NCBI GenBank assembly: GCA_905207905.1
Contig: CAJLNC010000008.1
Span: 1-49,457 of the forward strand
Reading direction: 5' to 3'
DNA length: 49,457 nucleotides
Origin: an uncultured Lachnospiraceae bacterium
Lineage (GTDB): Bacteria > Bacillota_A > Clostridia > Lachnospirales > Lachnospiraceae
The notes under the pieces are model-generated. The model saw nothing but the letters and a program-made list of their open reading frames with translations, was not told the DNA's origin and made no database searches. This document shows, piece by piece, positions 1-49,457 of this stretch (within the stretch, counting starts at the first letter, position 1; each line of letters opens with the position of its first letter). The translations under genes and the position numbers were made by a program.

Positions 1-130
1 ACATAATCTACATTTAATGATCCATAATTCAATACCTTCATCTGTTTTCTCCTCTCGAGTAGTGGGGAACCGCTCCAGTATATAGATTCTGGTGGATTTT
101 GGCATATTTTCCTTGAAAATCTATTATTTT
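1..130. other. Left-edge non-coding stretch
   Basis: No credible gene is seen. Together with the repeat and hairpin at 131-305 and the stretch up to 423, this forms a non-coding region left of the sugar operon. The only structure noted is a small palindrome at 113-132, TTGAAAAT / ATTTTCAA with a 4-base loop. A 61-codon minus frame across 38-223 overlaps the dispersed repeat, has no family features and is not called. Confidence 0.5.
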
Positions 131-256
131 CAAAAAAAGCAGTCTATTTGCAGACTTCTCTTCCTGCGGTGTGACACTTCGCGCCATCTTTCCTGTCCGC
201 CGCAGTGCGATCCTGCGAAACATTTTGTTTCATAGAAAGGAAGCCCCTATGAAATA
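131..256 (-). repeat. Family R dispersed multi-hairpin element, copy 1
   Basis: About 125 bp, alignable end to end with 34823-34948 and partly with 49390-49457. Read on the minus strand it has four parts: a palindrome with TTTCATAG / CTATGAAA arms; a CGCAG-gatcgca-CTGCG hairpin; a third copy of the CTGCGG / CCGCAG motif that could pair alternatively with the middle one; and a terminator-like hairpin AGTCT-gcaaat-AGACT followed by seven Ts. The terminal hairpin differs in sequence from copy 2 but keeps its pairing. It lies just beyond the terminator of the sugar operon. It could be a small RNA gene, a REP-like element or an mRNA 3' end module; the sequence does not decide. Confidence 0.7.
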
Positions 257-305
257 AAAAATAGCATCCGTATGCAAAAGCGTGCTGCCCTTGCATACGG
301 ATGCT
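251..305 (-). terminator. Intrinsic terminator of the sugar operon, built from a family E palindrome
   Basis: A perfect 15-bp stem, AGCATCCGTATGCAA at 263-277 and its complement at 291-305, encloses a 13-base loop. On the minus strand it is followed by ATTTTTTATTT. It lies 119 bp beyond the stop codon of the last operon gene (424). The stem carries the GCATCCGTATGCA termini of the dispersed family E repeat and looks like a copy whose middle has been deleted. Confidence 0.8.
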
Positions 306-423
306 GCCTTAAATGAATACCGCACCATAAAATCCCTGCTGCGACAGTTCCTTATAATTAATATATGTACAATCAAAAAAAGAAATCTATGCACAGTTAG
401 CAGATATCCCTGTACATCAAAAA
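306..423. other. 3' untranslated stretch of the sugar operon
   Basis: AT-rich sequence between the stop codon of the last operon gene and its terminator hairpin. No gene or convincing motif is seen. It is too short and too stop-rich to hold a protein gene. Confidence 0.4.
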
Positions 424-1284
424 TTATTTCATGCTTCCTTTTACAACGCTGGTATTGAAGGGACTTTGGCGTGCTCCAATCTTGGGCAATCTTCTCTCCA
501 AAGCAGCCCTTGCGTACTCGATGTCTTCCATTGCTTCCTCCGGAGTAAAGCAGCCAATGGCCACCATATCCTGTTCCCGAATAGCATTAAAGGAAAAATT
601 CAGTCCCACATACGGAGTTGTCCGCCCTGCTGCACATGGTTTAATGGTCAATACCGGCTTTTTGGCATTATGAATAATTTTTGCCACACTCTCGATTTCC
701 ACCTGCATCAAAAATCCCATGCAGTTAAAAATCTGAATGTAGGTCTCCACATCATATTCATTTGTATCCGTATACTGTATCACTTCTGGCATATGAGCAG
801 ACAGTCCCGGTATCATTCCCGCCTCCCGGATCATGTACAAATAATCTGGGAGACGATCAATGGTCTGCTTATTTTTATTTAGCAGCTGTTCCACGCAGGA
901 ATGAAGCGGAAGGCAGATTTTCGCTCCTCTTGCGGCGCTCTCCTGTATCTGCCTTTGAGCTTCTTTTCTTGCCTCAGGGGTATCGTCTACATTCAGCACC
1001 ACAGTATCCATAACGGTCATGGATTTTCCGGTCTTCTCTTCTGCCAAATGGACCGCATCCATCAGATCCTGGTCAACCCCGAACAATCCCAACACTGCAT
1101 TTAAATCTTCTTGCAAAAATACAGAAAAAACCTCAGACACGCTTTCCGGCTGATTGTGCCGTTTCAAAATCAGGTCATCTTTGGATGGAGTCCTATGACT
1201 CCATCCAGACACCCAATTACATCCTATGATCAGTCTGGGCACCTCTATACCGCCCACTTTTGTTGTAGGAAACTTACTATTCAT
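424..1284 (-). CDS. Aldo/keto-reductase-like TIM-barrel protein of unknown function
   Basis: 286 aa, last gene of the sugar operon. The N-terminus (KVGGIEVPRLIIGCNW) and C-terminal part (VGLNFSFNAIREQ, IGCFTPEEAMEDIEYA) resemble aldo/keto reductase folds, but I cannot place the usual Asp-Tyr-Lys-His catalytic set, so activity is uncertain. A more upstream ATG at 1320 would overlap the preceding dehydrogenase by 26 bases. The ATG at 1284 is chosen because GAGAGG lies about 7 bases before it and it starts 10 bases after the dehydrogenase stop. Being co-transcribed with an MDR dehydrogenase, a ThuA-like protein and a sugar ABC importer, it probably acts on the same sugar or an oxidised form of it. 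No signal peptide or membrane segment is seen, so it is likely cytosolic. Confidence 0.7.
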   Translation of the reverse strand: MNSKFPTTKVGGIEVPRLIIGCNWVSGWSHRTPSKDDLILKRHNQPESVSEVFSVFLQEDLNAVLGLFGVDQDLMDAVHLAEEKTGKSMTVMDTVVLNVDDTPEARKEAQRQIQESAARGAKICLPLHSCVEQLLNKNKQTIDRLPDYLYMIREAGMIPGLSAHMPEVIQYTDTNEYDVETYIQIFNCMGFLMQVEIESVAKIIHNAKKPVLTIKPCAAGRTTPYVGLNFSFNAIREQDMVAIGCFTPEEAMEDIEYARAALERRLPKIGARQSPFNTSVVKGSMK

Positions 1285-1294
1285 CCTCAGCCTC

Positions 1295-2278
1295 TCAGTC
1301 TTTTGTGAATAATACTGCACCCTTCATATAGTTATCTTCTTTATCGCAGGCTCTCTGGAACATGTTTTCCATAGCATCCAGGTCTTCATAGTAAGCAGTA
1401 TGGGTAACATACTCCTCAGGAGCCAGCACACGCTTTTTGATCATCTCGTATGCCTTAGGCAAAAGCTCCGGATAATGAGGATTGCAGAAAGGAGACAAAT
1501 TATAAACCCGTACGCCTCCTAAATGCCATCTGGTTCCATTAAAGGTCACATCAGTTCTATGGAAAGTTGCAATTCCCAACTTGCCCGCCTGTTTTGTCAG
1601 TGAATCTGCCAACTGGAAGCCAGAAATAGTTGCGCCAAAGTCAATCACAACGTCAGCCCCGCCAGCGTCCTGGATCTCTTTGATTAATTTCTTCCCTTCT
1701 TCACTCTCTGGATCAGCCACTTCCGTGGGATGCAGGGCTTTTGCCATCTCTCTTCTGTCTTCCCTCAGCTCAAAAACAGTCACTCTGCCTGCCTGCGTTC
1801 CTTTCATAAGAACTTGAAGTGTTTGAAGTCCCATATATCCTGCACCTACCAGTACTACATGATCTCCCTGATGAATGTTCAGGGTATTAATCACATTGAT
1901 GACGCAGCAGGCAGGTTCATACACTGCTTTCGCCCAGTCTGTCACATCATCCGGCAGCTTCACAACGCCATCCATTCTGTTGATAAAATATTCGCTCATC
2001 ATATCATTTCCGCCGTAAGCTGCAAATACTTTATCTCCCGGCTTCACGTTCTTTACCAGAGATCCTACTTTTTCGATAATACCCACTCCCTCATGCCCAA
2101 TCACATAGGGGTAGGGGCCCGGCGCATTAACGCCTCGATACAACCAGGAATCCCAGCAGCACACACCGCAGGCCATGGTCTTTACCAAAACCTCATTGGG
2201 AGCCGGCTCGTCCGGAATCTCATACTCCATAATTCCTAATTTCATATAATCTTTTACACAAACACCTTTCACCTTCAT
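1295..2278 (-). CDS. Zinc-dependent medium-chain dehydrogenase (alcohol/polyol dehydrogenase family)
   Basis: 327 aa. The GroES-like N-terminal half carries the catalytic zinc set of the MDR superfamily: Cys40 in ACGVC, His62-Glu63 in GHEGVG, and Glu121 in YEPACC. The four-cysteine structural zinc lobe is absent, which places it among polyol or threonine dehydrogenase-like members rather than classical alcohol dehydrogenases. The Rossmann motif GAGYMG is at residues 145-150. It presumably oxidises or reduces a hydroxyl/keto group of the imported sugar with NAD(P)H. GGAGA precedes the ATG at good distance. It lies 36 bp after the ThuA-like gene and 10 bp before the AKR-like gene. Substrate not determinable from sequence. 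Confidence 0.88.
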   Translation of the reverse strand: MKVKGVCVKDYMKLGIMEYEIPDEPAPNEVLVKTMACGVCCWDSWLYRGVNAPGPYPYVIGHEGVGIIEKVGSLVKNVKPGDKVFAAYGGNDMMSEYFINRMDGVVKLPDDVTDWAKAVYEPACCVINVINTLNIHQGDHVVLVGAGYMGLQTLQVLMKGTQAGRVTVFELREDRREMAKALHPTEVADPESEEGKKLIKEIQDAGGADVVIDFGATISGFQLADSLTKQAGKLGIATFHRTDVTFNGTRWHLGGVRVYNLSPFCNPHYPELLPKAYEMIKKRVLAPEEYVTHTAYYEDLDAMENMFQRACDKEDNYMKGAVLFTKD

Positions 2279-2314
2279 CTTTTTATTCTCCTTTTTCTAT
2301 ATTTTCTGATATTT

Positions 2315-3067
2315 CTATTTCTCTTTTCTTGCTGCCCAGAGGAAACCTCTTCTCTGTACTTCCGTCACCTGAGGGATATCAAAAATATCGTCGTGATGGC
2401 CAAGGGAATTATAAAAAATCCGTCCATTTCCCCAGTGTTTTGTATAGATTACCGGCATCTGGACGATTCCATTTGCGTTATGAGGCCCCTCTGTTTTCAC
2501 AGGCGTTGTTGCCAGCACGTCTATACAAGGATCTACATGAAGATAATATTGCTCTGTGTACACACAGAAGTCCTCTAGCCCTGCAATCAATAGAGAGGAG
2601 GAATTCTTTTTGAAGTTCACCTCATAATTAGTCCAAAAAGCACCTTCCTTCTCACATTCTGGAAATCTTTTATGTACATAGGACAGATTTTCCTCATTCA
2701 GCCTAGATACATGATGCATCCAAGGATTACCAGGATGGGAAACCCACTGACTTCCTGTCATAAACTGCCACTCCACACTCCATCGGAATGAATCGCACAT
2801 ACCGCCATGACAACCTGCAAGACCAACTCCTGACATCACTGCCTCTGTTACTGCAAAACATTTTCGATCTTCCAGTTCTCCCTGCGTCCAACAGGGCACA
2901 ATCAGATCCATTGATTTTAAAAACTCTTCGTCTTCCAAATGTTTCAAGGTATCTTCCCGATACACTTCAAAATCTTCTGCCTCCAGCATCTTTTTAAATC
3001 TGGCGCTCACAAGTTCCGGTTCATGTCCTTCCCATCCTCCGTAAAAAATGTAGGCTTTTCTTTTCAT
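2315..3067 (-). CDS. ThuA-like (class I glutamine amidotransferase fold) sugar-metabolism protein
   Basis: 250 aa. The opening KAYIFYGGWEGHEPE, the central LIVPCWTQGEL and AGCHGGMCDSFR, and the late YTKHWGNGRIFYNSLGHHDD match the ThuA family (trehalose utilisation A, PF06283), where the HGG-type turn and GRIFY..LGH segment are characteristic. ThuA and its partner ThuB in rhizobia convert disaccharides to 3-keto derivatives; the exact chemistry of ThuA is not settled. A start six codons further upstream exists, but GGGGGTGG ends 5 bases before the ATG at 3067, so that start is used. The gene lies between the ABC permease and the MDR dehydrogenase, suggesting a keto-sugar step in this operon. 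That link is inference. Confidence 0.85.
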   Translation of the reverse strand: MKRKAYIFYGGWEGHEPELVSARFKKMLEAEDFEVYREDTLKHLEDEEFLKSMDLIVPCWTQGELEDRKCFAVTEAVMSGVGLAGCHGGMCDSFRWSVEWQFMTGSQWVSHPGNPWMHHVSRLNEENLSYVHKRFPECEKEGAFWTNYEVNFKKNSSSLLIAGLEDFCVYTEQYYLHVDPCIDVLATTPVKTEGPHNANGIVQMPVIYTKHWGNGRIFYNSLGHHDDIFDIPQVTEVQRRGFLWAARKEK

Positions 3068-3104
3068 GCTTCCACCCCCTCTCATTATTTATTTTTTCTA
3101 TCTC

Positions 3105-4070
3105 TTATTTTGCTGTAGAAATCCTTGCCCGGATAGAATCCAACAATACCGCCAGGATAATGATGCCGCCAAGAACCACTTTCTGCCAATATGCACTAAC
3201 TCCAAGCAGGTTCAAACTGTTGTTAATAAAGCCCCAAACGAGCGCTCCAGCAAGGGTATTAAACATACTTCCCTTAAAAGTACCTCCAATATACACTGCA
3301 GCCAGCGCCTGGAGACCCAAATCTGCTCCAGAACTTGGCTGACCAGAAGAAAGTCTTGCCGTCATAATGATTCCGGCGCAGGCCGCACAAACGCCGCCCA
3401 GAGTAAACATCACCATTTTGGTTAATTTTACTTTCAAGCCAGAAAGCGCTGCTGCCTCTGCATTCTCCCCTACTGCTATTACAGATCGTCCAAAAGGAGT
3501 ATATTTTAACAAAAAAGCCCCTACAATAAAAAACAGGATCATAATCACCACCGGAACGGGGATTACATCTGCAATATATCCTCGTCCAAGATAAAGGAAA
3601 CCATCCGGAAGTCCTGTCACAGGCATACTGTTAGTTGTGATGAGGATCAGCCCCTGTACAACATACTGAACCCCCAGTGTGCCAATAAAAGAAGGGATTT
3701 TCCAATATGTTACAATCAGACCGGAAAAAGCGCCAACTAAAGCACCAATAGCTATGGCTATAATAATTGCCAGCCACATAGGAAGATTACATTTTGTAAT
3801 CAGCAATGCTGCATTACAGCCTGCAAAAGTAGCTCCCATCCCGCTGCTAAGATCAATCTCTCCTCCCAGTACCACAAAGGAAACACCCAGAGAACAGATC
3901 CCGACTACACATACCTGCCGGAATACATTAATAAAATTGCTGACAGTAAGAAACTTACTGTTGATCACTGACATGACTACTATTAAAATCAGTATGATCA
4001 GCCAGGCTCCCATGCCATTTGCAATGGAATATAATTTTGATTTCAAATTACTTTCTTCTTTTGTCTTCAT
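3105..4070 (-). CDS. Sugar ABC transporter permease (RbsC/XylH family)
   Basis: 321 aa integral membrane protein of the BPD_transp_2 type. A short charged N-terminus (about 20 residues) leads into about ten hydrophobic segments. The stretches GEIDLSSGMGATFAG and GLKVKLTKMVMFTLGG match the conserved loops of ribose-type permeases, and the C-terminal SSGADLGLQALAAVYIGG-type segment is diagnostic. It forms the membrane channel with the ATPase encoded 2 bp upstream and the binding protein at 5664-6632. AGGAGG precedes the ATG. The near-contact with the ATPase stop codon suggests translational coupling. Specificity within the ribose/galactose/autoinducer-2 group cannot be read from the sequence. 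Confidence 0.93.
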   Translation of the reverse strand: MKTKEESNLKSKLYSIANGMGAWLIILILIVVMSVINSKFLTVSNFINVFRQVCVVGICSLGVSFVVLGGEIDLSSGMGATFAGCNAALLITKCNLPMWLAIIIAIAIGALVGAFSGLIVTYWKIPSFIGTLGVQYVVQGLILITTNSMPVTGLPDGFLYLGRGYIADVIPVPVVIMILFFIVGAFLLKYTPFGRSVIAVGENAEAAALSGLKVKLTKMVMFTLGGVCAACAGIIMTARLSSGQPSSGADLGLQALAAVYIGGTFKGSMFNTLAGALVWGFINNSLNLLGVSAYWQKVVLGGIIILAVLLDSIRARISTAK

Positions 4071-4072
4071 GT

Positions 4073-5572
4073 TCAGCCTCCTACTGAAAGTTGTCCTATT
4101 GTGCTTTGAGAGAACTGATCTTTCGTCACTTCTCCTGTAATTACTCCTTCATGCATTACAATAATGCGATCGCAGATTCCCATCACTTCTTCTTGATCTG
4201 AAGAAACTACGATAACCGTCCTGCCATCAGCTACCAGTTGGTTGATGATTTCATAAATCTCTCGTTTGGCTCCCACATCGATTCCTCTGGTAGGTTCATC
4301 AAAAATAATAATGTCAGAATCCGAAAGAAGCCATTTTGCCAATACAACTTTCTGCTGATTTCCTCCGCTTAAAAACATCACTCTCTGATTCACCGATGGG
4401 GTTGCCGTATGAAGACGCTTCACATATTCCTCTGCATATTCCCGCTCTTTTTTAAAATCAAAATAGAGTCCTGCCTTTAAAATCTTTTTCAGCGCCACCA
4501 TCACAGTATTTACCTTTACTGATGACCTCAAAAATAACCCTTCTTCTTTTCTATTTTCTGTGACAAAACCAATTCCCTGCTTAATTGCATCCCTTGGATT
4601 TTTAATTTCTACCTTCTGACCCCGAATGAAGATATCTCCGCCTGCTTTTTTATCTGCCCCGAAAATAATTCGCATAGTTTCGGTTCTTCCTGCACCTACC
4701 AAACCTGCAAATCCAAGAACCTCACCCGCATGGGCCTGGAACGATACATTCTTCACACGTTTTCCGCCATCTGACAGATTTTTTACCTCCAAAATAGTTT
4801 CTCCTATTTCACAGTTTCTTGAAGGGTACTGATTTGTCAGCTTTCTTCCAATCATCATTTCAATCATTTCACTCTTTGTGACATCTGCCACATCCCTTGA
4901 ACCGATATAGCATCCATCCCTCAGAATGGTCATCCGGTCACAAACCTCATAGATCTCATCCAGCCTATGAGTAATAAAGATCATGGATGTTCCTTTTGCC
5001 TTTAATTTTTTGATAATGCGAAACAAAATTTCCGTCTCGCTCTGGGATAAAGAGGAGGTAGGCTCATCCATTATGATAACCTTTGCATTGGTGCTGACCG
5101 CCTTTGCAATCTCAATCAATTGCTGCTGTGCCAAGCTCAGTTCTCTTAACATTGCCCGTACATTAATCTGCAGCCCAAGCTCTTCCATCAACTTCTGCGA
5201 ATCGTCATTCATCTGTTTCCACTGAATCACACCGTTTTGTTTCGGATATCTGCCCAAATAAATATTTTCCGCAACAGTGACCCTCTGTATTAAATTCAAC
5301 TCCTGATAAATAATCGCAATTCCCAGCTCCTCTGAGTGGATAGGAGACTGTATTTCCACCTCCTGCCCATCAAAAATAATGGATCCACTGTCCTTTTTAT
5401 AAGCCCCGGACAATATTTTCATCAGTGTGGATTTCCCTGCCCCATTCTCTCCCACCAAAGCCAACACTTCGCCCTTTTTCAAATCCAGGTCAACATCTGT
5501 TAATGCTTTTACGCCAGGAAACGCCTTATTTATCTTCCTCAATTCCAATATATTTTCTGCCGTTGTTCCCAT
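4073..5572 (-). CDS. Sugar ABC transporter ATP-binding protein (RbsA/MglA family, two ABC domains)
   Basis: 499 aa, the usual length for the fused duplicated ATPases of ribose-type importers. The first domain has Walker A GENGAGKS (41-48), a degenerate signature LSLAQQQL and Walker B VIIMDEPTSSL. The second domain has the degenerate Walker A LVGAGRTE, typical of this family, a clean signature LSGGNQQK and Walker B IIIFDEPTRG. It energises uptake through the permease encoded 2 bp downstream. A stem-loop at 5610-5649 lies between this gene and the binding-protein gene upstream. The RBS is AAAGGCGG before the ATG. Confidence 0.95.
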   Translation of the reverse strand: MGTTAENILELRKINKAFPGVKALTDVDLDLKKGEVLALVGENGAGKSTLMKILSGAYKKDSGSIIFDGQEVEIQSPIHSEELGIAIIYQELNLIQRVTVAENIYLGRYPKQNGVIQWKQMNDDSQKLMEELGLQINVRAMLRELSLAQQQLIEIAKAVSTNAKVIIMDEPTSSLSQSETEILFRIIKKLKAKGTSMIFITHRLDEIYEVCDRMTILRDGCYIGSRDVADVTKSEMIEMMIGRKLTNQYPSRNCEIGETILEVKNLSDGGKRVKNVSFQAHAGEVLGFAGLVGAGRTETMRIIFGADKKAGGDIFIRGQKVEIKNPRDAIKQGIGFVTENRKEEGLFLRSSVKVNTVMVALKKILKAGLYFDFKKEREYAEEYVKRLHTATPSVNQRVMFLSGGNQQKVVLAKWLLSDSDIIIFDEPTRGIDVGAKREIYEIINQLVADGRTVIVVSSDQEEVMGICDRIIVMHEGVITGEVTKDQFSQSTIGQLSVGG

Positions 5573-5609
5573 AAAAGCCGCCTTTCTGACTATTTTTTAC
5601 AAACGAAAT

Positions 5610-5649
5610 GGCGCACTGCCCTATCAGAGTATCTTCCAGGCAGTACGCC
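5610..5649 (-). promoter_or_regulatory. Intercistronic stem-loop between binding-protein and ATPase genes
   Basis: On the minus strand GGCGTACTGCC pairs with GGCAGTGCGCC in an 11-bp stem with one T-G pair and an 18-base loop. There is no proper T-run after it. Hairpins in this position are commonly associated with higher binding-protein output, by protecting the upstream mRNA end or by partial termination. That role is inferred from position. Confidence 0.6.
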
Positions 5650-5663
5650 ACCCTCCCGCTGCA

Positions 5664-6632
5664 TTATTCGGCTGCCATTGCCTCTACTTCCTCTGCAGTC
5701 AATTGTCCCTCTGCACAGTAAATTCCTGCAGAAATGGGAACGATTTTTTCAAATTCCTCGCCTGCCAGATATTTCTTAATATATTCTACCGTAGTAGATG
5801 CTTCTACATCCGGAGCCTGAGTAATGGTTCCAATATAATTGCCTCCCTTATCAATGACTTCCAGTTCCTCGTCTTCCCCATCGTAGCCAAACACATTCAC
5901 TTCTTCCCTGTTTGCTCCTATTGTTGCATCATAAGCTCCCAGTCCGCCCTGCGCGCTGACACCATAGAAGAGATCAATATCAGAGTAAGTAGTAAGGGCA
6001 TCCTCTCCGCTGGCCATAGCCTCTTCTCTATTGGTCACATCATACTCATTTAAAACTTCCACTGAAATTCCATGCTCTTCCAAAGCATCTACAAAGCCTT
6101 GGCCTCTGGCCTTCATCTGCTCTGTAGATCCCACCATAATGGCCATTTTTACAGAATCTTTACCCTGATCCTTCAGATATTTGGAATAATAAGTTCCCCC
6201 CAGATGACCTGCATCATAATGCTCTGTGCCGCATGCGTATACAATCAGATCATCAATGTTCTTGGGATTTTCCGTATTTCCAATAATGAATACCGGAATA
6301 TCCTTATCCACGCACTGCTGGAGTACATCCTCCATAGCGTCAATGTACCAAGTGCTGATACACATAACATCCACATCATCATTGACCAGATCCTGAATTC
6401 CATTTAACTGAGTAGCCGCATCCAGATTGCCGTCTACAAAGGACACTTCCCATCCGTTCTCCTCCGCTTCTTTCATAAACTGATCATACATCCTTACATA
6501 ATAAGGGAAATTTAAAGATACGAAACTCAATCCCACCTTCAATCCCTCTGTCTCTCCTGCAAAAGCGCTTCCAACAGTCATTGCCATGGTAAGTGCTGCC
6601 ATTCCCAATACCCCAAATACTTTTTTCTTCAT
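5664..6632 (-). CDS. Sugar ABC transporter substrate-binding protein, non-lipoprotein signal peptide
   Basis: 322 aa, periplasmic-binding-protein-like family of the RbsB type (LKVGLSFVSLNFPYYVRM, then DVDVMCISTWYIDAMEDVLQ). The N-terminus is a Sec signal: MKKK, a hydrophobic core, then a likely signal peptidase I site after SAFA (about residue 25). There is no cysteine at the cleavage region, so it lacks the lipobox expected of a Gram-positive binding protein. GGAG sits 6 bases before the ATG. It delivers the sugar to the permease and ATPase encoded downstream. The YGVSAQGGLGAYDA segment is the usual second-lobe ligand region. The ligand is not identifiable by reading. Confidence 0.92.
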   Translation of the reverse strand: MKKKVFGVLGMAALTMAMTVGSAFAGETEGLKVGLSFVSLNFPYYVRMYDQFMKEAEENGWEVSFVDGNLDAATQLNGIQDLVNDDVDVMCISTWYIDAMEDVLQQCVDKDIPVFIIGNTENPKNIDDLIVYACGTEHYDAGHLGGTYYSKYLKDQGKDSVKMAIMVGSTEQMKARGQGFVDALEEHGISVEVLNEYDVTNREEAMASGEDALTTYSDIDLFYGVSAQGGLGAYDATIGANREEVNVFGYDGEDEELEVIDKGGNYIGTITQAPDVEASTTVEYIKKYLAGEEFEKIVPISAGIYCAEGQLTAEEVEAMAAE

Positions 6633-6774
6633 GCTTCTTCTCCTTTTTCTTTCGTGTAATTTGATAAAAATACTATTGCTACAGCGTCACCCCTTGCTTC
6701 CCCCTCCTTTCCAGGTGATTTTCCGCCATTCTTAACACTGATTCAAAGAACTGTTGTCTCCTTGCAGAACAGCG

Positions 6775-7782
6775 CTATACAATGTTTAGTGTTAAAATAA
6801 TGATGCCTACAATGAAAAGCAAAATTCCTAATCCCAGGGTCAACAGTGTTTTCTTCTTAGATCCTGCAAATTCTCCATAAACCATTCCCCACAAATAAGA
6901 CCAAATTCCATAGGAATATCCAATACCTGTTGCAATTACTACACTCACCACAGGAGATGCCACTGCATTTAAAAGATTACCCCCAAAATGACAGAGTGCT
7001 GCGATAATTGCCATAGTAATGATTAAAGGCATTTTTACCGTGGGTTTTAAAACCTTCTGCCACTGATGAGATCTTGTGATAGTGATCATTGAAAAAATTG
7101 TAGTTCCTACAAATGCTCCAATGCAAAGAATTCCCATACAAGTGAAGGAAGAAAATCCGTTGGGCCGCAGATCTGTTTTCAGTCCAATGGAAGATGCCAC
7201 AGAAAAGAAGGGCTGAAGAACCACTGCCACAAAAATCAGCAGCAAGATATCCCTTGCCTTTGTTTCTGTTTTCTGCTGCTTTACTCCCTCCTTTCTCACA
7301 TCCTGATCCCGCATAACTCCTGCCACCTGACAGACAATGGTTCCCGCAACCAAAAGCACTGCGGAAAACAGAATCATAGCAATGGACGCTCCTTTCGGAA
7401 CTCCGCCTAAAACTGCGGATACAATTACACCGCTTAAAATAGAACCTGTAGAAACAATGGAGCTGGATAAAATCAGTCCTACTCTGCTCACCGCTGAAAG
7501 CTGGATTTGCATTCCCACTGCATAAATACATCCGCAGAAAAATACTGCCAGTGCCCTTCCCGGATCGGAACCGATCTCATGAAAAACCCCGTCCGGAACC
7601 ATTTGTTTTTCAAATAGGAAGATAGAAATCCATACTACGAAAATAGAAAATAAAAACATCCAGTTTAAAAATACGTAGATTGGATAATCGCCTGTGTGCT
7701 TTACTACCTGGAACCAGGATCCCCATAAGAAAGTAACAAATATAAGGATCAATACTGCCATGGTAGGTGATAATGTTGTCAT
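6775..7782 (-). CDS. DMT-superfamily sugar/metabolite permease (GRP/RhaT/UPS-like, about 10 TM)
   Basis: 335 aa, almost entirely hydrophobic with about ten predicted membrane helices in two halves separated by a charged loop (RDQDVRKEGVKQQKTETKARD). The N-terminal FLWGSWFQVVK motif and the VSRVGLILSSSIVSTGSILSG segment are typical of the drug/metabolite transporter superfamily, closest by eye to the glucose-uptake (GRP), rhamnose (RhaT) or ureide permease branches. It is an unexpected second transporter inside an operon that also encodes a full ABC importer, so it may move a related sugar, export a product or offer a low-affinity route. AGGAG lies 10 bases before the ATG. Confidence 0.75.
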   Translation of the reverse strand: MTTLSPTMAVLILIFVTFLWGSWFQVVKHTGDYPIYVFLNWMFLFSIFVVWISIFLFEKQMVPDGVFHEIGSDPGRALAVFFCGCIYAVGMQIQLSAVSRVGLILSSSIVSTGSILSGVIVSAVLGGVPKGASIAMILFSAVLLVAGTIVCQVAGVMRDQDVRKEGVKQQKTETKARDILLLIFVAVVLQPFFSVASSIGLKTDLRPNGFSSFTCMGILCIGAFVGTTIFSMITITRSHQWQKVLKPTVKMPLIITMAIIAALCHFGGNLLNAVASPVVSVVIATGIGYSYGIWSYLWGMVYGEFAGSKKKTLLTLGLGILLFIVGIIILTLNIV

Positions 7783-7808
7783 AATATGTACGCTCCTATT
7801 CTCTCATG

Positions 7809-8204
7809 TTAAAAATTAACGCCTGCCACAATCACAATGTTGGCATAAGGAGAGGTTTCTCCTGTCCGCACAATGGCCATGGCATCTTTTGACATTTCTT
7901 TTAGCCTCTCATGAGAGATGAAACTGCACTCCTTTTCCGGCAGAAATGCCTCCAGTTTCTGAAATAACCCACTATTTTTTTCTTTTATTTCATCTGCTAA
8001 AAAATAGTGCTCTGCCACCATCTCTCCCAAAATAGTCTGCAGCGTTTCCAAAAAGGATGGAGTGCCTGGCTGCAGTGCCAGATCAATGACCGGCACGCCC
8101 TTGGGAATAGGAAGTCCTGCATCACACACTACAATGTACTGAGTATGTCCAATTGCAGAAATTACTTTGATGAGTTCTGTATTTAATAATCCGTTTTTTC
8201 TCAT
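7809..8204 (-). CDS. rbsD: D-ribose pyranase RbsD
   Basis: 131 aa, full length for RbsD/FucU. Conserved residues are visible: His20 in AIGHTQ, Asp28 in VCDAGLPIP, and the C-terminal IVRTGETSPYANIVI with the family's RTGE-x-x-PYAN signature. RbsD interconverts beta-pyranose and beta-furanose forms of ribose or related sugars so that the linear/furanose form can be used. It has no ribokinase partner in this operon; a ribokinase-like gene is at 12175-13065 in a separate transcription unit. Its presence with an RbsABC-like importer hints at a pentose or ribose-like ligand, but the other genes argue for oxidation rather than simple phosphorylation. Confidence 0.93.
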   Translation of the reverse strand: MRKNGLLNTELIKVISAIGHTQYIVVCDAGLPIPKGVPVIDLALQPGTPSFLETLQTILGEMVAEHYFLADEIKEKNSGLFQKLEAFLPEKECSFISHERLKEMSKDAMAIVRTGETSPYANIVIVAGVNF

Positions 8205-8225
8205 GCCAAATTTCTTTTCCTTTCA

Positions 8226-9236
8226 TTATTTAGTAGACTGACGCAGCAAAAGCCTTGTTTTTAACTTTACTTTTTTAGCCAATCCATCACTCTTTTCTAT
8301 AGCCTGCACCATAAACTCTGCTGCCTTTGTTCCCATTTCTATGATGGGATGCTGAACAGTGCTAAGAGCGGGTGTCAGATACTGCGAAAAGAACATATTA
8401 TCAAATCCAATCACCTGCACATCTTTCGGAATCTCATACGCTAACTCTTTTAGAGCATTCATGGCTCCTAGAGCCATAAGATCATTGGCACAGATCACTG
8501 CTGAATAATTCACTCCGGCGCTCTCCAGCTCCAGTATGGCTTTGTATCCGCTCTCTACTGTATAATTTCCCGCCTTTACAAGTTCTTTATTGTATCCAAG
8601 TCCAAACTGCTCCATCGCTATTTCGTATCCGTTCAGCCGATCTAAAGCTACTCCTTTATTTGTATTTCCTCCAATGTATGCAATCCTGGTTACCCCTCTT
8701 TTTACCAAAAACTCACACGCAGTATAAACAGCCAGCTCATTATCAGTAGTTACAATGCCGCAGTTTGGTATCTGTTCCAAATAATTATCCAAAAATACAC
8801 AGGGAATATGAAATTTTTCCATTAGCCTGTGTTCATTGGATATTTGATTGCATACCGGTGCCAGAATAATTCCATCCACCTTTTTAGAAACAAAATCTCG
8901 GATCCACTTTGCCTCCATAACAGGATCAAACATGCTGTCTCCTAGCAGAAGCGAATACCCCTGTTCATTTAGTTTCAAGGCGATCGCTCTTGCCATTTCA
9001 CCGAAAAAAGGATTTGTGATGTCCGGAATAATCAGCGCTACATTTTTCGTTCTCATTCTGGTAGCCATAACGGGAAGGTTTGCATCTGCATCATAGTTTA
9101 ATTCTTGTATCAGCTGCTCCACTCTTCTTCGCGTCTGTTCCCCTACTCCCTCTTTACCGTTCAGCACTCTGGAAACTGTTGCCTTAGAAACTCCTGCTAG
9201 TCTTGCTATCTCTTCCATTGTGACTCTTCCGGACAT
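8226..9236 (-). CDS. LacI-family transcriptional regulator
   Basis: 336 aa. The N-terminal helix-turn-helix and hinge (MEEIARLAGVSKATVSRVLN, about residues 7-26) is the LacI signature. The rest is a periplasmic-binding-protein-like effector domain (VALIIPDITNPFFGEMARAI through VIGFDNMFFSQYLTPALSTV). It is the second gene of the operon, so it is probably autoregulated. The likely operators are the related palindromes at 10184-10204 and 10320-10340. GGAGG lies 6 bases before the ATG. The effector is presumably the transported sugar or a derivative. Confidence 0.95.
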   Translation of the reverse strand: MSGRVTMEEIARLAGVSKATVSRVLNGKEGVGEQTRRRVEQLIQELNYDADANLPVMATRMRTKNVALIIPDITNPFFGEMARAIALKLNEQGYSLLLGDSMFDPVMEAKWIRDFVSKKVDGIILAPVCNQISNEHRLMEKFHIPCVFLDNYLEQIPNCGIVTTDNELAVYTACEFLVKRGVTRIAYIGGNTNKGVALDRLNGYEIAMEQFGLGYNKELVKAGNYTVESGYKAILELESAGVNYSAVICANDLMALGAMNALKELAYEIPKDVQVIGFDNMFFSQYLTPALSTVQHPIIEMGTKAAEFMVQAIEKSDGLAKKVKLKTRLLLRQSTK

Positions 9237-9268
9237 TCACATCCTCCTGTTCGTTTTAAAGTTTCATT

Positions 9269-10108
9269 TTATAACCCTAATACATTATGCAGATAGTCCC
9301 GGCTAATCTGTGCAGACCGATAGTTGCAGACAGGCTGATAGTCCAGCTCCACGCAGAGAATATCATCGTACCCTGCTTTTTTTAATTCTCTCACAACTGC
9401 CCTGAAATCAATGCAACCACAACCCAGAGGGCGAAAACGCTTCATGGGCCATTCCGGGTTCAAACTGCTGTCAGAATCAATATCCTTCAGATGCATATAG
9501 CCAATCCGCGAACCGTATTCCCGAATAAGATCCGGCGCGTTAATCCCTGCCAAAGTAGTATGAGCTGTGTCCATACAGAGGAATACATATTCCGGATCTG
9601 TATTTGCCATGTAAAGATCAATTTCTTCTTTCTTAAATACTGCTGTGTTAGCATGCGGATGCATACAGGCTTTTACACCATATTCTTTGCATAACTTGCC
9701 GATCTTATTAGAAAGCTTTGCATAGCTTAAAATAGTTTCCCCATTTAAAGGACGGATAAAGGGCGTATCTTTCCACATCACTCCCTGCATATTCATGTAG
9801 TGCGCATCTACTTCTTTCATAAACTTCAGATATTTCTTAGCCTCTTCATAATCCTTTTCTGGATCATCGCTAAAATAGAAATATAAGTTTTCAAACTTCA
9901 GATTATATTTTTTTACAACCTCCTTAAAACCCTCAATATCGTCTGCGTAATAATCTGCAATCCAATTAAAATTTTCTACAGTTTCATATCCAAGGTCTGA
10001 CACTTCTCTGAGAAACTGCTCAAAATTCTCTTTATGGCGCTCATTAATCGGATTCCAGTCGTCCCGTTCATTTGAAATCCAAGTCCAGCCAGTATATCCT
10101 ACTCTCAT
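9269..10108 (-). CDS. Sugar phosphate isomerase/epimerase family TIM barrel
   Basis: 279 aa, xylose-isomerase-like TIM barrel of the AP endonuclease family 2 group (PF01261), which includes IolE, hydroxypyruvate isomerase, ketose epimerases and 3-keto-glycoside lyases. Motifs seen: VENFNWIADYY early; HPHANTAVF; VFLCMDTAHTTLAG (metal-binding Asp/His region); YMHLKDID; and the late ILCVELDY glutamate. It is the first gene of the operon, preceded by AGGAAGG and the operator/promoter region. It may epimerise a ketose or act on a 3-keto sugar made with the ThuA/MDR enzymes. The reaction cannot be fixed from the sequence. Confidence 0.85.
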   Translation of the reverse strand: MRVGYTGWTWISNERDDWNPINERHKENFEQFLREVSDLGYETVENFNWIADYYADDIEGFKEVVKKYNLKFENLYFYFSDDPEKDYEEAKKYLKFMKEVDAHYMNMQGVMWKDTPFIRPLNGETILSYAKLSNKIGKLCKEYGVKACMHPHANTAVFKKEEIDLYMANTDPEYVFLCMDTAHTTLAGINAPDLIREYGSRIGYMHLKDIDSDSSLNPEWPMKRFRPLGCGCIDFRAVVRELKKAGYDDILCVELDYQPVCNYRSAQISRDYLHNVLGL

Positions 10109-10176
10109 ATTTCATCCTTCCTTTCCCTTCTTGTCTTAAAATTTAATCTGAAGTTTCGCTTTGTTTCTTATCTCAA

Positions 10177-10205
10177 ATCCTAAATGAGTAACATTGTTTC
10201 GTAAA
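10177..10205 (-). promoter_or_regulatory. Candidate promoter of the sugar operon
   Basis: On the minus strand TTTACG (10205-10200) and TAGGAT (10182-10177) are separated by 17 bases and precede the first gene by about 70 bases. Both boxes match the consensus at only four of six positions. The downstream LacI operator covers the spacer, which would allow direct repression. An alternative -35 is TTGAAA at 10219-10214 with a poorer -10. Confidence 0.45.
10184..10204 (-). promoter_or_regulatory. LacI-type operator O2 (imperfect)
   Basis: On the minus strand it shares 15 identical consecutive bases (TTACGAAACAATGTT) with the perfect operator O1 at 10320-10340, while the other arm has decayed. It is centred at 10194, inside the candidate promoter spacer. 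A weaker related half-site lies at 10159-10170. Assignment to the LacI protein encoded in this operon is inference from position. Confidence 0.7.
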
Positions 10206-10319
10206 TTGTGCATTTTCAATAATTTTGTTTTTCATTTTCCACATTTTTCCATCATAAAATCATCTTCTATTAGAAATTTATTAATTAAAAATATGTTTAA
10301 AAGCAGTTTTGATCTACTG

Positions 10320-10340
10320 TTACGAAACATTGTTTCGTAA
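10320..10340 (-). promoter_or_regulatory. LacI-type operator O1 (perfect palindrome)
   Basis: Perfect inverted repeat of 10-bp arms, TTACGAAACA and TGTTTCGTAA, around one central base. It is centred at 10330, 136 bp from O2, close to 13 helical turns, so two bound tetramer arms could loop the promoter DNA. It lies between the operon and the terminator of the upstream galT unit. Confidence 0.8.
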
Positions 10341-10350
10341 TTGCTGCACA

Positions 10351-10391
10351 CAAAAAGAGCTAAGAATCTCTCAAATTCTCAGCTCTTTTTG
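10351..10391 (-). terminator. Intrinsic terminator after galT
   Basis: A hairpin with GCAAAAAGAGCT / AGCTCTTTTTG arms and a largely paired inner stem (GAGAAT / ATTCTT). It ends in a T-run on either strand, so it could work in both directions. It lies about 115 bp beyond the galT stop codon and separates the galT unit from the LacI-controlled operon. Confidence 0.8.
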
Positions 10392-10441
10392 CATTCTTAC
10401 TTTATCTATTTTTTATTTTCTCTCCTATATTTCCAACCCCA

Positions 10442-10482
10442 GCATCCGTTTACAAAATCGTAGCGTTCTTTGTACACGAATG
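10442..10482. repeat. Family E palindrome, copy 2 (short)
   Basis: GCATCCGTTTACAAA at the left pairs imperfectly with TTTGTACACGAATGT at the right around a 12-base centre. The termini match the family E consensus but the middle is missing, as in the copy at 263-305. It lies 24 bp past the galT stop codon. Confidence 0.65.
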
Positions 10483-10505
10483 TTGAGGATCGGGATATTG
10501 CTGTC

Positions 10506-12029
10506 TTACAAGCTCTCCACAAACCGCAAAAACGCCGCCTTGCCCTCCGGAGTCCGCTTATAAACCCCTGCGTGCTCCAGCACCTTGGCAAATACCAGGC
10601 CGATCTCATCCTGAAGGATCTTTTCTACATTCTCCTCTGTGATGGAAGGATACTTCTGTTTGATCTCATCCACCCAGTCTGCATGTTTCTCCAGAACCTC
10701 ATCCTTCCGGATGTCTCTGCCTTCCAGAATGGCAGCCTTCAGGCCTTCCACCTCATCCTTCAGCCGGGCAGGCAAAACTGCCAGTCCCATAACCTCAATC
10801 AAGCCAATATTTTCCTTTTTGATGTGATGCAGCTCTGCATGCGGATGATAAACCCCTAAGGGATGCTCCTTCGTAGTAATGTTATTGCGCAGCACCAGAT
10901 CCATCTCAAAATTCTCTCCCCGTTTTCTGGCAATGGGAGTAATGGTGTTGTGGGGTTCTCCCTCTGTCTCTGCGTAAATGAAGGCCGCCTCATCGGTATA
11001 GCCTCTCCAGGCCAGAAGAATCTTGTCTGCCAGATCAATGAGACGATCTGTATCCGGACTGCTGATGCGGATCACAGACATAGGCCATTTTACAATACCC
11101 GCCTTTACATCCTCAAAACCGGGAATGGTGAGTTCTGTCTCCACCGGCGCCTTGGCCATAGCAAACTCATAGTGGCCTCCCTGAAAATGATCATGGGTCA
11201 GAATAGAACCTCCCACGATAGGCAGGTCTGCATTGGATCCCACAAAATAGTGGGGGAACTGCCGCACAAAATCAAGAAGCTTACCAAAGGTAGCCCGCTC
11301 GATCTTCATAGGCACATGCTGACTGTTAAACACAATGCAGTGCTCATTATAGTACACATAGGGAGAATACTGGAAAAACCAGTTGCTGTTATTGATGGTC
11401 ACAGGAATGATCCTGTGGTTTTCTCTGGCCGGATGATTTAAGCGGCCTGCATACCCTTCATTTTCCGGGCACAGAAGACACTTGGGATAGGAAGTCTGTT
11501 TTGCCAGCTTGGCTGCGGCAATAGCCTTTGGATCCTTCTCCGGCTTGGACAGATTAATGGTAATATCCAGCTCACCGTACTCGGTAGGCGCGATCCACTT
11601 CCGGTCTTTCACGATCCGATAGCGGCGGATATAATCCGTATCCTGGCTGAATTTGTAATAGTAATCAGTAGCTTCCTCCGGGCTCTTGGCATACAGATCA
11701 TAAAATTTCCGGATCATATTGGAGGGACGGTCCACCAGCGCTCCCATCAGCTTGGTATCAAACAGATCCCGGTATCCCACAGTATTCTCTTCCAGCAAAC
11801 CTGCCTCATAGCCGTAATCACACAGCTGACCTAAAATCGTCTCCAGTTCTCCCACAATGCTCTGATCTGCGGGATCAAACTTCATGATCGCTGCTTCTGC
11901 CTCTTCCTCCAGAGAATCAATTTTCAACATCTCCAGCAAACGGTTGGCAGTATACAGTCTGTCTGCCTCCTCAATCAATCCTGTTGCCAGTCCGTACTGA
12001 ACCAGCTTTGCAATCGCTTCCTGTACCAT
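10506..12029 (-). CDS. galT: UDP-glucose--hexose-1-phosphate uridylyltransferase, class II (Firmicutes type)
   Basis: 507 aa, the length of the class II GalT family (PF01087-like N-terminal plus GalT_C), much longer than the E. coli enzyme. Motifs seen: CLLCPENEGYAGR (metal/nucleotide region), ILTHDHFQGGHYEFAM, and GVYHPHAELHHIKKENIGLIE containing the HPH nucleophile region. It transfers UMP between UDP-glucose and galactose-1-phosphate in the Leloir pathway. The frame is open 48 codons further upstream, but AAAGGAGAT lies just before the ATG at 12029 and the protein family begins there. It follows the ribokinase-like gene by about 145 bp and is probably in the same unit. No galK or galE is present in the window. 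Confidence 0.95.
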   Translation of the reverse strand: MVQEAIAKLVQYGLATGLIEEADRLYTANRLLEMLKIDSLEEEAEAAIMKFDPADQSIVGELETILGQLCDYGYEAGLLEENTVGYRDLFDTKLMGALVDRPSNMIRKFYDLYAKSPEEATDYYYKFSQDTDYIRRYRIVKDRKWIAPTEYGELDITINLSKPEKDPKAIAAAKLAKQTSYPKCLLCPENEGYAGRLNHPARENHRIIPVTINNSNWFFQYSPYVYYNEHCIVFNSQHVPMKIERATFGKLLDFVRQFPHYFVGSNADLPIVGGSILTHDHFQGGHYEFAMAKAPVETELTIPGFEDVKAGIVKWPMSVIRISSPDTDRLIDLADKILLAWRGYTDEAAFIYAETEGEPHNTITPIARKRGENFEMDLVLRNNITTKEHPLGVYHPHAELHHIKKENIGLIEVMGLAVLPARLKDEVEGLKAAILEGRDIRKDEVLEKHADWVDEIKQKYPSITEENVEKILQDEIGLVFAKVLEHAGVYKRTPEGKAAFLRFVESL

Positions 12030-12174
12030 AATATCTCCTTTACTATTTCTTTTTAGGGCGGAAGGCTTCCCTATGATCTGCCATCCGTTCCCTGCGCTCG
12101 TCTTTTGTGCCACTCCATTTTCTGGACTGTTTTCTGGTTTGTTTTCTGAAATGCTCCTTACTTCATCCCCCAAG

Positions 12175-13065
12175 TCACTTCTTGGCCAGCCCCTGCTTTA
12201 CTTCCTCCATAGTAGGAATGGAAGGCGCTGCTCCCGGACGGGAAACAGCAATGGAAGAGGCTTTGGCTGCAGTCCGCAGCGCCTCTGCCACAGAAGCCCC
12301 TTCGATCACAGAAGCAATAAAAAATCCCGTGAAGGTATCTCCCGCTGCAGTGGTATCTACCGCTTTTACCTTGAAAATATCCTGAAATACCTTTTCTTTT
12401 CCATCATAGTAAACTGCTCCATCGCTTCCCAGTGTAAGCACAAAACGGGCCGCCGGGAACTGTTCTGCCAGATGGGTCAAAATCTCATCCTTATCAGAAT
12501 ACCCGGTAAACTGCTCTCCTTCAATCTCGTTCAGCATAAAAAGGTAGATCTTACTCAGATCGCAGGCTTTCAGCTTATCATCAAAGGGTGAGGGATTCAG
12601 CACAATCTTCATTCCCCGCTCATAAGCCTGATCAATGATATAATCCAGCTGATTCACTTCGTTCTGCAAAATCAGAAAATCATCCTTTTCAAAATTCGCC
12701 AGCACCTCATCCACATATTCTTTTTTGATCATCTGATTGGTTCCGCCATAGAGAATGATGCAGTTCTGTCCATTGGCATCCACCTGAATAATGGTGTGGC
12801 CTCCCTTGGCATCCAGCTTCCGGACGTAGGTAACATCCACCCCGTTCTCCTTACAGGTATCCAGAAGAATATCTCCATCCTCTCCGATCTGTCCTGCATG
12901 ATACACCGGCGCTCCTGCCTTTGCCAGAGCAATGGACTGATTCAATCCTTTTCCGCCGCTGAATACCTCCATCTTAGAAGAGGAAATCGTCTCCCCTCCC
13001 TGTACAATATGTTCCACCGAATACACATAGTCTACATTTAAAGACCCAAAATTTAATACCTTCAT
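12175..13065 (-). CDS. rbsK: Ribokinase-like PfkB-family sugar kinase
   Basis: 296 aa, typical ribokinase length. The N-terminal SLNVDYVYSVEHIVQGGETI and FSGGKGLNQSIALAKAGA correspond to the substrate-binding PfkB motif 1. The C-terminal AVDTTAAGDTFTGFFIA carries the catalytic Asp and anion hole (PfkB motif 2). It phosphorylates ribose or a similar sugar at O5 using ATP. AAAGGAG is 8 bases before the ATG. A TTGTGC-17-TAGAAT promoter lies just upstream and galT follows. Pairing a ribokinase-like kinase with GalT is unusual, so the real substrate may be another sugar; the gene symbol is given on family resemblance. Confidence 0.85.
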   Translation of the reverse strand: MKVLNFGSLNVDYVYSVEHIVQGGETISSSKMEVFSGGKGLNQSIALAKAGAPVYHAGQIGEDGDILLDTCKENGVDVTYVRKLDAKGGHTIIQVDANGQNCIILYGGTNQMIKKEYVDEVLANFEKDDFLILQNEVNQLDYIIDQAYERGMKIVLNPSPFDDKLKACDLSKIYLFMLNEIEGEQFTGYSDKDEILTHLAEQFPAARFVLTLGSDGAVYYDGKEKVFQDIFKVKAVDTTAAGDTFTGFFIASVIEGASVAEALRTAAKASSIAVSRPGAAPSIPTMEEVKQGLAKK

Positions 13066-13093
13066 CCCCTTGCTCCTTTATATCGTTTTTTCT

Positions 13094-13122
13094 ATTCTAT
13101 CACCAATAATCATCCTGCACAA
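13094..13122 (-). promoter_or_regulatory. Promoter of the rbsK-galT unit
   Basis: On the minus strand TTGTGC (13122-13117), a 17-base spacer and TAGAAT (13099-13094) end about 29 bases before the kinase start codon. Each box has four or five consensus bases. Confidence 0.55.
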
Positions 13123-13386
13123 GACAGCTCCCTATTTTTCTTTTTTGTGAAGCGCAAAAGCAACTTCCATCTTTTCTTTTTCCATTTTCTCTGTCTGTAC
13201 TCCGCCTCTGTACAGGTTTTTCTATGAGCCAACTCTTCTGCGCTGATGGGACTGCCTTCCTGTAGCTGTTTTTGGACTGTTCCTTGGTTCTCTTTCCGCT
13301 CTTCTTCAGCTGCTTTTTATTTTCCTTTCAACTGTCTTTTTATCCACTTTCTCCTCATACTCTCATAGACTTTTTACCAAACCTTT
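13123..13386. other. Non-coding stretch between divergent units
   Basis: Pyrimidine-rich AT-rich sequence on the plus strand, between the kinase promoter and the promoter of the DUF402 gene. I see no gene, strong hairpin or repeat here. A 75-codon frame at 13272 runs into the DUF402 gene out of frame and has no ribosome binding site. Confidence 0.4.
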
Positions 13387-13394
13387 GCTATAAT
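13387..13394 (+). promoter_or_regulatory. Extended -10 promoter of the DUF402 gene
   Basis: TGCTATAAT: a perfect TATAAT at 13389-13394 with the TG extension. No good -35 box is visible, which is acceptable for extended -10 promoters. It lies about 60 bp before the ATG. Confidence 0.6.
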
Positions 13395-13455
13395 CATACC
13401 AATACTTTACGAAAGGCAGGCTGCTGCTTCTCCCCATCACAAAGGAGGGCTTCCC

Positions 13456-13935
13456 ATGGAGGATTTAAAACTGTACCGCAAGCGTCTTATTCCCAATGAG
13501 TGTGTATTTCTGAAAGATGATATCATCCTGCACCAGGATCCGGAGGTGATCATTACCAAATGGAACACCCTCCATCCCAAAAAAACTCTGCATCATGGCT
13601 ATTCCTGCTACTTTCTTGAAAGAGGCTTCAAAGTAAGCAAATTTTATGACCATGATAATCAGCTCATCAGCTGGTACTGCGACATTATCTCCCACACCTA
13701 TGATGCGGAAACAAATACTTATGTATTTACCGATCTTCTGGCAGATGTGATCATCTATCCCGACGGCTTTGTAAGGGTGGTAGACTTAGATGAGATGGCC
13801 GACGCTCTTAGAGACCGCCTGATCAGCTCAGAAGAACTTCAGACTGCCCTGCGGCATCTGGATAAACTGCTTTCCCTGATCTACAAAGGCGCCTTTCCAA
13901 AACTGCAAAAATATATTGAAGATTATGAGACATAA
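13456..13935 (+). CDS. DUF402 domain protein
   Basis: 159 aa, the size of single-domain DUF402 proteins (PF04167). The core HGYSCYFLERGFKVSKFYD, LISWYCDIISHTY, and LADVIIYPDGFVRVVDLDEM matches the family, whose acidic and aromatic residues bind a divalent metal. Some relatives are nucleoside di/triphosphate phosphatases; others are RNA-associated. It is monocistronic: its own extended -10 promoter, AAGGAGG before the ATG, and a large hairpin terminator 5 bp after the stop codon. Confidence 0.85.
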   Translation: MEDLKLYRKRLIPNECVFLKDDIILHQDPEVIITKWNTLHPKKTLHHGYSCYFLERGFKVSKFYDHDNQLISWYCDIISHTYDAETNTYVFTDLLADVIIYPDGFVRVVDLDEMADALRDRLISSEELQTALRHLDKLLSLIYKGAFPKLQKYIEDYET

Positions 13936-13940
13936 AACAG

Positions 13941-14063
13941 AACGCTGCTGCAAATACGAATCCCGGTAGATTTTCGGAGACTCCTCCCCGGAAAACCAAG
14001 AGGTTTTCCGATTGAGAACCGCCGAAAAAATATCACCGACTGTATTTTACAGCAGCGCTTTTT
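13941..14063 (+). terminator. Family D long hairpin / terminator after the DUF402 gene
   Basis: Outer arms AACGCTGCTGCAAATAC (13941-13957) and GTATTTTACAGCAGCGC (14042-14058) pair and are followed by TTTTT. Inside lies a second hairpin with GGAAAACC / GGTTTTCC arms. The outer arms match those of the hairpin at 34952-35024 although the interiors are unrelated, so both are treated as copies of a dispersed element used as terminators. Confidence 0.75.
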
Positions 14064-14129
14064 ATAAGATCAGTACCTGTTAGGTCTTGGCATACAAATG
14101 CAGACGTTTTATGTCTCTTTTATTTTCCT

Positions 14130-15179
14130 TTACTCCGCGCAGTATCCTACCAAAACCCGCCAGGTATTTTTCACTCCGTCCCGGTGGCTTCTCTCATAAC
14201 CATGGGAGGCATAAACTCCGGCGCCGATCAGACCGTGGCGGATATCATATCCTGCCCGGAGTGTGGCTTCCACATCGGAGCCGTAGTAAGGATACACATC
14301 CACCGCATAATCTGCTTCCATATTTTTTGCCGCCTGGATCAGTCCGGTAACTACCTGGTAATCGTAGGGACCGCCGCTGTCTTTTGCACAGATGGACACC
14401 TGATGCTCTCTGCACTGAAGACCGTCTCCCACGCAGCCCATATCCACAGAGATGGCTTCTGTCACGCCATCCGGCACAGAAGCGGAACCGCCGTGCCCCA
14501 CTTCCTCATACACCGTCACATGTACGTACACAGCCCGATCCTGACAGATATTTTCTTCCTGAAGATATTTTGCAAAGCCAAGGAGAATACCAACGCTTAA
14601 CTTATCATCCAGAAAACGGCTCTTAATATATCCTTTCTCCGTAATCCTGGTTCTCGGATCAAAGCAGACAAAGTCTCCCGGACAGATGCCTAACTTCTCT
14701 GTATCCTCCTTTGATTCTACCCGCTCATCCAGCACCAGTTCCATGGTATCGTAGCTTCGCTCTGTTTTGCTGTACTCCCCGTTCACATGAACGGAAGCAT
14801 TATTCATCTGGAAGGTTCCCTCATATACCCCGTCAAACCGGGTCATAACCCGGCAGTTTTCTGCCTCTGCATTATTGGCATTCATGCCCCCGATATTCGT
14901 GAGCCGCAGATTTCCATTGGACTTGATCTCCGCAACCATAGCTCCCAGCGTATCCACATGGGCCTCCAGAAGAATGGCATTGGCTGTGTCAATGCCTCCC
15001 AGGCTTACCAGCACGCCTCCTTTTTTTGTCAGCTCCGGCTGATACCCAAGGGAAATAAATTCATTTTTCACAAATTCCGCAGCATCTTCTGTGTAGCCAC
15101 TGGGACTGTCCACTGATAGCAGCCGGGATGTCACATCTAAAATGTAGTCAATATACTTTTCTTCATTTTCAATTTTCAT
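14130..15179 (-). CDS. M42-family metallopeptidase (glutamyl aminopeptidase/FrvX type)
   Basis: 349 aa, standard M42 length. Visible metal-site motifs: EAHVDTLGAM (His-x-Asp), the SRFLDDKLSVG segment with the bridging Asp, VTVYEEVGHGGS with the catalytic Glu pair, and SVDMGC. Such enzymes are cytosolic di-zinc aminopeptidases that form large tetrahedral shells and trim peptides. It lies 137 bp downstream of the dihydropyrimidinase gene on the same strand and may share its transcript. GAGGAG precedes the ATG. It is not the M20-type YgeY found in purine-degradation clusters. Confidence 0.9.
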   Translation of the reverse strand: MKIENEEKYIDYILDVTSRLLSVDSPSGYTEDAAEFVKNEFISLGYQPELTKKGGVLVSLGGIDTANAILLEAHVDTLGAMVAEIKSNGNLRLTNIGGMNANNAEAENCRVMTRFDGVYEGTFQMNNASVHVNGEYSKTERSYDTMELVLDERVESKEDTEKLGICPGDFVCFDPRTRITEKGYIKSRFLDDKLSVGILLGFAKYLQEENICQDRAVYVHVTVYEEVGHGGSASVPDGVTEAISVDMGCVGDGLQCREHQVSICAKDSGGPYDYQVVTGLIQAAKNMEADYAVDVYPYYGSDVEATLRAGYDIRHGLIGAGVYASHGYERSHRDGVKNTWRVLVGYCAE

Positions 15180-15316
15180 GACTTTCTCCTCGTTTTTCCC
15201 AAAAATTTCTGTTCTGAATCGGCATTTGTATCCAGAAAGCAGTACTCACATAATAGCCGTTTCCAGCTGTTATGGCCGCACTGCGCATACTGCCGGCCTC
15301 ATCTCTGCTCATTCTC

Positions 15317-16702
15317 TCAGGCCTGTTCCTTCCTTTCGTATGCCGGCAGACCTCGTTTTAAATAGTTTCCTCCCTTTTCCAGAAGGATCTGTCCATCCTG
15401 CACTGCCAGCTGTCCCCGAAGGTAAACCTGCTCAATGCTCCCCTCCAGTGCAAAGCCTTCATAGGGAGAGTAGTCCATATTGTAGTGCTGAGCTTTGGCT
15501 GTGATGACTGAAGGCTTCTTGGGATTTAACACTACAATATCCCCATCGCTGCCCGGCGCCAGAATTCCCTTTTTCGGGTACAGACCATACAGCTTTGCCG
15601 GATTCTCCGCAAGCACCTGGCACATCCGCTCCGGAGTAATGCGTTTTTCCAGCACGCCATATTGAAACAGCAGCTCTCCTCTGTTTTCCACCCCGGGCAT
15701 TCCATTGGGTATTTTAGAAAAGTCTGCTTCTCCCATTCTTTTTTGTTCCATGGTAAAGCTGCAGTGATCCGTGGCAACGGTATCGATCTGGCCCTCCTGA
15801 ATCGCATTCCACAGGTACTGCTGGTTTTCTTTTTCTCTCATGGGCGGAGAGCAGATATATTTTGCAGCCTCAAAATCCGGTTTCTCAAACACAGTCTTAT
15901 CCAACAGAAGATACTGAGGACAGGTCTCCGCATACACCGTCTGTCCTCTCTCTCTGGCCCGCTTGATCTCCTCCAAAGCCAGCTCTCCAGTCGTATGCAC
16001 CACCATAACAGGAGCCTTTGCCTGTCCGGCGATTACCATCAGCCGATGAACCGCCTCCGCCTCCAGCTCTGCCGGACGTACCTTGGGATGATTCTCCGGT
16101 CCCAGCCGTCCTTCCGCCCTGGCCTGACGGATATTTGCGTCAATAAGATCCGCATTCTCACAGTGTACCCCTGCAAAACAGCCGTATTTCTTCAGTTCCC
16201 GAATCACCTCACACAGCTGTCCGTCATCCAGCCGCATGGCCGGGTAAGTCATGTACAGTTTGAAACTGGTGATGCCCAAGTTCATCATATCCGGAATCTC
16301 TTCTTTTACCTGATCATTCCAGTCTGAAATGGCCATGTGAAAGCCATAGTCGCAGGAACAGCCTCTGGCCGCCTTTTTCTCCCAGTTTTCATAAGCTTCC
16401 TTCAGGGACTCGCCTTTATTCTGAGTGGCAAAATCAATGATCACCGTGGTTCCCCCTGCCAGAGCCGCCCTGGTTCCGGTGGCAAAATCATCCGCTGTCA
16501 CTGTACCGGATACCTCCAAATCAAAATGGGTATGACCGTCAATAAATCCGGGGAACACATACCTCCCCGTCAGATCCACCACCTCATCTGCCTCCTCCGT
16601 CAGGCTTCCCATGGCTGCGATCCGTTCCCCGTCAAGCAGAATATCCTGCTTTTTCACTCCATTTCCGTTTACTACCCATCCATTTTTCAACAGTTTTTTC
16701 AT
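15317..16702 (-). CDS. hydA: Dihydropyrimidinase / D-hydantoinase
   Basis: 461 aa, amidohydrolase superfamily, cyclic-imidase branch. The di-metal site is complete: His57 and His59 in GHTHFD, carboxylated Lys148 in TSFKLYMTYP, His180 in AGVHCEN, His236 in VVHTTGE and Asp312 in ATDHCSF. It hydrolyses cyclic ureides such as dihydrouracil or hydantoins. In enterobacteria and gut clostridia a homologue (HyuA/HydA) travels with YgeW, YgeX, SsnA, XdhA-C, YqeB and YqeC in purine or urate breakdown. Here YqeB and YqeC lie 1.4-3.3 kb away, but the other members are not in the window. GGGGG lies 5 bases before the ATG. Confidence 0.92.
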   Translation of the reverse strand: MKKLLKNGWVVNGNGVKKQDILLDGERIAAMGSLTEEADEVVDLTGRYVFPGFIDGHTHFDLEVSGTVTADDFATGTRAALAGGTTVIIDFATQNKGESLKEAYENWEKKAARGCSCDYGFHMAISDWNDQVKEEIPDMMNLGITSFKLYMTYPAMRLDDGQLCEVIRELKKYGCFAGVHCENADLIDANIRQARAEGRLGPENHPKVRPAELEAEAVHRLMVIAGQAKAPVMVVHTTGELALEEIKRARERGQTVYAETCPQYLLLDKTVFEKPDFEAAKYICSPPMREKENQQYLWNAIQEGQIDTVATDHCSFTMEQKRMGEADFSKIPNGMPGVENRGELLFQYGVLEKRITPERMCQVLAENPAKLYGLYPKKGILAPGSDGDIVVLNPKKPSVITAKAQHYNMDYSPYEGFALEGSIEQVYLRGQLAVQDGQILLEKGGNYLKRGLPAYERKEQA

Positions 16703-16836
16703 AAAAACCCCCGCTTTCTTTTTCTGTTTATGATCCTATCATGATGCTGGAGTCCATCCCCAACTATAATACACACGGCCTGTTCCGTGCTTCCACAATC
16801 TTTCCCTGGTACCATGATTGCATTGCCGTTTCTTTC

Positions 16837-17232
16837 CTACTCCCCATCATCCAGCTCCTCCAGAAAGGCCTCAGCCATACTTTCATAGCCAAAAAAACCA
16901 ATGGCATAGCTTAACCCTTCCCGGATCTCCTGTCTGGTATACTGATGAGCCTTTAAAAACGCTTCCTCCTTTTTGTTTAAATAATCATAAAACAAAAGCG
17001 CACAGAGAAAGTCCCTCCGGCTGTTTGCTTTCATCCCATCCACCATCAGATTTTCCGCCTCATTGATCTGCCCCGCATCGATCCTGTCTTTCCAGGGAAG
17101 GAAGGCCTCCTCCACCTCTTTCGGAATCTGCTCCATCTCTGGCCTGTCGATATCCACATTGCACAGCAGTTTAAAGAGCGTGCGGATCACTTCATGTATG
17201 ATCCGCATAATGTAATCCTTCTCCACATACAT
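16837..17232 (-). CDS. Small conserved protein, DUF6483-like
   Basis: 131 aa, soluble and helical. The N-terminus MYVEKDYIMRIIHEVIRTL resembles a clostridial family I know as DUF6483 (start MxxxKDxxMRxIE), function unknown. The C-terminal half is a helical repeat-like segment (NEAENLMVDGMKANSRRDFL, FYDYLNKKEEAFLKAH). The ATG at 17232 is preferred over one two codons upstream because GGAAGG is then 8 bases away rather than 2. It follows the HAD phosphatase gene by about 25 bp and is certainly co-transcribed with it. Confidence 0.7.
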   Translation of the reverse strand: MYVEKDYIMRIIHEVIRTLFKLLCNVDIDRPEMEQIPKEVEEAFLPWKDRIDAGQINEAENLMVDGMKANSRRDFLCALLFYDYLNKKEEAFLKAHQYTRQEIREGLSYAIGFFGYESMAEAFLEELDDGE

Positions 17233-17257
17233 GCCCATAACCTTCCCTTCTGTCCGG

Positions 17258-17863
17258 TCACAGTTTCAGCAGCGCCTCCCGCAGCCTTGTCACATCTGCA
17301 TCTGCAAAACAGTAACCCTCCATGCCGCAGGCTCTGCCGCCCTCGATATTCAAAGGCAGATCATCCACAAAATAGCACTCCTCCGGTTTCAGACAAAAGC
17401 GTTCAAACAGATGCTCATACATTTCCTTCTGAGGCTTCATACACTTCACTTCCGCGGAAAACAATACTCCGTCAAAGCACTCCACTGCCGGTAATAGTTC
17501 CCGATAAATATCTTTCAATCGAATGGCTGCATTGGAACACACATACAATCCGAAGCCTTTTGCCTTCAGCTCCCGGATCAACGGCTCCATCTCTTCTATG
17601 GGCCACATATTATATTTGTCCCAATCCCTCAGGCAAAGAGCCGCCGCCTCATGAAGGCGCTCCGGCAAACGACTGCACATCTGCTTTAATGCCTGCTCAT
17701 CCGTCAAAAGCCCCATATCCAACATTACCCATTCCGGGGAAACGAACACTCCGGTCAGCACCTGCTGTAAATCCTCCTCATTATTCAGATAGTGTTCACA
17801 GACTTTTCTTCCATTGTACCGAACCAGCACGTTTCCCATATCAAACACAATATTTTTAATCAT
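17258..17863 (-). CDS. HAD-superfamily hydrolase (subfamily IA, YihX-like)
   Basis: 201 aa. Motif I is FDMGNVLV (Asp nucleophile with Gly-Asn-Val, as in YihX sugar-phosphate phosphatases rather than the usual DxDxT). Motif II is YVCSNA, motif III is the Lys in KCMKPQKEMY and motif IV is YFVDDLPLN. A helical cap lies at about residues 20-85. It is likely a cytosolic phosphatase of small phosphorylated sugars or nucleotides. AGAGGA precedes the ATG. It is the first gene of a two-gene unit with the DUF6483-like gene, divergent from yqeB. Confidence 0.88.
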   Translation of the reverse strand: MIKNIVFDMGNVLVRYNGRKVCEHYLNNEEDLQQVLTGVFVSPEWVMLDMGLLTDEQALKQMCSRLPERLHEAAALCLRDWDKYNMWPIEEMEPLIRELKAKGFGLYVCSNAAIRLKDIYRELLPAVECFDGVLFSAEVKCMKPQKEMYEHLFERFCLKPEECYFVDDLPLNIEGGRACGMEGYCFADADVTRLREALLKL

Positions 17864-17949
17864 GAAAAGATCCTCTCTTACGTTTTTTTGACCACGCTGT
17901 TTTCCTTTTCTTTTTCTATTCTAACATAACTTTTTCTCTGTGGCTAGGA

Positions 17950-17978
17950 TTGAAAAAAAAGCTGTTTCACGGTATGAT
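17950..17978 (+). promoter_or_regulatory. Promoter of yqeB
   Basis: TTGAAA (17950-17955), a 17-base spacer and TATGAT (17973-17978), each five of six consensus bases. The family E repeat begins five bases after the -10, so it spans the expected transcription start and 5' leader. Confidence 0.65.
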
Positions 17979-17982
17979 AGTA

Positions 17983-18015
17983 GCATCCGTGTGCAAAGGA
18001 CATTACGCCTGAATC
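17983..18015 (+). repeat. Family E element, copy 3 (left half only)
   Basis: GCATCCGTGTGCAAAGGACA followed by TTACGCCTGAATC matches the left part of the copies at 40148 and 44342 (GCATCCGTRTACnnnnGACA then ATACGGTYAGAA). No right terminus is recognised. It lies at the predicted start of the yqeB transcript. Confidence 0.5.
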
Positions 18016-18079
18016 TATGATACTGGCTGTCAGCTCCTGCATTCGAACACCATTATGTAAAACTATTGGGGGAGATTTT

Positions 18080-18913
18080 ATGTGTTTTCCAAAAGATAAA
18101 TTGATCATCGTAAGGGGAGGCGGGGATCTGGCCAGCGGCACCATTCACCGTCTGGTACGCTGCGGTTTTCCGGTACTGGTGCTGGAGACTGCCCACCCTT
18201 CTGCCATCCGGCGTCAGGTGGCTTTCTCAGAAGCCGTATACGATCAGACTGCCTCTATTGAAGGCATTACCTGCCATCTGGTGCAAGATTTCCATCAGGC
18301 CAAGCAAGTCATGTCCCGGGGGGAGGCAGCGCTGCTCATTGATGAAACCTGCAGCATTTTAAAAGAGGTACGCCCCTGGGCTTTGATCGACGGGATTCTT
18401 GCCAAGCGAAATCTGGGCACTGCCAGGAATATGGCAGATAAAACCATTGCCCTTGGGCCTGGATTTACTGCCGGTACAGACGTGGATCTGGTAATTGAGA
18501 CCAAACGGGGCCATAATCTTGGACGGATTATCACCAAAGGGCAGGCGGCTGCCAACACCGGGATCCCCGGCCTCATTGGAGGCTATGGAAAGGAGCGGGT
18601 GATCCATGCACCCGGTGCCGGACAGATCCAGCCTTTGGCACAGATCGGAGATCATGTAGATCAGGGACAGGTGATTGCCTGGATCCTTCCTGAAGCAGAC
18701 AGTGAAAAAAAGATTCCTGTCACCGCCACCCTCACCGGCCTTCTTCGCGGCATGATTCGACCTGGTTATCCGGTGAACAAGGGCTTTAAGATTGCTGATA
18801 TTGATCCAAGAGAGACTGAGTACGAAAACTGCTTCACCATCTCCGACAAAGCCCGGTGTATTGCCGGCTCTGTACTGGAGGGTCTGTTATTCCTAGATCG
18901 GATACAGGAATAA
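18080..18913 (+). CDS. yqeB: YqeB, selenium-dependent molybdenum hydroxylase system protein
   Basis: 277 aa, family also called EF2563. The N-terminal part (LIIVRGGGDLASGTIHRLVR, PVLVLETAHPSAIRRQVAFS) is a Rossmann-like nucleotide-binding region. The C-terminal part (GQIQPLAQIGDHVDQGQVIA) looks like a lipoyl/biotinyl-type barrel. It is genetically linked to selenium-containing molybdenum hydroxylases such as xanthine dehydrogenases and is thought to help insert selenium into the cofactor; the biochemistry is unproven. The frame is open further upstream, but GGGGGAG 6 bases before the ATG at 18080 marks the start. yqeC follows. Confidence 0.92.
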   Translation: MCFPKDKLIIVRGGGDLASGTIHRLVRCGFPVLVLETAHPSAIRRQVAFSEAVYDQTASIEGITCHLVQDFHQAKQVMSRGEAALLIDETCSILKEVRPWALIDGILAKRNLGTARNMADKTIALGPGFTAGTDVDLVIETKRGHNLGRIITKGQAAANTGIPGLIGGYGKERVIHAPGAGQIQPLAQIGDHVDQGQVIAWILPEADSEKKIPVTATLTGLLRGMIRPGYPVNKGFKIADIDPRETEYENCFTISDKARCIAGSVLEGLLFLDRIQE

Positions 18914-18951
18914 CAAAGTGATGTTGCAAACTACCTCCGGCGGTACCCTTT

Positions 18952-19013
18952 CCGGTGATTTTTCTCCGAAAAATAGCCTGTTTTCGGGAAAAAACACACT
19001 AAAAATCCACCGG
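18952..19013. repeat. Nested inverted repeat between yqeB and yqeC
   Basis: Outer arms CCGGTGATTTTT (18952-18963) and AAAAATCCACCGG (19001-19013) pair with one bulge. Inside, TCCGAAAA pairs with TTTTCGGGA. The roughly 200-bp gap between yqeB and yqeC is otherwise empty, so this large hairpin could terminate, stabilise or attenuate the transcript. No second copy was seen in the window. Confidence 0.6.
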
Positions 19014-19114
19014 ATCCAGTATTTTGTACCCCCATCCGCCTGCGGGCAGGCCGCTTTCGCTTCCCCACATCTGTTGGATGAATTTTATCTTAGAAATTAT
19101 TTTCAGAGGACTTT

Positions 19115-20038
19115 ATGCGCTATTTATTTTTTTCTAACCAAACCTGGCAGGAACCGACAGAATTTCCCCATCGGCTGCTTCCCTTCCTGATAAAGGAGCG
19201 TGGGAAAATTTCTCCGCCGGAGCATGCCCGCAGCAGCGCCCCTGCCAACTACCGTCGGAACCGCTTTCCCAGGGAAGCTGCCCCCCTGACCATCGCAGCG
19301 GTGGGCGCAGGCGGAAAAACCTCCCTCCTGATGCAGCTTATGAAAGAATGCCTCCAGCTTGGGCTTCGGGTGATGGTTACCACTACCACCCACATGTTTC
19401 TTCCAAAAACCCATCTGACATCTGCCGCTTTTACAGGTATTCAATCATGGAGCCAGTCTTCCCCCATTTCCTGCTCTGACAGTAACCCTGTATTTCTGGG
19501 AAATCCTGTCAACCCTCCGGTTTTGCAGGAGGGCTGGGTCAAATGCAGCGCGCCTGACCCTGAGCTGTTTTGGAAGCTGTACCCTGATATGGATGTGGTT
19601 TTGGTGGAAGCAGACGGTTCCAAACGGTTTCCGGTAAAAATACCGGCATCCTGGGAACCGGTAATCCCGGGCTGTACGGATCTCATTCTTGCCATATACG
19701 GTCTTTCCTCTTTGGGAAAAACTTTGGGAGAAAGCTGTCATCGCTGGGCGCTTCTGGGAGAAACCTTTCCTGCTTCCCATCCTGATGACCTCTCCCGGCA
19801 AATGCTTTCTTCCCGTCCTGATGATTCTTGCCAGAAACCGCTCTCTTCCTGGCAGATCACGCCTAAACTTCTGGGAACTCTTATGAAACAGAATTATCTG
19901 GATCCTCTGGGCAAAAAATATGGATATCCTTCCGTAATCCCAGTGTGGAATCAGGCGGATACCCAGGAGCTTACAGAGGCTGCCAAAATTGCTGCGGCCT
20001 GCTGCGGCGCTTCACTTCAGCTTATCACTGCATTTTAG
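19115..20038 (+). CDS. yqeC: YqeC, selenium cofactor biosynthesis accessory protein
   Basis: 307 aa. A P-loop-like IAAVGAGGKTSLL lies at about residues 59-71, followed by VMVTTTTHMF, DVVLVEADGSKRFPVKIP and DLILAIYGLSSLGKTLGE, the signature stretches of the YqeC family. It accompanies selenium-dependent molybdenum hydroxylases; its exact role is unknown but a nucleotide-dependent cofactor step is likely. AGAGGA sits 4 bases before the ATG. The first about 55 residues are poorly conserved by eye, and a region near residues 225-250 is repetitive (PDDLSRQMLSSRPDDSCQ), so part of the length may be lineage-specific. The gene follows yqeB by 201 bp. Confidence 0.88.
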   Translation: MRYLFFSNQTWQEPTEFPHRLLPFLIKERGKISPPEHARSSAPANYRRNRFPREAAPLTIAAVGAGGKTSLLMQLMKECLQLGLRVMVTTTTHMFLPKTHLTSAAFTGIQSWSQSSPISCSDSNPVFLGNPVNPPVLQEGWVKCSAPDPELFWKLYPDMDVVLVEADGSKRFPVKIPASWEPVIPGCTDLILAIYGLSSLGKTLGESCHRWALLGETFPASHPDDLSRQMLSSRPDDSCQKPLSSWQITPKLLGTLMKQNYLDPLGKKYGYPSVIPVWNQADTQELTEAAKIAAACCGASLQLITAF

Positions 20039-20088
20039 AGTCTGTCTCTGAATCGATAGATACTTTCAAAATTTAGGAGGTGGCTTCA

Positions 20089-20955
20089 TTGTCAAACACT
20101 GCACAAAAACGCAAAACCTTTCTGATCGATCTGCTCTGCGATATCATCGGCAGCGTCCTATTTGCCATGGGAATCTACAGCTTTGCCTCCATGGCAGATT
20201 TTGCTCCCGGAGGGATCTCCGGTCTGGCCCTGATCAGCAACTATCTCTGGGGACTTCCTATTGGTCTTATGAACCTGCTGCTGAATGTGCCTCTGGTGCT
20301 GATCAGCTATAAGGTAGTAGGAAAAACCTTTCTGCTAAAAACCGCCCGTTCCATGATCATCTCCACTATTTTCCTGGATGTGCTGTTTCCCTATACACAG
20401 CCCTACACCGGAAGCCCCTTTATGGCGGCTCTGTATTCCGGCCTGTGCATCGGCGCCGGAATGGCTTTCTTTTATATGAGGGGCAGCAGCTCAGGAGGAA
20501 TGGACTTTTTGATCATGACCATCAAGGTGCGCCATCCCCATTTTTCCTTTGGACTTGTCACCATGATCAGTGATTTTCTGGTAATCCTTCTTGGATGGCC
20601 GGTATTCAAAAATATCGACGCTGTGCTGTATGGTCTGGCCTCCTCCTTTGTCACCTCCCTGGTGCTGGACAAAATCCTCTACGGCATGGGCGCTGGCAAG
20701 CTGCTGATCATCATCACCGTCCACGGACAGGCTCTGGCAGATCAGATCGGAAAAATGACCGACCGGGGTTCCACCCTGATCAAGGCTATGGGCACCTACA
20801 CGAAAGATCACAGGGATGTGCTTTTATGCGCCTGCTCCAAGTCTCAGACCTATCTGATCACCAACACGGTTCATGAACTGGACCCTGATGCCTTTATTAT
20901 GATCACTGAGACCAGCGAAGTATTTGGAGAAGGGTTTATTGAAAAAAAGAAATAA
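20089..20955 (+). CDS. YitT-family membrane protein
   Basis: 288 aa, DUF161/DUF2179 architecture. Five or six hydrophobic segments make up residues 10-200, with the family motif FAPGGISGLALISNYLWGLP and the glycine-rich RGSSSGGMDFLIM. A soluble C-terminal domain follows (DRGSTLIKAMGTYTKDHRDV, DPDAFIMITETSEVFGEGF). Function unknown; members are common in Firmicutes. The start is a TTG at 20089 with AGGAGG 8 bases upstream. The GTG at 20080 overlaps the Shine-Dalgarno itself and is rejected. It follows yqeC by 50 bp and is convergent with the symporter gene. Confidence 0.9.
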   Translation: MSNTAQKRKTFLIDLLCDIIGSVLFAMGIYSFASMADFAPGGISGLALISNYLWGLPIGLMNLLLNVPLVLISYKVVGKTFLLKTARSMIISTIFLDVLFPYTQPYTGSPFMAALYSGLCIGAGMAFFYMRGSSSGGMDFLIMTIKVRHPHFSFGLVTMISDFLVILLGWPVFKNIDAVLYGLASSFVTSLVLDKILYGMGAGKLLIIITVHGQALADQIGKMTDRGSTLIKAMGTYTKDHRDVLLCACSKSQTYLITNTVHELDPDAFIMITETSEVFGEGFIEKKK

Positions 20956-20976
20956 GCAGCTTCACTTTCCAGCCTT

Positions 20977-21005
20977 GCTCTCCCCGCTGCCAAGCGGAGG
21001 AGAGC
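20977..21005. terminator. Hairpin between convergent yitT-like and symporter genes
   Basis: GCTCTCC-CCGC and GCGG-AGGAGAGC arms pair around a short loop. There is no T-run on the plus strand, so it may stabilise mRNA ends or need Rho rather than act as a classical terminator. Confidence 0.45.
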
Positions 21006-21080
21006 AGCTCCTCACAGTCCCGTCTGTACAATTCTCTCTCAAAACCGTTTCCCAGCTTTTCCAGCGCTGCCTTCTGCGCC

Positions 21081-22619
21081 TTAATTTCCCAGAGTCGTTT
21101 TCTGGTATACACTCACAGTTTTATGATAGCAGGCAAAAGCATCCTCCACCAGTTTCTGATCCGGCTTTGCTGTAAATGCGCTCACCACCGGCACCAGCAC
21201 CAGCCCGGAAAGCATGGCAAAGGCGCCGCAGTTGATAGGAGACTGAAGAATTGCCGGGAATAAGCTTTTATTTGTCATATTCAGAATCATAATACCAGAG
21301 CCGAACACAAAACTTACCCAACAGGCAGCACCTGTAGTCCTTTTCCAGTACAAACCGTACAGAAAAGGCGCCAGAAAAGCGCCGGAGAGGGCTCCCCAGG
21401 AGATGCCCATCAGCTGAGCTATAAAAGTGACAGAGCTTTTGTACTGAATGATGGCAATCACCACAGAGATGGCAATAAACACCACGATCAGGCTTCTCAT
21501 CAGACCCACCTGCTTTTTCTCATCCATCTCCTTGATAAAATTATCCTTCAGAAAATCAATGGTCAGAGTAGAACTGGATGCCAGCACCAGGGAAGACAAG
21601 GTGGACATGGAAGCTGACAATACCAGAATCACTACCAACGCGATCATCAGGGGCGACAGGCCGGAAAGCATGGTGGGAATAATGCTGTCATAGCCCCCTG
21701 CTGCCAGATCGATTTTGTCTGAAAAAAGCCGCCCAAAACCGCCCAGAAAATAACAGCCTCCTGCTACAACCACAGCAAACAGGGTGGAAATCATGGTTCC
21801 CTTTTTAATCGCTTCCTCATTTTTAATCGCATAGAATTTCTGCACCATCTGGGGAAGTCCCCAGGTGCCCAGAGAAGTGAGTACCACTACTCCCAAAAGA
21901 TTCAAAGGATCCGGTCCGAAAAAGGAAGCAAAGACCCCGGGAACTGTGCTTACCGACTCATCTCTCACCTGCGCCAGCCCCTCTATGGCTGCCAAAAAGC
22001 CTCCCTGGCTGTTCAGGACTGCTGCGATCACCAGGACGATACCCACCAGCATAATGATGCCCTGGATGAAATCATTGATAGCGGTAGCCATGTATCCTCC
22101 AGCCACCACATACACTCCGGTGAGCACTGCCATAAGGATGATGCACACCGTATAATCAATGTCAAAAGCCATACCAAAAAGCCGGGAAAGGCCATTGTAC
22201 AAAGACGCTGTGTAAGGAATCAGGAAAATAAATACAATCACAGAAGCGCCTATCTTTAAAGCCTTGCTGTCAAATCTGGCCCCGAAAAATTCCGGCATGG
22301 TAGCTGAGTTTAAATACTGGCTCATGATCCTGGTGCGGCGTCCCAGAATCACCCAGGCCAGCAAAGAGCCCAGCACAGCATTCCCAAGGCCAATCCAGGT
22401 GGACGCAATACCGAAACGCCAGCCAAACTGCCCCGCATAGCCCACAAAGATCACCGCGGAAAAATAGGAAGTTCCATAGGCAAAGGCAGTGAGCCAGGGC
22501 CCCACCGACCGCCCTCCCAGCACAAAACCATTCACATCTGCCGCCTGTTTCCGGCAATAAATACCAATTGCCACCATCACAGCAAAAAATACGGTCAGCA
22601 TCCCAATCTTAATTATCAT
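21081..22619 (-). CDS. Sodium:solute symporter (SSS family, PutP/PanF-like)
   Basis: 512 aa with about 13 hydrophobic segments, the normal SSS topology. The N-terminal GFVLGGRSVGPWLTAFAYGTSYFSAVIFVGYAGQ contains the Na+/substrate helix region, and LSASMSTLSSLVLASSS is the family signature late in the protein. It imports a small organic solute with sodium. The substrate is unknown; proline, pantothenate, sialic acid and purine-related solutes are all found in the family. It has its own TTGACT-17-TATACT promoter and a leader with an inverted repeat. Confidence 0.92.
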   Translation of the reverse strand: MIIKIGMLTVFFAVMVAIGIYCRKQAADVNGFVLGGRSVGPWLTAFAYGTSYFSAVIFVGYAGQFGWRFGIASTWIGLGNAVLGSLLAWVILGRRTRIMSQYLNSATMPEFFGARFDSKALKIGASVIVFIFLIPYTASLYNGLSRLFGMAFDIDYTVCIILMAVLTGVYVVAGGYMATAINDFIQGIIMLVGIVLVIAAVLNSQGGFLAAIEGLAQVRDESVSTVPGVFASFFGPDPLNLLGVVVLTSLGTWGLPQMVQKFYAIKNEEAIKKGTMISTLFAVVVAGGCYFLGGFGRLFSDKIDLAAGGYDSIIPTMLSGLSPLMIALVVILVLSASMSTLSSLVLASSSTLTIDFLKDNFIKEMDEKKQVGLMRSLIVVFIAISVVIAIIQYKSSVTFIAQLMGISWGALSGAFLAPFLYGLYWKRTTGAACWVSFVFGSGIMILNMTNKSLFPAILQSPINCGAFAMLSGLVLVPVVSAFTAKPDQKLVEDAFACYHKTVSVYQKTTLGN

Positions 22620-22635
22620 GTTCTCTCCTCCTGCG

Positions 22636-22682
22636 CTTTAACACTTTTATGCTTTTATTTGCTAAACTTTATTTTGTTAAAG
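22636..22682 (-). promoter_or_regulatory. Inverted repeat in the symporter leader
   Basis: CTTTAACA (22636-22643) and TGTTAAAG (22675-22682) are exact 8-bp complementary arms 31 bases apart. The upstream arm overlaps the -10 region of the symporter promoter. It may be an operator pair or an mRNA hairpin. No regulator gene is adjacent. Confidence 0.35.
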
Positions 22683-22709
22683 TATAAAAGTTTTTTATGC
22701 AGAAGTCAA
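22681..22709 (-). promoter_or_regulatory. Promoter of the sodium:solute symporter
   Basis: On the minus strand TTGACT (22709-22704), a 17-base spacer and TATACT (22686-22681): five of six matches in both boxes. Confidence 0.75.
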
Positions 22710-22811
22710 GTTTTTTCTTTTCTATTTTCAGCATCCGAACAAAACTGCTGCAAACTACGCTTTTCCGCTTTCTGGAAACACCGGGAAGCATCTGCCCGTT
22801 CTGATATCCCT

Positions 22812-24296
22812 TTACAGCAGCAGAGATCTCACTGCTTCCTTGTCAAATATTACCTGCTTCTTTTCCTCCACCTCGATCTGATACAGTGCATTGGCAGCCA
22901 TGTGCTCTGCAGCCTGCTCCAGATCCCGGATACCGGAAGTATTTGCATGGATCTCCACCACTGCCTCCAGGCCTTCTTCTGTCACAATACATTCCTGCTC
23001 CCGCAGCCCCATGCGTTTTAATACCTTGGGCAGGGCAAACCGCGAAAAGATGATCTCCTTTTCCTCCCTGGTATAATCCGGAATCTCGATCACCGCAAAA
23101 CGGGACATCAAAGGAGCGCTGATCCGGCTCTTGTCATTGGCCGTGGCAATGGGGTACACGCCCACCGTAGGCACCATACACTCCATATAGTTATCCGTAA
23201 AACCCAGGTTGTCCAACAGGGTCAGCAGCACATCAGCCGGATTGCCGCTGCCCTTTCCTGCTGCGGCCTTATCCAGTTCATTGATGATAAACACCAGGTT
23301 GGACTCTCCTGCCATGGAAAAAGCCTCCATAATAATCCCCGGCTTTGCGTTGGCATAGACTCTGGAACTGCCGGTCAGCTGCTCCGGGTCATTGATAGAA
23401 CTCATATCCAGGGTAGTCCAGGGCAGCTTCAAAATCCTGGCCACCGCATAGGCGATCTGAGATTTTCCCGTACCTGCAGGCCCTACCAACAAAAGGCCGT
23501 ATGCAGGAAGCGTATGCGTCCGGTTGATCTGAATAATAGTCTCCATGATTCGCTGCTTCACCCGCTCCATACCGTAAAGCTCCTCATCCAGAATCCTTCT
23601 GGCCTCCTTCGGATCAATCGACTCAAAATAGTTGCTTTTCCACTGAATATTCATCATAATGGACAGCGCTCTCTGGGCGTGACGCCGCTCCTCCAAAGAT
23701 ACCTCATTGGAACGGGCCACTGCCAGATTCCTTCTGGCCCACAGGCGGATATTGTCCGGCAGGGTACGGCCGGCGCAGGTCATAAAGTCTGTAATGCTCT
23801 GAAGGCTGGTAAGCTTCATCTCATCTCCCTGCTCCGCACCTTCCTCATCCTCTTCCTCCATCTGAGGGGCGCTGCTGGCCAGCAGCCGCCCGATCATATA
23901 TTGCAGAAATCCATCCTCCGCAGACAGTTTGGTTCCCCCTCCAAAAGCCATCTCCCGTATCCGGTAAACCGCATATCCTTCTTTCCTGTTTTCCCCAGAC
24001 AGACGCACCTGAATGTGATTCTCTCCCAGCCATTTTAAGAGGCTGACAAAGCGGGCATCCACCTGAAGAATATCTGCCAGGATTTTTCCCTCCTCCTCCT
24101 TAAATTCGAAAGAGGTTCCCTTAATGGGATTGGTAAAAATCCCCCAGGAATGATGACTCCACTGGCGGTCTTTATTATCCAGAACCAAAATCGGCTTCTG
24201 TGCTGTGGCTTCTGTCTCGTTAGAATAAAAAATTGTATAGGTACATTCCCCTTTTGTTTTTGTGTCCGGGGTATTGGAAAAATCAAATACTGGCAT
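22812..24296 (-). CDS. Lon-like AAA+ ATPase lacking the protease domain
   Basis: 494 aa. Walker A GPAGTGKS lies at about residues 272-279 and a Walker B variant LVFIINELDK at about 333-342. Next come a sensor 1 region PIATANDKSRIS and a C-terminal helical lid (HANTSGIRDLEQAAEHMAAN) that resembles the sensor-2 helix of Lon proteases. There is no C-terminal Ser-Lys protease domain and no Lon N-terminal domain. Residues about 1-145 are unrecognised, followed by an acidic stretch (EEEDEEGAEQGDE). The ATG at 24296 is used because GAAGGAG precedes it; a further 19 codons upstream are open. It lies 69 bp after nspC, so it is probably the last gene of the polyamine operon. It may be an unfoldase or assembly factor; the partner is unknown. 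Confidence 0.8.
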   Translation of the reverse strand: MPVFDFSNTPDTKTKGECTYTIFYSNETEATAQKPILVLDNKDRQWSHHSWGIFTNPIKGTSFEFKEEEGKILADILQVDARFVSLLKWLGENHIQVRLSGENRKEGYAVYRIREMAFGGGTKLSAEDGFLQYMIGRLLASSAPQMEEEDEEGAEQGDEMKLTSLQSITDFMTCAGRTLPDNIRLWARRNLAVARSNEVSLEERRHAQRALSIMMNIQWKSNYFESIDPKEARRILDEELYGMERVKQRIMETIIQINRTHTLPAYGLLLVGPAGTGKSQIAYAVARILKLPWTTLDMSSINDPEQLTGSSRVYANAKPGIIMEAFSMAGESNLVFIINELDKAAAGKGSGNPADVLLTLLDNLGFTDNYMECMVPTVGVYPIATANDKSRISAPLMSRFAVIEIPDYTREEKEIIFSRFALPKVLKRMGLREQECIVTEEGLEAVVEIHANTSGIRDLEQAAEHMAANALYQIEVEEKKQVIFDKEAVRSLLL

Positions 24297-24364
24297 GGTA
24301 AAACACTCCTTCTGTACATTGCACTGTTCCTGCCCGGCCTTCCTGTTCTCCACGAAAAAACGGT

Positions 24365-25561
24365 CTAGCTTCCAAGGCGCATCTTAAAATCCTCATATCC
24401 GAAGCTGCAGATATTTTCCAGCGTTTCATCCGATCGCAGCACCCAGATCCCAGGCAGAGGCATTCCATTAAACGTATTGTTTTTGCAGGTTGTATAAATT
24501 GCCATATCTCCGAAGATCAGCCGTTCTCCCTCCTCAAGGGGATGATCAAAGCTGTAATCCCCCACCACGTCTCCAGAGAGACAGGTAGGGCCTCCAAGGC
24601 GATAGGTAAAAGGCTTCTCTCCTCTTTCTCCTGCTCCGTAAAGAGGAGGCAGATAGGGCATCTCAATCACATCTGGAGTGTGACAGGCAGCGCTCATATC
24701 CAGAATGGCCAAACGTGTCTCCCCGTTTTGCGGAAGATCCAGCACAGTAGTCATGAGATACCCTGCATTCAGCGCCCAGGCCTCTCCAGGCTCCAGATAG
24801 ACCTCCACTTGCCAAAGCTCCTTCGCTCTGTGGATACACCTCTCCAGCCGGGAAATATCATAACCTTCACGGGTAATATGGTGTCCCCCGCCAAAATTCA
24901 GCCACTTCATCTTTGGGAGAATCTCTCCAAAAGATGCTTCCACTGCCTCCAGAGTGGTCTCAAGGGCATCCGAATCCTGCTCACACAGTGTATGAAAATG
25001 CAGCCCATCCAAAAGTGCTGTCAGCTCTGGAGTCATCCTTTCCTCCCACTGAGCCCGGGTAGTTCCAAGGCGGCTGCCCGGGGCACAGGGATCGTAGATC
25101 TCATGATCCTCCTGTGTGGAACATTCCGGGTTAATCCGAAGTCCCAGGCTTCGTCCTGCGGCCTTTGCCTTTGGCCCGAACTTTTCTAACTGCCTGGGTG
25201 AATTAAACACAATATGATCCGCATACTGCAAGATCTCCTGAAAGTCCGCTTCCCGGTAGGCCGCTGAAAATACATGAATCTCTCCTGACGGCATTTCTTC
25301 TTTTCCCAGTCGTGCCTCATAAAGGCCGCTGGCTTCCGTTCCTGCCAGATATGGAGCCAGTGCCGGATACAGATCATAATTGGAAAAAGCTTTCTGCGCC
25401 AGCAAGAGCCTGGCTCCCGTATTCCTGGCAACAGCCCCCAGAATCTCTCCATTCTGTCTCAGTCTGGCCTCATCCAGAACATAGCAGGGCGTGGGAAGCT
25501 TCTCAAACAATTTCTCTGGATGACGAAGAAATGCAAAAGGCGGACGTTGATCCTGCATCAT
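24365..25561 (-). CDS. nspC: Carboxynorspermidine/carboxyspermidine decarboxylase
   Basis: 398 aa, alanine-racemase-fold PLP decarboxylase. The PLP lysine is Lys57 in LLLAQKAFSNYDLYPAL. Phosphate-binding FGGGHHIT, HFHTLCEQ, the EPGEAW segment and the catalytic cysteine in MSAACHTPDV match NspC. It decarboxylates carboxy(nor)spermidine to (nor)spermidine, the last step of the aspartate-semialdehyde route. The start is one of two adjacent ATGs (25561 or 25558), one base after the TGA of the dehydrogenase gene, which implies translational coupling. The open frame extends 38 codons further upstream inside the preceding gene and is ignored. Confidence 0.93.
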   Translation of the reverse strand: MMQDQRPPFAFLRHPEKLFEKLPTPCYVLDEARLRQNGEILGAVARNTGARLLLAQKAFSNYDLYPALAPYLAGTEASGLYEARLGKEEMPSGEIHVFSAAYREADFQEILQYADHIVFNSPRQLEKFGPKAKAAGRSLGLRINPECSTQEDHEIYDPCAPGSRLGTTRAQWEERMTPELTALLDGLHFHTLCEQDSDALETTLEAVEASFGEILPKMKWLNFGGGHHITREGYDISRLERCIHRAKELWQVEVYLEPGEAWALNAGYLMTTVLDLPQNGETRLAILDMSAACHTPDVIEMPYLPPLYGAGERGEKPFTYRLGGPTCLSGDVVGDYSFDHPLEEGERLIFGDMAIYTTCKNNTFNGMPLPGIWVLRSDETLENICSFGYEDFKMRLGS

Positions 25562-25562
25562 A

Positions 25563-26822
25563 TCAGTCCACCAGCGCAGGATGATGAGACACGCTTCTTG
25601 GCAGTCCGTAACGATCCAACGCCTCCAGGAAGGGATCCGGGTCAAACTCCTCCACCGTATGAACCCCCTTGGCATCCCACTTTCCGGTAAGCAGCATCAG
25701 CGCGCCGCACATGGCAGGTACACCGGTGGTATAGCTGATAGCCTGGGAACCCACCTCCCGATAGCATTCCTGATGATCACACACATTATAAATATAGAAA
25801 GTCTTCTCTTTTCCATCCTTCTTTCCGGTGAAGATACAGCCGATATTGGTCTTTCCGTGGGTTCTTGGCCCAAGGCTGGCCGGATCCGGAAGAAGAGCCT
25901 TCAAAAACTGAATCGGAACGATCTCTTTTCCTTCAAAAAGCACTGGCGTTGTGGAGAGCATGCCCACATTCTCCAGACACTTCATGTGGGTGAGATAACT
26001 CTGACCGAATGTCATAAAGAAACGGATACGCTTTGCTTCCGGAATATTCTGGGCAATGGACTCAATCTCCTCATGATGGAGCAGATACATGTCTTTCTGT
26101 CCCACCTGGTCAAAATTATACTCCCGCTTTATGGTCATAGGCGGTATCTCTACCCAACGGCCGTTCTCCCAGTAACTGCCCGGTGCAGATACCTCCCGCA
26201 GATTGATCTCAGGATTAAAATTCGTTGCAAAAGGATAACCGTGATCGCCTCCGTTACAGTCCAGAATGTCAATGGTGTCAATGGTATCAAACTCATGCTT
26301 CTTTGCATAAGCGCAGTAAGCCTGGGTTACACCCGGGTCAAAACCACAGCCCAGAAGAGCCGTAAGCCCGGCCTCCTCAAAACGTTTGCGGTATGCCCAC
26401 TGCCAGGAGTAATCGAAATACGCCGAAAAGCCAGCCTCCTTGCAGCGCTTTTCATAGATCGCCCTCCACTGGGGATCATTGGTATCTTCCGGCTCATAGT
26501 TCGCGGTATCCATATAGTTTACACGGCAGCGCAGACAGGCTTCCATAATCGTCAGATCCTGATAAGGCAATGCGATATTCATCACCAGATCCGGCTGATA
26601 GCTCTCGATCAGAGCAGCTACCTGCTCCACATCATCTGCATCCACCTGAGCTGTGGTGATTCTGGTGCTGGTCTTAGGTGCCAGCTCCTCTGCCAGACGG
26701 TCGCATTTCTCCTTGGTTCTGCTGGCAATGCACAGCTCCGTAAACACCTGGCTGACCTGACAGCATTTATGGATTGCCACAGACGCTACACCGCCGCAAC
26801 CGATCACTAATACTCTACTCAT
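25563..26822 (-). CDS. Carboxynorspermidine dehydrogenase (saccharopine dehydrogenase family)
   Basis: 419 aa. Rossmann motif VLVIGCGGVAS is at the N-terminus, then the saccharopine-dehydrogenase-type core ALLGCGFDPGVTQAYCAYA, DTIDILDCNGGDHGYPFATN and YTTGVPAMCGALMLLTGKW. This family (CANSDH/CASDH, LYS1-like) condenses putrescine or diaminopropane, possibly agmatine-derived amines, with aspartate beta-semialdehyde using NADPH to give carboxy(nor)spermidine. AGGAGG precedes the ATG. It is followed immediately by nspC. A long antisense frame covers the gene but shows no family features. Confidence 0.93.
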   Translation of the reverse strand: MSRVLVIGCGGVASVAIHKCCQVSQVFTELCIASRTKEKCDRLAEELAPKTSTRITTAQVDADDVEQVAALIESYQPDLVMNIALPYQDLTIMEACLRCRVNYMDTANYEPEDTNDPQWRAIYEKRCKEAGFSAYFDYSWQWAYRKRFEEAGLTALLGCGFDPGVTQAYCAYAKKHEFDTIDTIDILDCNGGDHGYPFATNFNPEINLREVSAPGSYWENGRWVEIPPMTIKREYNFDQVGQKDMYLLHHEEIESIAQNIPEAKRIRFFMTFGQSYLTHMKCLENVGMLSTTPVLFEGKEIVPIQFLKALLPDPASLGPRTHGKTNIGCIFTGKKDGKEKTFYIYNVCDHQECYREVGSQAISYTTGVPAMCGALMLLTGKWDAKGVHTVEEFDPDPFLEALDRYGLPRSVSHHPALVD

Positions 26823-26967
26823 AATCCATTCCTCCTACTTATCTCTTGATTTCTGTGTCTTTTACTTTTATGTTTCTATTTTTTTATGTCTCCTGCTTCT
26901 GGGTTTCTTATTTTTCTGTCTCTTATCCTTTGACTCCTTTAGCTTTTACTCCGTTCCTTCTGCCTTT

Positions 26968-27009
26968 GTATCCGGGATTAGGGTATCAAAAGCCCTATTA
27001 CACGGATGC
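26968..27009. repeat. Family E palindrome, copy 4, inside the polyamine operon
   Basis: GTATCCGGGATTAGGG pairs with CCCTATTACACGGATGC around a 9-base loop. The right end has the CACGGATGC terminus of family E. It starts at the agmatinase stop codon and occupies the otherwise gene-free gap before the dehydrogenase gene. No T-run follows, so read-through is expected; it may stabilise or process the operon mRNA. Confidence 0.5.
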
Positions 27010-27878
27010 TATCCTCTTCTCCTTAAAATCGCCAGCAAAAGCTCTCTGAGTACTTTGCAGGCTGTGGCTGTAGATACCCCGGACGGATCCAGCATAGGAG
27101 CCAGTTCATTCACATCTGCGCCAACGATCCTGCATTCACTCACCTGATAGACCGCTTCCACAAGCTGTAAAAAGGAAAGACCGCCCGCTTCCGGTGTACC
27201 GGTTCCAGGAAATACCGAAGGATCCAGACAATCCAGATCAATCGTAAGGTATACTGGAGTATTATTTTCTTTCAGCTTCCGTACAGTCTCCTCAAGCCCT
27301 TCCAGTGTCAGCGGATGAAAATCCGTATGTTCCATAGCAAACCGAAATTCCTCCCGGTCTCCGCTGCGAATACCAAACTGATGGATCCGTCCATCTCCCA
27401 CAAGCTCATGGCAGCGCCGCAGCACACAAGCATGGCTGAGCTTCGCTCCAAGATAATCGTCCCGAAGATCTGCATGAGCATCAAAGTGAAGGATTTGCAC
27501 TTGGGGATAATGACGCAAGACTGCCCGAAAACTTCCAAGCGTTACCAGATGTTCCCCTCCAAGAAGCAGGGGAAGTTTTCCATCCTGCAAAATTCGTTCT
27601 GTCCGCTCCTCAATAGCACACAGCGCCCTTTCTGTACTTCCAAAACACAGTTCTATATCTCCGCTGTCAAATACTCTGTAATCCGTAAGATCTGCATCCT
27701 GATAGGGGCTGTAAGTTTCTAAGCCAAAACTTTCATGCCGCATGGCCGCGGAACCGAACCGTGCTCCGGGCCGGAAGGATGTGGTAGAATCAAAGGGTGC
27801 GCCAAACAGCACAATGGCAGCCTCCTCATAAGGAGCATCACAGCCGATAAACGTCTCAACATTCTGTTCCATAGCCAT
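27009..27878 (-). CDS. speB: Agmatinase (ureohydrolase family)
   Basis: 289 aa, arginase/agmatinase family. The di-manganese site is seen in GGEH (107-110), HFDAHADLRD (131-140) and YLTIDLDCLDPSVFPGTGT, with the PEAGG turn after it. It hydrolyses agmatine to putrescine and urea, or aminopropylagmatine to spermidine. The start is at an ATGATG pair overlapping the speE stop codon. The second ATG (27878) is chosen because GGAGG is then 7 bases away; ATG 27881 would give a 4-base overlap. The gene uses the product of the arginine decarboxylase encoded two genes upstream. Confidence 0.93.
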   Translation of the reverse strand: MAMEQNVETFIGCDAPYEEAAIVLFGAPFDSTTSFRPGARFGSAAMRHESFGLETYSPYQDADLTDYRVFDSGDIELCFGSTERALCAIEERTERILQDGKLPLLLGGEHLVTLGSFRAVLRHYPQVQILHFDAHADLRDDYLGAKLSHACVLRRCHELVGDGRIHQFGIRSGDREEFRFAMEHTDFHPLTLEGLEETVRKLKENNTPVYLTIDLDCLDPSVFPGTGTPEAGGLSFLQLVEAVYQVSECRIVGADVNELAPMLDPSGVSTATACKVLRELLLAILRRRG

Positions 27879-28729
27879 CATTCCACCTCCAAAAGCATTT
27901 CTTCCAGAAAAGCCGGAAGCGCAAAAGCGCCTGTATGAAGCCGGGTCGTGTAGTAGCGGGTCCGCAGATTCTGTTTCTCCCATTCCTCCACATTCAGATC
28001 ATTAATGGGATGGTATTTCTTGCTGGCAAAGCCGAACAGCCAGTAACCTGCCGCATAAGTGGGAATGTGGGCCTGATACACCTTACTGATAGGAAAGGTG
28101 TTCACGATCCGTTTGTGACTGCGTTTCATAGCCTCAGCATCCTCCGCATAGAAAGGACTGCCCTGCTGATTCACCATGATGCCGTCCTCCCTCAGGGCAT
28201 TATAACAGTTTCCATAAAACTCTCTGGTAAACAATCCCTCGGAAGGGCCGAACGGATCCGTCGAATCCACAATGATCAGATCGTAGGCAGCCTCCCTGTT
28301 CCGAATAAATCGAAGTGCATTTTCAAAATAAATGTGCACCCTCCGATCATCCATCCGGCAGGCATTCCCCGGCAAAAACTTCCGGCATGCCTCCACCACC
28401 TGAGGATCCATCTCCACCAGATCAATGCGGCGTACCCTGTCATACCGTGTCAGCTCCCGCACCACGCCGCCGTCTCCGGCTCCGATCACCAGAATATCCC
28501 GAACCCCGGGATGCACCGCCATGGGCACATGGGTAATCATCTCATCATAAATAAATTCATCCCGCTCCGTCAGCATCACATTTCCATCCAGAACCAGCAC
28601 CCGGCCAAATTCCGGCGTCTCAAAAATATCGATCTGTTGATAATCGCTTTTCTGAGCATAGAGATGTCTGGTGACGCGCAGCGAATGTTTCACATCCTTT
28701 GTATGAAACTCACTGAACCACATTTCCAT
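27878..28729 (-). CDS. speE: Spermidine synthase (polyamine aminopropyltransferase)
   Basis: 283 aa. The N-terminal beta domain (ETPEFGRVLVLDGNVMLTERDEFIYDEM) and the Rossmann core VIGAGDGGVVREL (81-93) with LIIVDSTDPFGPSEGLF are diagnostic. It transfers an aminopropyl group from decarboxylated SAM to putrescine or agmatine. The true start is the ATG at 28729 with GGGAGG 8 bases upstream; the frame is open 55 codons further back inside speA. No SAM decarboxylase (speD) is in the window, so the donor must come from elsewhere. The stop codon overlaps the agmatinase start. Confidence 0.93.
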   Translation of the reverse strand: MEMWFSEFHTKDVKHSLRVTRHLYAQKSDYQQIDIFETPEFGRVLVLDGNVMLTERDEFIYDEMITHVPMAVHPGVRDILVIGAGDGGVVRELTRYDRVRRIDLVEMDPQVVEACRKFLPGNACRMDDRRVHIYFENALRFIRNREAAYDLIIVDSTDPFGPSEGLFTREFYGNCYNALREDGIMVNQQGSPFYAEDAEAMKRSHKRIVNTFPISKVYQAHIPTYAAGYWLFGFASKKYHPINDLNVEEWEKQNLRTRYYTTRLHTGAFALPAFLEEMLLEVE

Positions 28730-28746
28730 ACCATTTCCCTCCCTCT

Positions 28747-30201
28747 TTACTTTAAAACATTCAGCCGGAAAATATCCGGATCCTCCGGCCCGGTCATACT
28801 GCAGCCTTTTTCCTTGGCGAACTGGATATAATCCAGTATTTCTGCTGTGATCCGCTCCCCTGGAGCCAGGATCGGAATCCCCGGCGGATAGCACATCACA
28901 AATTCACTGCACACCTGTCCTTTTGTTTCCTCAAGGGGCAGGCTTATCTTTTCGGCATAAAAAGCTTCCTGCGGCGAAGTCACTACAATCGGGTCAATGT
29001 ACTCCTGCTTCAGAAGATCTGAACTGTCCCTTTGATACCGGCGGCGAATCTCCGCCAGAGCGCTCACCAACCGCTCCACCTCCTGAATCCGATCTCCCAT
29101 AGACAAATATGCCAGAATATTTCCGATATCTCCAAACTCAATCTGGATGTCATACTCATCCCGAAGGATATCATATACCTCGATCCCTGCAAGACCGATA
29201 TTTCTGGTATTGATCGACAACTTTGTAGGATCAAAGTCAAACACAGAATTACCGTTGCAAAGTTCCTTGCCAAAGGCATAGTATCCTCCAATAGCGTTCA
29301 CTTCTTCCCTGGCGTATTCTGCCATATCTTCCACCTGATGAAACACCTGACGCCCGCGAGTAGCCAGATTTCTTCTGGAAATATCCAGGCTGCTCATCAG
29401 CAGATAATTGCCGGAGGTGGTCTGGGTCAGATTGATGATCTGACGCACATATCCCGCATGAACTCCCGGCCCGCACAGCAGCAGACTGGACTGAGTCAGG
29501 CTTCCGCCGCTCTTGTGCATGGAGACAGCAGCCATATCTGCTCCTGCCTCCATGGCAGACACCGGCATAGCTGTCCCGAAATAAAAATGAGTTCCATGGG
29601 CCTCGTCTGCCAGACACAGCATCCCTGCCTCATGAGCCATCCTCACGATGGCCCGAAGGTCGGAACAAACGCCATAATAGGTGGGATTATTCACCAGCAC
29701 TGCCACCGCATTGGGATGTCCCTCAATCGCTTTTTTCAGGCTCTCCCTGGTCATCCCAAGAGAAATACCCAATTGCTGATCCACATCCGGATTTACATAC
29801 ACTGGCACAGCGCCACACAGCACCAGGGCATTGATCACACTGCGATGGACATTGCGGGGAAGTATAATTTCATCTCCCCGTTTACAAGCGGTCAGTACCA
29901 TACTCTGCACGGAGCTTGTGGTTCCCCCCACCATCAAAAAGGCATGGGCTGCCCCAAAGGCATCTGCTGCCAGCTCCTCAGCCTCCCGAATTACAGAAAC
30001 GGGATGACACAGATTATCCAAAGGTTTCATACTGTTGACATCTAAATTGACGCACTTTTCTCCCAGAAAGGCGGTCAGCTCAGGATTTCCCCGGCCTCGC
30101 TTATGCCCGGGCACATCAAAGGGTACGACCCGCATCTGCCGGAAACGCTCCAGCGCCTCATAGATCGGGGCGCGGCTTTGATCCAGTTTCATCTTTTTCA
30201 C
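28747..30201 (-). CDS. speA: Arginine/lysine/ornithine decarboxylase, PLP fold I
   Basis: 484 aa, the size of the short Firmicutes SpeA-type decarboxylases without the E. coli wing domain. Motifs: PFDVPGHKRGRG, FGAAHAFLMVGGTTSSVQSM, NNPTYYGVCSDL, ADEAHGTHFYF and the PLP lysine Lys230 in SMHKSGGSLTQSS. With agmatinase downstream, arginine is the most likely substrate, giving agmatine. The start is taken as GTG at 30201, 5 bases after GGAGG; the ATG three codons later would be 13 or more bases away. It is the first gene of the polyamine operon, preceded by a long structured leader and terminator at 30271-30637. Confidence 0.9.
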   Translation of the reverse strand: MKKMKLDQSRAPIYEALERFRQMRVVPFDVPGHKRGRGNPELTAFLGEKCVNLDVNSMKPLDNLCHPVSVIREAEELAADAFGAAHAFLMVGGTTSSVQSMVLTACKRGDEIILPRNVHRSVINALVLCGAVPVYVNPDVDQQLGISLGMTRESLKKAIEGHPNAVAVLVNNPTYYGVCSDLRAIVRMAHEAGMLCLADEAHGTHFYFGTAMPVSAMEAGADMAAVSMHKSGGSLTQSSLLLCGPGVHAGYVRQIINLTQTTSGNYLLMSSLDISRRNLATRGRQVFHQVEDMAEYAREEVNAIGGYYAFGKELCNGNSVFDFDPTKLSINTRNIGLAGIEVYDILRDEYDIQIEFGDIGNILAYLSMGDRIQEVERLVSALAEIRRRYQRDSSDLLKQEYIDPIVVTSPQEAFYAEKISLPLEETKGQVCSEFVMCYPPGIPILAPGERITAEILDYIQFAKEKGCSMTGPEDPDIFRLNVLK

Positions 30202-30270
30202 AAAAACCTCCTTCTCCTGTACTATAGCGCCCTGCTGCTTGCTTTGCCCTGAAAAAACCGATTTCCAGCA

Positions 30271-30307
30271 AAAAAACGCAGGATGCGCTATGCACATACC
30301 TGCGTTT
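30271..30307 (-). terminator. Intrinsic terminator in the speA leader
   Basis: On the minus strand AAACGCAGG pairs with CCTGCGTTT around a partly paired 16-base loop, followed directly by TTTT. It sits about 70 nt before the speA start codon, so transcripts from the upstream promoter must pass it to express the polyamine genes. That is the layout of a transcription attenuator. Confidence 0.8.
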
Positions 30308-30637
30308 ATGATCTGCCAAAACAAACCCCGGATACAAAAGCATAAAAGGACTTCTGAAATCAGGGCTTCTGCCAGGGGAACGGATGAGAGTCTATATAGC
30401 AATCATACTTTTACTACTCTTATTGACCGTTTCGCAAGTTTGTGCTTTTAACACCAGTTCCATTCCGGAACCACTTGGGAAATTGAGCTTTTAACTCAAT
30501 CAATGAGATACAGCGAAAGCTGCGTGCGAGTTTATACCCCGCATCGGCTAATGACCCGGCTGTCCGTTCGGCCTTACTTCTCTGAAAGAGAAGGGTCAAA
30601 TATCTGTACGGAAAACCAAAATTTCCCGCACTTTTTC
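30271..30637 (-). ncRNA. Structured leader or small RNA upstream of the polyamine operon (class unrecognised)
   Basis: From a predicted start near 30637, about 367 nt run to the terminator. In order along the RNA: a 10-bp hairpin GUGCGGGAAA / UUUUCCGUAC; a GACCC...GGGUC domain containing CUUCUCU-UUC-AGAGAAG; a GAUGCGGGG segment with hairpin CAGC-UUUC-GCUG; a hairpin AUUGAGU-UAAAA-GCUCAAU; a CAAGU...ACUUG junction enclosing GUUCC-GGAAU-GGAAC and GUG-UUAAAA-GCAC; then GAGU...ACUC and the terminator. Two hairpins share GUUAAAAGC. I compared it by eye with lysine, T-box, SAM, FMN, TPP, cobalamin, purine, glycine, guanidine, c-di-GMP, ydaO and 6S RNA patterns and recognised none. It could be a riboswitch for the operon or a free-standing RNA. 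Confidence 0.65.
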
Positions 30638-30643
30638 GTTGTG

Positions 30644-30671
30644 ATTATAAAGAAAAAAATGGTAATGTCAA
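30644..30671 (-). promoter_or_regulatory. Consensus promoter of the speA leader
   Basis: On the minus strand a perfect TTGACA (30671-30666), a 16-base spacer and a perfect TATAAT (30649-30644). It is the best promoter match in the window and points into the structured leader. Confidence 0.85.
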
Positions 30672-30759
30672 GAGGCAGGTGAAAATCGCCAGTCATTCCT
30701 GCCGTTCTTCCCCCGTTCTTAAAATTTTCCTCTATTTTATTAATTTTCTGTTAAATAGA

Positions 30760-30786
30760 TTGACTATTTCTTTTTTAAGTTATAAT
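30760..30786 (+). promoter_or_regulatory. Promoter of the small membrane protein gene
   Basis: TTGACT (30760-30765) and TATAAT (30781-30786) with a short 15-base spacer, 45 bp before the ATG. It is divergent from the speA leader promoter. Confidence 0.5.
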
Positions 30787-30830
30787 ATACAGATAATAAT
30801 AACGAAAATACAAAAAAGGAGGTCAATATT

Positions 30831-31175
30831 ATGACGAATACGATCGTTTATTCTCTGTTCCTTGCAATACTGCTGGCCCTGACAGTCGGCCTGATTTTTT
30901 ATCTGAGCATTCATCCGGATTACCTGACCGCCCAGACCCACAAGGCAGGCGCCCTCCTTTTGTATCATTTCCAAAAGCTGGGGATCTGTCTTTCCTACAG
31001 CTTTCACGCAGCAAAATTAAAGCTCTCCGGTATCTTTGGAAATTATCCCATCCAGGAGGAACACAGACAGCTCCTCTCCCAGAGGGAGCAGCATTTAAGC
31101 CGCCTGAAAGCCCAGACAAACCGTACCTGCGGCGCTTATGGAAAAAAAGAATATAATCTGAAACTCTTAAAATAA
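30831..31175 (+). CDS. Small single-pass membrane protein, unknown function
   Basis: 114 aa. One hydrophobic helix at residues 5-26 (VYSLFLAILLALTVGLIFYL) is followed by a basic, probably cytosolic or coiled tail (EEHRQLLSQREQHLSRLKAQ). I do not recognise the family. It is supported as a gene by AAAAAGGAGG before the ATG and a TATAAT box. The frame is open from start to stop and is divergent from the polyamine leader. It is convergent with the M28 peptidase gene and 41 bp from it. Confidence 0.65.
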   Translation: MTNTIVYSLFLAILLALTVGLIFYLSIHPDYLTAQTHKAGALLLYHFQKLGICLSYSFHAAKLKLSGIFGNYPIQEEHRQLLSQREQHLSRLKAQTNRTCGAYGKKEYNLKLLK

Positions 31176-31216
31176 TCTGAAGCTCTTAAAATCAAATGGG
31201 AATGCTGCAAAACTTT

Positions 31217-32407
31217 TTATCCTGAAAAGCGCTCTGTCTCACTCCGCATGATCTGCGCCGCTGTTTCAGAGAAAAGCTCTGTAAGATACTGAAGCTCTCC
31301 CAAATTCACAGTCAGTCCTTCCTCCGGTTCCCGAATATCCTGCGTCACCGTAACAGCAGGGATTCCAAGCCTCTGGAAGGACTGATGACTGTGAGCCTGG
31401 TCTGCCTCATAGCTCCACTGGACGCTGCCCTGGGCCGCATCCTCCGTTTCTGTTTCCAGAGCCTTCCCCCTCTCTGTCTTGCTCTCCTGATCCGTGCAAA
31501 CATCTCCGATTACTTCTGTTCTCTGCGCCTCTTCTCCCTCTTCCACTGTCTGATTCTCCACCAGAAGCAAAGACTCCCCAGTATCTCTTACCAGATTGCC
31601 CACAAAATTCTCCTGTCCATCGGAAGTCAGCAGTACATAAGGCATCTCCGCTTCATAGCCCACCTGTTCCACATACAGCAGCCCGCTGACTCTCTCTGCA
31701 AATTCTGTCTCCAAAAATTCCGAAAAATTGGCGGAACCATACAGCCCGTCCTCCTCTCCGGAAAAAAAGGCAAAACAGATCCCCGTGTCCGTCTCCTCAA
31801 AGGACAGCACTCTTGCCATTTCCAGCAAAACGGCAACACCTGTCTTATCATTGGCAAGAGGATCCTCTTTGGAGGGATTGGTCTTAGAATCGTAATGGGT
31901 AGCGATCACAAAAATCTGATTGGTGCGTTCCTGTGCATCCGCCCCCCGATCTGCAATCACATTGATTCCAGGGGCATCCACTCCATTCTCATTAATAAAT
32001 CCCTCATGAAAATTCTGCTGGGCAACTGTATAGCCGTAGCTCTCCATCGTACTGGCAATATAGTCCGCCAGTATCAATTCTCCGTCTGACCCGGTAGGAC
32101 TGTCCACGGAAGTAAGATACTCCAGATGCTTCTGAATCTCATCCTGGCTGGCCGGCTCCAAAAGAAGGCTCTGTTCTGCCAGAAGCTTCGCCTCCTGCTC
32201 TGCCCGCTCCCTGGCCTTCTCTGCTTCTGCCTGTTCCCTGGCCTGCACCTCCTCCAGGGATTCGCCCTGGCGAATCACGATCTCTTCTCCCTCCTCAATA
32301 AAAATATCTTCTCCGGTCTCCTCTCCCCAAACGCCCTGTACTCCCAGGGCGGCGCTGCACCACACGGTCAAAGCCAGCGCTGTACTCAAACGCTTTTTCC
32401 TATTCAT
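31217..32407 (-). CDS. Secreted M28-family aminopeptidase
   Basis: 396 aa. A Sec signal (about residues 1-28, ending near VWGEE) is followed by a Glu/Ala-rich linker (EVQAREQAEAEKARERAEQE, likely helical). The M28 zinc domain comes next: IATHYDS (His, Asp), LANDKTGVAVLLEMA (bridging Asp), FAFFSGEEDGLYGS (catalytic Glu pair), VEQVGYE in place of the usual Asp, and HSHQSFQRLGIPAV (last His). An extra acidic loop (VEEGEEAQRTEV and following) interrupts the core before the final His. It is likely an extracellular aminopeptidase. AAAGGAG precedes the ATG. It stands alone. Confidence 0.88.
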   Translation of the reverse strand: MNRKKRLSTALALTVWCSAALGVQGVWGEETGEDIFIEEGEEIVIRQGESLEEVQAREQAEAEKARERAEQEAKLLAEQSLLLEPASQDEIQKHLEYLTSVDSPTGSDGELILADYIASTMESYGYTVAQQNFHEGFINENGVDAPGINVIADRGADAQERTNQIFVIATHYDSKTNPSKEDPLANDKTGVAVLLEMARVLSFEETDTGICFAFFSGEEDGLYGSANFSEFLETEFAERVSGLLYVEQVGYEAEMPYVLLTSDGQENFVGNLVRDTGESLLLVENQTVEEGEEAQRTEVIGDVCTDQESKTERGKALETETEDAAQGSVQWSYEADQAHSHQSFQRLGIPAVTVTQDIREPEEGLTVNLGELQYLTELFSETAAQIMRSETERFSG

Positions 32408-32582
32408 CCTGCTTCTCTCCTTTTATCTATTCCTTGCAAATTCGTTTCCCATATCCTGCATTTCCTGTCTATTTGGCTTAGGATGTCAAAAGCCCGGTTC
32501 GTATTTACTTATCACAGTCTTAAATCCTATGGCTATTTGCTTATCACCAGCTTACAGCTCTTGATCTTGCTGCTTCCGCTCC

Positions 32583-33527
32583 TCAGGTTTCTCCTGTCCC
32601 GGACAGCGCTTTGATCAAACGAACCATATCCTCAGGAAGGGGTGCAGCCTGCTCCAAAAGCTGACCGGTAAAAGGCTGACGCACCCACACTCTGCCGCAG
32701 TGAAGGGCACTCCTTTGGATCACATCCTTCGACCTGCATCCAGTAATTTCCTGCCATCCGCCGTACAGCCTGTCTCCGTACAGCGGATGTCCCACCGCAG
32801 CCATGTGCAGCCGAATCTGATGGGTGCGTCCAGTCTCCAGCTGCAATGCCAGCAAAGAACCATGCCCATACGTTTCCAATAGACGATAATGAGTCACCGC
32901 CTCCTGGCCCTCCAGAGAAATTTCCATTTGATTTAAAGATCCCGGCCGCTTTCGGATCGGAAGATAGATGCTCCCCTCCGGATATCGAAAACGCCCTCGC
33001 GCCAGCGCATAGTATTCTTTTTTCACACTGCCCTTCTCCCACAGCCTGGCGGCAGCTGCCTGGCTTTTCCCAAAAACCATAATGCCTGAAGTTTCCAGAT
33101 CCAGCCGGCCAATGCTGCGCACTGCTGCTCTTCCCTGAAAGTATTCTGCCAGCTGGTTTGCCAGGGTATCCCGGTAATGCCCATGACCTGGATGGGCAGC
33201 CAGACCGGAAGGCTTATTGATCAGCAGCAGATCCTCGTCCTCGTAGAGAATTTCCAGCCGGCCATGGCTTTCCTCCCCGGAAAAAGGCTCCAGCTTTTCT
33301 GCCAGCCGCTGCTCCCGGCGCTCCGCCTCCAAAACCACTTCCAGCACCTCGCCTGCCAAAAGAGGAGCTGTGACCCGTATCCGCCGGCCGTCAAGGCAGA
33401 TCCCATCCTGCCGGAATTTGGCCCTGCGTATCTCCTGTTTGGAAAGTCCCAGGCGTTTTTTCAAAATCTGTTCTGCCGTTGCCGGAAGATCTGACTGCAA
33501 AATCCTATAGCTCAGACGCTTTTCCAT
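32583..33527 (-). CDS. RluA-family pseudouridine synthase with S4 domain
   Basis: 314 aa. The N-terminal S4-like RNA-binding domain (AEQILKKRLGLSKQEIRRAK, VTAPLLAGEVLEV) precedes the catalytic domain with LLINKPSGLAAHPG and the active-site Asp in SIGRLDLETSGIMVF. The C-terminal QLETGRTHQIRLHMAAVGHPLYGDRLY is the RluA signature. It isomerises specific uridines in 23S rRNA or tRNA; the exact target cannot be assigned. The ATG at 33527 with AGAGG is the family start. The open frame extends 60 basic codons upstream, which have no family similarity and are excluded. Confidence 0.92.
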   Translation of the reverse strand: MEKRLSYRILQSDLPATAEQILKKRLGLSKQEIRRAKFRQDGICLDGRRIRVTAPLLAGEVLEVVLEAERREQRLAEKLEPFSGEESHGRLEILYEDEDLLLINKPSGLAAHPGHGHYRDTLANQLAEYFQGRAAVRSIGRLDLETSGIMVFGKSQAAAARLWEKGSVKKEYYALARGRFRYPEGSIYLPIRKRPGSLNQMEISLEGQEAVTHYRLLETYGHGSLLALQLETGRTHQIRLHMAAVGHPLYGDRLYGGWQEITGCRSKDVIQRSALHCGRVWVRQPFTGQLLEQAAPLPEDMVRLIKALSGTGET

Positions 33528-33697
33528 CCTTCCTCTTCTCTTCCTTTCCTTACCCCAACATCCTTCCCGCTTTAAAGCCAGTATAATGCACCCCTTTTCC
33601 AGCGTCAATCCCTGTCTCTTTTCCAACTCTCCTGTTTTTCTCTTTATTTTTCCTGCATTTTCTCTGCGTCTTCTCTGTATCTTCCTTTTTTCCAGTC

Positions 33698-33726
33698 TTG
33701 ACTTCATCCATTTACAGTGATAAACT
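33698..33726 (+). promoter_or_regulatory. Promoter of ilvE
   Basis: TTGACT (33698-33703), a 17-base spacer and TAAACT (33721-33726), 36 bp before the ATG. The leader is short and has no T-box-like structure. Confidence 0.65.
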
Positions 33727-33761
33727 TGTGTAAAATCACATAAAAAAGGAGCCTTTGTACT

Positions 33762-34787
33762 ATGGAGAAAAAAAATATTGACTGGTCAAGCCTTGGCTTC
33801 AATTACGTCCAGACTGACAAACGCTTTGTAGCGAATTATAAAGACGGCGCCTGGGATGAGGGAACGCTCACCTCGGATGCCAATGTAGTAATCAATGAAT
33901 GCGCAGGTGTGCTGCAGTATGCCCAGACCTGCTTTGAAGGCCTGAAGGCCTACACCACTGAAAAAGGGCAGATTGTAACTTTCCGCCCGGATCTGAATGC
34001 CTCCCGGATGAAAGATTCCTGTTTGCGTCTGGAAATGCCTGTGTTCCCGGAAGATCGCTGGGTAGATGCTGTTGTATCTGTGGTGAAAGCCAACGCAGCT
34101 TACGTTCCTCCCTACGGTTCCGGCGCCACTCTTTACATTCGTCCTTATATGTTCGGCAGCAATCCGGTCATCGGTGTGAAGCCTGCCAGCGAGTACCAGT
34201 TCCGCATCTTCACTACCCCGGTAGGCCCTTACTTTAAAGGCGGCGCGAAGCCTATTACCATCCGGGTCTGCGACTATGACCGGGCAGCTCCCCATGGCAC
34301 AGGCCACATCAAAGCCGGATTAAACTACGCCATGAGTCTGTATGCTATCATGGATGCCCACAGACAGGGCTATGATGAAAATATGTATCTGGACGCAGCC
34401 ACCAGAACCAAGGTGGAAGAGACCGGAGGCGCCAACTTCCTCTTTGTCACCAAAGACGGAAAAGTAGTTACTCCCAAATCTGACAGCATCCTCCCCTCCA
34501 TCACCCGCCGTTCTCTTGTATATGTGGCAAAAGAGTATCTGGGGCTTGAGGTGGAAGAACGGGAGGTTTACATGGAAGAAGTACAAGACTTTGCTGAGTG
34601 CGGCCTTTGCGGCACTGCAGCTGTCATCTCTCCAGTAGGCAAGATCGTAGATCACGGCAAAGAAATCTGCCTTCCCAGCGGCATGGCCCAGATGGGACCT
34701 GTCACCAAAAAGCTCTATGATACCCTCACCGGTATTCAGATGGGCCGGCTGGAAGCTCCGGCTGGATGGATCAAGGTAATCGAGTAA
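33762..34787 (+). CDS. ilvE: Branched-chain amino acid aminotransferase
   Basis: 341 aa, fold-type IV aminotransferase of the longer (BCAT group II) form. Motifs: VLQYAQTCFEGLKAY, LYIRPYMFG, the PLP lysine in TGHIKAGLNYAMSL, EETGGANFLFV, and ECGLCGTAAVISPVG near the C-terminus. It exchanges amino groups between glutamate and the branched-chain 2-oxo acids in the cytosol. AAAAAGGAG precedes the ATG. It is monocistronic with its own promoter, followed by repeats that also serve as terminators. Confidence 0.96.
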   Translation: MEKKNIDWSSLGFNYVQTDKRFVANYKDGAWDEGTLTSDANVVINECAGVLQYAQTCFEGLKAYTTEKGQIVTFRPDLNASRMKDSCLRLEMPVFPEDRWVDAVVSVVKANAAYVPPYGSGATLYIRPYMFGSNPVIGVKPASEYQFRIFTTPVGPYFKGGAKPITIRVCDYDRAAPHGTGHIKAGLNYAMSLYAIMDAHRQGYDENMYLDAATRTKVEETGGANFLFVTKDGKVVTPKSDSILPSITRRSLVYVAKEYLGLEVEEREVYMEEVQDFAECGLCGTAAVISPVGKIVDHGKEICLPSGMAQMGPVTKKLYDTLTGIQMGRLEAPAGWIKVIE

Positions 34788-34822
34788 AAGCCTATGTTTC
34801 CTGTCAGTAACGCTTTTAACAG

Positions 34823-34948
34823 CAAAAAAAGAGATGTTTTGCAACATCTCCTTCGCCTGCGGTGGGTTGCTTCAGCGACATCTTCTCTGCCCGCCGCAGT
34901 GCAATCCTGCGGAGCATTTTTCATAGGAAGGAATTTCCTATGAAAAAA
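34823..34948 (-). repeat. Family R dispersed multi-hairpin element, copy 2
   Basis: About 75% alignable with 131-256. On the minus strand: palindrome TTTTTCATAGGAA / TTCCTATGAAAAA; hairpin CCGCAG-gattgca-CTGCGG; alternative partner CTGCGGCGGG / CCCACCGCAG; then a terminator hairpin GAGATGTT-gcaa-AACATCTC followed by seven Ts. The terminal stem differs from copy 1 (AGTCT / AGACT) yet both pair, which is evidence for selection on RNA structure. It lies directly after the family D hairpin that ends lysC, and tail to tail with ilvE. Confidence 0.75.
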
Positions 34949-34951
34949 TTT

Positions 34952-35024
34952 AAAAGGCTGCTGCAAAATACTTCCAACATCCCCAGTGGAAACCTGTCTG
35001 GATCGTATTTGCAGCAGCCTTTTT
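34952..35024. terminator. Family D hairpin, bidirectional terminator between ilvE and lysC
   Basis: AAAAGGCTGCTGCAAAATAC (34952-34971) pairs with GTATTTGCAGCAGCCTTTTT (35004 onward), giving a stem of about 19 bp with A- and T-tracts at the base that allow termination in either direction. The same termini occur in the hairpin at 13941-14058; the loops are unrelated. Confidence 0.8.
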
Positions 35025-35072
35025 ACAAAATCAGGCAATTCTCTGCCCTTTTGTATTCTATAACTGAGTATT

Positions 35073-36392
35073 CTATAACTGAACCGTCACAAAGATATCA
35101 TAGATCGCCCGTATCGCCGCCTCAAAATCCTCATTCCGAACGCCGATAATAATATTTAACTCACTGGATCCCTGATCAATCATCTTAATGTTCACATTGG
35201 CATGTGCCAGCGCGGAAAATATCCGGCCCGCAGTTCCCTTGGTAGCCTTCATCCCCCGGCCCACAATAGCGATCAGAGCCAGATTGGACTCCAGATCAAT
35301 GGAATCCGGATGCACTGCCCGATGCAGTCCTGCGATCACCTTCTGCTCCGTCTCCACAAATTCTGACTGATGTACCAGCACCGTGAAGGTATCAATGCCA
35401 GAAGGAGTATGCTCAAAGGAGATGCCGTTCTCCTCAAAGACTTGCAGAACCTTGCGGCCAAATCCCACCTCGCTGTTCATCATCTCTTTTTCAATGTTAA
35501 TGGCACAGAAGCCCTTTTTTCCTGCAATGCCTGTAATGATGTACTTGGGCTGGCGGCAGGTGCTCTCCACAATCATCGTACCCGGATCCTCCGGGCGGTT
35601 GGTATTGCGGATATTGATGGGAATGCCCTCCTGGCGGACCGGAAAAATAGCATCCTCATGAAGCACAGTAGCTCCCATGTACGCCAGCTCCCGAAGCTCT
35701 TTGTAGGTAATGGTCTCGATAGGCTCCGGATTATCCACAATGCGCGGATCTGTCACCAACACGCCGGACACATCTGTCCAGTTCTCATACACATCCGCCC
35801 GGACTGCCCTTGCCACAATGGAACCGGTGATATCGGAACCTCCTCTTGAGAAGGTCTTGATGCTGCCGTCGGGCATAGCGCCGTAAAAACCCGGTATCAC
35901 CACATTGTCTACATTCTTCAGCCGCTGCTTCATCACCGTGTTAGTGGCCTCACTGTCAAAATTCCCCTTATCATCAAAGAGCACCACCTCAGCGGCATCC
36001 ATAAATTTATAGCCCAGATACTGAGCCAGCACAATCCCGTTCAGATATTCCCCCCTGGAGGCTGCATAGTCCCGGCCTGCCTGGCGCAGAAAATAATCTT
36101 TGATCACTGTAAATTCGTCCTTCAGACTCAGATCCAGTCCCAAACCGTCAATAATCTCCTGATATCTGGCCTCAATGACCTCCATCTTTTCCGTAATATC
36201 TTCTCCAGCTGCCGCCGCGTCATAGCAGCGGTACAAAAGGTCTGTCACCTTTGTATCATCGGAATACCGCTTTCCGGGCGCAGAAGGAATCACAAATCTT
36301 CTGTTTTCATCTGCATGAATAATCTCTGCGACTTTCTTCATCTGCTCTGCACTGGCCAGAGAACTGCCGCCAAATTTCACAACTTTTTTCAT
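35073..36392 (-). CDS. lysC: Aspartate kinase, monofunctional, with C-terminal ACT domains
   Basis: 439 aa. The kinase domain begins KKVVKFGGSSLASAEQMKKV; FSRGGSDITGSIVARAV binds aspartate/ATP and NWTDVSGVLVTDPRIV is conserved. Two ACT regions follow (VLQVFEENGISFEHTPSG; NLALIAIVGRGMKATKGTAG to the end), the usual site of lysine or threonine feedback. It phosphorylates aspartate, the first step to lysine, threonine and methionine. The start is ATG 36392 behind GAGGAG; 31 further upstream codons are excluded. It is the third gene after dapA and dapB and probably under the lysine riboswitch. Its pathway also supplies aspartate semialdehyde, the substrate of the carboxynorspermidine route. Confidence 0.95.
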   Translation of the reverse strand: MKKVVKFGGSSLASAEQMKKVAEIIHADENRRFVIPSAPGKRYSDDTKVTDLLYRCYDAAAAGEDITEKMEVIEARYQEIIDGLGLDLSLKDEFTVIKDYFLRQAGRDYAASRGEYLNGIVLAQYLGYKFMDAAEVVLFDDKGNFDSEATNTVMKQRLKNVDNVVIPGFYGAMPDGSIKTFSRGGSDITGSIVARAVRADVYENWTDVSGVLVTDPRIVDNPEPIETITYKELRELAYMGATVLHEDAIFPVRQEGIPINIRNTNRPEDPGTMIVESTCRQPKYIITGIAGKKGFCAINIEKEMMNSEVGFGRKVLQVFEENGISFEHTPSGIDTFTVLVHQSEFVETEQKVIAGLHRAVHPDSIDLESNLALIAIVGRGMKATKGTAGRIFSALAHANVNIKMIDQGSSELNIIIGVRNEDFEAAIRAIYDIFVTVQL

Positions 36393-36596
36393 CTTCTGAC
36401 TCCTCAGGGGGGATTCCCCATTTTTCCTGTAGTCTAAGACCGATCTAAGGGAACAAGAAACAGCTTTCCCACCTCCTTGGCTCACTGATTTTTCAGTCAG
36501 CCCACCTGAAAGATGGGAAAACCTTCTTCTCTTTCTTCCTGTCCGATCCCGCTAATTTCTCTTCCGGCAAGATGCAAAGCAGCCTTGGCCCTGCTC

Positions 36597-37355
36597 TTAG
36601 CCATTGATCACATCGCTCATATTATAATAGCCTGCCGGCTTTCCTGCAAGATATTTTGCAGCACAAACTGCACCTTTTGCAAAAACAGCCTTGGAGTAGG
36701 CGGTGTGCGTAAATTCAATCACCTCATCCGTACCTGCAAAGAGTACCTCATGAACCCCTACAATATTGCCGCCGCGAACGGAACTGATTCCAAGCTCCTT
36801 CTTCTCTCTCGGCTGATAATCCTGGCTTCTGTCATACTTATAGGTATACTGACCGTCCATAGCCTCATTGATGCTGTCTGCCAGGGCCAACGCTGTGCCG
36901 CTGGGAGCATCCTTTTTCAAGTTGTGATGCTTCTCTACAATCTCAATATCAAATCCTGCGGGAGCCAGCGTCCTGGCTGCATCCTGCAAAAGCTTCAGCA
37001 AAAGATTAATGCCCAAAGACATATTGGCGGATCGAAGTACTGCTACCTTCTTGCTGTCCTGTTCCAATCTGCTAATCTGCGCCTCACTCAACCCTGTGGT
37101 ACACACAATCACCGGAACCTGATTGGCCACACTGTAATCCATCATTCCTTCAAACGCCTTGGGGGAAGAAAAATCAATGATCACATCCCCTTCCTCTGTA
37201 CACTCCTGAAAGGTCTTGAACACCGGATAAGAATTTTTTCCTTCATCATAAACATCAATGCCTGCTGCCACCGTCAGCTCCGGATCCTTTGACACAATAT
37301 CCGAAATCACCTGTCCCATATGACCGTTGCAGCCGCTTAAAATCACCTTTACCAT
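36597..37355 (-). CDS. dapB: 4-hydroxy-tetrahydrodipicolinate reductase
   Basis: 252 aa. N-terminal nucleotide-binding VKVILSGCNGHMGQVI, the catalytic EIVEKHHNLKKDAPSGTAL (His-His...Lys) and the C-terminal GGNIVGVHEVLFAGTDEVIEFTH are diagnostic. It reduces the DapA product with NAD(P)H in lysine/diaminopimelate synthesis. ATG 37355 has AAGGAG 8 bases upstream and is preferred to the frame's first ATG at 37385. It is second in the dapA-dapB-lysC unit; a family E repeat lies in the gap after dapA. Confidence 0.95.
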   Translation of the reverse strand: MVKVILSGCNGHMGQVISDIVSKDPELTVAAGIDVYDEGKNSYPVFKTFQECTEEGDVIIDFSSPKAFEGMMDYSVANQVPVIVCTTGLSEAQISRLEQDSKKVAVLRSANMSLGINLLLKLLQDAARTLAPAGFDIEIVEKHHNLKKDAPSGTALALADSINEAMDGQYTYKYDRSQDYQPREKKELGISSVRGGNIVGVHEVLFAGTDEVIEFTHTAYSKAVFAKGAVCAAKYLAGKPAGYYNMSDVING

Positions 37356-37381
37356 CTTCTCTGCTCCTTCCTCTACCGTTC

Positions 37382-37447
37382 GCATCCCCGTACACAGGGC
37401 AGCATGCCGCAGCCATAATGAACGGATTGTCCCATGTACACTGATGC
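37382..37447 (-). repeat. Family E element, copy 5, between dapA and dapB
   Basis: 66 bp. Ends GCATCCCCGTACACA and TGTACACTGATGC are inverted. Inside are GGGCAGCAT near one end and ATTGTCC near the other, matching the 82-bp copy at 40148-40229 in reverse orientation. It lies within the lysine operon, so RNA polymerase normally reads through it. Confidence 0.7.
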
Positions 37448-37472
37448 TATCCTTCTTCCTGATATGCCGAAC

Positions 37473-38357
37473 TTAAAGGAGACCGTAGCGCTCCATGGCC
37501 GCTTTCAGGCGCTCCACATTCTTTTCTTCCATCTCACAAAGCGGTCCGCGCATGGGCCCTGCATTTTTCCCCATAAGATTCAAAGCGGTCTTCACGGGAA
37601 TGGGGTTCACCTCGCAGAACAGGGCGTCGATCAGCTCCACTGCCTCCAGCTGCAGCTGACAGCTTCGCTCCACATCTCCGGCCAGATAGGAAGCCACGAT
37701 CTCATGGGTCTGTCTGGGCGCCACATTGGACAGAACAGAAATCACGCCCTTGCCCCCAAGAGACAGGATGGGAACGATCTGATCATCATTTCCAGAATAC
37801 AGATCAATCTTTCCCTTTGCCAGGCTCATCAGTTTTGCCACCTGGGAAATATTCCCGCTGGCTTCTTTGATGCCCACAATATTCTCCACATGCTCTGCCA
37901 GCCATACTGCAGTCTCCGGAAGAATATTGGTGCCGGTTCTGCTGGGCACATTATAAAGAATCACCGGAATCTTTACAGAATTGGCAATCTTGCTAAAATG
38001 CAGCTTCAGTCCCTTCTGAGTGGCCTTATTATAATAAGGAGTCACCAAAAGCAGTCCGTCTGCGCCATATTTCTCTGCTTCCTGGGACAGATAAACTGCT
38101 GTCTCCGTACAATTAGAACCAGTACCTGCCACCACCGGAATCCGTTTTGCCACTTTGTCAATGGCGTACCGGATCACCTCCAGATGCTCCTCATGGGTCA
38201 GGGTAGAAGATTCCCCGGTAGTTCCACAGATGATGATGGCATCCGTTCCTCCAGCGATCTGCTCCTCCAAAAGCTCCCCCAGCTTATCAAAATTTACCGC
38301 TCCGTCTTCATACATCGGTGTAACAATGGCCACACCAGCCCCTTGAAATACTGCCAT
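37473..38357 (-). CDS. dapA: 4-hydroxy-tetrahydrodipicolinate synthase
   Basis: 294 aa, class I aldolase TIM barrel. Motifs: GAGVAIVTPMYEDGAVNF, IICGTTGESSTLTHEEH, the proton-relay Tyr in VILYNVPSRTGTNI and the Schiff-base Lys in NIVGIKEASGNISQ (about residue 164). It condenses pyruvate with aspartate semialdehyde. ATG 38357 follows AAGGAGG; an earlier ATG in frame lies inside the terminator hairpin and is rejected. It is first in the lysine operon, behind the riboswitch. Confidence 0.96.
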   Translation of the reverse strand: MAVFQGAGVAIVTPMYEDGAVNFDKLGELLEEQIAGGTDAIIICGTTGESSTLTHEEHLEVIRYAIDKVAKRIPVVAGTGSNCTETAVYLSQEAEKYGADGLLLVTPYYNKATQKGLKLHFSKIANSVKIPVILYNVPSRTGTNILPETAVWLAEHVENIVGIKEASGNISQVAKLMSLAKGKIDLYSGNDDQIVPILSLGGKGVISVLSNVAPRQTHEIVASYLAGDVERSCQLQLEAVELIDALFCEVNPIPVKTALNLMGKNAGPMRGPLCEMEEKNVERLKAAMERYGLL

Positions 38358-38374
38358 AATACAAACCTCCTTAC

Positions 38375-38405
38375 AAAAAAAGGTGGATACCTGCGCATCC
38401 ACCTA
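38375..38405 (-). terminator. Riboswitch-controlled terminator before dapA
   Basis: On the minus strand AGGTGGAT pairs with ATCCACCT around an 8-base loop, followed by a run of Ts, 18 bases before the dapA start. With the lysine aptamer directly upstream it is the expression platform. Confidence 0.9.
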
Positions 38406-38431
38406 AAAGAATCCTAGAGTAATCTTCTTCC

Positions 38432-38594
38432 GATAGCGCCCCATCTAAACGATGACAGTCACAGAGTTCTTCACCCTGCGCCCAAGCATACAGTTTTCAG
38501 GCTCTGCATCCTTTCGGCGTCTTCCCCTTTCCCTGACCTTCTGCCGTGCCTGAACACATCTGGCCAATTACTCATGAAACACGCAACCTCTATC
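38432..38594 (-). ncRNA. Lysine riboswitch (L-box)
   Basis: The minus-strand RNA has the conserved lysine-aptamer blocks: GAUAGAGGUUGCG at the 5' side of P1, AUGAGUAA, AGGUCAGGGAAAGGGG followed by AGACGCCGAAAGG, GCUUGGGCGCAGGGU, UGACUGUCAUCG and a closing GGGGCGCUAUC that pairs with the start. Lysine binding is expected to favour the downstream terminator and shut off dapA-dapB-lysC. Confidence 0.93.
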
Positions 38595-38607
38595 ATTAAG
38601 CACATTT

Positions 38608-38636
38608 ACTATAGCATCCCATAATTCAGTTGTCAA
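38608..38636 (-). promoter_or_regulatory. Promoter of the lysine operon
   Basis: On the minus strand a perfect TTGACA (38636-38631), a 17-base spacer and TATAGT (38613-38608). Transcription starts just before the riboswitch aptamer. Confidence 0.85.
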
Positions 38637-38647
38637 TGAATTTCCTG

Positions 38648-39160
38648 TCAAATTCCCTCCAGATTCTCCAGGGACTGGTGAACCGTCTGCATCTCTGTCA
38701 CTTCATCCACATAGGGCCAAAGTTCCCTGCACCGCTGGGTTCCAGTCATGATCAGCTCCACACCGTCCCCCACCGCCTGGATCAGCGGCAGAATCTCCTC
38801 CACAGAGATGATGCCCTTCTGGGGCAGCCCCAGAATCTCGTCCAGGATCAGCACATCACACTCCGAGGTCACCAGCACCTTCTTTGCAAAATTCAGGCCA
38901 TTACGGATATTAATGATCTCCTCCTGCTTCTCCTCTGAGGTAAGCTCTGAAAACTGCTCCTCAAATTTATCGAAACAAAACAGCTTGATCTCCGGCTCCA
39001 GACGTTTCAGAAAGTCCAGCTCCGAACCTGCTTTTCCCTTCAGGAACTGAACCACAAACACGTTCTTCCCCGCACAGGCAGATTTGATGCCCTGACCAAT
39101 GGCAGCAGATGATTTTCCTCCGCCTGTACCGCAATATATATGTATATATTTTTTATCCAT
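38648..39160 (-). CDS. cobO: Corrinoid adenosyltransferase, CobA/CobO (BtuR) type
   Basis: 170 aa. P-loop YCGTGGGKSSAAIGQGIKSA at the N-terminus, FVVQFLKGK, the Walker-B-like CDVLILDEILGLPQKG and VELIMTGTQRCRELWPYVDEVTEM are family hallmarks. It adds the 5'-deoxyadenosyl group to cob(I)alamin or cob(I)yrinic acid diamide using ATP. No other cobalamin genes are nearby, so salvage is plausible. It lies 114 bp after the SSB-like gene on the same strand. GGGGG precedes the ATG. Confidence 0.9.
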   Translation of the reverse strand: MDKKYIHIYCGTGGGKSSAAIGQGIKSACAGKNVFVVQFLKGKAGSELDFLKRLEPEIKLFCFDKFEEQFSELTSEEKQEEIINIRNGLNFAKKVLVTSECDVLILDEILGLPQKGIISVEEILPLIQAVGDGVELIMTGTQRCRELWPYVDEVTEMQTVHQSLENLEGI

Positions 39161-39274
39161 TCAGCACCCCCGCTTTCCCGGCAATCTCTGCTGCCACATC
39201 CCCATTTGTGCCACAGCCTTCCCGTGCCTTGCCGGATTTACCTTATACTACTACATACTGGCAGTAATTGCAAG

Positions 39275-39901
39275 TTAAGCGTCCAAATATTCCAGCTTGC
39301 TTACGGAAACCTCATAGGCCACCCGCTTCTCGGCAGTGTCATCCTCCAGTTTTTTCACATATTCCCTGCTCTGAATTCGTCCCCAGATCTGCACATGGCC
39401 CCCCACTTCAAACCCGGAAGCAAATCTGGCGTTCCTCCCCCAGCAAATGCAGGGGATATAGTCAGATTTTCCGTAAGGCCGGTTCACAGCCAGCAGCATA
39501 TCTGCGATCTCCCGCCCCAGAGGAGTTCTCCGGTATACCGGATTTTTGCAAATATAGCCGTCCAGAAAGATCTGATTGCTCTTCACCTTATCATTTTCTT
39601 CTTCCACAAAACTGATTTCCCTTGCAAAAACGGACAGTACCAAACGGTTTTTCTTTTCCTCATGTCGGTTGTAAGAACGAAACTGCCCGAAAATCTGGAT
39701 CATCTCCCCCCGATAATCCTGAGTCACATCAATCAGACGCTCAGAAACCATAGCTGGTATGATATCATAGGAATCGCTCAAGCGCTTTACGGAAATATCC
39801 ATCACATAAAAACCCTCTCCGTAAACCTCATGGCTAAAAGCAAACCCCGATACAATCTCCCCAACAATCTGCACCTGATTATTTTCGATAATCTTATCCA
39901 T
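39275..39901 (-). CDS. SSB-like protein with two OB-fold regions
   Basis: 208 aa. Residues about 8-95 (VQIVGEIVSGFAF, MVSERLIDVTQDYRGEMIQI, FGQFRSYN) and about 110-205 (FLDGYICKNPVYRRTPLGRE, IADMLLAVNRPYGKSDYIPC, GGHVQIWGRIQSREY) each read like an OB-fold of the SSB/PriB family; the second half is the stronger match. It lacks the acidic DDDIPF-type tail used by SSB to recruit partners, so it is not the housekeeping SSB. ATG 39901 (GGGAG 11 bases upstream) is preferred over 39934. It may bind single-stranded DNA or RNA. Confidence 0.78.
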   Translation of the reverse strand: MDKIIENNQVQIVGEIVSGFAFSHEVYGEGFYVMDISVKRLSDSYDIIPAMVSERLIDVTQDYRGEMIQIFGQFRSYNRHEEKKNRLVLSVFAREISFVEEENDKVKSNQIFLDGYICKNPVYRRTPLGREIADMLLAVNRPYGKSDYIPCICWGRNARFASGFEVGGHVQIWGRIQSREYVKKLEDDTAEKRVAYEVSVSKLEYLDA

Positions 39902-40062
39902 ACTTATCTGTTCTCCCTTCTTCTGGCGAAGCATCTCTTTTTGTACTTCATCAATACATATAATTCTTATGCAAAGCCGGGCGGGATTAGAACGAAAATT
40001 TTCATTTTCTCTGCCTGAAAGAAAAAAACACCGGTTCTAAAGGAAAAAAATAGCTAAATCCC

Positions 40063-40090
40063 TTGTTTTCTGGGAAAATTGTGATAAAAT
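40063..40090 (+). promoter_or_regulatory. Promoter of typA
   Basis: TTGTTT (40063-40068), a 16-base spacer and TAAAAT (40085-40090) with a TG extension before the -10. It predicts a 5' leader of about 300 nt. Confidence 0.5.
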
Positions 40091-40101
40091 TGTCCACGGT
40101 A

Positions 40102-40368
40102 CCCCAGCGAACAGGTTTTATCTTACGATATTTCTTCCCTGGGGACAGCATCCGTATACAAGAGACAATACGGTTAGAACATCCAGCAAACTCATGGTTT
40201 GAGACGTGCTGCCTTTTGTACGCTGATGCTGCATTCTGAAAAATATATTTTCGGTAAGACGGGATTTTTCCCTCTTATAACGTGCAACCATATTTGTATA
40301 TGATGCCGGAGACAAAAGATTCCTGGCGGACTGCTTCGCATTCTGTGTTCTCACAATCCCGGCATCAT
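40102..40368 (+). promoter_or_regulatory. Hairpin-rich typA leader
   Basis: Three stem-loops precede typA: CCCCAG / CTGGGG (40102-40107 with 40139-40144), the family E element (40148-40229), and exact 10-bp arms ATGATGCCGG / CCGGCATCAT (40300-40309 with 40359-40368), which ends 27 bases before the start codon. None ends in a clear T-run. A cold- or stress-responsive RNA leader is conceivable, because TypA is a cold-related ribosome factor; that is inference. Confidence 0.5.
40148..40229 (+). repeat. Family E element, copy 6 (full length)
   Basis: 82 bp. Ends GCATCCGTATACAA and TTGTACGCTGATGC are inverted. The left interior has GAGACAATACGGTTAGAAC and the right interior ACGTGCTGCC, both shared with other copies. 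It lies in the typA leader. Confidence 0.75.
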
Positions 40369-40395
40369 TTATCTTGTGTCAGAAAGGAAACCAAT

Positions 40396-42225
40396 ATGAT
40401 CAGAGAAGACATCAGAAATATTGCGATCATCGCCCATGTAGATCACGGCAAAACCACCCTTGTAGACGAACTGCTAAAGCAAAGCGGCGTTTTTCGTGAA
40501 AACCAGGCTGTGGCAGAGCGTGTCATGGACTCCAATGATCTGGAACGGGAGCGTGGTATCACCATCCTGTCCAAAAATACTGCCGTTTATTATAAAAATA
40601 CAAAGATCAACATCATCGATACCCCGGGGCACGCAGACTTCGGCGGAGAAGTAGAGCGTGTGCTGAAAATGGTAAATGGCGTTATCCTGGTAGTGGACGC
40701 TTTTGAGGGTGCAATGCCCCAGACAAAATTTGTTCTGAAAAAGGCTCTGGAAATGGAGCTTCCGGTCATTGTGTGTATCAATAAGATCGACCGCCCGGAG
40801 GCCCGTCCGGAGGAAGTCATTGATGAAATCCTGGAGCTGTTCATTGATCTGGAGGCCAATGACGAACAGCTGGACTGTCCTTTCCTCTTTGCCTCTGCCA
40901 AGGCAGGCTATGCTCTGCGGGATCTGAAGGATGAGCCAAAAGATATGAGTCCTCTGTTTGAGACTATTGTAGACTATATTCCTGCTCCCCAGGGAGATGC
41001 GGAGGGCCCGGTTCAGGTACTGATCAGCACCATTGACTACAATGAATATGTGGGCCGTATCGGTGTGGGCAAGGTAGACCGCGGAACCATCAAGGTTAAT
41101 CAGGAGGCGGTTCTGGTAAACCATCATGATCCGGACAAAAAACAGCGGGTTAAGATCAGCAAACTTTATGAGTTTGACGGACTGAATAAAGCAGATGTGC
41201 CTTCCGCCACCATCGGTTCCATCGTGGCTATCTCCGGTATTGCAGACCTGCATATCGGCGATACCATCTGTGCGCCCGACTGTCCGGAAGCCATCCCTTT
41301 CCAGAAGATTTCAGAGCCCACCATTTCTATGAATTTTATCGTAAACAACAGTCCTCTGGCTGGAAAAGAGGGAAAATTCGTTACCTCCCGTCACTTAAGA
41401 GACCGCCTGTTCCGGGAGCTGAACACAGATGTGAGCCTTCGAGTGGAGGACACAGAGGATACGGATACCTTCAAGGTCTCCGGTCGGGGAGAACTGCATC
41501 TGTCCATCCTGATCGAAACCATGCGCCGGGAAGGCTATGAGTTCGCAGTCAGCAAGGCAGAGGTGATCTACAAATATGATGAACGAAATAAAAAATTAGA
41601 GCCCATGGAGCTGGCTGTCATTGATGTTCCGGATGAATTTGCCGGAACGGTGATCCAGAAGCTGAGTCTGCGCAAAGGAGAGCTTCAGGGAATGAGCCCC
41701 ACCAACGGCGGCTACACCCGTCTGGAGTTTTCCATTCCCTCCAGAGGCCTGATCGGCTTCCGCAACGATTTTATGACCGACACTAAGGGCAATGGAATTA
41801 TCAATACTATTTTTGACGGATACGGCCCTTACAAGGGAGATCTCCAGTACCGCAGCCAGGGTTCCCTCATTGCCTTTGAGGACGGTGAGTCTGTGGCCTA
41901 CGGTCTGTTTAATGCTCAGGACCGAGGAACGCTCTTTATCGGCCCCGGTGAGAAAGTATACTCCGGCATGGTCATCGGCCAGAGCGCAAAACCTGAGGAT
42001 ATTGAGCTGAATGTGTGCAAGACCAAGCATCTGACCAACACCCGTGCCTCTGGCTCTGACGAAGCCCTGAAGCTGACGCCGCCCAGAATCCTCAGCCTGG
42101 AGCAGGCCCTGGAGTTTATTGATACGGATGAGCTTCTGGAGGTAACTCCCAAGAGCCTGCGAATCCGGAAAAAGATCCTGGATCCCACGCTGCGCAAGCG
42201 GGCCGGATTTAAAAATAAAAACTAA
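40396..42225 (+). CDS. typA: Translational GTPase TypA/BipA
   Basis: 609 aa, normal length. G motifs: AHVDHGKTT (G1, 13-21), [10 protein letters not shown] (switch I region), [10 protein letters not shown] (G3) and NKIDRP (G4). EF-G-like domains and the TypA-specific C-terminal domain follow (EYLEVTPK-like [18 protein letters not shown]). It binds ribosomes and assists 50S assembly or translation at low temperature and under stress. ATG 40396 with AAAGGA is used; 38 upstream codons in the leader are excluded. Its TAA shares bases with the stop codon of spoIIR on the opposite strand. Confidence 0.97.
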
Positions 42226-42860
42226 AAATACCGAAACGTGATCCGATATTCATCCTCTCCCGGATCAAACAGACTCTCATACTCCTCCTCTGTCAGCACC
42301 TGCTTTAGCTGGCTCTGGCTCTGTTGGGGCAGAACTGCATGGACGCAGTCTAAAAAACAAAGTCTTGGAAACAGCACGCACCACCAGTTCTGTCCTTTTG
42401 CCTCACCTAAAAGGATACGGAGAGCCTGATAATTTCCTGCTGGGAAGGTACAGTCTCCATAGGTTTTTCTGGGGAAATAACTCTCCCCCAACACGGCCCG
42501 GGCTGTATAATCGCAGCCTCTTTCTCTTAAGATCTGATTCGCCTGCTCCTGGATCTTGGGCAAAAGGGTCTCTACCCGCCCTTCCATCAAAGCCAGATCA
42601 TTTTGCTCCTCCTTGGAAAGCGCAGTCTCCAGCCATGCAAGGATCCCATCCCGAACCATCAGCTTCGTCTGTTGATCCTCATGGCTGTCGCTGTTGGCTA
42701 ACACATGAAACCGCAGCACCTGACTGCCGATTCCTCTCTGCAGCGCGTCGGCTCTTGCCTGCCGCACTCCGCTGCTCACCACCCAGGCTGCTGCCAGCAA
42801 GATTAAAAACACCCACAGCTTGATATGTCTGCTCCAAAAATTTCCATTCTTTTCTCCCAT
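42222..42860 (-). CDS. spoIIR: Stage II sporulation protein R
   Basis: 212 aa. One N-terminal membrane/signal segment (LWVFLILLAAAWVVSSGV) is followed by the SpoIIR core QVLRFHVLANSDSHEDQQTK, LMVRDGILAW, and ESYFPRKTYGDCTFPAGNYQ. SpoIIR is made in the forespore under sigma F and signals the mother-cell protease SpoIIGA to activate sigma E. It shows that the organism is, or descends from, an endospore former. AGGGAGG precedes the ATG. The gene is convergent with typA and overlaps its stop codon by 4 bases. Confidence 0.95.
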   Translation of the reverse strand: MGEKNGNFWSRHIKLWVFLILLAAAWVVSSGVRQARADALQRGIGSQVLRFHVLANSDSHEDQQTKLMVRDGILAWLETALSKEEQNDLALMEGRVETLLPKIQEQANQILRERGCDYTARAVLGESYFPRKTYGDCTFPAGNYQALRILLGEAKGQNWWCVLFPRLCFLDCVHAVLPQQSQSQLKQVLTEEEYESLFDPGEDEYRITFRYF

Positions 42861-43261
42861 ACGCTTTCCTCCCTGTCACAGTCCTTCCCCGGCTTCTGAA
42901 GCTATCCAATGTTTTATCTCCTCTGTCTCCGGAAGCTCCATTCTGAAACGCGATGAATATACTAGGATGGCAGGCCATACCTCAACGGTATTTCATCGTT
43001 CCCTTTTGAAAGGATTTATGCTCTCCTGCTTATCATACAGGGAGTATCCCCTGAAACCGTAAGAACTATACACCCTGATTCCGAAATGAGAACCATTTTT
43101 AAAAGCGAACGAAAGGGGAAACCTTCTTCTGCTTTCTAAAATCAAACCGGATCTGATTCGTCCGGATACCCCGGACTGTACGGAAAGCTCTTTAAAAATG
43201 CATATCAGCAATCTTCGAAAAAGCGGCACTGGAAAGACCGCCTTGATCCGGCTGCATATAT
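42861..43261. other. Gene-poor stretch with a possible decayed regulator
   Basis: About 400 bp between spoIIR and the CmpB-like gene, both on the minus strand. Apart from a plus-strand fragment resembling the end of a response regulator (43140-43240), no gene, strong terminator or repeat is evident. Confidence 0.4.
43140..43240 (+). pseudogene. Possible remnant of an OmpR-type response-regulator C-terminus
   Basis: The plus-strand frame through 43159-43227 reads RPDTPDCTESSLKMHISNLR then K, which resembles the recognition-helix region of OmpR-family winged-helix domains (…VxxHISxLRKKL). The sequence then diverges, with no TVRGxGY motif. Upstream, another frame has LSYREY, like the start of such a domain. 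No start codon, ribosome site or intact domain exists. If real it is a degraded regulator; chance similarity is possible. Confidence 0.3.
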
Positions 43262-44266
43262 TTAATCCCTCCCGTCCTTCCTGCCTTTTTTCTTATCCAG
43301 ATACCGTTCCCGCAGCTCGATGAACCGCTCTTTGTGACGCCTGGACTGCATTTGGGGGAAAGCTTTCATAATCCGCTTGTCGGTTCCTGATACATTTTCC
43401 AATAACTGTGCATATCTCTCCCGCAGTTTGTCGGCCCGGTCTCTTAAATCTCCTGTCTTTGCTCTCAGGCCTTCTGCTCGCTCCATAAATTCCCCGCTCT
43501 TTGCCTTCAGACTTTCTGCCCGCTCCATAAATTCTCCGCCCTTTGCCCTCAGGCCTTCTGCCCGTTCCATAAATTCCCCGGTCTTTGCTTTCAATTCCTC
43601 CGCTTTTTCTCTCAGCTCCGCAGTTTTTTCCTCTGCTTTCTGCTTTGCCTTTTCCTGCTTTTCCAGACCATCCATCATATTTTCATAGATATTTTCACCC
43701 ATCTGATCGGAAATGCGGTGCAGCTCTTTTGCGATCTCGTCCAGACGCTCCAGACGCTTGTTCAGCTTCAGGATACCTGTAACAGTCACATACAGATCTA
43801 CTGCCAGCGCCGCGCTCAGAACGCCAAGAAGGAAAATTCCCAGCCACAAAGGGATGAGGGAAAGGAGCTTCCACAGCAGGGGGTGGATATATTTTACGAT
43901 CAGAGTGCAGGCCGCCCCCCACAGCAAGGAAAAGGGCAGACACACATAGCCGTTTAAATTCAAGGGCATTTTAGAATAATCCCACCACTTGTGGTGAAAC
44001 AGTACCTCCAGCAAAAATCCGGTGACCCACTCCAGAGCAGTCACCAGAACGCCGGACAGTAAAAACAGCAGCAGCAGATTGTCCATATAGGCATCCATCA
44101 AAGTCACAATAGCTGTGACTCCAATTCCATAAATGGGACACAGAGGGCCGTTTAAAAAGCCTCTGTTTACAAATTTCCGCTCCTTCACTGCCGCAAAAGC
44201 CACCTCGGAACACCATCCGAAAAAACCATATACAAAGAAATTAACCAAAATATGATACACAGCCAT
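43262..44266 (-). CDS. CmpB-type membrane protein (putative ABC transporter permease, PF06541) with tandem 14-residue repeats
   Basis: 334 aa. The first about 165 residues hold four or five membrane helices with the family pattern FFVYGFFGWCSEVAF, KFVNRGFLNGPLCPIYGIG and HHKWWDYS. Despite the family name, a transport role is unproven. After a charged helical region come four tandem 14-residue repeats (LKAKTGEFMERAEG, LRAKGGEFMERAES, LKAKSGEFMERAEG, LRAKTGDLRDRADK) at about residues 225-280, then a basic tail. The repeats probably form a long amphipathic or coiled-coil stalk. GAGGTG is 6 bases before the ATG at 44266; a GTG three codons upstream is less likely. Confidence 0.8.
   Translation of the reverse strand: MAVYHILVNFFVYGFFGWCSEVAFAAVKERKFVNRGFLNGPLCPIYGIGVTAIVTLMDAYMDNLLLLFLLSGVLVTALEWVTGFLLEVLFHHKWWDYSKMPLNLNGYVCLPFSLLWGAACTLIVKYIHPLLWKLLSLIPLWLGIFLLGVLSAALAVDLYVTVTGILKLNKRLERLDEIAKELHRISDQMGENIYENMMDGLEKQEKAKQKAEEKTAELREKAEELKAKTGEFMERAEGLRAKGGEFMERAESLKAKSGEFMERAEGLRAKTGDLRDRADKLRERYAQLLENVSGTDKRIMKAFPQMQSRRHKERFIELRERYLDKKKGRKDGRD
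43427..43594 (-). repeat. 42-bp tandem repeat inside the CmpB-like gene
   Basis: Four consecutive 42-bp units encode the 14-residue repeats. The first three are nearly identical in DNA (CATAAATTC or CATAAATTCCCC blocks recur at 42-base spacing) and the fourth has diverged. Such repeats can expand or contract by slippage or recombination. Confidence 0.85.
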
Positions 44267-44341
44267 CCGCCGCACCTCATTTCTTCTATTTTTCTGTGTG
44301 ATTCTCCAGCACCCAAAATTCCCGTTTCTTCAATGATCCTG

Positions 44342-44424
44342 GCATCCGTGTACCTGGGACAATACGGTCAGAAAAGATCGCTGCGCCTGGTTCCTTAACC
44401 CCATCCGGTGCCGGGTCGGGATGC
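44342..44424 (+). repeat. Family E element, copy 7
   Basis: The left part GCATCCGTGTACCTGGGACA then ATACGGTCAGAA matches the copy at 40148 almost exactly. The right end is degenerate but a GATGC terminus occurs at the distance expected for an 83-bp element. It lies between the PF09818-like ATPase gene and the CmpB-like gene. Confidence 0.6.
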
Positions 44425-44433
44425 ACCTGGGTC

Positions 44434-46128
44434 TTACCCCCGAAACCGGTTCAGGCTGGCATACAGCTCCTGAATCCTTGGCTTGGCCAGACCGCAGGGG
44501 ATATATGCCCCTCCGAAGGGCTCCCAGCCTCTCTTCTCCAGGGTGTTCCAGATCATCTCCACAGTCTGCTGAACGCTTTTCTTCCCATCCATCACCTGCT
44601 CCAGACCGTACCGCATCATCACTGCCAGCGCCAAGGTCTGTTCCGGATCCGTCAGCTGCTCCAGATAGCGCACATTCACGCTCTCCTTATCCAGGGAAAA
44701 AGATTCCAGTCCAAACGCCTTTGTTTTCATACGATCATGGCCTCCTTTCGCTTCTCTCCTGCGATAGGAAGGCAGAACCCGCTGAAACTTTGGTATCTTA
44801 AAATCAGGAGCTTTGGTTCTGGGAGCCGCATGTTTTCCACATAATTCCTTCACAGAGTCTGTGATATCCACAGGCCGGTAACAATCCATGCACAAAATGT
44901 GGTCTGCTATGTAGAAAAAGGCACCGGAGCTTCCCGCTACCAGTATGGTAGAAATCCCCGCCTGCTCATACAGATCCCCAGCCCGCTCTAAGAAAGGAGT
45001 GATCGGCTCCTTCTCTCTGCGGATTACCTGCTGCATCAGCTCATCCCGCACCATGAAATTGGTAGCAGAAGTATCCTCATCAATCAGAAACAGCCTGGAA
45101 CCTGCCTCCATACTCTCCACCACTCCGGCAGCCTGGGAGGTGCTGCCGCTGGCATCCTCGGTAGAAAAGGACACGGTATCCTTTTTGTTTGGCAGATCAT
45201 TGATAAACAAAGAAATATCCACATTTCGCACACTGCGCCCATCTTCTGCCCGGAGCTTCACTGCCGTATCCTCAGTCAGCACATACTCTCTGCCGTCCCC
45301 AGAAATGTGGTTGTACACTCCCATCTGAATGGCCTCCAGCAGCGTGGACTTTCCGTGATACCCCCCTCCCACAATCAGGGTGATGCCCTCCGGAACCGCC
45401 ATTCCTGCGATCTCTCCCCGATGAGGCAGCACAAACCTGCGCTCCATAGTGGAGGGCGAGACAAAGGGAACGCTGCCTGCCATGGGAAGGTCTGATACCC
45501 CGCTCTTTCTTGGCAGTATGGCTCCATTGGCTACAAAAGCAACCAGCTTTTCCTTCCTCAGAATGTGACGCAGAGCCTCCTGATCTTCCGCCAAAAATAC
45601 GGCCCGCTCCACAGCTTTCTGATCCAGTTTTCCATAAAAAAGACTGCTTTGAATACACTTTGGAAGAAATTCAAACAGAATCTTATCCAGTTCTCCTGCA
45701 TTGATGGTGCGCCCAAAAGCTGGAAATCCCACATGAAACCGGGCAGTGATCTGTTTTTTTGTAATCTGGCAGGCGCTTCTCTCCAGCACCTCCTGACCGC
45801 ATCGGCTAATGGACAAAAGACCGCTTTTCCCGGAACCTTTTGCCTTAAAATTATACTGACGGAACTGCTCTTCCAAACGACGCACCAGGAAATCCTGAAG
45901 TGCAATCCGGGAACAGTCCTGTTCAAAAAATTCTGCCGGAAATCCGCCCCGCTCCATAGGTACCTCCACATGAAGGCTGGAGGGAGAGGCAAAGGGATCC
46001 CCTTGAACGTGATCGATCACCAGCACATACTGGTCAAACCGATAAGCTCCGGCCAAAGACTTGTAAGCCGGATATCCTTTATGATCAATGGCGCGCAGAG
46101 AACTGCGCAGTTCTGCAGATGTTTTCAT
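44434..46128 (-). CDS. ABC-ATPase domain protein (PF09818-like)
   Basis: 564 aa. The central P-loop GITLIVGGGYHGKSTLLEAI and the later SRLFLIDEDTSATNFMVRDELMQ (Walker B with DED) are the hallmarks of a family of predicted ABC-class ATPases found in bacteria and some eukaryotes. AGSSGAFFYIADHILCMD follows. The N-terminal part (YPAYKSLAGAYRFDQYVLVIDHVQGDPFA) is also conserved in the family. No membrane segment is seen. Cellular function is unknown; RNA association has been suggested for a relative. ATG 46128 is preferred, with GAGGAG 7 bases upstream. It lies 39 bp after topB, likely co-transcribed. Confidence 0.85.
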   Translation of the reverse strand: MKTSAELRSSLRAIDHKGYPAYKSLAGAYRFDQYVLVIDHVQGDPFASPSSLHVEVPMERGGFPAEFFEQDCSRIALQDFLVRRLEEQFRQYNFKAKGSGKSGLLSISRCGQEVLERSACQITKKQITARFHVGFPAFGRTINAGELDKILFEFLPKCIQSSLFYGKLDQKAVERAVFLAEDQEALRHILRKEKLVAFVANGAILPRKSGVSDLPMAGSVPFVSPSTMERRFVLPHRGEIAGMAVPEGITLIVGGGYHGKSTLLEAIQMGVYNHISGDGREYVLTEDTAVKLRAEDGRSVRNVDISLFINDLPNKKDTVSFSTEDASGSTSQAAGVVESMEAGSRLFLIDEDTSATNFMVRDELMQQVIRREKEPITPFLERAGDLYEQAGISTILVAGSSGAFFYIADHILCMDCYRPVDITDSVKELCGKHAAPRTKAPDFKIPKFQRVLPSYRRREAKGGHDRMKTKAFGLESFSLDKESVNVRYLEQLTDPEQTLALAVMMRYGLEQVMDGKKSVQQTVEMIWNTLEKRGWEPFGGAYIPCGLAKPRIQELYASLNRFRG

Positions 46129-46167
46129 AAGTTTACTCCTCATTTCTAGTTCTGTTTCTGATGTCTT

Positions 46168-48426
46168 CTAGTCGGAAAGTTTGATTCCCGCCAACGCCTG
46201 GGCAAAGGCATTATTCACCGGTTCCCGGGCCTCTTTCTGCTGCTTTCTCAGATAATTCTGTACATCCCGCTTCTTCACTCCTGCGCCTTCCTTTTCCCTC
46301 CGGGCCTGGAAGGCCGACAGCTTTTCTTTATAACCGCAGGCGCAGATAAAAGCCTCCTCCGTCCCTTTCACATACAGTTCCATCCGCTTATGGCATTTGG
46401 GACATCTGGCATTGGTGGTACGTGACACCATCTCCCGGTATCCGCACTCCCGGTCCTGGCACACCAAAAGCTTACTGTTCTTTCCATTGACCGCCAGCAT
46501 TTTCTTTCCGCACCGGGGGCAGACCTTGTTGGTCAGATTGTCGTGGCGGAAGGTTCCCCCTCCCTCCTTGATCTCTTCCACAATTTCTGCGGCATATCTC
46601 CGGATCTCCTTCAAAAACTCTTTCTGGGACAGCTTTCCCCCTGCAATGTCTGAGAGCTTCATTTCCCAGTCCGCAGTAAGCTCCGGCTTGCGAAGATCCT
46701 CTGGAACCAGCTCTAAAAGCTGTTTTGCCTTTGAGGTAAGATAGAGGTCATTCCCCTTTTTCTCCATAAGAAAACTGTGAAACAGCTTTTCAATGATATC
46801 CGCCCGAGTAGCCACCGTTCCCAGCCCCCCGGTTTCTCCAAGCGTTCTGGCCGCTGCCCGGTCCTTGCTCTCCATAAAACGTACCGGATTCTCCATGGCC
46901 GCCAAAAGAGTGGCTTCCGTAAAACGGGCAGGAGGCTTGGTTTTGCCTTCTGTAAGAGTAAGGCGGTCAATTTTCAAACGCTCTCCCTGCTTCACATGGG
47001 GAAGCCGCTGACTGTGAAATTCCGCTTCTTCCCGCCTTTTGTCTCGTCCCTCAGTATCCTCCCAGTCGTCCAGCGAATCAAAGTCTCCTCCGCTGTTTCC
47101 GGCTCCCGGCAGGGGATTCTCCTGATACACCTGCTGCCAGCCTGGCGCTTTCATCGTTCTGCCGCCTGCCTGGAAGCTGTGACCTCCGGCCCTGGCCTCC
47201 AAAGTTACCTGCTCATAGACGCAGGGAGGATACAAAACGCTCAAAAAACGCCGCACCACCAAATCATAGATTTTCCGCTCTTCATTGGTCATATGTTCCA
47301 ACTGAACAAACTGCTCTGTGGGAATAATGGCATGATGGTCGCTGACTTTCTTATCATCCACAAAACTGCTGTTTACCTGCAATGGTTTTCGCAGCAGCCC
47401 GCCTGCCAGACTGCGATAGGGCCCGACGCTGCAGGCCTTCAGCCGCTCCTTTAACGTAGGAACCACGTCCTTCCCGATATATCGGGAATCCGTTCTGGGA
47501 TAGGTGAGCACTTTATGATTCTCATAGAGCCGCTGCATAATGTTCAGCGTCTCCTTTGCAGAAAATCCGTATTTCTGATTGGCTTCCCTCTGAAGAGTGG
47601 TCAGATCATACAGTCCTGGAGCCTGTTTCGTCTTTTCTTTCCTTACCACCTGCAAAAGCTCCAGCCCTTCTCCCTGCAGCTGCCCTCTGATCTCCTCCAG
47701 CCGCTCCTTCTGAAAACTGCGAAGGCTCCTGCTCTTTTCGTCTCTCCAGGCAAACCGGATCCCTGCCGCCTCCGCCGTCAGCCCATAGTATGCCCTTGGC
47801 TGAAAATTTTTGATCTCCTGTTCCCTGGATGCAAGAATAGCCAGGGTAGGTGTCTGGACACGGCCGCAGGAGAGCTGGGCATTGTATTTGCAGGTCAGCG
47901 CCCGGGTGCCGTTCATACCCACCAGCCAGTCCGCCTCCGCCCTGGCCGCAGCTGCCCGGTACAGATTGTCATAATCATGCCCATTTCTCAACTGCGCGAA
48001 GCCTTGTGAGATGGCTTTATCCGTGACAGATGAAATCCAGAGCCTGCGAATCGGCTTTTTGCATTCCGCCTTCTCCAAAATCCACCGGGCTACCAGCTCT
48101 CCCTCCCGGCCTGCATCTGTGGCAATGATAATGTCTTTGATATCCTTCCGGTACAACTGCGCCTTCACCTTACGAAACTGAGCTGAGGTCTGACGAATCA
48201 CTACCAGCTTCATTTTTTCCGGCATCATGGGAAGAGATCCCATCTCCCATTTTGCATATTTTCCATCGTATTCTTCCGGATCTGCCAATGTCACCAGGTG
48301 CCCCAGCGCCCAGGTAACCACATACTCTCTTCCTTCCAGGAAGCCTTCCCCCTGTTTCTGACAATGAAGCACCCTGGCAATATCTCTTGCTACCGACGGT
48401 TTTTCCGCCAACACTAACGATTTCAT
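46168..48426 (-). CDS. topB: DNA topoisomerase III (type IA)
   Basis: 752 aa. TOPRIM domain: LVLAEKPSVARDIARVL with the catalytic Glu, and ATDAGREGELVARWIL (103-118). The active-site tyrosine is Tyr309 in VLTYPRTDSRYIG. ALTCKYNAQLSCGRVQTPTL matches the gate domain. Two zinc-ribbon-like motifs close the protein (CPRCGKKMLAVNGKN…CQDRECGY; CPKCHKRM…CACGYKEK). It decatenates DNA and resolves recombination intermediates. ATG 48426 with GGGAG is the family start; 26 upstream codons overlap the preceding gene and are excluded. Many clostridia carry topB on mobile elements, but no mobile genes are visible here. Confidence 0.94.
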   Translation of the reverse strand: MKSLVLAEKPSVARDIARVLHCQKQGEGFLEGREYVVTWALGHLVTLADPEEYDGKYAKWEMGSLPMMPEKMKLVVIRQTSAQFRKVKAQLYRKDIKDIIIATDAGREGELVARWILEKAECKKPIRRLWISSVTDKAISQGFAQLRNGHDYDNLYRAAAARAEADWLVGMNGTRALTCKYNAQLSCGRVQTPTLAILASREQEIKNFQPRAYYGLTAEAAGIRFAWRDEKSRSLRSFQKERLEEIRGQLQGEGLELLQVVRKEKTKQAPGLYDLTTLQREANQKYGFSAKETLNIMQRLYENHKVLTYPRTDSRYIGKDVVPTLKERLKACSVGPYRSLAGGLLRKPLQVNSSFVDDKKVSDHHAIIPTEQFVQLEHMTNEERKIYDLVVRRFLSVLYPPCVYEQVTLEARAGGHSFQAGGRTMKAPGWQQVYQENPLPGAGNSGGDFDSLDDWEDTEGRDKRREEAEFHSQRLPHVKQGERLKIDRLTLTEGKTKPPARFTEATLLAAMENPVRFMESKDRAAARTLGETGGLGTVATRADIIEKLFHSFLMEKKGNDLYLTSKAKQLLELVPEDLRKPELTADWEMKLSDIAGGKLSQKEFLKEIRRYAAEIVEEIKEGGGTFRHDNLTNKVCPRCGKKMLAVNGKNSKLLVCQDRECGYREMVSRTTNARCPKCHKRMELYVKGTEEAFICACGYKEKLSAFQARREKEGAGVKKRDVQNYLRKQQKEAREPVNNAFAQALAGIKLSD

Positions 48427-48445
48427 ACGGTCTCCCTGCTTCCTG

Positions 48446-49237
48446 TTATTCAAAATTTCGATCCAGCCGTTTGGGCAGACCGCTTCCAAGGCGTACACTC
48501 TCATCCAATGCCTGAATCATCACCAGCGCAATCCCAACTGCCTCATTAAACCGCCGCATCAGTTCCTCATTGGTCACCCGGCATCCCGGATGATCCTTTC
48601 TCTGAATCATCAGCCCCTTCATCCGGTCAAACTTTCCCGTCAGGCGCATCACGCCATTGATCATGGACTGCTTCACAATACCAGGCGCCCAGAACAGCCG
48701 CCGCACCATCCGCATATACTTCAGGGCGCTTCTCACCTGCTTGGGAGGCACCTTGTTATAGAAAGGAGACACTGCTGCTGCAGTCCCCCAGTCCGTAGGC
48801 ACCAGCCGGTGCTGAGGATAGGTAAGATCGTTCTTTCCATCCATACGCATCAGCATTTTCTCAAATTCCTCCTCTATCTCCAGATGCTGGATTCCTGTCT
48901 TTTCGATCATCTCCGTCACATAAGGGTGACATTCACTGTCCAAAATAAAATGGCAGAGAAATCCCAGAAGATAGGCATATTCTCTGCTGGCTGTCCCTTT
49001 TTTTCTCACTACCTTTACCCCATGACGGAAAAAAGGCATGGCCGAAACCTTGTGAAGATGGAACCCATACTGATTGACTCTGTTTTTGTTCCAGGGACGG
49101 TAAAAGAAAAAGATATCCGGTCCCTGAAGTCCGGTCTGAAAAGCAGCGTAATTGCGGGACACCACCTGTTCCAGTTCTCCCTCCAACTGCTTTGCCACGA
49201 TTTTTCCAAACCGGGTATGCGCATAAATAGCCGGCAT
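48446..49237 (-). CDS. Zinc-dependent phospholipase C-like protein
   Basis: 263 aa, all-helical zinc-dependent PLC / S1-P1 nuclease superfamily (PF00882). Metal-site candidates are the N-terminal PAIYAHTRFG, FQTGLQGPDIFFFYRP and YLLGFLCHFILDSECHPYV (H-x3-D and H). There is no signal peptide, so despite the family name it is probably intracellular. Its substrate is unknown. AGGAGG lies 9 bases before the ATG; an extended -10 promoter lies at 49364-49372. topB starts 19 bp downstream. Confidence 0.85.
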   Translation of the reverse strand: MPAIYAHTRFGKIVAKQLEGELEQVVSRNYAAFQTGLQGPDIFFFYRPWNKNRVNQYGFHLHKVSAMPFFRHGVKVVRKKGTASREYAYLLGFLCHFILDSECHPYVTEMIEKTGIQHLEIEEEFEKMLMRMDGKNDLTYPQHRLVPTDWGTAAAVSPFYNKVPPKQVRSALKYMRMVRRLFWAPGIVKQSMINGVMRLTGKFDRMKGLMIQRKDHPGCRVTNEELMRRFNEAVGIALVMIQALDESVRLGSGLPKRLDRNFE

Positions 49238-49363
49238 AACTGCATTCCTCCTATTTCTTCACTTTTTATCATAGTATGATTGCACTGCGATCACTTTATT
49301 CCTCCGGCGCCTTTGCTTCGTTGCTCCGGGCCGGCATCACAACGGTACCTGTATATAAGGGAT

Positions 49364-49372
49364 ATTATAGCA
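49364..49372 (-). promoter_or_regulatory. Extended -10 promoter of the PLC-topB unit
   Basis: On the minus strand TGCTATAAT: a perfect TATAAT with TG extension, about 125 bp before the PLC-like start codon. The -35 region (TTCACC at 17 bases) is weak. Confidence 0.55.
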
Positions 49373-49389
49373 TATTTTTCTATCCCGGT

Positions 49390-49457
49390 GAAAAAAAGAT
49401 AACGCCGCAGCAAAATCCTGAGGAGCATTTTTATTTTATAGAAGGAATTTCCTATAA
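49390..49457 (-). repeat. Family R element, copy 3, cut by the window edge
   Basis: On the minus strand: palindrome TTATAGGAAA / TTCTATAA, then AATGCTCCTCAGG, a 6-base loop, CTGCGGCG, a shortened connector and TTATCTTTTTTT. It matches the first half of copies 1 and 2 and their T-run but lacks the connector with the terminal hairpin. The right side beyond 49457 is not visible. Confidence 0.6.

Follow-up and report, generated by a model that had tools for sequence, protein, structure and literature searches.

The 49,457-nt stretch of DNA analysed here (the window), from an uncultured Lachnospiraceae bacterium, carries a long non-coding leader ahead of a polyamine operon that begins with speA. 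The locus raises the question of how this RNA acts, what it might sense and whether its class is already known. A first-pass annotation, made from the letters alone, had described a perfect TTGACA-16-TATAAT promoter, a structured leader of about 370 nt and an intrinsic terminator some 70 nt before speA, and all of these were confirmed (Table 1). The leader folds to -126.7 kcal/mol, compared with -98.1 +/- 5.5 kcal/mol for 100 shuffles (z -5.24), and the likely GTG start of speA at 30201 lies about 70 nt past the terminator, directly behind a ribosome-binding site.

The same layout recurs in relatives. A promoter-like site with at least 10/12 matches is found upstream of the RNA in 85/103 loci and within 130 nt past the core in 1/103, and the mean best promoter score upstream of the RNA is 10.4, against 7.9 in shuffles. 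A terminator-like hairpin is present in 122 of the 126 representative leaders, with a few being weak or inside the gene (L009, L048, L052, L120).

Table 1. Features of the leader and of the operon downstream, in window coordinates.
Feature	Position	Strand	Basis or remark
Sigma-70 type promoter, TTGACA-16-TATAAT	30644..30671	-	consensus matches 12/12
Whole leader RNA, presumed start to terminator U tract	30268..30637	-	start inferred from promoter
RF02440 SpF59 subdomain: GACC..GGUC closing stem, hairpin, conserved ACGGACAG loop	30544..30598	-	57.1 bits
Inner helix GGC/GCC in SpF59 subdomain	30558..30573	-	unpaired in Rfam model
Two linker hairpins, SpF59 subdomain to core	30511..30543	-	fold and alignments by eye
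Conserved core (model R1): P2, P3, P4/P5/P6 three-way junction, P7	30387..30507	-	101.3 bits to R1 (window among training rows)
Switch strand GCACAAACUUGCG: P6 3' arm and P4 3' strand	30433..30445	-	pairs in core or with terminator 5' arm
Terminator 5' arm CGCAGGUAUGUGC, antiterminator partner	30292..30304	-	
Intrinsic terminator: stem 30306-30275, then U tract	30268..30306	-	-19.6 kcal/mol
Ribosome-binding site GGAGAAGGAGG	30207..30217	-	sequence
speA-type Orn/Lys/Arg decarboxylase, likely GTG start	28747..30201	-	PF01276, E 1.3e-68
speE, spermidine synthase	27878..28729	-	TIGR00417 307.9 bits, cut-off 249.55
speB, agmatinase; start uncertain, overlaps speE	27009..27983	-	TIGR01230 276.5 bits (27932-27009), cut-off 174.3
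Carboxy(nor)spermidine dehydrogenase, saccharopine-dehydrogenase family	25563..26822	-	NF043000 414.2 bits (below cut-off 800); PF16653, PF03435
nspC, carboxynorspermidine decarboxylase; start uncertain	24365..25597	-	TIGR01047 423.3 bits, cut-off 409.05

Elsewhere in the window, a Lysine riboswitch (38600-38426, minus strand; RF00168, 104.3 bits) is followed by a terminator-like hairpin and then by a gene starting near 38357, presumably dapA.

Conserved core, outer helix and SpF59 subdomain

The leader was compared with the best 80 of 592 speA loci. In 57 of these 80, the motif GGACAGCCGGG occurs no more than 600 nt ahead of speA, and conservation in the leader alignment spans some 240 nt. 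A covariance model of the core (R1; 124 positions, 38 pairs) was trained on an alignment of 57 rows (A1), and it matches the window and 75 of the 80 speA loci, 56 of which are training rows; the window sequence is itself a training row. Five of the best 80 of 592 loci gave no R1 core match upstream of speA (L029, L040, L051, L069, L074), and their speA may be regulated otherwise. L069 seems to retain a core remnant.

The leaders of relatives share a conserved structure, with P3, P5 and P6 covarying strongly. Over 100 relatives, counted without the window, 96.4% of core pair cells are paired, against 29-47% in slid controls, in an alignment that is fitted to the model and hence biased towards R1. 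Double-sided changes occur in 26/38 core pairs, compared with 7.8 +/- 1.7 in shuffles (0/500 as high), and the doubly changed cells number 129, against 26.9. Per pair, 5-29 sequences are doubly changed in P6, 3-6 in P5, 2-6 in P3 and up to 4 in P7a; P2, P4 and P7b hardly vary, and a double change there is confined to a single sequence. A first, narrower core alignment had given 7 doubly changed pairs, against 1.9.

Two details of the fold described at first fared differently. The CAAGU...ACUUG three-way junction was confirmed: the strands 30478-30473 and 30439-30433 form P4, which encloses P5 and P6. The sequence GUUAAAAGC, common to the P3 and P6 hairpins, is no family feature, and its reading as a meaningful repeat was rejected, P6 varying freely in sequence among relatives. 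A universal closing stem P1 (5' AGAGUC with 3' GACUCU) was likewise rejected, since inspection by eye showed it at some loci only; P7 and a variable outer helix occur more generally.

This outer helix is formed by the 5' and 3' flanks of the RNA. In 105 of the 126 representatives (the motif was not found in the remainder), flanks pair at -30.1 kcal/mol when matched and at -24.2 kcal/mol when mismatched (z -14.2), and the own partner ranks in the best 5% for 30/105. The window's own outer helix is unsupported (-17.1 kcal/mol, rank 0.70), and its segment 30637-30599 (minus strand) forms a local hairpin (GUGCGGGAAA..UUUUCCGUAC) in place of the 5' strand; for lack of that support, the window's leader may be a weakened member of the family. 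P7a crosses the inner part of the outer helix, an overlap that suggests a pseudoknot or a switch. In L087, L101 and L102, AUGUAUAUCRA directly ahead of the terminator offers a second pairing partner to UUGAUAUACAU, the outer helix's 3' strand, and the two might form one more switch helix in this clade.

The leader had been called unclassified, and a search of Rfam bears this out for the core, which has no match there, and corrects it for 54 nt of the 5' part. These match RF02440, "SpF59_sRNA (ldcC RNA)", at 57.1 bits (cut-off 37.2, E 1e-7), a family filed as a streptococcal sRNA; no other Rfam family exceeds its cut-off in the window leader. RF02440 was also found at 6/12 and 10/20 related loci in two Rfam scans, which gave no further family over the leaders of these 12 and 20 loci and SAM, c-di-GMP-I and tRNA matches elsewhere in them. 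Among 14 named control genomes, it was found in Lactococcus lactis only.

Among 105 relatives, the inner helix of the subdomain reads GGC/GCC in 86, GCC/GGC in 5 and AGC/GCT in 3, and 11 show no exact partner. In 90 relatives with the exact motif, the bases next to GACC/GGTC are G-C in 47, T-A in 23, C-G in 11, T-G in 2 and not paired in 2, with GACC not found in 5. The swapped GCC/GGC helix was noted in L145, L146 and L149; the operon order is speA then speE in L145, L146, L147 and L149. In aligned relatives, the linker between subdomain and core is by eye mostly one hairpin, of the GGCAAC..GUUGCC or GGCGGC..GCAGCC kind. Five loci (L038, L046, L047, L066, L068) are by eye devoid of the SpF59 part and P3 and keep the P4-P7 region, and the core is therefore the more constant unit.

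The distribution of the RNA was examined with R1 in overlapping genome samples, the large scans being run under stricter filters. Matches were found in 24/398 genomes of a phylum sample around a Candidatus Paralachnospira genome (G001) and in 48/391 of its class sample, in 12/199 and 19/200 of the phylum and class samples around an Acidaminococcus genome, and in 28/299 of the class sample of a genome that is probably a member of the Bacilli. Spread to another phylum was rejected: around a genome titled Desulfovibrionaceae, the single match (1/198) is the central genome itself, perhaps a mis-binned contig.

Terminator, antiterminator and proposed mechanism

One strand of the leader serves both P4/P6 and a pairing with the terminator 5' arm, so the core and this antiterminator are mutually exclusive. 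In the window, GCACA-A-ACUUGCG pairs with CGCAGGU-A-UGUGC (duplex -19.2 kcal/mol, row rank 0.05). A swap of partners among 118 of the 126 representatives (a usable terminator or the motif was not found in the remainder) gave -15.88 kcal/mol for matched and -12.56 kcal/mol for mismatched duplexes (z -15.5). These permutations ignore descent, and equally related control segments are the guard: five other leader segments paired with the terminator arm no better than when permuted (z -1.3 to +1.9), and an interaction of the terminator with other leader parts was rejected on this flat result. The own partner lies in the best 5% in 20/118 leaders and in the best 10% in 32/118 (median rank 0.19). At 17 loci fetched after the hypothesis, several of them close relatives of one another, the values were -14.97 kcal/mol matched and -12.61 kcal/mol permuted (z -3.8, 0/5000 as low), with a poorer-than-average fit in L184 and L194.

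The terminator arm carries a matching signature. CAAG or CAGG is present in it in 82/117 leaders, against 8/114 other terminators drawn exclusively from loci at least 4 kb long; by group, the counts are 59/75 for speA, 14/21 for speD, 6/8 for the dehydrogenase and 3/13 for potA. Taken with the 8 nt before it, the arm complements the P4 3' strand ACUUGUG over at least 6 bases in 88/119 leaders, which 6/500 permuted heptamers equalled. In 28 leaders, as in many of the potA type, the pairing extends in part beyond the terminator stem, and 12/12 potA leaders among the matches listed have a run of at least 5 pairs partly outside it. Individual examples are L127 (UUUUCGUC-G-ACUUGU with ACAAGU-GACGAAAA) and L139 (ACACAUCG-A-CUUGU with ACAAG-CGAUGUGU). 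At the level of sequence, this covariation establishes an antiterminator that excludes P4 and P6.

When the antiterminator is imposed, the fold loses 1.3 kcal/mol in the window and 6.8-20.5 kcal/mol in 18 relatives. Equilibrium energy was accordingly rejected as a proof of switching, as it disfavours the antiterminator in all these leaders, and the folding would need kinetics, help or tertiary effects beyond the energy model.

The leader is probably a riboswitch that acts by transcription attenuation and belongs to an orphan class; its ligand would be a polyamine, most likely spermidine, in whose presence genes of polyamine synthesis or uptake would be turned OFF. We infer that a small molecule binds the RNA and that its binding favours the core fold. 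With ligand, the core would fold, P2 forming around P3 and the P4/P5/P6 junction, and P7 and the SpF59 subdomain would take part; this would leave the terminator 5' arm free, the terminator would form and transcription would stop before speA. When ligand is scarce, the P6-3'/P4-3' strand would instead pair with the terminator 5' arm and polymerase would read on. Because stabilising the core frees the terminator, the result would be an OFF switch, as feedback on synthesis and import would need.

The attenuator could also be read by a protein, such as a polyamine-dependent RNA-binding regulator, and not by the bare metabolite. The antiterminator geometry is compatible with either reader, and the RNA is large and modular, as the five loci devoid of the SpF59 part illustrate. 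This is unlikely, since 89 columns of A1 are conserved over 57 related sequences (40 invariant, 49 at 90% or more) and lie in loops as well as helices, as is usual for aptamers; in passing, no regulator gene was noticed next to the RNA.

Downstream genes and the candidate ligand

Gene context was collected from loci found with the RNA model only, by tblastn with six reference proteins and, for potA, by ORF reading in loci without a hit. The first recognised downstream gene belongs to polyamine synthesis or uptake in 93/93 distinct R1 loci, G001 itself left out: speA in 26, speD (then speA) in 25, carboxy(nor)spermidine dehydrogenase in 28 and potA in 14. A later R1 scan added 17/17 new loci, 15 with speA and 2 with speD, for a total of 110/110. 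Projected gene starts lie 76-319 nt past the core at 79 loci and 48-403 nt past it for potA. All 14 potA proteins exceed the TIGR01187 cut-off, and 9/14 are followed by a permease ORF, which is PotB in L139, where it was checked. Of one example checked for each of the other two groups, the speD of L085 passes TIGR03331 and the dehydrogenase of L087 is NF043000-like and below cut-off.

Synthesis and import genes under one RNA form the regulon expected for end-product feedback. Three of the features looked for in a riboswitch are found here: a conserved structured domain in the 5' leader, a consistent link to one metabolic pathway at all these loci and a platform exclusive with the aptamer fold, the last seen in the covariation and disfavoured by the energies. 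The original proposal of a riboswitch-like attenuator before a polyamine operon is supported by conservation, covariation, gene association and the covarying antiterminator. The same evidence supports a polyamine as the likeliest of the effectors then offered; arginine and agmatine are disfavoured, because the RNA also precedes operons that start with speD, potA or carboxy(nor)spermidine dehydrogenase.

Polyamines have long been expected as riboswitch ligands. AdoMet decarboxylase, the carboxyspermidine route, speA and PotABC converge on spermidine, with putrescine second; judged from these pathways, spermidine would be the metabolite common to the operons, and putrescine is a possible ligand. 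A riboswitch ligand other than spermidine from the same pathway (putrescine, agmatine, arginine or decarboxylated SAM) would fit the loci in which speA, the maker of agmatine or another diamine, comes first (26/93 and 15/17). We regard it as quite unlikely, because arginine and agmatine fail to unite the speD, dehydrogenase and potA operons and spermidine does so.

Relation to the streptococcal sRNA and to known polyamine RNAs

The RNA behind RF02440 has a history in pneumococcus. F59/srn235/SN20 is encoded between SP0915 and SP0916 and shares its strand with SP0916 (PMC3395615), a gene identified as arginine decarboxylase in the title of PMC7531197. The RNA, as srn235/F59/Spd_sr49, is placed at TIGR4 869478-869804 among putative sRNAs listed in 2025 (PMC12323649), and F59 also appears in the list of a review (PMC4387999). 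Rfam types the family as an sRNA gene, and its model covers the optional 5' subdomain only: the core, P7, terminator and antiterminator of the present leader lie outside it, and the inner GGC/GCC helix is drawn unpaired. The position and the antiterminator of the RNA, as read from sequence, point to a cis-acting leader.

A stable small RNA with read-through into speA had been offered as an alternative at first. On such a reading, the main product would be a trans-acting sRNA (SpF59/F59/srn235) and speA would be reached by read-through only; the place of F59 among putative sRNAs, on the strand of SP0916, speaks for it. It is nevertheless very unlikely: the RNA keeps its position before polyamine operons of four kinds, and its switch strand covaries with the terminator, neither of which a trans-acting RNA would need, and a terminated leader would itself appear as such an sRNA. 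Leader-peptide or T-box attenuation, which would share the terminator/antiterminator layout, is extremely unlikely, as ORFs of at least 8 codons preceded by a Shine-Dalgarno sequence occur in 9/122 leaders and not in the window, and the Rfam scans gave no T-box match over the leaders that they covered.

Riboswitch control by a polyamine has a precedent in the spermidine riboswitch, a SAM-I variant whose consensus was drawn from 13 representatives (PMC10853860). It likewise acts OFF, by premature termination before polyamine genes, including ldcC, speB and speE (PMC10853860); its aptamer is of the SAM-I type, whereas the present leader has no match to the SAM families of Rfam. RNA motifs near polyamine genes also include odc1 and potE (PMC8632094), which are set apart by their descriptions: odc1 is small, has a pseudoknot and is tied to a uORF, and potE is a weak candidate at a distance of about 200 nt from its gene. 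The ABC-leader is likewise an attenuator, before potABCD of Haemophilus somnus and Pasteurella multocida (PMC2965389), and differs by description in being reported in Gammaproteobacteria. Among the matches listed from open-licence PMC papers, no description of the present leader as a riboswitch was found, and PMC11109978 and PMC6429828 contain none of the six polyamine-gene terms looked up in them.

The leader is best described as a candidate for a new riboswitch class; the known Rfam fragment inside it is, on this reading, misfiled. On balance, we favour a riboswitch class of wide occurrence whose ligand is spermidine or a close polyamine, placed before speA, speD, carboxy(nor)spermidine dehydrogenase and potA in the samples around Lachnospiraceae-like, probably-Bacilli and Acidaminococcus genomes and hidden as a 54-nt streptococcal sRNA, with a new aptamer unrelated to the SAM-I-derived spermidine riboswitch. 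The authors who described that variant held that further polyamine classes surely await discovery (PMC10853860). If the present reading is right, this would be a far commoner and architecturally distinct polyamine riboswitch, judging by its frequency in the phylum and class samples around G001. A single sensor would then serve polyamine synthesis and uptake in gut Clostridia-type bacteria, and the pneumococcal "sRNA" would be re-filed as a terminated leader.

The potA-type members show some peculiarities of their own. Their cores in L139, L140, L142, L143 and L148 have a short P7 with a loop starting ACGCG (e.g. AGAGUACGCGUAUCAAACUCU in L142), and this near-palindromic loop might serve dimerisation or other binding. 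In L150 (G691:C99), two R1 matches lie about 280 nt apart before potA, possibly a tandem or split arrangement.
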